This document shows, one piece after another, positions 1 to 28,481 of a stretch of DNA of 28,481 nt (its first letter is position 1; each line of letters opens with the position of its first letter). This DNA comes from a virus. The notes beneath the pieces are model-generated. The model saw only the letters and a list, made by a program, of their open reading frames with translations, did no database searches and had not been told where the DNA came from. The translations under genes and the position numbers were made by a program. The stretch covers positions 1 through 28,481 of the IMG/VR virus record IMGVR_UViG_3300009155_000190; one strand, written 5' to 3'.

Positions 1-1008
1 ACTTCTTCTGAACTAGCAGGAGTTATCTCCGATGAAACTGGTACTGGTGTTTTAGTATTTGGTACTGCTCCAACTTTCACCACTTCTATTGATGGTGGTG
101 CAACATTTAGTGCTTTTGGTAGTTCATCTGCTCTTACCATTGGTTTTACTGGAACTGGTGCTGCTTCTACAACTAATATCGGCACTGCTGCATTAACTGG
201 TGCGTTTACTAAAACTATTAATATCGGCACTGGTGGTACTACTGGTTCTACTACTGCTATTAACTTAGGTTCTACAGTTGGATCTACCACTACTATTAGT
301 GGAGTTCTTTCTCTTGCTGGTTCTAGTTCTGGATCTGTTAAATTCCAAGCTGCAGCTGCAGCAGGTTCTGTAACTTATACTTTACCATCTGCTGATGCAT
401 CAGTTTCTGGTTATGCCTTAGTCAGCAATGGTTCAGGAACTCTTTCTTGGGCTGCAGCTGGTGCTACACTAGCAGCTGATACAAGCACTACTACTCTGTA
501 TCTTGGAATGAGCACTGCTAGTACTGGTGCGTGGACTTCTGCTAAAGTTAACACAAGTTTAGTATATAATGCTTCTACAAATATTTTAAGTACTCCAGGA
601 CTTGCGGTTACTGCTTCAACTGTTTCTACTACTGCTGCTACTGGTGCTCTTATTGTAACTGGCGGTGTTGGTATTGGCGGTGCTGTATTTACTACTGGAA
701 ACATTACTTCTGCAGCAGACATTGTTTCTAACTCAGATAGAAGAATGAAAACTGATATCCAACCAATTACAAATGCGTTGGAAAAAGTTGAAGCCATTAA
801 TGGTGTAACATTCTTTAAGACTGGTGTAGAAAAAAGAACAGCTGGTGTTATTGCTCAAGATGTCTTGGCAGTTCTTCCAGAAGTTGTTCATGAAAATGAA
901 GATGGTATGCTTTCTGTTTCGTATGGAAACATGGTTGGTCTATTAATTGAAGCAATCAAAGAACAACAGAAACAAATTAACGAACTAAAAGCAAAGTTAG
1001 GAAACTAA
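1..1008 (+). CDS. Tail fibre protein, C-terminal part, with S74 self-cleaving chaperone domain (5'-truncated)
   Basis: The frame is open from the first base, so the start lies outside the window; 335 codons are visible. The first ~230 residues are rich in Gly, Ala, Ser and Thr with repeated NIGT and TTGST-like units, as in fibre shafts. The last ~90 residues are a peptidase S74 (intramolecular chaperone) domain: NSDRRMKTDI, then GVIAQDV and LPEVV, ending in a short coiled coil (IEAIKEQQKQINELKAKL). In this family the chaperone helps the fibre trimerise and then cuts itself off just before the Ser of the SD-x-R motif; that Ser codon is at 733-735. The product would be a virion fibre or receptor-binding protein. 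It lies one base upstream of the neck gene gp13. Which fibre it belongs to (long, short or whisker) cannot be told. Confidence 0.85.
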   Translation, partial: TSSELAGVISDETGTGVLVFGTAPTFTTSIDGGATFSAFGSSSALTIGFTGTGAASTTNIGTAALTGAFTKTINIGTGGTTGSTTAINLGSTVGSTTTISGVLSLAGSSSGSVKFQAAAAAGSVTYTLPSADASVSGYALVSNGSGTLSWAAAGATLAADTSTTTLYLGMSTASTGAWTSAKVNTSLVYNASTNILSTPGLAVTASTVSTTAATGALIVTGGVGIGGAVFTTGNITSAADIVSNSDRRMKTDIQPITNALEKVEAINGVTFFKTGVEKRTAGVIAQDVLAVLPEVVHENEDGMLSVSYGNMVGLLIEAIKEQQKQINELKAKLGN

Positions 1009-1009
1009 T

Positions 1010-1975
1010 ATGGCAATTCCAACAAGTAGAGAAACATTAAAAGATTATTGTCTACGAGAATTGGGCGCACCTGTTCTCGAGATAAATGTGGATGATGATC
1101 AACTTGAAGATCGTATTGATCAGTCATTAGACTTTTGGAGACTATACCACTATGATGGTATTGAAAAAGTTTATCTCAAACATCAAATTGCTGCTGGCTC
1201 TTTAGAAATTACTGGAGTAAATGCAGCTTCTTTTGTAGTTAGTGATACTGTTACTGGTGCTACTAGTGGAGCAAAAGCAAAACTATATCCTGGAGCAGAT
1301 ACTAATACTTTAAAGATTGCTCGTGTAACTGGTGCATTTATTGCTGGTGAAACTGTTTCAGACCAACATGGTCATACCGCAACTTTAGCTGCAACTAATT
1401 TCTATACACCTAGTGATCTTGAAAACGGATATGTGCCAATAGCAGATTCTGTTTACGGTATCATTCGTGTTCTTCCGTTATTCTCTAGTCAGTCTAGTTC
1501 AAGAAATATTTTTGACTTACAATATCAATTAAGATTAAACGATCTGTATGACTTGGCTAGTACTTCAATCATTTACTACACAACTGTTATGCAACATTTG
1601 GCGACATTAGACTTAGTTCTAAATGGTCGTCCAATCTATCGTTTCAATAGATTACAGAACAGATTATTCCTAGACATTGATTGGAAAGATGCAAACAAAG
1701 TTGACATCGGTCAATTTTTAATTATTGAAGCATATCGTGCTCTCGATCCAAATGAATTTACTAGAGTTTGGAATGAGCAATGGTTAAAGAAATATGTAAC
1801 TGCTCAGTTCAAAAGACAGTGGGCTACCAACATTAAAAAGTTTAGTGGTATTCAACTTCCTGGAGGAGTTACCTTAGACGGAGATAAATTATATGATGAA
1901 GCAAAAAGCGAAATAGAAGATTTGGAAAATGAACTACAAAACAAATCTGCTCCACTAGATTTTTTCATGGGATAA
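1010..1975 (+). CDS. gp13: Neck protein gp13 (head completion)
   Basis: 321 residues. The N-terminus (TSRETLKDYCLRELGAPVLE, then INVDDDQLEDRIDQSLDFW) is the signature of T4-type neck protein gp13. With gp14 it forms the collar that seals the packaged head and receives the tail. Residues 145-321 continue the family fold (SVYGIIRVLPLF; FLIIEAYRALDP; WLKKYVTAQFKRQWATNIKKF). Between about residues 62 and 130 sits an inserted low-complexity beta segment (FVVSDTVTGATSGAKA, then FIAGETVSDQHGHTATL) that looks foreign to the neck fold. The ATG follows the fibre stop by one base and gp14 begins three bases after this stop, so the three are probably cotranscribed. Identification rests on the recognisable N-terminus and the gp13-gp14-gp15 order. 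Confidence 0.88.
   Translation: MAIPTSRETLKDYCLRELGAPVLEINVDDDQLEDRIDQSLDFWRLYHYDGIEKVYLKHQIAAGSLEITGVNAASFVVSDTVTGATSGAKAKLYPGADTNTLKIARVTGAFIAGETVSDQHGHTATLAATNFYTPSDLENGYVPIADSVYGIIRVLPLFSSQSSSRNIFDLQYQLRLNDLYDLASTSIIYYTTVMQHLATLDLVLNGRPIYRFNRLQNRLFLDIDWKDANKVDIGQFLIIEAYRALDPNEFTRVWNEQWLKKYVTAQFKRQWATNIKKFSGIQLPGGVTLDGDKLYDEAKSEIEDLENELQNKSAPLDFFMG
1193..1399 (+). repeat. Inserted beta module in gp13
   Basis: Residues ~62-130 of gp13. The segment contains two related units, FVVSDTVTGATSGAKAKLY and FIAGETVSDQHGHTATL, each of the form hydrophobic-x-x-[GS]-[ED]-TV followed by G/A/T-rich strands. It separates the N-terminal helical part from the rest of gp13. Boundaries are by eye. The type resembles adhesin-like modules scattered in marine phage virion proteins; this is an inference without alignment. 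Confidence 0.5.
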
Positions 1976-1978
1976 ATT

Positions 1979-3037
1979 GTGGCACGAAATGTATACTTTT
2001 CTCATGGCACTAAAGACGAACAATATCTAATTGAAGATTTGATCGTAGAATCACTGCAAATATATGGGCAGGACTTCTACTATATTCCAAGAAAACTAGT
2101 AGCCAAAGATGACATCCTTGGTGAAGATCGTTTAAGCGAATTCAAAACAGCATACCCAATAGAAATGTATCTCGAAAATGTTGATGGATTCGAGGGACAA
2201 GGTGCGTTCGTACAGAAATTTGGTTTAATGATGGAACAGTCTGCCACACTAACAGTTGCTCGTCGTAGATGGGATCAGTTAGTAGGAAGATTCGGGCAGA
2301 CTCAATTACCAATCAGACCATGTGAGGGAGATTTACTTTACTTCCCTCTAACAAAAGGTTTGTTTGAAATCAAATTTGTAAAACATCAAGATCCATTTTA
2401 TCAGTTAGGTAAACTTTATGTTTATCAGTTACAAGTTGAATTGTTCCAGTATGCTTCTGAACATATTGATACTGGTGTTAAAGAAATAGATGTATTTGAA
2501 AGTCTAAAATCTTACGATACTGACTACGCAAGAAACGCTACAGGTTCATTAACTAAAGTAACTATCACTCAAGCTGGTTCTGGATATAATGCAACACCTT
2601 CAGTAACTGTAACTGGAGGTATTGGTGTAGAGGGTAATCAGAAAGCAAGACTATCTGCTACTCTAGTCAATGGTTCAATTTCTGCTATGAATATTTTAGA
2701 TGTTGGAACTGGATACGATTCTGCTCCAACTATCACAATAGGTAATCAATGGACAGCATCAACTGTATTATCAACAAATACACAAGTGTTCCATCTAACT
2801 AAATTATATACAGTTACTACTGGTGGTTTAAGTGGATCAACTGCTCCAACTCATTCTACTGGTGCTGTTACTAATGGAACAGCAGTATTAACATATGTTG
2901 GTTTAGCAGCAAAGGCTACTGCTTCTATCGAACCAAATGCAGACTTGCCACAATCATATGGCGATAATACTAAATTTAAATCAGAAGCTACTGATCTTTT
3001 ATTCGATACAAATAATCCGTTCGGAGATGTACAATAA
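1979..3037 (+). CDS. gp14: Neck protein gp14 with a C-terminal repeat insertion
   Basis: 352 residues. The start is GTG at 1979; the next in-frame ATG is more than 60 codons in and would remove conserved sequence, so GTG is chosen. Residues 1-175 match the gp14 neck family (MARNVYFSHGTKDEQYLIED; MYLENVDGFEGQGAFVQKFG; LPIRPCEGDLLYFPLTKGLFE; FVKHQDPFYQLG). gp14 joins gp13 at the head-tail junction. The extreme C-terminus (LLFDTNNPFGD) also looks family-like. Between them, about residues 188-315, is an insertion with two GSGY/GTGY repeats (residues 200-203 and 243-246) and a unit TGGLSGSTAPTHSTGAVTNG. T4 gp14 is about 256 residues, so the insert accounts for most of the extra length. The stop overlaps the gp15 start by one base (TAATG). 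Confidence 0.88.
   Translation: MARNVYFSHGTKDEQYLIEDLIVESLQIYGQDFYYIPRKLVAKDDILGEDRLSEFKTAYPIEMYLENVDGFEGQGAFVQKFGLMMEQSATLTVARRRWDQLVGRFGQTQLPIRPCEGDLLYFPLTKGLFEIKFVKHQDPFYQLGKLYVYQLQVELFQYASEHIDTGVKEIDVFESLKSYDTDYARNATGSLTKVTITQAGSGYNATPSVTVTGGIGVEGNQKARLSATLVNGSISAMNILDVGTGYDSAPTITIGNQWTASTVLSTNTQVFHLTKLYTVTTGGLSGSTAPTHSTGAVTNGTAVLTYVGLAAKATASIEPNADLPQSYGDNTKFKSEATDLLFDTNNPFGDVQ
2540..2923 (+). repeat. GSGY-type repeats and a second module inserted in gp14
   Basis: Residues ~188-315 of gp14. Two copies of a ~43-residue unit are seen: VTITQAGSGYNATPSVTV and MNILDVGTGYDSAPTITI. They are followed by a distinct unit, TGGLSGSTAPTHSTGAVTNG. The first type is the same as the four copies in the tail sheath gp18 (5775-6275). 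The insert lies between the conserved gp14 body and its conserved C-terminal tail. Confidence 0.7.
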
Positions 3038-3768
3038 TGCTTAACATACCTCCATTTTATCACGGATTAACAAGAAAAGTTATTGTTGCTTTTGGATCTC
3101 TTTTTAGTAATATTAAGATCGAGCGAGCAGATAACGATGGAACAGTACAACAAACTATTGTAGTTCCACTAGCATACGCACCGAAAGAAAAGTGGCTAGT
3201 TCGTATTGAACAAGATCCTACTTTGGAAAGAAATGTTTATACAACTTTACCAAGAATGTCTTTCGAAATAACTGGTATGTCTTATGACGCACAACGAAAG
3301 GTTGGTCGTATGAATAAAATTACCTGCTATAAAACAAATGGAGCCAGCCCTGCTACACTCACTCAACAGTATGCTCCTGTACCATATAATATTGATATCT
3401 CTCTTTATGTTTTAACTAAAACGCAAGAAGACGGATTACAAATTGTTGAACAGATTCTACCATTCTTCACTCCAGAATTTACATTAAGTTTAAATGCTAT
3501 TCCAGATATGAATGTTGTGTTAGATGTTCCTATTATTTTACAAAGCGTTAATGTTCAAGATGATTACGATGGAGATTTTCAAACTCGTAGATTCGTAACT
3601 TATACATTAAACTTTACGCTGAAGGCTAATTTCTTTGGACCAGTTGGAAGTAATGGACCAATTAAAACAGTTTACATCGATAAACTTACTACTCCAAACA
3701 GAAAATATACTGCTACTGGAGATTTTGAAACTGGAACTATATCAGAACATTGGAATGATGCATTTTAA
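3037..3768 (+). CDS. gp15: Tail sheath stabiliser and completion protein gp15
   Basis: 243 residues (T4 gp15 is 272). N-terminal MLNIPPFYHGLTRKVIVAFG, then LFSNIKIER, and the stretch VPLAYAPKEKWLVRIEQDP with LPRMSFEITGMSYD, are characteristic of the gp15 family. gp15 caps the tail tube and sheath as a hexamer and docks the finished tail to the neck (gp13/gp14). The later part (VQDDYDGDFQTRRFVTYTLNFTLK) is the usual beta-rich end. The ATG overlaps the gp14 stop by one base, so translation is likely coupled. The next gene is the large terminase, two bases downstream; in T4 the small terminase gene 16 lies between 15 and 17 and is not present here. Confidence 0.9.
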   Translation: MLNIPPFYHGLTRKVIVAFGSLFSNIKIERADNDGTVQQTIVVPLAYAPKEKWLVRIEQDPTLERNVYTTLPRMSFEITGMSYDAQRKVGRMNKITCYKTNGASPATLTQQYAPVPYNIDISLYVLTKTQEDGLQIVEQILPFFTPEFTLSLNAIPDMNVVLDVPIILQSVNVQDDYDGDFQTRRFVTYTLNFTLKANFFGPVGSNGPIKTVYIDKLTTPNRKYTATGDFETGTISEHWNDAF

Positions 3769-3770
3769 TT

Positions 3771-5405
3771 ATGGCTGAAATATATAATGCAAATCCCAAC
3801 TTAAAAGCAATCGGTGTATCTGTTCAGTTTACACCCGAGCAGGTTCAAGAGTATATTAAATGTAAAACAGATTACATTTATTTTATCGAAACTTATTGTC
3901 AAATCGTTTCTCTTGACAGAGGTTTAATTCCATTCAAACTGTATGATTGCCAGAAAAAGAAATTAAAAATTATCCATGAGAATCGTCGTGTTATTCTTAT
4001 GGAAGGTCGTCAGCAAGGTAAGACTACCACTTCTGCAGCATACATCCTCTGGTATACTCTATTTCAACAAGCAAAAAATGTGGCTATTTTAGCAAACAAA
4101 GCTACAGCTGCACGAGAAGTTCTTGCTCGTTATCAAGTAATGTATGAAGGCTTACCTATTTGGCTTCAACAAGGTGTCAAGTCTTGGAACAAAGGTGATG
4201 TTGAATTAGAAAATGGATCAAAGGTATTCACTTCAGCTACATCTACTTCTGGTATTCGTGGTAAATCTGTTAACCTACTTTATGTAGACGAAACTGCAAT
4301 CATCCCAAACACTGTTGCCGAACAATTCTTCACTTCTGTTTACCCTACTATTTCTGCTGGTGAAACAACAAAGATTCTTTTAAGTTCAACTCCACTAGGT
4401 TACAATCACTTCTGGAAATTCTGGAATGATGCTGAGAATGGTCGTAATGGTTTCGTAAACTGTTTCATTCCATACTGGGAAATTCCAGGTCGTGATGAAA
4501 AGTGGGCTGCTGAACAAAGGGCTGTTCTTGGCGATCTAAAATATAATCAAGAGGTTCTTTGTAAGTTTCTTGGATCTGCTCTTACTCTGGTCAATTCAGA
4601 TACAATCGCAATGTTGTCTCCGTCTTATCCAGTCTATCAAAAGAATGGATTAGATGTTTACGAAGAACCAATCTACGAGATGGAAACTGGAAAGCTGGAT
4701 GATAAGGGTAATCCCGTTATGAAAGCACCTCACTCTTATGTGATTATTGCCGATGTGGCAGCAGGTGTTGGTGGAGATTACTCTGCATTCTCAGTTATCG
4801 ATATCACAGAAGCACCATATAAACAGGTGGCTAAATATAGAAAGAATGATATATCTCCTCTGTTATATCCAAATATTCTCTATAAGGTAGCTAAAGATTA
4901 TAACCAAGCCTACATTTTGATTGAGATAAATATAAGCGATCAGGTTGCTTCAATCCTACATCAAGATTTAGAATATGAGAATATTTTATTCGTGAACAGA
5001 AATTCCCAAGGTCAAAATGTATCGGGTGGCTTTGGAGGGGGTAAAACCCAGCTGGGTGTTGTAACAGATAGAAAAGTTAAGAGAATTGGCTGTATGAACT
5101 TTAAGACTCTGATGGAAGAACAGAAACTGTTAATTCCTGATGCAGATACGATTTCAGAGATTACAACCTTTATCGAAACAAGAGGTTCTTATGCTGCAGA
5201 TGATGGTTACAATGATGATCTAGTTATGAGTCTAGTTCTATTCTCGTGGCTAACTACACAACCATACTTTAAAGATTTAAACGATATAAACTTGAGAGAC
5301 TTAATATACAGGTCTAGAATTAAAATGATCGAAGATGAACTAACTCCATTCGGATTCATTTCAGATGGACAAGGTTCTGAGGAGCCAGTGTTGTATAACT
5401 TCTAA
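3771..5405 (+). CDS. gp17: Terminase large subunit gp17 (DNA-packaging ATPase and nuclease)
   Basis: 544 residues (T4 gp17 is 610). The motor that threads DNA into the prohead through the portal and cuts concatemers. ATPase domain: Walker A GRQQGKTT at residues 79-86, Walker B LLYVDE at 169-174 with the catalytic Glu, and coupling motif LLSSTP at 203-208. The C-terminal RNase H-like nuclease has its acidic residues where expected: D328 in IADVAAGVGGDYSAF, E385 in YILIEIN, and D482/D483 in GYNDDLVMS. All key residues are intact. It starts two bases after gp15; no separate small terminase gene precedes it. The first ~40 residues carry QFTPEQVQEYIKCKTDYIYF, typical of marine T4-like terminases. 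Confidence 0.96.
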   Translation: MAEIYNANPNLKAIGVSVQFTPEQVQEYIKCKTDYIYFIETYCQIVSLDRGLIPFKLYDCQKKKLKIIHENRRVILMEGRQQGKTTTSAAYILWYTLFQQAKNVAILANKATAAREVLARYQVMYEGLPIWLQQGVKSWNKGDVELENGSKVFTSATSTSGIRGKSVNLLYVDETAIIPNTVAEQFFTSVYPTISAGETTKILLSSTPLGYNHFWKFWNDAENGRNGFVNCFIPYWEIPGRDEKWAAEQRAVLGDLKYNQEVLCKFLGSALTLVNSDTIAMLSPSYPVYQKNGLDVYEEPIYEMETGKLDDKGNPVMKAPHSYVIIADVAAGVGGDYSAFSVIDITEAPYKQVAKYRKNDISPLLYPNILYKVAKDYNQAYILIEINISDQVASILHQDLEYENILFVNRNSQGQNVSGGFGGGKTQLGVVTDRKVKRIGCMNFKTLMEEQKLLIPDADTISEITTFIETRGSYAADDGYNDDLVMSLVLFSWLTTQPYFKDLNDINLRDLIYRSRIKMIEDELTPFGFISDGQGSEEPVLYNF

Positions 5406-5417
5406 AAAATGGAAAAA

Positions 5418-5425
5418 ACTAAATA
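5418..5425 (+). promoter_or_regulatory. Candidate T4-type late promoter -10 element before gp18
   Basis: ACTAAATA lies in the 81-base gap between gp17 and gp18, about 60 bases before the gp18 ATG. It resembles the T4 late element TATAAATA recognised by RNA polymerase carrying gp55. The identical octamer is found before gp19 (7669-7676). gp55 is encoded in this window. No -35 box would be expected for this class. Confidence 0.55.
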
Positions 5426-5486
5426 AAGAAGTGAATGCTCAAATGGCACAAACAAATAACATGTAAATGTAACAAGGAGAATTACA

Positions 5487-7667
5487 ATGCCTTTTCAACT
5501 TAGTCCAGGTGTTGCAGTCGTAGAAAAAGACTTTTCATCAATCGTTCCAGCAGTTAGTTCTTCTGTCGGTGCTTTTGCTGGGGTGTTTGAGTGGGGTCCA
5601 GTTCTTGAACCTGTAACAATCTCTTCAGAGAATGTTCTAGTTCAAAGATTCGGAAAACCTAACGATTCCAACTTCCAATCTTTCTTTTCAGCAGCAAATT
5701 ATCTGTCTTATACAAATAACTTGTTAACAGTTCGTGCTGACACAACAAACGCAAAAAATGCTGTAGAAATCACCTCTGGTGGCGTAACTGCGATTACTGT
5801 TGGAACTGCTGGTAGCGGATATACTTCTACTGCTGCTGCTCCTGCTGTAACAATCTCTGCTCCGCAAGGTGCTGGTGGTGTTCAAGCTACTGGTACTGCT
5901 GTACTTTCTGGTGGTGCTATTACTGCTGTTGCAGTTACTACTGGTGGTTCTGGTTATACTACTGCCACTGTATCTATTACAGCTGCAGCTGGTGATACAG
6001 GTACTGGTGCTACTGCTACTGCTACTTTATCCAGCGGTGCTATTACTGGTATTACTATTACTAGTGGCGGTTCTGGTTACAAAGCTACTCCAACAATCTC
6101 TGTTTCTGGTAACTCTGGATCATCAGGATTTGTTGCTGGTGCAGTTACTATCGGTTCTTCAAGTATTACTGGTATTACTATTACTCAAGCAGGTACTGGT
6201 TATACTTCTGCTACAGTAACTGTTGCTGCTCCTACTTCTGGTGTAACTGCTTTAGCAACTGCTACTACTACAGGTGCTGGTATTAAAATTAGAAATGCTC
6301 AAGAATATTCAACTACATATTCTACAGGTGCTGGTATCTATGGCGAGTTCGCTGCAAAATATCCAGGATCTAAAGGCAACAGTTTAAAAGTTTCTTACTG
6401 TGATGGCGCAACATGGTCAACTTGGGCATATAAGTCTGAGTTCGATTCTGCTCCTTCAACTTCAACTTATGCTGCCAGCGTTGGTGGTTCTTTAGATGAA
6501 ATGCATCTAGTAGTTGTTGATGAAGATGGTTTGTGGACTGGTACTCCAGGAACTGTTCTTGAGAAATTTGCTTTTGTTTCTAAAGGTTCAGACGCTAAGA
6601 AACCAGACGGAACTAGTAGCCACTACAAAAATGTAGTAAATACTAATTCAGAATATATCTGGTGGATGGATTATCCAACTGTTGGTACAGACTGGGGTAC
6701 TTCATGCAACTCTAATGTATTCGTAAATTTATCTACAGCATATACAGCTTCTTTAACTGGTGGTGTTGATGACTACGCAATGACTGCTGGTCAACAACAA
6801 ACTGCTTACAATTTGTTTAGCAATGCTGAATTGTATGATGTAAGTTTGATTATTGCTGGTAAAGCTACTGCTGCTACTGCTAAGATCATTACTGATATCG
6901 CTCAAACTCGTGCTGACTGTGTAGCATTTATCTCTCCACAAGATGTTGCAACTGGTGATCCAATCATCGGTAATACTTCTACTCAGACAGATAAAGTTGT
7001 TGCTTACCGTAATGCAGTTAACACTATTCACAGCTATGCTGTAATTGACTCTGGTTTCAAATATCAATACGATCGTTACAACGATCAGTATCGTTATGTT
7101 CCATTGAACGCTGACATTGCTGGTCTATGTGCTCGTACTGATTACACTAATGATCCATGGTGGAGTCCAGGTGGCTACAATCGTGGTCAGATCAAGAATG
7201 TTGTTCGTCTTGCTTACAACCCAGACAAAACTGAAAGAGATACTCTTTACAAAGCTGGTGTTAACCCTGTTGTTAGTTTTCCAGGTCAAGGTATTATCCT
7301 TTACGGTGACAAGACAATGCAGACTAAACCAAGTGCCTTCGATCGTATCAATGTGCGTCGTTTGTTTATCGTTCTTGAAAAAGCGATTGCAACTGCTGCT
7401 AAATTCCAGTTGTTCGAATTCAATGACGGATTTACTCGTTCACAATTCAAGAATTTGGTAGAACCATTCTTGCGTGATGTCCAAGGTCGTCGTGGTATCG
7501 TTGATTTCCGTGTTAAATGCGACGAAAGCAATAATACTGGCGAAGTTATCGACCGCAACGAGTTTGTTGCTGATATCTTTATCAAGCCAAATCGCTCTAT
7601 CAACTTCATTACTCTCAATTTTGTTGCTGCTCGCTCTGCTGCGAACTTCAGCGAGATTGGTGGCTAA
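5487..7667 (+). CDS. gp18: Tail sheath protein gp18 with internal GSGY repeats
   Basis: 726 residues (T4 gp18 is 659). It forms the contractile outer tube around gp19. N-terminal PFQLSPGVAVVEKDFSSIVP is the standard sheath opening. The C-terminal third (DTLYKAGVNPVVSFPGQGI; FDRINVRRLFIVLEKAIA; FNDGFTRSQFKNLVEPFL; VKCDESNNTGEVIDRNEFVA; FITLNFVAARS) is the conserved core that makes the sheath mesh. Residues ~97-263 are an inserted repeat domain with four GSGY/GTGY units. A perfect AAGGAGA ribosome site lies 9 bases before the ATG and a late-type -10 element further up, fitting a protein made in very high copy. gp19 follows 29 bases later. Confidence 0.95.
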   Translation: MPFQLSPGVAVVEKDFSSIVPAVSSSVGAFAGVFEWGPVLEPVTISSENVLVQRFGKPNDSNFQSFFSAANYLSYTNNLLTVRADTTNAKNAVEITSGGVTAITVGTAGSGYTSTAAAPAVTISAPQGAGGVQATGTAVLSGGAITAVAVTTGGSGYTTATVSITAAAGDTGTGATATATLSSGAITGITITSGGSGYKATPTISVSGNSGSSGFVAGAVTIGSSSITGITITQAGTGYTSATVTVAAPTSGVTALATATTTGAGIKIRNAQEYSTTYSTGAGIYGEFAAKYPGSKGNSLKVSYCDGATWSTWAYKSEFDSAPSTSTYAASVGGSLDEMHLVVVDEDGLWTGTPGTVLEKFAFVSKGSDAKKPDGTSSHYKNVVNTNSEYIWWMDYPTVGTDWGTSCNSNVFVNLSTAYTASLTGGVDDYAMTAGQQQTAYNLFSNAELYDVSLIIAGKATAATAKIITDIAQTRADCVAFISPQDVATGDPIIGNTSTQTDKVVAYRNAVNTIHSYAVIDSGFKYQYDRYNDQYRYVPLNADIAGLCARTDYTNDPWWSPGGYNRGQIKNVVRLAYNPDKTERDTLYKAGVNPVVSFPGQGIILYGDKTMQTKPSAFDRINVRRLFIVLEKAIATAAKFQLFEFNDGFTRSQFKNLVEPFLRDVQGRRGIVDFRVKCDESNNTGEVIDRNEFVADIFIKPNRSINFITLNFVAARSAANFSEIGG
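5775..6275 (+). repeat. Four-copy GSGY beta repeat in the tail sheath
   Basis: Residues ~97-263 of gp18. Four units of ~41-44 residues each contain a strand of alternating Ile/Thr/Val followed by [GA]-G-[ST]-G-Y: TAGSGYTS (107-114), TTGGSGYTT (151-159), TSGGSGYKA (192-200) and TQAGTGYTS (233-241). Units begin with AITxIT and contain GATATATL-like strands. The DNA is also repetitive (ggtgctattactgntatt and similar). Two copies of the same unit occur in gp14. The module probably decorates the outside of the sheath, but this is inference. Confidence 0.8.
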
Positions 7668-7668
7668 G

Positions 7669-7676
7669 ACTAAATA
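7669..7676 (+). promoter_or_regulatory. Candidate T4-type late promoter -10 element before gp19
   Basis: ACTAAATA, identical to the octamer before gp18, begins directly after the gp18 stop. It is 21 bases before the gp19 ATG and just upstream of its AAAGGAGA ribosome site. A transcript starting there would have a very short leader. Confidence 0.5.
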
Positions 7677-7696
7677 GAGAATAAAGGAGATAACAA

Positions 7697-8287
7697 ATGG
7701 CAAATATTGCTGATTTTAAAGCCCAACTGATCGGTGGCGGTGCTCGCCCTAATCAGTTCCGTGTAGACTTAACATTCCCATCTTATGTAACATTAGGTGC
7801 GATTGCTGGTCTGCAAGGACAGTTCCTATGCCGTGCAAGTTCATTGCCTGCTTCTACTTTAGAGAATATTCCAATTCAATATCGTGGTCGTGCAATTAAT
7901 GTTGCTGGTGAAAGAACTTTTGAACAGTGGCAAGTTACAATTTACAACGATACTAATTTCAACATTCGTAACGCTTTTGAAGTCTGGTCAAACGGAATTC
8001 AACAAAACGCTACAACATTAGGTCGTGTAAATCCTCGTGATTATCAAGTCGATATGTCTTGTAGTCAATTGGATCGTAACGGAGCTTCTGTTAAAACATA
8101 CAAGTTTGTTGACGCATATCCTATCGCAGTTAGTGCTATTGCTTTGGATTTCGAAACAACAAACCAAATTGAAACTTTTGATGTGACATTCCAGTACAAC
8201 TATTGGACTTCTGACACTTCTACTTCAGGCTCTTCATTCGGAGTCTCTGGTACTGTCAATACTCCAATTGGTTCATTCCCACTTTAA
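7697..8287 (+). CDS. gp19: Tail tube protein gp19
   Basis: 196 residues. It forms the inner tube of the contractile tail. Family landmarks run in order: ARPNQFRVDLTFP near the N-terminus, FLCRASSLPASTLENIPIQY, RGRAINVAGERTFEQWQVTI, VWSNGIQQ, VDAYPIAVSAIALDFETTNQ, and IETFDVTFQYNYWT near the end. T4 gp19 is 163 residues; this one has a slightly longer N-terminus and a Ser/Gly-rich C-terminal tail. A strong AAAGGAGA ribosome site lies 7-8 bases before the ATG. It follows the sheath gene, the invariant order in these phages. Confidence 0.95.
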   Translation: MANIADFKAQLIGGGARPNQFRVDLTFPSYVTLGAIAGLQGQFLCRASSLPASTLENIPIQYRGRAINVAGERTFEQWQVTIYNDTNFNIRNAFEVWSNGIQQNATTLGRVNPRDYQVDMSCSQLDRNGASVKTYKFVDAYPIAVSAIALDFETTNQIETFDVTFQYNYWTSDTSTSGSSFGVSGTVNTPIGSFPL

Positions 8288-8301
8288 TCTTTAAAGATTA
8301 A
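8284..8301 (+). promoter_or_regulatory. 18-bp perfect palindrome between gp19 and gp20
   Basis: TTAATCTTTAAAGATTAA overlaps the end of gp19, including its TAA stop. As RNA it could form a 7-bp stem with a 4-base loop, but there is no T-tract, so it is a poor terminator. It may act as a protein-binding dyad or a transcript-processing site, or it may be chance in AT-rich DNA. Confidence 0.4.
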
Positions 8302-8322
8302 GGTGTAACTTGAGGTTATATA

Positions 8323-9909
8323 ATGGCTGAATTATTCGGTTTTGAGATAAAACGAAAAAAGGAGAAGGATCTACCTTCAGTGGTTGCTCCTTCACTTGAT
8401 GATGGCTCGATGATAACCACTAGCGTAAATGCTGGTGGTTATTATTCACATGTCATAGACATGGATGCTTTAGTCAAAAATGAAAATGATTTAATTAAAA
8501 GATATCGTGAAGTTGCTCAGTATCCAGATTGTGATACTGCTATTGATGATATTATCAATGAAGCAATTGTAGCTGAAGAAGATTCTGATGCTGTAAAAAT
8601 TATCGCAGATGATATACAAGTGTCAACTGCTATTAAGAATAAAATTCGTGTTGAGTTCGATACAGTTTTAGAATTATTAGATTTTAAAAATAAAGGTCAT
8701 GACCTTTTCCGTAGATGGTACATTGATGGAAGATTATACTTTCATATTTTAATTGACGAAAAGAATATTAAAAACGGTATCGTTGAACTAAGAACTATCG
8801 ATCCACGAAAAATTCGTAAGATCAAAGAAGTTAAAAAAGCCAAAAACACTAAGGGTGTTGAGGTTGTCGTTGGTGTAGATGAATACTACATGTATAACGA
8901 TAAAGGAATTACAGAAAATACAGCGCAAGGTACTAAACTGTCTCTTGACTCTGTATTGTATTGTGGTTCTGGTATGGTTGATTCAAATACTGGAATGATG
9001 CTTTCTTATTTACATAAAGCAATTAAACCTGTCAACCAATTAAAAATGATTGAAGACGCTGTAGTTATCTACCGTATCAGTCGTGCTCCAGAACGAAGAA
9101 TATTTTATGTTGATGTGGGTAATCTGCCAAAAGTAAAAGCAGAGCAATATGTTAATGACTTAATGAATCGTTACAAGAATAAAATTGTTTACGATGCAGC
9201 GACTGGTGAAGTCAAAGATGATCGTAAACATATGTCAATGCTTGAAGATTTTTGGATGCCTCGTCGTGAAGGTGGTAAGGGTACAGAAATTACTACACTT
9301 CCAGGTGGTCAAAATCTTGGTGAGATCCAAGACATCCAATATTTCCAAACAAAATTATATCAAGCACTGAATGTGCCAACCAGTAGACTACAAGCAGATA
9401 ATGGATTTACTCTTGGTCGTTCTACAGAAATTAGTCGTGACGAATTAAAGTTCCAAAAATATATTGCAAGAGTTCGTAGAAAATTCGCAATGTTGTTTAG
9501 CGATGCGTTGAAAGTTCAACTTATCTCTAAGGGTATTATTCGTGAAGACGAATGGACTGATATCAGTAATAAAATACGATTTGACTACATGAAAGATAAT
9601 TATTTTGCCGAGTTAAAAGACTCTGAAATTTTAAATAGTCGTGTACAAGCATTAGTATTGATTGAGCCATATATTGGTAAATATTACTCAGTAGAATGGG
9701 TAAGAAAACATGTTCTTCGTATGTCTGAAGATCAGATTGAAGAGATCGACAAACAGATCAAAGATGAAGAAGAACTACATATGACTCATGCGGAAACGCA
9801 AGGAACTCTTGCTGGTGTTACTCAAGTAGCACAACAACAGCATTTACAAGATAATGGTATGGGCGGTGATGAACAATCACCTAACCAAGAACAAGGAGAT
9901 AAGAAATGA
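8323..9909 (+). CDS. gp20: Portal vertex protein gp20
   Basis: 528 residues (T4 gp20 is 524). It forms the dodecameric ring at the packaging vertex: prohead assembly starts on it, gp17 docks on it and DNA passes through it. Recognisable segments: YSHVIDMDALVKNENDLIKR, YPDCDTAIDDIINEAIV, GRLYFHILID, ELRTIDPRKIRKIKEV, IYRISRAPERRIFYVDVGNL, MLEDFWMPRREGGKGTEI, LPGGQNLGEI, LYQALNVPTSRL and FTLGRSTEISRDELKF. These are the standard conserved blocks widely used for g20 typing of marine myoviruses. The ribosome site (TTGAGG) is weaker than for gp18/gp19, as fits a 12-copy protein. It overlaps the next gene by 4 bases (ATGA). Confidence 0.96.
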   Translation: MAELFGFEIKRKKEKDLPSVVAPSLDDGSMITTSVNAGGYYSHVIDMDALVKNENDLIKRYREVAQYPDCDTAIDDIINEAIVAEEDSDAVKIIADDIQVSTAIKNKIRVEFDTVLELLDFKNKGHDLFRRWYIDGRLYFHILIDEKNIKNGIVELRTIDPRKIRKIKEVKKAKNTKGVEVVVGVDEYYMYNDKGITENTAQGTKLSLDSVLYCGSGMVDSNTGMMLSYLHKAIKPVNQLKMIEDAVVIYRISRAPERRIFYVDVGNLPKVKAEQYVNDLMNRYKNKIVYDAATGEVKDDRKHMSMLEDFWMPRREGGKGTEITTLPGGQNLGEIQDIQYFQTKLYQALNVPTSRLQADNGFTLGRSTEISRDELKFQKYIARVRRKFAMLFSDALKVQLISKGIIREDEWTDISNKIRFDYMKDNYFAELKDSEILNSRVQALVLIEPYIGKYYSVEWVRKHVLRMSEDQIEEIDKQIKDEEELHMTHAETQGTLAGVTQVAQQQHLQDNGMGGDEQSPNQEQGDKK

Positions 9910-10097
9910 GCACTCGTGATTTGATTGATGCAATTCAAGCAGGGGATTCAACTAAGGTTGATGACACTTTTAATTCTGTAATGGTTCAGAAAGTTTCTGA
10001 AAGATTAGACGCTATGCGTGATGACCTTTCACAAAACATGTTCAGGGCTGTTGATTCATCAGCAGCACCAGCAGAAGCTGCAGAAGGTAATGAGTAA
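9906..10097 (+). CDS. gp67: Prohead core protein gp67-like
   Basis: 63 residues, acidic and mostly helical: MSTRDLIDAIQAGDSTKVDD, then NSVMVQKVSERLDAMR, and an Ala/Glu-rich end. In T4, gp67 (80 residues) is a small prohead-core protein encoded just after the portal. Size, acidity, the opening xxLIDAIxxGD and the position between gp20 and the gp68/gp21 genes support the same role here. Core proteins of this kind are digested by the gp21 protease during head maturation. Coupled to gp20 by an ATGA overlap; its own stop overlaps the next start by 8 bases. The small size keeps confidence below that of its neighbours. Confidence 0.75.
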   Translation: MSTRDLIDAIQAGDSTKVDDTFNSVMVQKVSERLDAMRDDLSQNMFRAVDSSAAPAEAAEGNE

Positions 10098-10626
10098 TAG
10101 TTTTAGCTCTTTCAAAAAACAAATCCTTGATAACTCTGGATTTGTTGAAACATTTCATTTATATGGTAACTCAGTTCAAGTAACAAAATCGAATGAAGTT
10201 TATATTGATGGTGTAAATACTGGTTCAGTAGATACATTAGAGGAAGCGAGAGAATACGCTAAGAAATATATTGAGAATAAGACACTATTACAAAACATTG
10301 ATAATACGATTCCAGAAGAAAAAGTTGCAAGTTATATTAGACAATATCATAACCTAGAAAAGATTACAGATACGCTAATTGAATCCTATATTGAACTCGC
10401 TTCCTCTAATGTATTTACAGTTGACCCAGTTGTAACAGCAATCAAAGAGTATCGTTCATATGATATCTCTGGTAAATTACAATATGAATTAACGGATGGT
10501 TCTGTTGTTGCAATAGATGAAGCAACGCAAGAACTCCTAAATAAGTTATTAGCTAATAAACCTGAAGTTGTTGATTACATGCGTGAATCTAAAAACAACT
10601 TTATAAGAATTATAAGAGAGATCTAA
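10090..10626 (+). CDS. gp68: Prohead core protein, gp68-like
   Basis: 178 residues from the ATG at 10090, which follows AGAAGG and overlaps the preceding stop by 8 bases (ATGAGTAA). An upstream in-frame ATG at 10018 lies wholly inside the previous gene and is less likely. The sequence opens SFSSFKKQILDNSGFVETFH, then VQVTKSNEVYIDGVNTGS. A helical middle follows (LEEAREYAKKYIE; VASYIRQYHNLEKITDTLIE), and it ends NNFIRIIREI. The position between gp67 and gp21 is that of T4 gp68 (141 residues), a prohead-core protein. The assignment rests on position, charge pattern and size rather than a catalytic motif. Confidence 0.6.
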   Translation: MSNSFSSFKKQILDNSGFVETFHLYGNSVQVTKSNEVYIDGVNTGSVDTLEEAREYAKKYIENKTLLQNIDNTIPEEKVASYIRQYHNLEKITDTLIESYIELASSNVFTVDPVVTAIKEYRSYDISGKLQYELTDGSVVAIDEATQELLNKLLANKPEVVDYMRESKNNFIRIIREI

Positions 10627-10627
10627 C

Positions 10628-11056
10628 ATGGCTGTCGTAAAAACTGTATTAAAGAAAACACATCAAGAAGCAGTTGTTAAGGTTGCAGGAACTGCAGCTG
10701 CATCTACTATTTCTCTAGCAAGTGATCTATTACCAAGTAGCCAAGCATTAACTTCTGGTGGAACTCCTACTGTTAATATTATCGGTGCTCATTGGACTGG
10801 TGCTCCAAATTCAACAATTACTGTTGTTCGTGGTGGTGTTACTGTTTTATCAATTCCTGCAGATCAACCAACTAATTTTGACTTTGAAGGTTTAGGTTTT
10901 GTAGATACAGTGGGTAATACTAGCGATATCGTTGTTACTATTGCTGGCGCAGAAGCTGCTGTTTATCTACAATTAAGAAAAATAGATGGTTATTCATCTA
11001 AAGTCGAGTCAGCACAGTTTGGTGCTCTTGATGATGTAACTGCCGTAGGAAGCTAA
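10628..11056 (+). CDS. Unknown beta-rich protein between prohead-core and protease genes
   Basis: 142 residues, not recognised as a named family. A short basic N-terminus (AVVKTVLKKTHQEAVVKVAG) is followed by repeated strand-like segments: TPTVNIIGAHWTG, TITVVRGGVTVLSI, FDFEGLGFVDTV, SDIVVTIAGAEAAVYLQLRK. No Cys, signal peptide or membrane segment is seen. The pattern suggests a small beta-sandwich. Its position one base from both its neighbours, inside the head-assembly cluster (gp68 and gp21), suggests a head component such as a decoration or internal protein. It is probably late and cotranscribed with gp20-gp21. No T4 counterpart sits at this place. Confidence 0.8.
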   Translation: MAVVKTVLKKTHQEAVVKVAGTAAASTISLASDLLPSSQALTSGGTPTVNIIGAHWTGAPNSTITVVRGGVTVLSIPADQPTNFDFEGLGFVDTVGNTSDIVVTIAGAEAAVYLQLRKIDGYSSKVESAQFGALDDVTAVGS

Positions 11057-11057
11057 G

Positions 11058-11711
11058 ATGAAACTAATTAAAGAAGTAGTAGAATCTACTAGATCTATCA
11101 TCGAAGAAAAAGTCGGTGGTAAGAAGAATTATTTTATTGAAGGTGTTTTCCTTCAGTCAGAAATTACTAATCGTAACGGACGCATGTATCAAGAAAAGAT
11201 CATGGACAAAGAAGTTGGTCGTTACATGAAAGAGTATGTAGAAAAGAATCGTGCATATGGAGAGTTGGGTCACCCAGATACTCCATCAATTAACTTAGAT
11301 CGTGTTTCACACATGATTGTTGATCTTCGTAAAGAAGGCACTAACTATGTTGGTAAAGCAAAGATTTTAGAAACTCCAATGGGAATGATTGCTCGTGGTC
11401 TACTCGATGGTGGTGCTAATCTTGGCGTGTCAAGCAGAGCAATGGGATCCCTGAAAACTAATAATGAAGGTATCCAAGTTGTTCAAGATGACTTTATGTT
11501 ATCTACAGCTGCAGATATTGTAGCTGACCCATCTGCCCCAGATGCTTTCGTAAGAGGCATTATGGAAGGAAGAGAATGGGTTTTCGTTGATGGAAAGTTT
11601 GTGGAGAAAAATATCGAAGAAGCAAAATATGCTATCCGTAAGGCTTCTTCTAGACAATTAGAGGAAGCTAAGATACATGCTTTCCAAAACTTCCTGAGTA
11701 AAATCAGATAA
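11058..11711 (+). CDS. gp21: Prohead maturation protease gp21
   Basis: 217 residues (T4 gp21 is 212). A serine protease of the herpesvirus-assemblin-like fold that cuts scaffold, core and capsid proteins after [LI]-x-E and then itself. Landmarks: FIEGVFLQSEITNRNGRMY, YGELGHPDTPSINLDRVSH with candidate catalytic His72 and His85, LGVSSRAMGSL with Ser125/Ser126 as nucleophile candidates, and DIVADPSAPDAFV. It lies directly before its main substrates, scaffold gp22 and capsid gp23. A tandem late-type promoter element overlaps and follows its stop codon. Confidence 0.93.
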   Translation: MKLIKEVVESTRSIIEEKVGGKKNYFIEGVFLQSEITNRNGRMYQEKIMDKEVGRYMKEYVEKNRAYGELGHPDTPSINLDRVSHMIVDLRKEGTNYVGKAKILETPMGMIARGLLDGGANLGVSSRAMGSLKTNNEGIQVVQDDFMLSTAADIVADPSAPDAFVRGIMEGREWVFVDGKFVEKNIEEAKYAIRKASSRQLEEAKIHAFQNFLSKIR

Positions 11712-11721
11712 ATAATAAATA
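11707..11721 (+). promoter_or_regulatory. Tandem candidate late promoter elements before gp22
   Basis: GATAAATA (11707-11714) and AATAAATA (11714-11721) overlap at the end of gp21, 32-46 bases before the gp22 ATG. Both contain the ATAAATA core of the T4 late element TATAAATA. The spacing leaves room for a short leader holding the TTAGGAGA ribosome site. High expression of scaffold and capsid would be expected from here. Confidence 0.6.
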
Positions 11722-11752
11722 ATAACAGAACTATCCAGTTAGGAGATAACAG

Positions 11753-12784
11753 ATGTCGATCGAACAAAAAATTAGCGAGTTGCTCGCTGAATCAAAAAAA
11801 CTGAAAGATGCTGAAGCGCAAGCTGAAGTTGTTTCAGAAGAAACCATTGAGGAAGCAAATATGAATACCAAAGATGCGTCAGCACCTGAGGCATCTAACA
11901 TCGCTTCTATCAAGTCTGATGGTGTTACTAGCGTTGGTGGAGATAATCCAGACAATGCTAAGAATAACAAAGACGAAGAAAAAGAAGCTGAAGGTGGCAC
12001 TTCTAAAGCAAGCAACGCTAATAATAAAGCTGCAGCTGCTCCAGAAGCAAGCAACATTTCTAGCGTTAAAGAAGATATCGATGCATTGATGAGCGGAGAA
12101 GAACTCTCTGAAGAATTCAAAGCAAAGGCAACAACAATTTTTGAAGCTGCAGTATTAAGCCGTGTTAAAGCGGAAACTACTAAACTTCAAGAAGCGTATG
12201 ATAATCAACTGAATGAAAAGGTTGAAGAGGTCAAAGAGGGTCTGGTTGAAAAAGTTGATGGATATCTCGGCTATATTGTCGAGCAGTGGATTGAACAGAA
12301 TGAGTTAGCCCTTGAATCTGGTATGAAGTCTGAAATCATGGAGTCATTTATTGACGGCATGAAGTCATTGTTTGCTGAACACTATATCGATGTTCCTGAA
12401 GAAAAGTTCGATGTATTGGGCGACATGCAAGAAAAACTTGCACAAGTCGAGGCAAAGCTGAATGAACAAGTAGAAAAGAATATTGAACTTTCTAAAACAG
12501 TAAATGAACAGAATCGTGTTGCTTCTATCGAAGAAACTGCTTCTGGTTTAACTGATACTGAAGTTGAGAAATTCAAAGCATTAGCTGAAGAGTTAAGCTA
12601 CGAAGACTCAAAAACATTCTCTACTAAATTGAAGACTATTCGTGAAAACTATTTTGGTGCAAAGAAAGTTATCTCTGAAGTTACTTCAGTAGTAACTGAC
12701 ACACCAGTTGAAACTCTAACTGAGTCTGCTCCAATTGATCCTTCTGTTAAGAAGTATCTTTCTGAACTCAATAAACTTAAATAA
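11753..12784 (+). CDS. gp22: Prohead scaffolding core protein gp22
   Basis: 343 residues (T4 gp22 is 269). The main internal scaffold on which the capsid forms; it is degraded by gp21 before DNA packaging. The sequence is very acidic, helical and coiled-coil-like: EEFKAKATTIFEAAVLSRVK, QLNEKVEEVKEGLVEKVDGY, YIVEQWIEQNELALESGMKS, MQEKLAQVEAKLNEQVEKN, KFKALAEELSYEDSKTF. Several L/I-x-E tripeptides suit gp21 cleavage. About 100 residues at the N-terminus form an extra Ala/Asn/Glu-rich disordered region with an internal duplication (APEASNI at 44-50 and 96-102). A TTAGGAGA ribosome site precedes the ATG, and gp23 follows 12 bases after the stop. Confidence 0.9.
   Translation: MSIEQKISELLAESKKLKDAEAQAEVVSEETIEEANMNTKDASAPEASNIASIKSDGVTSVGGDNPDNAKNNKDEEKEAEGGTSKASNANNKAAAAPEASNISSVKEDIDALMSGEELSEEFKAKATTIFEAAVLSRVKAETTKLQEAYDNQLNEKVEEVKEGLVEKVDGYLGYIVEQWIEQNELALESGMKSEIMESFIDGMKSLFAEHYIDVPEEKFDVLGDMQEKLAQVEAKLNEQVEKNIELSKTVNEQNRVASIEETASGLTDTEVEKFKALAEELSYEDSKTFSTKLKTIRENYFGAKKVISEVTSVVTDTPVETLTESAPIDPSVKKYLSELNKLK
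11876..11920 (+). repeat. Scaffold N-terminal duplication, copy 1
   Basis: Residues 42-56 of gp22, ASAPEASNIASIKSD. Copy 2 lies 52 residues downstream. APEASNI is identical in both copies and the rest is conservatively changed. Confidence 0.65.
12032..12076 (+). repeat. Scaffold N-terminal duplication, copy 2
   Basis: Residues 94-108 of gp22, AAAPEASNISSVKED. It matches copy 1 (11876-11920) at APEASNI and at S-[IV]-K-x-D. The copies flank an Asn/Lys/Glu-rich linker, suggesting duplication of a short interaction motif. Confidence 0.65.
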
Positions 12785-12796
12785 AAGGAAATAAAC

Positions 12797-14086
12797 ATGT
12801 CTAATTTAGACCGCCAAGCCCTGATGAAAAAATGGGCTCCAATCTTGGAGCATGATGCTGTTGCTCCAATCAAAGACCAATATCGTAAAGAAGTTACTGC
12901 TGTTCTCTTGGAAAACCAAGAGCGTGAAATGGGAAGACAATCTGAAGCATTGTTCGAAACTGCTCATGCAAACAACATCGGTTCATCTGCTGATACTGGT
13001 GCTGTTGCTAAGTATGATCCAGTATTGATCAGCTTAGTTCGTCGTTCTGCTCCACAAATGATCGCTTATGACATTTGCGGTGTACAACCAATGACACAAC
13101 CTACTGGCTTGATCTTCGCTATGAAGTCACGCTACTCCACTCAAGGTGGTACTGAAGCATTGTTCAACGAAGCAGATACTGACTTCTCTGGCAATACTGA
13201 CACTGGTTACACTGCTCACGCAGGTTCTAACCCAGTTAGTGGCACTTACACTACTGGTACTGGTATGGCTACTTCCCGTGCGGAAGATTTGGGCACTACT
13301 GGTTCTTTCGGTGCTATGGCTTTCTCTATCGAAAAGACTTCTGTAACTGCAAAGACTCGTGCTTTGAAGGCAGAATACACTATCGAATTGGCACAAGACT
13401 TGAAATCAGTTCATGGTCTTGACGCTGAAGGCGAATTAAGCAACATTCTCTCTACTGAGATTCTTGCTGAAATCAATCGTGAAGTTCTTCGTACTATCTA
13501 CACAACTGCTAAAGCAGGTGCTCAAGTAGGTACTACTTCTGCTGGTACTTTCGACTTAGACACTGACTCTAATGGTCGTTGGTCTGTTGAAAAGTTCAAA
13601 GGTCTATTGTTCCAAATCGAGCGTGAAGCCAATGCAATTGCGCAACAAACTCGTCGTGGAAAAGGTAACTTCATCATCTGTTCTTCAGATGTTGCAAGTG
13701 CTTTAGCAATGGCTGGTGTTCTTGACTATGCTCCTGCATTGTCAACTAACTTGAATGTTGATGAGTCTTCTACTACTTTCGCTGGTGTCCTAAATGGTCG
13801 CTACAAAGTTTATGTTGATCCATATTCTGCAAATCAAGGCGCAACTCAGTTCTTCACTGTTGGCTACAAAGGTACTTCTGCTTTTGATGCTGGCTTGTTC
13901 TATTGCCCATATGTACCTCTCCAATTGGTTCGTGCTGTTGATCCAGCTACTTTCCAACCAAAGATTGGTTTCAAAACTCGTTATGGCATGGTTGCTAACC
14001 CATTCGTTTCATTGGATGGTACTGGTGGCTTGACTGCTAACGAAAACTACTACTACCGTCGTGTAGCAGTTACAAACTTGATGTAA
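12797..14086 (+). CDS. gp23: Major capsid protein gp23
   Basis: 429 residues. It forms the hexamers of the head shell, HK97 fold. Conserved blocks: SNLDRQALMKKWAPILEHD, DPVLISLVRRSAPQMIAYDI, CGVQPMTQPTGLIFAMKSRY, FSIEKTSVTAKTRALKAEYT, IELAQDLKSVHGLDAEGELS, GKGNFIICSSDVASAL, KVYVDPYSANQGATQFFTVG, YCPYVPLQLVRAVDPATFQP, FKTRYGMVANPF. gp21 would remove the N-terminal peptide; LFE-T at residues 52-55, before the conserved AHANNIGSS, is a candidate site (T4 gp23 is cut after residue 65). Ribosome site AAAAGGAAA. The gene ends the late block and a strong terminator follows. No gp24 vertex paralogue is seen next to it. Confidence 0.97.
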   Translation: MSNLDRQALMKKWAPILEHDAVAPIKDQYRKEVTAVLLENQEREMGRQSEALFETAHANNIGSSADTGAVAKYDPVLISLVRRSAPQMIAYDICGVQPMTQPTGLIFAMKSRYSTQGGTEALFNEADTDFSGNTDTGYTAHAGSNPVSGTYTTGTGMATSRAEDLGTTGSFGAMAFSIEKTSVTAKTRALKAEYTIELAQDLKSVHGLDAEGELSNILSTEILAEINREVLRTIYTTAKAGAQVGTTSAGTFDLDTDSNGRWSVEKFKGLLFQIEREANAIAQQTRRGKGNFIICSSDVASALAMAGVLDYAPALSTNLNVDESSTTFAGVLNGRYKVYVDPYSANQGATQFFTVGYKGTSAFDAGLFYCPYVPLQLVRAVDPATFQPKIGFKTRYGMVANPFVSLDGTGGLTANENYYYRRVAVTNLM

Positions 14087-14117
14087 TCAAGTTAGCTACC
14101 GCTAAGAGTAGCATTTT

Positions 14118-14145
14118 AAAGGGAGACTTCGGTCTCCCTTTTTTT
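14118..14145 (+). terminator. Strong intrinsic terminator after gp23
   Basis: AAAGGGAGAC (14118-14127), loop TTCG, then GTCTCCCTTT (14132-14141), running into a T-tract. The 10-bp perfect stem with a stable UUCG tetraloop makes this the clearest terminator in the window. It separates the late head genes from the following cluster. A smaller hairpin (GCTAC / GTAGC, 14095-14112) lies just upstream. Confidence 0.95.
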
Positions 14146-14148
14146 ATT

Positions 14149-14156
14149 CATAAATA
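14149..14156 (+). promoter_or_regulatory. Candidate late promoter -10 element after the gp23 terminator
   Basis: CATAAATA follows the terminator directly and ends 5 bases before the next ATG (14162). It matches the ATAAATA core of the T4 late element. A start about 6 bases downstream would give a nearly leaderless message for the 75-residue protein, or a normal leader for the 181-residue tail protein. Confidence 0.4.
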
Positions 14157-14161
14157 ATAAT

Positions 14162-14389
14162 ATGTCAAGACTATTAATTTATTTTTACATAAAACAATTC
14201 TTATTGTTTTTCCCGACACCTGTCTTTTTTGTGTTGGGTATCGTTTCATTATTTCACTCAAATATAATGTGTGGTGGATACCAATATGAAATGAGTGTTA
14301 TGTGGTTTCTGATGTCTATTGCTCACTCTAGAATTTGGGTCGAGCATTTCGAAATTAAAAATTGTCCAAAGGGATGTGGGTGTAAATAA
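14162..14389 (+). CDS. Small membrane protein of unknown function
   Basis: 75 residues, unrecognised. The first ~30 residues (LLIYFYIKQFLLFFPTPVFF, then VLGIVSLF) form a hydrophobic segment or hairpin long enough to cross a membrane, and MSVMWFLMSIAHSRIWV is a second moderately hydrophobic stretch. The C-terminus has Cys in NCPKGCGCK, and another Cys is at MCGG. No ribosome site is visible before the ATG. The gene fits exactly between the terminator and the next gene (3-base gap), which supports its being real. It could be a phage membrane effector or lysis-related protein, but nothing in the sequence proves this. Confidence 0.6.
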   Translation: MSRLLIYFYIKQFLLFFPTPVFFVLGIVSLFHSNIMCGGYQYEMSVMWFLMSIAHSRIWVEHFEIKNCPKGCGCK

Positions 14390-14392
14390 CAT

Positions 14393-14938
14393 ATGGCTAA
14401 CAATATTCTTTCTTGTCCTGTTCCAACAAACATTAATCCACTGTCACCAAATGGGTTCATGTTTACTATCGCTAAACTTCCAGAACTATCTTTCTTCTGT
14501 CAAGAAATTAATCTTCCAGGAATTACATTGGGTGAACCAGCAATGTTTAACCCATTTGCTCAGGTGCCAATTCCAGGAGAAACATTAACATATGATTCTT
14601 TGAATGTAAAATTCTTGATTGATGAAAACATGGACAACTATGTGTCAATCTATAATTGGATTGTTGCTCTTGGTTTCCCAAATAATTATGACCAGTATGT
14701 TAATTTTATTTCAGCAAATCAACTAGGCTCATTGGGTGAACTTGCTAAAAATTATTCTGGCGCAACTTTGCAAATTCTAAACAATACAAACACCACTAGC
14801 AAAATTATTGAATTTGTAGATCTGTTTCCAACAAATATCGGATCAGTTTCTTTTATGTCTACCAATCAGGATGTGCAATATCTTGTTGGTGATGCAACAT
14901 TTAGGTTCTCATACTACACATTTAATTCTGCAACTTAA
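14393..14938 (+). CDS. Second tail-tube-fold structural protein (gp19/gp54-like; gp3 position)
   Basis: 181 residues. It opens NPLSPNGFMFTIAKLPELSF, then FCQEINLPGITLGE, VPIPGETLTYDSLNVKFLID, ENMDNYVSIYNWIVALGFP, and ends DLFPTNIGSVSFMS and DATFRFSYYTF. The layout follows that of tail-tube proteins: xFxxxIxxLP, FxCQxxxLPG, then a C-terminal [LF]-[WF]-PTN[VI]G block and F-x-[VF]-[TS]-Y-[YW]. It is therefore likely a paralogue of gp19, as T4 gp54 (the baseplate-tube junction protein) is. In related marine phages the gene after gp23 is often labelled gp3 (tail completion). The exact role, tube terminator or tube initiator, cannot be settled from sequence alone. Confidence 0.7.
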   Translation: MANNILSCPVPTNINPLSPNGFMFTIAKLPELSFFCQEINLPGITLGEPAMFNPFAQVPIPGETLTYDSLNVKFLIDENMDNYVSIYNWIVALGFPNNYDQYVNFISANQLGSLGELAKNYSGATLQILNNTNTTSKIIEFVDLFPTNIGSVSFMSTNQDVQYLVGDATFRFSYYTFNSAT

Positions 14939-14942
14939 ATAG

Positions 14943-14971
14943 TTGCGAATAATTATTATTTGAGGTATACT
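14943..14971 (+). promoter_or_regulatory. Host-sigma-type promoter before uvsY
   Basis: -35 TTGCGA (14943-14948), 17-bp spacer, -10 TATACT (14966-14971), 24 bases before the uvsY ATG. The spacer ends in GG like several other promoters in this window. A late-like CTTAAATA (14934-14941) lies just upstream. The -10 box is inside a perfect inverted repeat. Confidence 0.75.
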
Positions 14972-14981
14972 AGAAGTATAC
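14965..14981 (+). promoter_or_regulatory. Inverted repeat over the uvsY -10 box (possible operator)
   Basis: GTATACT, 3-base centre AGA, then AGTATAC: a perfect 7-bp dyad that covers the -10 hexamer and the expected start site. The position is where a repressor would block polymerase. Confidence 0.45.
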
Positions 14982-14994
14982 AATTGGAGATATT

Positions 14995-15432
14995 ATGAAC
15001 CTTGAAGAATTACAAAACATGTGGTCTGTAGACTGTATCATAGATGACAACCATCTAGATACTGAATCTGTAAACACAGCAAAGCTACACTCAAAATATC
15101 TTAATCATCTTATTCGTTATAAGTTACAACTTGCTAAGATGAAGTCAGATTACAATACACTGCGCCAGCAAAAGTTTCGTTGGTATCGTGGTGAACTCTC
15201 CCGAGAAGAATTAACATTGCTTAACTGGGAACAGTGGCAAGGTATCAAGCCACTTAAAAATGAGATGGAAGAATTCTTAATGGGTGATAAAGATTTAAAC
15301 ATTGTCGAAGTCAAACTACAATACATCAATAGCATTGTAGAATTTGTTGAATCTATTATGAATCAGATTAAAGCAAGAGACTGGCAGATCCGCAATTCCA
15401 TCGAATGGAAAAAGTTTATTAGTGGCGCATGA
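14995..15432 (+). CDS. uvsY: Recombination mediator UvsY
   Basis: 145 residues (T4 UvsY is 137). UvsY loads the UvsX recombinase onto gp32-coated single-stranded DNA for recombination-dependent replication. Family features: MNLEELQNMWSVDCIIDDNH at the N-terminus, LHSKYLNHLIRYKLQLAKMK, the basic FRWYRGELS, then DKDLNIVEVKLQYINSIVEF and the C-terminal NQIKARDWQIRNSIEWKKF. This parallels T4 UvsY (LEDLQ..., SKWLN, Y-x-G, DKDVLKVDTSLQY, IKSRGFAIK). A GGAG ribosome site and a -35/-10 promoter precede it, and its stop overlaps the uvsW start (ATGA), so the two are cotranslated. UvsX itself is not in the window. Confidence 0.92.
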   Translation: MNLEELQNMWSVDCIIDDNHLDTESVNTAKLHSKYLNHLIRYKLQLAKMKSDYNTLRQQKFRWYRGELSREELTLLNWEQWQGIKPLKNEMEEFLMGDKDLNIVEVKLQYINSIVEFVESIMNQIKARDWQIRNSIEWKKFISGA

Positions 15433-16910
15433 AAATAACAATTGAAAAATTAGATGAAGTCCATGTTAGAATTTATTCTGACCCTTCAGTAGAGCAAGAA
15501 CTCTCTGACTTCTTTACCTTTGAATATCCTGGAGCTAGGTTCACACCTCAGTATCGAGCAAGGTTATGGGATGGCAAGGTGCGTATGTATGATGTTATAC
15601 GCAAAACTTTATATGTTGGTCTTGTTCATTACATCTATGACTTTGCTACCAATCATGGATATGAGGTAGTTGAAACAACACCCCTACATATAACAAATAA
15701 TATTACTGCTCAGCAAGTTGAAGAATTTGCTAAGTGGCTAAACCCAATGGGTCATGGCAAACCTATTGAAATACGAGACTATCAAATCGAAGCTGTGACC
15801 CAAGCATTAGATCGCAATCGTATTCTACTTCTATCTCCTACTGCCTCAGGCAAGTCTTTCATCATCTATACAACTATGCGTTGGCATTTAGAAGAAGGTA
15901 AAAAATGTATCATCATCGTTCCAACTACTTCTTTAGTTGAACAACTCTATACAGACTTCGAAGATTATTCTTCAGCCAATGGTTGGAAAACAAGTCATCA
16001 TTGCCAAAAACTTTACAGTGGTTTTACTAAAGATATCTCTAAAGATGTTTTGATTACTACTTGGCAGTCTGTCTACAAACAACCCAAAGCATGGTTCTCT
16101 CAATTCGATGTTATCTTCGGAGATGAAGCACACCAATTCAAAGCAAATTCTCTAACAACAGTTATGGGTAAACTAACTGATGTAAAACATCGTATTGGAA
16201 CTACTGGAACTCTCGATAATAAGAAAGTCCATAAGTTAGTTCTTGAAGGTATTTTTGGACCAATGCATAGAGTTACAACCACTAAAGCATTGATGGAATC
16301 AGAAAGGTTGGCTACACTAAATATTCTTTGTCTACTTCTTAAGTATGACGACATTACTCGTCAGGGCAGAAAGAACAATCAGTACCAAGATGAAATGGAT
16401 TTCTTAGTAGCAAATGACAAACGAAACAACTTCATTTGTAATCTAGCCATAAAGACTAAAGGTAACACACTTGTATTATTTCAGTATGTAGGAAAACATG
16501 GAAAGGTATTAGTTGAACTCATTCGTGGTAAAGTTAAAGAAGGTAGAAAAGTCTTTTTTGTTTACGGTGGCACTGATACAGAACAGCGTGAAGAGATACG
16601 GCACATTACAGAACTCGAAAGCGATGCCATTATTGTTGCTAGTTATGGCACTTTCTCTACAGGGATTAACATCCCCTCGCTCGAAAACATTATTTTTGCA
16701 TCACCCACGAAAAGTAAAATACGAAACTTACAAAGTATTGGTCGTGGATTAAGAATGAAAGATGGTAAGACTGAATGTAACTTATATGATATTGCAGACG
16801 ATCTAAGTTGGAAGTCTTGGAAGAATCATACTCTACATCACTTTGCAGAGAGACTTAAAACCTACTCAGAAGAAAAATTTAACTACAAAATAGTAGAGGT
16901 AAAAATATGA
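15429..16910 (+). CDS. uvsW: UvsW ATP-dependent DNA/RNA-DNA helicase
   Basis: 493 residues (T4 UvsW is 503). A superfamily 2 helicase that remodels stalled forks and branched DNA and unwinds R-loops, helping the switch from origin to recombination-dependent replication. The N-terminal ~110 residues (PGARFTPQYRARLWDGKVRM) are the UvsW substrate-binding domain. Helicase motifs: I SPTASGKS (136-143), Ia IVPTTSLVEQ (163-172), II GDEAHQF with DEAH at 232-235, III GTTGTLDN (257-264), and V/VI ASYGTFSTGINIPSL and LQSIGRGLRMKDGK. All are intact. Overlaps uvsY by 4 bases and the next gene by 4 bases. Confidence 0.95.
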   Translation: MKITIEKLDEVHVRIYSDPSVEQELSDFFTFEYPGARFTPQYRARLWDGKVRMYDVIRKTLYVGLVHYIYDFATNHGYEVVETTPLHITNNITAQQVEEFAKWLNPMGHGKPIEIRDYQIEAVTQALDRNRILLLSPTASGKSFIIYTTMRWHLEEGKKCIIIVPTTSLVEQLYTDFEDYSSANGWKTSHHCQKLYSGFTKDISKDVLITTWQSVYKQPKAWFSQFDVIFGDEAHQFKANSLTTVMGKLTDVKHRIGTTGTLDNKKVHKLVLEGIFGPMHRVTTTKALMESERLATLNILCLLLKYDDITRQGRKNNQYQDEMDFLVANDKRNNFICNLAIKTKGNTLVLFQYVGKHGKVLVELIRGKVKEGRKVFFVYGGTDTEQREEIRHITELESDAIIVASYGTFSTGINIPSLENIIFASPTKSKIRNLQSIGRGLRMKDGKTECNLYDIADDLSWKSWKNHTLHHFAERLKTYSEEKFNYKIVEVKI

Positions 16911-17320
16911 ATGAGTTGTTCGTATTTGTAAAACTAATTAATGGCGATCAGATGATGGCTATTAAAGAAAGTGAAACTGAAAAGTCTTTAACTTTAAAGT
17001 TCCCTATGCAAATTAGGTTACATAAAGTTTTACAAAATGAAGTAACTGTTGGTGAGCAAATTACAGCTGGTCCATATAGTCAGTTCGTTCAAAAACAAAC
17101 TATAACAATCGACAAAAGACATGTAGTAATTAATGAGCAGTTAGCTCACAGAGCAATTCCTCATTTTATTAATCTAGTTAAAGAGCATGACGGGATTGCT
17201 ATAAAGATTCATTCTGATTCTATTGATTTAGAATATGCATATGCTCCAGAAGAACTTGAAGATCAGAGAGAAGAACCAGATGATAGTAGTTTCGTTGACG
17301 GTAACGATACACTTCATTGA
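16907..17320 (+). CDS. Unknown small protein with a possible Sm/Lsm-like beta domain
   Basis: 137 residues. The first ~90 residues look all-beta: FVFVKLINGDQMMAIKESE, SLTLKFPMQIRLH, then AGPYSQFVQKQTITIDKRHV and a short helix AHRAIPHFINLV. The pattern V-x-L-x-x-G-x-x-x-x-[GA]-x-h followed by h-x-L-x-x-P-h-x-h is that of Sm-like folds, but I cannot confirm it. The last ~30 residues are very acidic (EELEDQREEPDDSSF). Its ATG overlaps the uvsW stop and a promoter region follows its stop, so it ends the uvsY-uvsW operon. No catalytic motif is seen. If Sm-like, it might bind RNA or a transcription complex; this is inference. Confidence 0.8.
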   Translation: MNELFVFVKLINGDQMMAIKESETEKSLTLKFPMQIRLHKVLQNEVTVGEQITAGPYSQFVQKQTITIDKRHVVINEQLAHRAIPHFINLVKEHDGIAIKIHSDSIDLEYAYAPEELEDQREEPDDSSFVDGNDTLH

Positions 17321-17350
17321 TAACCAATCCTAACATCGTCAGTTTACATG

Positions 17351-17378
17351 TTGGACAACTTGCAGACAAACTTATATT
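17351..17378 (+). promoter_or_regulatory. Upstream candidate promoter before gp55
   Basis: -35 TTGGAC (17351-17356), 16-bp spacer, -10 TATATT (17373-17378). It lies 34 bases upstream of a better promoter for the same gene. Confidence 0.5.
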
Positions 17379-17383
17379 TTTAG

Positions 17384-17412
17384 TTGTCGGATACAATGTA
17401 ATACTGTATACT
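17384..17412 (+). promoter_or_regulatory. Main candidate promoter before gp55
   Basis: -35 TTGTCG (17384-17389), 17-bp spacer, -10 TATACT (17407-17412), 26 bases before the gp55 ATG. GACAACT (17354-17360) and AGTTGTC (17382-17388) form a dyad whose second arm overlaps this -35 box and whose first arm overlaps the -35 of the upstream promoter. The 117-base gap 17321-17437 holds only these signals and the TGGAGA ribosome site. Confidence 0.75.
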
Positions 17413-17437
17413 TAAATTTATTATGGAGAAATATTAA

Positions 17438-17995
17438 ATGGCTGGTGGAACACATTATGTAAATAACGCTGACTTCTTAGTAGCGATGAAAGAATATAAG
17501 AAGGCACTTCGTGAAGCTGAAGAAGCTGGTGAGGAGAAACCAAGAGTAACTCCATACATCGGTGAATGCCTTATGAAGATTGCAACGCATCTTTCATATA
17601 AAGCGAACTTTATTAATTACAGTTATCGTGAAGATATGATTTTAGATGGTGTTGAAAACTGTCTACAATATATTAATAACTTCGATCCCGATAAATCTAA
17701 TAATCCATTTGCATACTTTACGCAAATTATCTATTACGCATTTCTGCGTAGAATCGCCAAAGAAAAGAAACAAACCTACATCAAGAATAAGTTGGTGATG
17801 GAAATGCCATTTGAAGCATTTGAGCTACAAGAACAAGATGAAGATGGCACTTTCACTAATGGCTTTTTAGATTTTATGCAACAACATCAGGGATTTGGAC
17901 CAAACAATCCAGAGCCAGATTTCTTACAAAAGAAACCCAAGAAGAAAAAGCAGGAAGCAAGTCTTGATGACTTTCTCGATGGCATAAAGGAATAA
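17438..17995 (+). CDS. gp55: Late transcription sigma factor gp55
   Basis: 185 residues, the same length as T4 gp55. A minimal sigma factor that directs host RNA polymerase to late TATAAATA promoters and needs the gp45 clamp for activation. Residues 60-110 are the sigma region 2-like core: NYSYREDMILDGVENCLQYI, then NNFDPDKSNNPFAYFTQIIY and LRRIAKEKKQTYIKNK. The C-terminus ends in SLDDFLDGIKE; in T4 a similar hydrophobic SLDFL-type tail binds the sliding clamp. A lysine-rich stretch (QKKPKKKKQ) precedes it. The gene has its own -35/-10 promoters, so it can be made before the late genes it turns on, here probably those of 5418-14086. Confidence 0.93.
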   Translation: MAGGTHYVNNADFLVAMKEYKKALREAEEAGEEKPRVTPYIGECLMKIATHLSYKANFINYSYREDMILDGVENCLQYINNFDPDKSNNPFAYFTQIIYYAFLRRIAKEKKQTYIKNKLVMEMPFEAFELQEQDEDGTFTNGFLDFMQQHQGFGPNNPEPDFLQKKPKKKKQEASLDDFLDGIKE

Positions 17996-17996
17996 G

Positions 17997-19058
17997 ATGA
18001 AGGTAGCAATTATTACAGATCAGCACTTTGGTGCTCGAAATGATAGTCAGTTATTTTTAGATTTTTTTGGAAAGTTTTACAATGAAACATTTTTCCCCAC
18101 TCTTGATGCTAATGGTATTGATACTGTTCTTATCCTTGGCGACACATTTGATCGCAGAAAGTATGTGAACTTTTATTCACTGCAAAGATCTAAAGAAATG
18201 TTCTTTGATAAACTAGCAGAGCGTAACATTACTGTTCATATGTTAGCAGGCAATCATGACACTTATTACAAAAATACTAATGATGTAAATTCTCCAGACT
18301 TACTGTTAAAAGAATATACAAACATCAATGTGATCGATCACCCAGCTACGATCGCTGTTGATGAAACTCCTATCTGCATGATGCCGTGGATATGTCCAGA
18401 AAATTATCAAGCATCACTTGATACTATTCGAGATACTAACGCTGAACTCTGTATGGGTCATTTTGAAATCGCTGGCTTCGCAATGCATAGAGGATTGGAA
18501 AGTCATGATGGCTTATCTAAAGAAATTTTTAATCGTTTTGACATGGTCTTTAGCGGTCATTATCACCATCGTAGTGATGATGGTCATATTTTTTATCTCG
18601 GAAATCCGTACGAACTCACATGGCAGGACTATAACGATCCCAGAGGATTTCATCTGTTCGATCTCGAAACAAGAGAACTTGAGTTCTACCGAAATCCTTA
18701 TACGATGTTTTCAAGAATCGAATACGACGATTCCCTCATCGACCCGACAACCCAGTCCATGGATCATTTAAAAGATAAATTTGTAAAGTTAGTTGTAGCA
18801 AACAAAACGGATTTTTATAAGTTTGACAAATTTGTTACAAAGGTATATGATTCAAATCCAGCTGAAGTTAAAATCATTGAAGACTTCTCTGAATTTAGTG
18901 AAGGTGAAGTTGCTTCTGATATAAATTTGGAAGATACTTTAAATGTTCTTTCAAACTATATTGATTCAGTCAACACAGATCTTGATAAGGAAAGAGTCAA
19001 GACATTTATGAAAACATTATATACGGAAGCGATTAACCAAGATGATGCAACAACTTGA
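17997..19058 (+). CDS. gp47: Recombination nuclease subunit gp47 (Mre11/SbcD-like)
   Basis: 353 residues (T4 gp47 is 339). The metallophosphoesterase subunit of the gp46/gp47 complex, which resects DNA ends to start recombination and degrades host DNA. Phosphoesterase motifs run in order: TDQHFGAR (residues 7-14), LGDTFDRR (48-54), AGNHDTYY (85-91), MGHFE and SGHYHHRSDDG. All metal ligands (D8, H10, D49, N86, the later His pairs) are present. The C-terminal ~120 residues are the capping part that contacts gp46. It starts one base after gp55. Its end overlaps a 106-residue gene by 17 bases. Confidence 0.95.
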   Translation: MKVAIITDQHFGARNDSQLFLDFFGKFYNETFFPTLDANGIDTVLILGDTFDRRKYVNFYSLQRSKEMFFDKLAERNITVHMLAGNHDTYYKNTNDVNSPDLLLKEYTNINVIDHPATIAVDETPICMMPWICPENYQASLDTIRDTNAELCMGHFEIAGFAMHRGLESHDGLSKEIFNRFDMVFSGHYHHRSDDGHIFYLGNPYELTWQDYNDPRGFHLFDLETRELEFYRNPYTMFSRIEYDDSLIDPTTQSMDHLKDKFVKLVVANKTDFYKFDKFVTKVYDSNPAEVKIIEDFSEFSEGEVASDINLEDTLNVLSNYIDSVNTDLDKERVKTFMKTLYTEAINQDDATT

Positions 19059-19362
19059 AATATCATATTTCTTTCCACTCACGGAACAGATTAATCTTGA
19101 TTTAGATTTTACATTAACTGAAAAGTATATTCTAGATAAGCGAGCTGAACAGTTAAAAAATTCTACTGTGGTATCTGGTTCTTATTTGCTTAGTGCTGGT
19201 GGCACTGGTAATACTTGGACAACTATGTCAACGAATCTTGGTAGCCCATCCTTTACTATTAATGTTGATCAGATGCCAATTACTATTGTGTCTAAAAAGA
19301 AACCTAACTTTGTTAAGCAGTTTATCTACAAAGCACTGGGTATGAAATGGAAGAGTGAATGA
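19042..19362 (+). CDS. Unknown small protein between gp47 and gp46
   Basis: 106 residues, unrecognised. It starts inside gp47 (ATG at 19042, or at 19045 immediately after) and ends in an ATGA overlap with gp46. It reads EISYFFPLTEQINLDLDFTL, then a central Gly/Ser/Thr-rich part (SYLLSAGGTGNTWTTMSTNL), and a basic C-terminus (IVSKKKPNFVKQFIYKALGM). No membrane segment or metal motif is seen. Tight translational coupling on both sides suggests production with the nuclease complex and perhaps a role in it. T4 has unrelated small genes at this location. Confidence 0.75.
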   Translation: MMQQLEISYFFPLTEQINLDLDFTLTEKYILDKRAEQLKNSTVVSGSYLLSAGGTGNTWTTMSTNLGSPSFTINVDQMPITIVSKKKPNFVKQFIYKALGMKWKSE

Positions 19363-21071
19363 TCGTATTTAAAAAGTTATCATGGAAGAATTTTCTTTCT
19401 ACTGGCAATCAACCGAATACCCTAATACTAAACAAATCATCAACCACTCTTGTTATTGGTAAGAATGGTGAGGGCAAGTCCACTTGTCTAGATGCTCTTT
19501 GTTTTGCTTTGTTCAATAAACCTTTTAGGAATATTAACAAGAGTCAGATGGTCAATTCTATCAATCAGAAAAATACTGTAGTTGAAATTGAATTTTCTAT
19601 AGGGTCAAAAGAGTATAAAATTGTCCGTGGAATAAAGCCAAATGTTTTCGAGATCTGGTTGAATGGTGAGATGGTTAACCAAGATGCTGCGTCAAGAGAT
19701 TATCAAAAGATTCTTGAGCAACAAATTCTTAAGTTAAACTATAAGACATTTACTCAAGTTGTTATATTAGGATCAGCTTCATTTGTACCATTTATGCAGC
19801 TGTCCCCTCTTCAGCGTAGGGAAGTTATCGAAGATATTCTTGACATTAGAATTTTCTCTACCATGAATCAGTTATTGAAAGAAAAACAAAATGCTACGAA
19901 GGACGAAATCACCAGAGTTGAATCCGAAATCACGCTTGCAAAGCAAAGGGTGGAGTCGCAAAGCGCAATCATCAAGACGCTATCGACCGCAAAGGAAGAA
20001 AGTATTAATGCGATACTGGGAAAGATTGCGAGTAATGAGGAGACAATCAGAACTACAAACCTTCTCATCAGCGGTATCACTGATCAGGTTACGAATCTCA
20101 GGGAGAAAATTTCATCAAGAGATGAACTCGATTCTAACATTGAAAAAGCAAAACACCTGCGATCAAAACTCTCAAGTAAAGTTGAAGAGTGTGAAAACAA
20201 TAAAGTTTTCTTCGACCAGAACCATGTCTGTCCGTCATGCACCCAAGAGATTGGAGAAGACCATAAGGTCAAAGTCTTGGGAGAGATTCATAAAAGAATC
20301 TTTGAAGATAATAAAAAGGTGGAAGAACTCGAGTCAGTCTTATCAAAGCTCAACAGCCAGCTACAAGAAGTTAATTCAATTACAAAAATGGTCGCTGATA
20401 AGACGATTGAACTCTCTACACACAACTCAGCAGTCACGATTTTAAATAGACAAAACTCAGAGATGAGATCAGAAATTGAAAACGCTAAGACTGACACTGG
20501 CAACATCAATGAAGAGAAAACAAAATTAAGACAACTAGCACAAGACGCACTAAACAATATTACACGCAAGGGTGATCTAGATTCTGATAAAGAATTACAA
20601 GATGTTGCTGGTGCGTTGTTGAAAGATACTGGTATTAAGACTGCCATTATCCGTGAGTATCTGCCAGTCATGAATAAGTTAATCAATCAGTATCTAAACC
20701 AGATGGATTCATACATCCACTTTGAGTTAGACGAATCCTTTAATGAAAAGATTCGTTCTCGTTTCCGTGATGAGTTTACTTATGCAAGTTTCTCTGAAGG
20801 TGAAAAGATGCGTATTGACTTGGCAATCTTATTCACATGGCGACAAATTGCCAAGATGAAAAACTCTGTTAATACAAACCTACTCTTGTTGGATGAGATC
20901 TTCGACTCAAGTCTAGATACGAATGGCACTGACTATTTCCTATCTTTAATGGATACGCTAGGTGAGAAGTCTAATGTATTTGTTATTTCACACAAGGGTG
21001 ACCAGCTATTCGATAAGTTTCGATCTGTAATTAAGTTCGAAAAACGCAACGATTTCTCAGTTATCATATAA
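19359..21071 (+). CDS. gp46: Recombination nuclease ATPase subunit gp46 (Rad50/SbcC-like)
   Basis: 570 residues (T4 gp46 is 560). The ABC-type ATPase partner of gp47. Walker A GKNGEGKST at residues 34-42; two coiled-coil arms (about 170-285 and 300-400) around a zinc-hook CPSC with C291 and C294, where two molecules join; ABC signature FSEGEKMRIDLAI at 478-490; Walker B LLLLDEIFD at 508-516; and a His switch in VISHKGD. All motifs are intact. The first arm (about 19900-20340) uses more C- and G-ending codons than the rest. Coupled to the preceding gene by ATGA. Hairpins and a promoter for the next gene follow its stop. Confidence 0.96.
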   Translation: MIVFKKLSWKNFLSTGNQPNTLILNKSSTTLVIGKNGEGKSTCLDALCFALFNKPFRNINKSQMVNSINQKNTVVEIEFSIGSKEYKIVRGIKPNVFEIWLNGEMVNQDAASRDYQKILEQQILKLNYKTFTQVVILGSASFVPFMQLSPLQRREVIEDILDIRIFSTMNQLLKEKQNATKDEITRVESEITLAKQRVESQSAIIKTLSTAKEESINAILGKIASNEETIRTTNLLISGITDQVTNLREKISSRDELDSNIEKAKHLRSKLSSKVEECENNKVFFDQNHVCPSCTQEIGEDHKVKVLGEIHKRIFEDNKKVEELESVLSKLNSQLQEVNSITKMVADKTIELSTHNSAVTILNRQNSEMRSEIENAKTDTGNINEEKTKLRQLAQDALNNITRKGDLDSDKELQDVAGALLKDTGIKTAIIREYLPVMNKLINQYLNQMDSYIHFELDESFNEKIRSRFRDEFTYASFSEGEKMRIDLAILFTWRQIAKMKNSVNTNLLLLDEIFDSSLDTNGTDYFLSLMDTLGEKSNVFVISHKGDQLFDKFRSVIKFEKRNDFSVII

Positions 21072-21124
21072 CCCTATAGATCGTAGGGGATTAAGACCCC
21101 TGTAGATACAAGGGTTGCAGGGGG
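21072..21124 (+). terminator. Tandem hairpins after gp46 (possible attenuator or terminator)
   Basis: Two similar short hairpins: CCCTA/TAGGG (21072-21088) and CCCTGTA/TAC-AGGG (21098-21114), with TAGAT in each loop. An alternative longer pairing joins CCCCTG (21097-21102) with CAGGGG (21118-21123). No T-tract follows, so ordinary intrinsic termination is doubtful. They lie directly upstream of the promoter for the 717-residue gene. Confidence 0.5.
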
Positions 21125-21126
21125 TA

Positions 21127-21155
21127 TTGTCTTTAATTCCGAATTAGGGGATAAT
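21127..21155 (+). promoter_or_regulatory. TTGTCTTTAATT-type promoter before the VWA gene
   Basis: -35 TTGTCT (21127-21132), 17-bp spacer, -10 GATAAT (21150-21155), 27 bases before the ATG at 21183. The -35 and the first six spacer bases (TTGTCTTTAATT) are identical to those of promoters at 23387 and 23595. Confidence 0.8.
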
Positions 21156-21182
21156 AGACTTTATATCGACTGGAGATTTTAT

Positions 21183-23336
21183 ATGATGAATTCGAAAGAC
21201 TTGTTGGCTCGCCTGTTGGCTAACGAAAATTTAAATGTGATCCGTGCCAATGTGCACACTGCATCTTTTGAGAGCAGATCAAGAACACTTACTCTTCCGC
21301 AATGGAAAGAAATGACCGATGATGTAGAGGAAATGCTCATTGGTCACGAAGTGGGTCATGCTCTTTACACCACCAACGACTATTTTGAAATGGAAGATTT
21401 TCGCAAACTTCATGGCTACATGAATGTGATCGAAGATGTTCGTATCGAAAAATTCGTCAAGAACAAATATCCAGGACTGCGCAAAGCATTCATTCAGGGA
21501 TATAAACAACTAAACGAAAAAGACTTTTTTGGAATTCAAGATAAGGATCTGTCCAAACTTCTTTTGATCGATCGAATCAATCTATATTACAAAGTTGGTT
21601 ACAACTGTGGGGTCAAATTCACTCCAGAAGAAATGGATATGGTTCGTAAAGCAGATCGTTGTGATACACCTAGTGATGTTTATGAACTAGCCAAACAAAT
21701 TTATGGCTACTCTAAAGAACAGCGTCAAAAAATGCAAGCGGAAATTGACGAAATGTTCAAACTCAATGGTGAAGATCTACCTGATGACGATGAACTTGAT
21801 GATGGTGATGATTCTTGGGATATCGATCCTTCATACGATGAAGAAGATCCAGAAGAAACACAAGAACAGATTGATGAAGAAATAGAAACTGCAAAGAAAT
21901 CTAAGAACTCCGCTCCAAAGTTTGACCCAACAGTTGATGCAGAAGAAAATTTAGAGTCTACTACTCAAGAATCTTTCCGCAAACGATTGTCTGAGTTGGC
22001 TGATGTAGATACTGTTGTGATGAACTATGCACCAGTGTTTAGTCGTCATCGTGATCCAGTTGTTCCAACAAAACAAATTCTACAAGACTTACAAACAGAA
22101 TGGGAACAATACATCGAACGATGCACAGAAAACTATTCTAAAGACTGGTGTGACACTTTCGTTTTCAATAAAAAAGAAAGCAATCAGAAGTTTAAAACTA
22201 ACTCTGCTAGGGTTGTGAATTATCTTGTTAAAGAATTCGAGATGAAGAAGTCTGCCAGCGAGTACAAACGATCCAGCACATCCAAGTCTGGCGATTTAGA
22301 TATTCGTAAGTTGCATGCGTATAAACTTACCAATGATATGTTTAAGAAAATCGAAGTGCTCCCTGAAGATAAGAATCATGGAATGATTTTCTTACTTGAT
22401 TGGTCTGGTTCAATGGGTGATGTTATTTCAGACACTGTTAAACAAGTGATCAATCTTGCGATGTTCTGCCAACGAATTCAAATTCCGTATAAGGTATTTG
22501 CGTTTAGTTCAGCCTATGATCAAGGCAACTATACTCATCCTAATAGAGTAGAAAATACACAGACTACTGGATTTGTTGATTCTCAATATCACTTGTTGGA
22601 ATTCTTTAACAACAAAATGACTAACAGCGAATTCAATCATATGGTTGATCACTTGTTGAATGAGCCATGGAGATTCGGCAAGGGTTATGGTTTGAACAGT
22701 ACTCCATTGAACGAATCGTTATTGTTTCTCGCAGACTACATCGGCAAGTTCATCGGTAACAATGCTGTAGAAAAGATGTCTTTGATTACTCTGACGGATG
22801 GTGAAGGTCATGGGTTACAACCAAATGAGTATGGTGGTTTACGAGATTACACTCGTATTACTACACCAGAGGGTTTAAGCAAACATGTGAAACTTGTAAA
22901 CTACTTGAATGATCCAATCACAAAGAAACAGTATAAATTCACTAGCATTGGATATGAACAGACTCGTGTGATGTTGCGTTTGATCAAAGATCGATACAAT
23001 ATCAAAACAGTTGGCTTCCATGTAACATCTACAAGTCGTAGGAATTTAGAGTCGTTTATTTCTAATAACATGACTACAACTAATCGTATGGAGCAATTAA
23101 ACTTCGTTGAACAGTTTAGGAAAGATTTGCGTCAGCATGACTATGCAATCGTACCCAACACTGGTCGTGATGAGTTATACTTGCTTCCTGCTTCTAAACA
23201 GAAAATTGAAGAAGGTGAGTTGAAGGTTGGTGGTGATATGTCTGCTAAGGCTATTGCTAATAAGTTTGCCAAATACCTCGATGTTAAGAAGTCCTCGAGG
23301 GTGGTCTTGAATCGCTTTGTCTCGATCGTTGCGTAA
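21183..23336 (+). CDS. CobT/NorD-like protein: zincin-like HEVGH motif plus VWA domain
   Basis: 717 residues. The N-terminal domain has HEVGH at residues 55-59 and E84 in NVIEDVRIEK, a spacing compatible with a gluzincin-type zinc site. Residues ~186-265 form a very acidic linker (DDDELDDGDDSWDIDPS; EEDPEETQEQIDEEIE). From ~395 comes a von Willebrand A domain with a complete MIDAS: D406-W-S408-G-S410, T507 in NSTPLNES and D539 in TLTDGEGHG. VWA proteins of the CobT/NorD/CoxE type partner MoxR-like AAA+ ATPases to insert metals into or remodel a client protein; the ATPase here is the gene at 23655. The client is unknown. The start at 21183 follows TGGAG; a second ATG is directly adjacent. Whether the HEVGH site is catalytic cannot be told from sequence. 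Confidence 0.85.
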   Translation: MMNSKDLLARLLANENLNVIRANVHTASFESRSRTLTLPQWKEMTDDVEEMLIGHEVGHALYTTNDYFEMEDFRKLHGYMNVIEDVRIEKFVKNKYPGLRKAFIQGYKQLNEKDFFGIQDKDLSKLLLIDRINLYYKVGYNCGVKFTPEEMDMVRKADRCDTPSDVYELAKQIYGYSKEQRQKMQAEIDEMFKLNGEDLPDDDELDDGDDSWDIDPSYDEEDPEETQEQIDEEIETAKKSKNSAPKFDPTVDAEENLESTTQESFRKRLSELADVDTVVMNYAPVFSRHRDPVVPTKQILQDLQTEWEQYIERCTENYSKDWCDTFVFNKKESNQKFKTNSARVVNYLVKEFEMKKSASEYKRSSTSKSGDLDIRKLHAYKLTNDMFKKIEVLPEDKNHGMIFLLDWSGSMGDVISDTVKQVINLAMFCQRIQIPYKVFAFSSAYDQGNYTHPNRVENTQTTGFVDSQYHLLEFFNNKMTNSEFNHMVDHLLNEPWRFGKGYGLNSTPLNESLLFLADYIGKFIGNNAVEKMSLITLTDGEGHGLQPNEYGGLRDYTRITTPEGLSKHVKLVNYLNDPITKKQYKFTSIGYEQTRVMLRLIKDRYNIKTVGFHVTSTSRRNLESFISNNMTTTNRMEQLNFVEQFRKDLRQHDYAIVPNTGRDELYLLPASKQKIEEGELKVGGDMSAKAIANKFAKYLDVKKSSRVVLNRFVSIVA

Positions 23337-23348
23337 GTTGTTGTTTTT

Positions 23349-23390
23349 ACAAGGGAAAGTAACCTTACTTTCTGTGGGGTTATCCCTTGT
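23349..23390 (+). promoter_or_regulatory. Nested hairpin after the VWA gene, overlapping the next promoter
   Basis: Outer stem ACAAGGG (23349-23355) with CCCTTGT (23384-23390); inner stem AAAGTA / TACTTT around loop ACCT (23356-23371); then an unpaired GGGG-containing segment. The right outer arm includes the TTGT of the next promoter's -35 box. No T-run follows. It may protect or end the upstream message. Confidence 0.5.
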
Positions 23391-23415
23391 CTTTAATTGC
23401 AGAGTGCGGTATAAT
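23387..23415 (+). promoter_or_regulatory. TTGTCTTTAATTGCAG promoter before the 49-residue gene
   Basis: -35 TTGTCT (23387-23392), 17-bp spacer ending in TGCGG, consensus -10 TATAAT (23410-23415), 28 bases before the ATG at 23443. Shares TTGTCTTTAATTGCAG with the promoter at 23595. Confidence 0.88.
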
Positions 23416-23442
23416 AGATTATAAACTTGAAAAGGATTTGAT

Positions 23443-23592
23443 ATGTGGAATGAATTTACAGACAATGAACTATATAATCTTTGCTTTGAATATGGCATCG
23501 AATCAGAATGTATTATGTTGGGAAATCGATTAATCAACCGACCAGAAGTTGAGCAAGTGTTAACTGCTTTTGAATATGATCTTGCATATTAA
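23443..23592 (+). CDS. 49-residue protein of unknown function
   Basis: Sequence begins MWNEFTDNELYNLCFEYGIE and ends TAFEYDLAY; 49 residues, acidic, probably two or three helices, with Cys at 14 and 23. It is unrecognised. Support for its being real: a consensus promoter 28 bases upstream, an AAAGGA ribosome site at the right distance, no overlap with neighbours, and a second promoter of the same family starting right after its stop. It sits between the VWA protein and its probable AAA+ partner, so an adaptor or regulatory role is possible but unproven. Confidence 0.75.
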   Translation: MWNEFTDNELYNLCFEYGIESECIMLGNRLINRPEVEQVLTAFEYDLAY

Positions 23593-23594
23593 GA

Positions 23595-23623
23595 TTGTCT
23601 TTAATTGCAGTTTGTGGTAAACT
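23595..23623 (+). promoter_or_regulatory. TTGTCTTTAATTGCAG promoter before the AAA+ gene
   Basis: -35 TTGTCT (23595-23600), 17-bp spacer ending in TGTGG, -10 TAAACT (23618-23623), 31 bases before the ATG at 23655. It begins 3 bases after the stop of the 49-residue gene. Confidence 0.8.
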
Positions 23624-23654
23624 TATATTATTCGTTATGAAAGTGGAGTGAAAG

Positions 23655-24815
23655 ATGGCTAAAATTGATAATGCATTCGTGCAAAAATTTGAAGATAAAA
23701 TGTATGAGATGTTTCCAGATGCTAAAACAAATAGCACTGTGAATCGCCAGCAACTGCTAGAAGTTATGGCAAAGTTGAAGACAGACAAATACCCTTTGTG
23801 GCTTATGAAAACCAAAGTTGGTCGTGGCTTGTATGCAATTCCTGGAGGTAGTATCACTGCCCCTGTTGTTGGAAACAATGCTCTGGCACCTGAACGAAAT
23901 GAAAGTGTGATTGTGGATTATACAAACACAGACTCCCTTATTCCTAAACTGGATGCGAACTATGTTCCATTCGGTAACTACAAAGACTTGGAACAAATTA
24001 TTATTTCCAAGCAATTCTACCCTGCATATATTTCTGGTCCAACTGGGAATGGCAAGTCAACATCGATCGAACAGATTTGTGCTAAGCACAGTCGTCCTTT
24101 GATTCGTGTGAACTTGAACAAGATGACAGACGAAGATCAACTGATTGGCTCTAAGACTCTTGTCGATGGTAATGTCGAGATTGTTGAAGGTCCAGTCATG
24201 GTGGCAATGCGTATGGGTATCCCTCTGTTGCTCGATGAGATCGATGCTGGTGGTGCTAACACCTTGCTGTGCTTGCAACCCATCCTTGAAGGCAAACCAT
24301 TCTACTTCAAACTAAAGAACGAGATGGTATATCCTGCAATTGGATTCAACCTGTTTGCAACTGCAAATACTAAGGGTAAGGGTTCAGACGATGGTCGCTA
24401 TATTGGTACCAATGTACTGAACGAAGCATTCTTGGAACGATTTGCAGTAACTTTCAATCAGGAATACCCTGACCAGAAAGTTGAGAAAAAGATTGTCTGC
24501 AATCTTATGAAGTCGTATAATTGTTTAGATGACGAATTTGCAACCACTCTTGTAAAGTGGGCTGAAGCGATCCGTCGAACCTTTGACGCTGGTGGTGTTG
24601 ATGAAACTATCACTACTCGTCGTCTGATCCATATTGTTCGAGCATTCTCGATCTTTAAGAATCAGAAGAAAGCAGTTGAGTTGTGTACTAATCGCTTTGA
24701 CGACGCAACCCGACTCGCCTTTGTTGACTTGTTTGACAAAGTGTCTAGTGGAGATGTTCTTGTTGAGCAAGAACAACCTACTGAAGCAACCCCTGTCGAA
24801 GCACAAACTGTTTAA
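23655..24815 (+). CDS. cobS-like: MoxR/CobS-like AAA+ ATPase
   Basis: 386 residues. AAA+ core: Walker A GPTGNGKST (128-136), Walker B LLLDEID (191-197), sensor 1 ATANT (235-239) and candidate Arg finger R262 in FLERFAV. Segments VNLNKMTDEDQLIG and PILEGKPFYFKL are typical of the CobS/MoxR branch. CobS homologues are common in T4-like cyanophages and are labelled as cobaltochelatase subunits, but no cobalamin gene is visible here. The more likely role is to work with the VWA protein encoded upstream. The N-terminal ~100 residues form a separate domain with YPLWLMKTKVGRGLYAIP (46-63), also seen in the 124-residue neighbour. The acidic, Thr/Pro-rich C-tail (EQEQPTEATPVEAQTV) is probably disordered. 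A GTGGAG ribosome site lies upstream. Confidence 0.9.
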   Translation: MAKIDNAFVQKFEDKMYEMFPDAKTNSTVNRQQLLEVMAKLKTDKYPLWLMKTKVGRGLYAIPGGSITAPVVGNNALAPERNESVIVDYTNTDSLIPKLDANYVPFGNYKDLEQIIISKQFYPAYISGPTGNGKSTSIEQICAKHSRPLIRVNLNKMTDEDQLIGSKTLVDGNVEIVEGPVMVAMRMGIPLLLDEIDAGGANTLLCLQPILEGKPFYFKLKNEMVYPAIGFNLFATANTKGKGSDDGRYIGTNVLNEAFLERFAVTFNQEYPDQKVEKKIVCNLMKSYNCLDDEFATTLVKWAEAIRRTFDAGGVDETITTRRLIHIVRAFSIFKNQKKAVELCTNRFDDATRLAFVDLFDKVSSGDVLVEQEQPTEATPVEAQTV

Positions 24816-24837
24816 TTTTAATTGAAGGAAATATATT

Positions 24838-25212
24838 ATGTTGAAGTATTCTGATCTGTCTAAATCGCAAAAGCGTTTCGTAGATGCAGTAATTGAGGTT
24901 CGCCCTAATCTTGCCACTGGTGGGACAATTACTCTTAAAGAGTGTGCTGCAGTTTATTACGAACTGCGTGAAACTCGCACTGGTGCCAAAGGTGAGAAAA
25001 TTGGTTACCCTAACTGGCTCTATGCTGCAAACAAAATCTCTCGTGGTGTTTATGACTTCCCTGCACCCAATGCAAAGTCTAAGAAAACTAAAGTTGCAGA
25101 TGATGTAACAAAGTTGGAAAAAATAATTGCCGAGAGTGATCCAGTTGAGGTAGAATTACAGTCTGACGCAGAGTTCTTAAATGAACTTCGTGCTAATGGA
25201 ATCGCTGTTTAA
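24838..25212 (+). CDS. Small protein sharing the N-terminal domain of the CobS-like ATPase
   Basis: 124 residues. YPNWLYAANKISRGVYDFPAP (starting at residue 57) aligns with YPLWLMKTKVGRGLYAIPG in the ATPase just upstream, sharing YPxWL, RG-x-Y and P. The preceding SQKRFVDAVIEVRPNLATGG also resembles the ATPase N-terminus in layout (helix, then a Thr-rich turn). So this looks like a free-standing copy of the ATPase's N-terminal domain. A basic hinge (KSKKTKVADD) and an acidic C-terminal helix complete it. It may compete for or bridge the ATPase's partner; this is inference. A GAAGGAA ribosome site lies before the ATG and a terminator follows the stop. Cotranscribed with the ATPase. Confidence 0.75.
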   Translation: MLKYSDLSKSQKRFVDAVIEVRPNLATGGTITLKECAAVYYELRETRTGAKGEKIGYPNWLYAANKISRGVYDFPAPNAKSKKTKVADDVTKLEKIIAESDPVEVELQSDAEFLNELRANGIAV

Positions 25213-25224
25213 CAGCGATCTTGT

Positions 25225-25264
25225 GAGGGAATGGTTCTAATGCCATCGCCATTCCCTCTTTTTT
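25225..25264 (+). terminator. Intrinsic terminator after the CobS-like operon
   Basis: GAGGGAATGG (25225-25234), 14-base loop, CCATTCCCTC (25249-25258), then TTTTTT. A second hairpin, ATCGCTG/CAGCGAT (25201-25219), spans the stop codon of the 124-residue gene just upstream. Confidence 0.9.
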
Positions 25265-25291
25265 ATTTGATGGTTAATGGAGTTATATTAT

Positions 25292-25549
25292 ATGTCTAAA
25301 CAAGACTTGTTGTTGAAACACTTGAACGCTGGTAAAGCATTCACCGCAAAGCAGATCTCTGCTTCCTTTGGTCTTGCTCATCCAGCATCCACAATCCGTA
25401 ACTTGCGTGAGCAAGGCTACTGCGTTTACTCAAACCCAGCAGTTGTGAATGGTACTGAAGTTGTTAAATACCGTATTGGTAAACCAACTCGTGCGATGGT
25501 CGCTTTGGCTAATCGTGTTGCTGGTTCTACTGTATTTACTCGTGCTTAA
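25292..25549 (+). CDS. Small winged-helix DNA-binding protein
   Basis: 85 residues from the ATG at 25292, preceded by GGAG at a proper distance; an upstream in-frame ATG (25277) overlaps this ribosome site and is less likely. Residues ~3-65 look like a winged helix-turn-helix: KQDLLLKHLNAGKAFTAKQI, ASFGLAHPASTIRNLREQGY, CVYSNP, then the wing VVKYRIGK. This pattern (helix, AKQI-x-x-x-FG turn, recognition helix with IRNLREQGY) recurs in small phage regulators. It lies between two terminator-like hairpins, so it is a single-gene unit, yet no clear promoter is seen in the short gap. Its target is unknown; the shared promoters nearby are candidates. Confidence 0.75.
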   Translation: MSKQDLLLKHLNAGKAFTAKQISASFGLAHPASTIRNLREQGYCVYSNPAVVNGTEVVKYRIGKPTRAMVALANRVAGSTVFTRA

Positions 25550-25561
25550 TAAGTGAGTTAT

Positions 25562-25589
25562 AAATGGGCATTCTTCGGAGTGTCCATTT
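25562..25589 (+). terminator. Hairpin with UUCG loop after the winged-helix gene
   Basis: AAATGGGCATTC (25562-25573), TTCG, GAGTGTCCATTT (25578-25589). All twelve positions pair in RNA if two G-U pairs are allowed. The T-tract is interrupted (TTTGTCATTTCATTT), so termination may be partial. Confidence 0.7.
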
Positions 25590-25610
25590 GTCATTTCATT
25601 TGGAGAGAAT

Positions 25611-25946
25611 ATGGCGACCAAAGAAGATATTAAAAAGTCACAAAATGCCACCACAGGTGGTCGTAAATTCGATGGAGGTAAACTACAATATGGTTTGCTT
25701 CCACCACTCGCATTAAAAGCGACTGTAGAAATTCTAACATTTGGTGCGGAGAAATACGAACCAGATAATTGGAAGAATGTTCCTGACTCAAAACGAAGAT
25801 ACTTTGACGCAATGCAAAGACATCTTTGGGCATGGAAAGAGGGAGAGCAAAATGATCCCGAGACTAGTAAGAATCATCTGGCACACGCAATGTGCTGCCT
25901 AATGTTCTTGTACGAGCATGATATAAAGTATTCAGTTGAAAAATAA
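25611..25946 (+). CDS. MazZ-like dATP/dGTP pyrophosphohydrolase (DUF5664-type)
   Basis: 111 residues. RKFDGGKLQYGLLPPLALKA (18-37), then TVEILTFGAEKYEPDNWKNV (38-57), RYFDAMQRHLWAWKEGE (63-79), and NDPETSKNHLAHAMCCLMFL (81-100) are the conserved blocks of the small all-alpha pyrophosphohydrolase family that includes MazZ of cyanophage S-2L. MazZ hydrolyses dGTP or dATP to the monophosphate and, with PurZ, supports 2-aminoadenine DNA. No PurZ is in this window, so a more general nucleotide-pool role is equally possible. GGAGAG ribosome site before the ATG. It is followed by the gp45 promoter. Confidence 0.8.
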   Translation: MATKEDIKKSQNATTGGRKFDGGKLQYGLLPPLALKATVEILTFGAEKYEPDNWKNVPDSKRRYFDAMQRHLWAWKEGEQNDPETSKNHLAHAMCCLMFLYEHDIKYSVEK

Positions 25947-25947
25947 T

Positions 25948-25976
25948 TTGTCAAAACACACACATTACGGTATAAT
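25948..25976 (+). promoter_or_regulatory. Promoter before gp45
   Basis: -35 TTGTCA (25948-25953), 17-bp spacer ending in TACGG, consensus -10 TATAAT (25971-25976), 40 bases before the gp45 ATG. It begins just after the stop of the MazZ-like gene. The GG before the -10 box is shared with other promoters in this window. Confidence 0.9.
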
Positions 25977-26016
25977 CGTTATACATATTACTATGAACAC
26001 TAATGAAGGAAAATAA

Positions 26017-26676
26017 ATGAAACTAAGTAAAGAAACCCATAACCTCTTAAAGAATTTTGCTGGTATTAACAGCAACCTTCTTCTGAAGTCTGGTTCTAAA
26101 ATCTCCACAATCTCTTCGCAGAAAAATGTAATGGCTTCTGGTTCAATCACAGAAGCAATCCCTAGCGAATTCGGCATCTATGATCTGAATGAATTCTTGG
26201 GTGCACTATCTTTGTTTGAAGATCCTGAATTGGATTTTAAAGATAAGTTTGTCACTATCAAAGAAGCAGGTAACAGCATCAAGTATTTTGCTGCTGAAGC
26301 ATCCGTGCTTACTGTTCCTCAGAAAGAAATTACATTCCCTGATCCAGAGATTACATTTACATTAACTGCTAGCACACTAGCATTGATCCAGAAGACTGCT
26401 TCAGTTCTTCGTGCTCCAGATTTGTCTATCGTAGGTGATGGTGGTAAGATTATCGCTGTAGTAGGCGACAAGAAAAATGCCACAGCCAACTCTTATGAAG
26501 TTGACTTGGGTACTTCAGACAAATCATTTAAGGTAAATCTTAAAGTTGAAAACTTAAAGATGCTTCCTGGAGAATACAATGTGTCAATCTCAAGCAAACG
26601 AATCAGCCGATTCCAAGGAACAGGAGATCTTGTCTACTTCGTTGCTGTTGAATCAGATTCCAGTTTCGACTTCTAA
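26017..26676 (+). CDS. gp45: Sliding clamp gp45
   Basis: 219 residues (T4 gp45 is 228). The trimeric DNA polymerase processivity clamp, which also activates late transcription through gp55. Family landmarks: MKLSKETHNLLKNFAGINSN, LLKSGSKISTISSQKNVMA, IPSEFGIYDLNEFLGALSLF, the strand-rich middle (FTLTASTLALIQKTASVLRA), and the end LPGEYNVSISSKRISRFQG with VYFVAVESDSSF. Strong promoter 40 bases upstream and GAAGGA ribosome site. A hairpin lies between it and gp44. Confidence 0.95.
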   Translation: MKLSKETHNLLKNFAGINSNLLLKSGSKISTISSQKNVMASGSITEAIPSEFGIYDLNEFLGALSLFEDPELDFKDKFVTIKEAGNSIKYFAAEASVLTVPQKEITFPDPEITFTLTASTLALIQKTASVLRAPDLSIVGDGGKIIAVVGDKKNATANSYEVDLGTSDKSFKVNLKVENLKMLPGEYNVSISSKRISRFQGTGDLVYFVAVESDSSFDF

Positions 26677-26691
26677 TTATGTAGTGTTACC

Positions 26692-26718
26692 AGAGGACGA
26701 TGGAACAGATCGTCCTCT
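26692..26718 (+). terminator. Hairpin between gp45 and gp44
   Basis: AGAGGACGAT (26692-26701), 7-base loop GGAACAG, ATCGTCCTCT (26709-26718), followed by AAATCCTTTT. Perfect 10-bp stem but only a weak T-run, so probably a partial terminator that makes more clamp than clamp loader, or a message-stabilising end. Confidence 0.7.
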
Positions 26719-26753
26719 AAATCCTTTTAGTAACCATTGAGGTATTTTATATT

Positions 26754-27692
26754 ATGAGTGACCAGTTTCTTTGGGTTGAGAAGTACCGACCAAAAACTAT
26801 TGATGAATGTATTCTCCCTGAAAGTCTTAAACAAACATTCAAAGAGTTCATCGCTAGTGGACAGCTACCTAACTTTCTGTTCTCTGGAACAGCAGGTGTA
26901 GGTAAAACTACTGTAGCAAAAGCACTTTGTAATGAAGTTGGTGCTGAGTATCTTTTGATTAACGGATCAGAAGAATCTGGCATCGATATCCTTCGAACAA
27001 AGATCAAATCTTTTGCTTCATCTGTTTCCCTAACAGATTCTAAGAAAGTAGTTATCCTTGATGAAGCGGATTATCTAAACGCTAATTCAACACAACCAGC
27101 ATTGCGTGGCTTCATTGAGGAGTTCTCTGCTAATTGTCGCTTTATCTTTACATGTAACTTTAAAAACCGAATCATTGAACCACTACATAGTCGTTGTTCA
27201 GTTGTTGAGTTTAAGATTGATAACAAAGATAAGCAAACAATTGCAGCAGGGTTCTTCAAACGAGCCACAAACATTCTTAAAGATGAGAACATCGAGTTCG
27301 ATCCTAAAGTTGTAGCAGAAGTAGTAACAAGACACTTCCCAGACTATCGTAGAATCTTAAATGAATTGCAACGATACTCTGTTACTGGTAAAATCGACAG
27401 TGGAATTCTTGTTAATCTTTCTGATGAATCATATCGTGAACTAGTTAAGAATCTTAAAGAAAAAGATTTCACTTCTGTTCGTAAATGGGTTGCTAAAAAT
27501 AGCGACATCGAAACAACACAATTGTTCCGAGATCTTTACGATAAAGCAGTTGAGTTTCTTGAACCGAAAAGTATTCCACAGTTAGTTTTAATTCTTGCAG
27601 ACTATCAGTACAAAGCTGCTTTCGTAGCAGACCATGAACTAAATACTGTTGCTGCGATGACTGAGATTATGATTCAATGCCAATTCAAGTAA
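26754..27692 (+). CDS. gp44: Clamp loader ATPase subunit gp44
   Basis: 312 residues (T4 gp44 is 319). The AAA+ subunit (four copies with one gp62) that opens gp45 and loads it at primer ends. N-terminal LWVEKYRPKTIDECILPESL is the standard clamp-loader opening. Walker A GTAGVGKT (45-52), Walker B ILDEAD (101-106), sensor 1 IFTCNFKNRIIEPL and Arg finger SRC (146-148) are intact. RHFPDYRRILNELQRYS is the sensor 2 region. TTGAGG is the probable ribosome site, about 11 bases upstream. No convincing promoter is found before it, so it depends on reading through the hairpin after gp45. Confidence 0.95.
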   Translation: MSDQFLWVEKYRPKTIDECILPESLKQTFKEFIASGQLPNFLFSGTAGVGKTTVAKALCNEVGAEYLLINGSEESGIDILRTKIKSFASSVSLTDSKKVVILDEADYLNANSTQPALRGFIEEFSANCRFIFTCNFKNRIIEPLHSRCSVVEFKIDNKDKQTIAAGFFKRATNILKDENIEFDPKVVAEVVTRHFPDYRRILNELQRYSVTGKIDSGILVNLSDESYRELVKNLKEKDFTSVRKWVAKNSDIETTQLFRDLYDKAVEFLEPKSIPQLVLILADYQYKAAFVADHELNTVAAMTEIMIQCQFK

Positions 27693-27701
27693 GGAGACAT
27701 C

Positions 27702-28034
27702 ATGGAATTCTTAATTGTAATTTTTGCAATGATGGTTATCTTTCTTCTTGGTGCATTATGGGGTTGGAATACTCGTGAAAAGTTTGCTGAAAGGCAGATG
27801 AATAAATTCATAGAGAAGTTTGAAGAGAAGGTAGATGAAACTGTAATCAAAGTTAGGATGGAAAAACATAAAGATATGATTTACATGTATCGTTTATCTG
27901 ATAACTTGTTTATGGCTCAAGGAAGAAATGAAGAAGAGATAACCCAAGTCTTGAAGAAGAAATTTCCCGAAAAAGTATTTGCAGCATCTACTGTAGATCT
28001 AAAAGAATGTGGGTTCAAAGATGAATCCATTTGA
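27702..28034 (+). CDS. Membrane-anchored small protein between gp44 and gp62
   Basis: 110 residues. Residues 2-22 (EFLIVIFAMMVIFLLGALWG) form one clear membrane-spanning segment with no cleavage site, followed by basic and acidic helices (REKFAERQMNKFIEKFEEKV; KVRMEKHKDMIYMYRL) likely to face the cytoplasm. Then come SDNLFMAQGRNEEEITQVLK and KKFPEKVFAAST. I recall similar unnamed proteins in marine T4-like phages, but no function. An AAGGAGA ribosome site lies upstream. It ends inside the start of gp62 by 14 bases, so it is made with the clamp loader; it could tether the replication machinery to the membrane, which is only inference. Confidence 0.8.
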   Translation: MEFLIVIFAMMVIFLLGALWGWNTREKFAERQMNKFIEKFEEKVDETVIKVRMEKHKDMIYMYRLSDNLFMAQGRNEEEITQVLKKKFPEKVFAASTVDLKECGFKDESI

Positions 28035-28401
28035 TTTTTTAAATGAAATAAACTATGGCAAGAAAGATTTAATTAGAGAGGATCCGCAGAACGAGAAGGA
28101 TTATGTTCCGTTCATGGTAAATAGAGGACTCAGTTATTTTGCTGATACAGTAATGTATGCAAACGAAATGAACCGAGTTTCTGGAGTACCCAAAGTTTGG
28201 CAAAACGACTTTTTCCTAAATAGTATTTCTAAGAAGAAGCGGTTTTCCAAATGGCATAAGAAAGAAACCGACAGTCAATCGCTTCAGCTGGTTATGGAGT
28301 ATTATAAATACTCTAATAAACGAGCGCAAGAGATCATGGATATTTTGAGTCCTGATCAGCTGAAGATGATAGAAGAAAAATTATACAAAGGTGGAAAATA
28401 A
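28021..28401 (+). CDS. gp62: Clamp loader small subunit gp62
   Basis: 126 residues from ATG at 28021; a GTG at 28009 in the same frame would add four residues (VGSK) but MNPFDFLNEINYGKKDL is the typical start. The single non-ATPase subunit of the gp44/gp62 clamp loader. Further landmarks: YVPFMVNRGLSYFADTVMYA, then NDFFLNSISKKKRFSKWHKK. Shorter than T4 gp62 (187 residues) but of the length I recall for marine T4-like phages. Overlaps the preceding gene by 14 bases and the next gene by one base (TAATG). Position after gp44 and before regA supports the call. Confidence 0.9.
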   Translation: MNPFDFLNEINYGKKDLIREDPQNEKDYVPFMVNRGLSYFADTVMYANEMNRVSGVPKVWQNDFFLNSISKKKRFSKWHKKETDSQSLQLVMEYYKYSNKRAQEIMDILSPDQLKMIEEKLYKGGK

Positions 28402-28481
28402 TGACTGTCGAAATGATTTACTATGACTGGACTCCAGATTCTATGCTGGAAGTTACTCTCCCAGAACCAGACAATTTTTTA
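28401..28481 (+). CDS. regA: RegA translational repressor, N-terminal fragment (cut by the window end)
   Basis: 27 codons are visible. MLEVTLPEPDNFL (from 28443) matches the opening of T4 RegA (MIEITLKKPEDFL), and the gene follows gp62 as in T4. RegA binds the ribosome sites of early messages, including those of gp44, gp45 and its own, to stop translation. If translation starts at the ATG at 28401, which overlaps the gp62 stop, there are 14 extra residues (MTVEMIYYDWTPDS) before the usual start. Either start is possible. Confidence 0.75.
   Translation, partial: MTVEMIYYDWTPDSMLEVTLPEPDNFL

Follow-up and report, generated by a model that had tools for sequence, protein, structure and literature searches.

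A MoxR-type AAA+ ATPase and a predicted zincin-VWA protein encoded within a phage replication cluster

Described AAA+-VWA pairs

Several known systems combine a AAA+ ATPase with a VWA protein. In NorQ-NorD (PMC13036017; 9qhe, 9qh8), a MoxR ring is joined by a VWA protein described as having an N-domain, a flexible linker and a VWA domain; its client is nitric oxide reductase, and that description, as far as it goes, reports no HExxH motif in NorD. CobS-CobT is likewise a AAA-VWA pair, and the CobT that we examined lacks HExxH. Midasin/Rea1 and RavA-ViaA bring an AAA+ ring together with a client-binding, MIDAS-bearing VWA domain, with clients that are respiratory, decarboxylase or part of ribosome assembly; midasin carries its AAA and VWA parts fused, unlike the locus described here.

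Related phage genes have also been described, and two papers from 2021 assign incompatible functions to them. The sections of Iyer et al. (PMC7824862) that treat the group 2.2 jumbo phages present a MoxR ATPase gene beside a vWA gene with an N-terminal metallopeptidase domain. With Acidianus two-tailed virus as the analogue, the pair is interpreted there as a MoxR/metallopeptidase-vWA chaperone that acts in virion assembly; those sections do not mention the two small proteins considered below. Liu et al. (PMC8651126) identify an AAA-VWA gene pair as cobST, treat "peptidase" as a misannotation and propose a role in cobalamin synthesis. The CobST reading is also present in earlier cyanophage papers. 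Lists of cyanophage core genes have included cobS, with a putative role in cobalamin synthesis, from 2010 at the latest, when it was in all cyanophage genomes surveyed (PMC3037559).

A four-gene module in the window

We analysed a 28,481-nt stretch of viral DNA (IMG/VR record IMGVR_UViG_3300009155_000190; hereafter the window), for which an earlier note made from the sequence had proposed a VWA/zincin and MoxR-type ATPase module with two small partners. An ORF check agrees with the places and lengths proposed for the four genes, which lie as follows with their principal features:

21127..21155, + strand: sigma-70-like promoter before the VWA gene, TTGTCT - 17 bp - GATAAT, with the shared TTGTCTTTAATT element
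21183..23336, + strand: zincin-VWA protein (PHROG 459 "peptidase"), 717 aa
21183..21770, + strand: its N-terminal zincin-like domain, aa 1-196, with HEVGH at nt 21345-21359 and E84 at nt 21432-21434
22398..22799, + strand: MIDAS of the VWA domain, D406-x-S408-x-S410, T507 and D539
23387..23415, + strand: promoter before the 49-aa gene, TTGTCT - 17 bp - TATAAT
23443..23592, + strand: P49, conserved small protein of 49 aa with relatives in module loci
23595..23623, + strand: promoter before the AAA gene, TTGTCT - 17 bp - TAAACT
23655..24815, + strand: MoxR/CobS-type AAA+ ATPase (PHROG 249 "porphyrin biosynthesis"), 386 aa
23655..23846, + strand: AAA N-domain, aa 1-64, with winged-helix-like order H-H-E-H-H-E-E
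24036..24059, + strand: Walker A, GPTGNGKS, aa 128-135
24225..24245, + strand: Walker B, LLLDEID, aa 191-197
24838..25212, + strand: P124, which consists of a stand-alone copy of the ATPase N-domain and a C-terminal tail (hhalign, BLASTP)

The 717-aa protein matches the full-length PHROG 459 profile over residues 4-717 (E 3e-181), and its family comprises 463 phage records. Both motifs that had been read in it are present and conserved among relatives. HEVGH (residues 55-59) and E84 supply an HExxH with a third acidic ligand, as in zincin metalloproteases: H55, E56 and H59 are found in 99/99 readable relatives, N81, E84, D85 and R87 in 101/101, and all seven residues are unchanged down to 20% identity. 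The MIDAS is complete in 102/102 sequences. Conservation of site and MIDAS across about 100 relatives indicates that these are not chance motifs. Three related proteins lack both His ligands in loci that still keep the pair, so cleavage is not essential everywhere, and the HExxH Glu is kept even there. The record of Pseudoalteromonas phage XG4 divides the VWA match between two frames, and only the motif was taken from it.

The predicted structure of this protein (pLDDT 80.8) has as its best Foldseek matches the VWA domain of NorD in the NorQD complex and MDN1-MIDAS. Its N-domain is modelled as three strands, the HExxH helix and the Glu helix, a zincin-like order. All Foldseek matches were to VWA folds, with no solved zincin among them, and PDB sequence searches, run with the alignment of the VWA protein or of its N-domain, returned nothing significant; the zincin fold that we infer for this domain rests on its motif, its conservation and the order of its elements.

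The ATPase matches AAA_5 (E 5e-14), CbbQ_C (2e-5) and phrog_249 (E 9e-101). Its best full-length PDB sequence match is CobS (E 7e-37), and its best folds by Foldseek are CbbQ and NorQ (E 1e-17 to 1e-16). Walker A, Walker B and the sensor region, which the earlier note had called intact, are so, and are conserved in an alignment of 45 sequences. With an AAA_5/CbbQ-type core, these elements and a MoxR fold, the protein is a MoxR-type AAA+ ATPase, and the adjacent VWA gene with its complete MIDAS makes the two a MoxR-VWA pair. NorQ-NorD, whose nitric oxide reductase client is missing from the window, provides the best fold match for the modelled VWA half and one of the best for the AAA half. Together, the conserved metalloprotease-type site, the MIDAS and the NorQ/CbbQ-like and NorD/midasin-like halves give good support, from sequence and models, to the predicted architecture of a MoxR-type AAA+ ring with a VWA partner bearing a zincin-type metal site. 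The likeness to the jumbo phage pair rests on the architecture described in the relevant sections of PMC7824862.

The small partners are conserved as well. P124, said to carry the N-terminal motif of the ATPase, is homologous to its N-domain (hhalign 97.8%, E 9e-13; BLASTP E 1.6e-5), which is modelled with a pLDDT of about 80-94 across most of its length. P124 lies at most 300 nt after the AAA gene in 109 of 114 loci, the remaining five having no AAA gene. P49 has relatives in 53 module loci, immediately before the VWA gene in 50 and after it in three; no match was found among named phages.

Exactly three mismatch-free copies of TTGTCTTTAATT occur in the 28 kb: the one at 21127 precedes the VWA gene, that at 23387 the P49 gene and that at 23595 the AAA gene, and all three have a -10-like hexamer at a distance of 17 bp. 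The proposal that the module has its own promoters thus holds, as regards consensus sites, for these three genes and not for the 124-aa gene, which has no TTGTCTTTAATT-type site. The VWA promoter is conserved in one relative locus (L082) and diverged in four (L083, L002, L003, L018). We considered TTGTCTTTAATT as a module-specific signal and rejected this, as promoters of this type also stand before other genes in a relative of 161 kb. A late TATAAATA box is absent upstream of the module; since the whole window has one TATAAATA site, this absence is weak evidence alone.

Pairing, neighbourhood and distribution

Co-occurrence across related genomes, which had been proposed as a check, is complete: the AAA gene follows VWA in 95/95 cases, and VWA precedes AAA in 42/42. 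The reported placement between recombination and replication genes is also borne out, the module lying within the replication cluster, some 6 kb past the structural genes. T4-like phages show the order gp46-VWA-AAA-gp45/gp44. Elsewhere, the pair lies at DNA pol-UvsX-primase/helicase in DLP6, beside DNA ligase or primase and DnaE in phage-plasmid-type phages, near polymerase and primase in Zobellviridae, and near ssb-bet-exo or RecT-exo on conjugative plasmids. The pair adjoins replication or recombination genes in most lineages, with Gordonia phage Woes as an exception (about 10 kb separate it there from the closest annotated replication genes). Genes of replication clusters can also serve other functions.

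Other phages have the pair too, and it had been seen before: it belongs to the cyanophage core, where it goes by "peptidase" and "CobS", occurs on conjugative plasmids and in some bacterial MAGs, and had been described in the relevant sections of PMC7824862 and in PMC8651126. Although known, it usually carries the mistaken label of a vitamin B12 enzyme. The HExxH...NxxED site, invariant among T4-like relatives, is seen again in unrelated phages, in their "CobT" proteins, as well as in IncC and other conjugative plasmids and in Chloroflexota MAGs; the plasmid and other-phage proteins with an intact site were not among the sequences that built the profile. The IncC/MOBH plasmid set, RecT/bet-exo-(MoxR)-DUF3150-VWA, shares the HExxH...NxxED VWA protein, the MoxR-type ATPase and nearby recombination genes, and differs in having DUF3150 in place of P49/P124 and in belonging to a conjugative plasmid with no virion. 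Of the 249 genomes in the class of locus L190, just 2 had further cellular copies; most genome_contigs matches have gp46/gp45/gp44 adjacent, are therefore phage contigs and were excluded from the bacterial count. The Herelleviridae "porphyrin biosynthesis" AAA genes, considered as the same pair, were left out, their 282-aa neighbours lacking HExxH and DxSxS. That the zincin domain is directly homologous to the N-domain of genuine CobT is unsupported (Pandoraea CobT, E 1.4); the only link to CobT is an indirect one, through proteins of SSU5, T5S1 and IncC that match PF06213 as well as the zincin profile.

Candidate functions of the pair

Our tentative reading, to which we give a probability of roughly 0.45, is that the module encodes an ATP-driven, metalloprotease-bearing protein-remodelling machine serving DNA replication or recombination, rather than a cobalt chelatase or a primary virion-assembly factor. 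The NorQD mechanism, as outlined in PMC13036017, is our model for its action. By analogy, the VWA protein would dock in the ATPase pore, its MIDAS would bind the client, and ATP hydrolysis would pull or twist that client, which the N-domain is predicted to cleave. P124 may either extend the docking that the ATPase N-domain provides or compete with it, and P49 could be a small regulator. As the probable client we would expect a DNA-bound protein complex or one belonging to the replication/recombination machinery, on which the pair would work in the early or middle stage of infection. Given the conserved metalloprotease site, its recurrence on conjugative plasmids and the replication/recombination neighbourhood, the function of the pair can be addressed with point mutants.

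Our results favour neither of the two readings published in 2021. Assembly or maturation of virions, with peptidolytic processing of structural proteins, is proposed in the cited sections of PMC7824862, which also give the archaeal virus MoxR-vWA precedent, and the presence of core cobS in every cyanophage genome of the 2010 survey counts in its favour. We nevertheless consider it unlikely: a homologous pair is found on conjugative plasmids, which make no virions, and the pair in the window lies in the replication cluster, past the structural genes and behind sigma-70-like promoters. T4 assembly chaperones can be expressed early, however, so the argument from location and promoters is not decisive for phages. 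The least probable reading is a viral CobST that takes over a CobN/ChlH-type subunit of the host and so raises cobalamin production, for instance to supply ribonucleotide reductase. Its gene pair is the same AAA-VWA pair, CobS is the best full-length PDB match of the ATPase, some relatives in other phages exceed CobT cut-offs, and cyanobacterial hosts own a CobN/ChlH-type protein (control match in Synechococcus elongatus). The earlier note had judged the cobalamin explanation weak, and the counts agree. The ATPase scores 96.7 bits against the CobS equivalog cut-off of 558.55 (TIGR01650), the VWA protein of the window has no CobT match (PF06213, PF11775), PF06213 matches are weak and confined to 4 of 64 VWA relatives (best E 0.05), and HTVC008M, DLP6, OC and S-PM2 have no CobT match. 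The metal site, invariant here, is missing from the bona fide CobT examined. CobN (PF02514) is in 0/7 carrier phage genomes, the window itself being a fragment; SAR11, host of some carriers, is a B12 auxotroph (PMC9296465); and 13 of 17 sampled carriers have a class I, B12-independent ribonucleotide reductase, with class II over the cut-off in one. Nine long relatives are without psbA, unlike cyanophages.

Two further readings keep the machine and change its task. The N-domain might deliver metal rather than cleave, the pair inserting a cofactor into a replication-related metalloenzyme such as the class I ribonucleotide reductase at its iron centre. NorQ, CbbQ and CobS are relatives, NorQD is described as inserting iron (PMC13036017), NrdB is in 13 of 17 carriers, and on IncC the reductase maintenance gene yfaE lies about 3 kb from VWA. 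This is scarcely probable, given that ICP2 and Woes have the pair with neither NrdB nor NrdJ seen, that T5S1 carries a class II enzyme, and that the HExxH Glu stays where both His ligands are gone. Alternatively, the machine could dismantle a host defence complex instead of serving replication, as its spread over phages and plasmids and the nSTAND-WD40 gene adjoining one Chloroflexota copy might suggest. We regard this as improbable, since the pair is a single-copy core element that keeps synteny with replication genes and is not placed in variable anti-defence islands, and PADLOC gave weak generic AAA matches only.

A broader and more doubtful reading goes further: the phage and plasmid genes labelled "CobS/CobT", "peptidase" or "porphyrin biosynthesis" may largely be one widespread replication/recombination-linked machine, an ATP-driven metalloprotease that clears or matures DNA-bound complexes, with true CobT as a derived branch whose protease site was lost. 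A settled function for the pair would bear on how its genes are annotated, in phage records by the hundred and in many records of plasmids.

Module composition and flanking genes

This 28,481-base record derives from a T4-like phage: head and tail genes lie in the first half of the window, followed by uvsY, uvsW, gp55, gp47 and gp46, the module, and then gp45 and gp44 (unscanned genes take their names from a reading of the sequence and from the gene order of annotated relatives). Four open reading frames had been proposed in the earlier note, and all were recovered at exactly their positions:

21183-23336, (+), VWA, 717-residue predicted zincin-VWA protein
23443-23592, (+), P49, 49-residue protein
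23655-24815, (+), AAA, 386-residue MoxR/CobS-type AAA+ ATPase
24838-25212, (+), P124, 124-residue protein

In the ATPase, Walker A, Walker B and the sensor segments are all intact, as described earlier. P124, said to carry the ATPase's N-terminal motif, is a free copy of its N-domain (hhalign 97.8%, E 9e-13), whose modelled element order, H-H-E-H-H-E-E, we read as winged-helix-like. Many P124 relatives contain an extra Lys/Ala-rich linker, and a conserved tail closes every one of them. P49 lies directly before VWA in 50 of 53 relatives (e.g. loci L004, L107 and L116) and directly after it in 3, indicating that it moved yet stayed with the module; unlike in those 50, the gene is 3′ of VWA in the window and near relatives. 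P49 also shows a sub-threshold match to effector-associated domain 7 (EAD7). Searching named phages for P124 and P49 gave no match to either.

Downstream lie genes for a small winged helix-turn-helix protein (25277-25549; HTH_39, E 7e-5), whose position 3′ of P124 is kept in many relatives, and a dATP/dGTP diphosphohydrolase-type protein (25611-25946; PF18909, E 2e-34), a nucleotide-pool enzyme adjoining the module. At 1-1008, the C-terminal end of an open frame resembles, by eye, the S74-type intramolecular chaperone of tail fibres.

The proposal that the module has its own promoters holds in part. Predicted sites lie upstream of VWA, P49 and AAA: the window has three mismatch-free copies of TTGTCTTTAATT, one before each of these genes and each separated by 17 bp from a -10-like hexamer, and related loci have similar sites. 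However, TTGTCTTTAATT also stands 5′ of unrelated genes in a 161-kb relative, and thus looks like an ordinary putative early/middle-type phage promoter. The late-promoter box TATAAATA was found upstream of module genes in 1 of 305 regions. Hairpin-like inverted repeats (e.g. ACAAGGGA...TCCCTTGT) 5′ of the VWA and P49 promoters (21070-21130 and 23345-23390) may be terminators or processing sites.

Conservation of the metal site and of the gene pair

VWA carries HEVGH at residues 55-59 and E84 within NVIEDVR. In a set of 102 distinct sequences, every one of the 99 that extend to this region keeps H55, E56 and H59; N81, E84, D85 and R87 are unchanged in 101 of 101, and D406, S408, S410, T507 and D539 of the MIDAS in all 102, bearing out both the metal-site and the complete-MIDAS claims. 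A profile built from residues 1-196 of VWA relatives picked up the same HExxH...NxxED domain in proteins kept out of it, from an IncC plasmid (9e-17), Rhizobium phages (5e-16, 5e-14), a Citrobacter MOBH plasmid (2.5e-14), an E. coli phage-plasmid (2e-14), T5S1 (2e-14), SSU5 (1e-13), IncHI2 (1e-11) and pTK9001 (4e-11). Profile-profile comparison of the zincin domain with left-out proteins gave 99.4% (E 3e-21). The ICP2 and Woes proteins contain HExxH, with only marginal profile scores. Both His ligands are lost in three relatives that retain the pairing with the ATPase, listed here with other retrieved loci:

L200 3358-5442, nickie, HExxH replaced by SEISK
L215 2983-4968, BUCTxx99, HExxH replaced by REVST
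L227 5995-7917, Acinetobacter plasmid, HExxH replaced by QEVAK
L189 2659-5759 and L190 1744-4991, Chloroflexota MAG contigs, AAA gene then directly zincin-VWA gene
L222 7983-9779, L223 5995-7908, L224 4654-6660 and L225 5026-6708, conjugative plasmids (IncC, IncHI2, others), HExxH-VWA with MoxR-type ATPase and DUF3150

An nSTAND1-WD40 gene lies near the pair in L190.

Co-occurrence was complete in metagenomic virus contigs, many of them retrieved via P124 rather than VWA: all 95 VWA genes that have 5 kb or more of downstream sequence are followed by a same-strand AAA (median gap 98 nt), and all 42 AAA genes that have 6 kb or more of upstream sequence are preceded by VWA. Among named phages, 463 records carry the VWA protein and 821 the AAA, with equal counts in Synechococcus (365), Cyanophage (61) and Prochlorococcus (24) records.

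The reported placement between recombination and replication genes recurs in T4-like relatives (gp47-gp46-VWA-AAA-gp45-gp44). In T4-like DLP6, the pair follows DNA polymerase-UvsX-primase/helicase; in Zobellviridae it adjoins DNA polymerase and primase; and in a phage-plasmid-type group it is flanked by DNA ligase or primase on the upstream side and by DnaE on the downstream side, or has DNA ligase upstream. Plasmid orders are MoxR upstream, then ssb-bet-exo-DUF3150-VWA (IncC), RecT-exo-MoxR-DUF3150-VWA (Citrobacter) and AAA-DUF3150-VWA-toprim (IncHI2), placing bet/RecT and exo beside the set in the first two. When related groups are counted a single time, the pair adjoins replication or recombination genes in four of five settings (a raw count); the exception is Woes, with the nearest annotated replication genes ~10 kb off.

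Competing readings and a possible mechanism

The pair itself is not a discovery: cobS belongs to the cyanophage core genes (PMC3037559), Iyer et al. 2021 reported from group 2.2 jumbo phages a MoxR/vWA pair that includes an N-terminal metallopeptidase (PMC7824862), and Liu et al. 2021 named the pair cobST, deeming 'peptidase' a misannotation (PMC8651126). What can be added here is a test between the latter two readings. Liu et al. proposed that the pair hijacks host CobN, and CobS is indeed the best full-length PDB sequence match of AAA (E 7e-37). Against this, AAA falls below the CobS equivalog cut-off (96.7 vs 558.55), neither VWA nor its counterparts in HTVC008M, DLP6, OC and S-PM2 gave a CobT match in the family profile search, and the HExxH...NxxED site is missing from a bona fide CobT encoded next to cobS. 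The best fold matches are CbbQ/NorQ for AAA and, for VWA, MDN1-MIDAS and the NorD VWA domain inside the NorQD complex, both partners of AAA rings. Because the SSU5, T5S1 and IncC proteins also exceed the PF06213 CobT cut-off, a single superfamily in which CobT lost the metal site is plausible from sequence; a direct zincin-domain link to CobT is statistically unsupported (profile comparison, E 1.4).

The cobalamin explanation, already judged weak in the earlier note, lost further ground. CobN is absent from all seven carriers checked, and two carriers, HTVC008M and Mosig, infect SAR11, a B12-auxotrophic clade (PMC9296465). Among 17 carriers, 13 encode the small subunit of a class I RNR, and T5S1 alone has a class II RNR over cut-off; psbA is missing from nine long relatives, some of which are fragments. 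The pair may still have a cobalamin side role in cyanobacterial hosts. Virion assembly, proposed by Iyer et al. (PMC7824862) for their MoxR/vWA-metallopeptidase pair, cannot be the common function, since conjugative plasmids form no virions and yet carry the homologous pair, though the pair may have a virion role in phages.

The module as observed is confirmed, and its interpretation as a MoxR-VWA machine is partly supported: metal site, MIDAS, pairing and neighbourhood favour it, whereas the pair is neither new nor restricted to phages, being also on plasmids. In NorQD, a finger of the VWA protein inserts into the pore of the ATPase, and hydrolysis twists the linker of the partner (PMC13036017). 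The phage VWA has a comparable predicted layout, with an N-domain, a disordered acidic linker (197-248), a helical region, a VWA domain and a C-terminal helix. By analogy, we infer that the AAA ring would pull on a client that the MIDAS and N-domain of VWA hold. The putative zincin site would cleave this client, and P124 would extend or compete with the ATPase N-domain. This reinterpretation of the pair is worth testing.

Herelleviridae AAA genes labelled 'porphyrin biosynthesis' or AAA (loci L198 5941-6825 and L199 5740-6756) have a 282-residue neighbour with neither MIDAS nor HExxH, so that the 'porphyrin biosynthesis' label may cover another pair.
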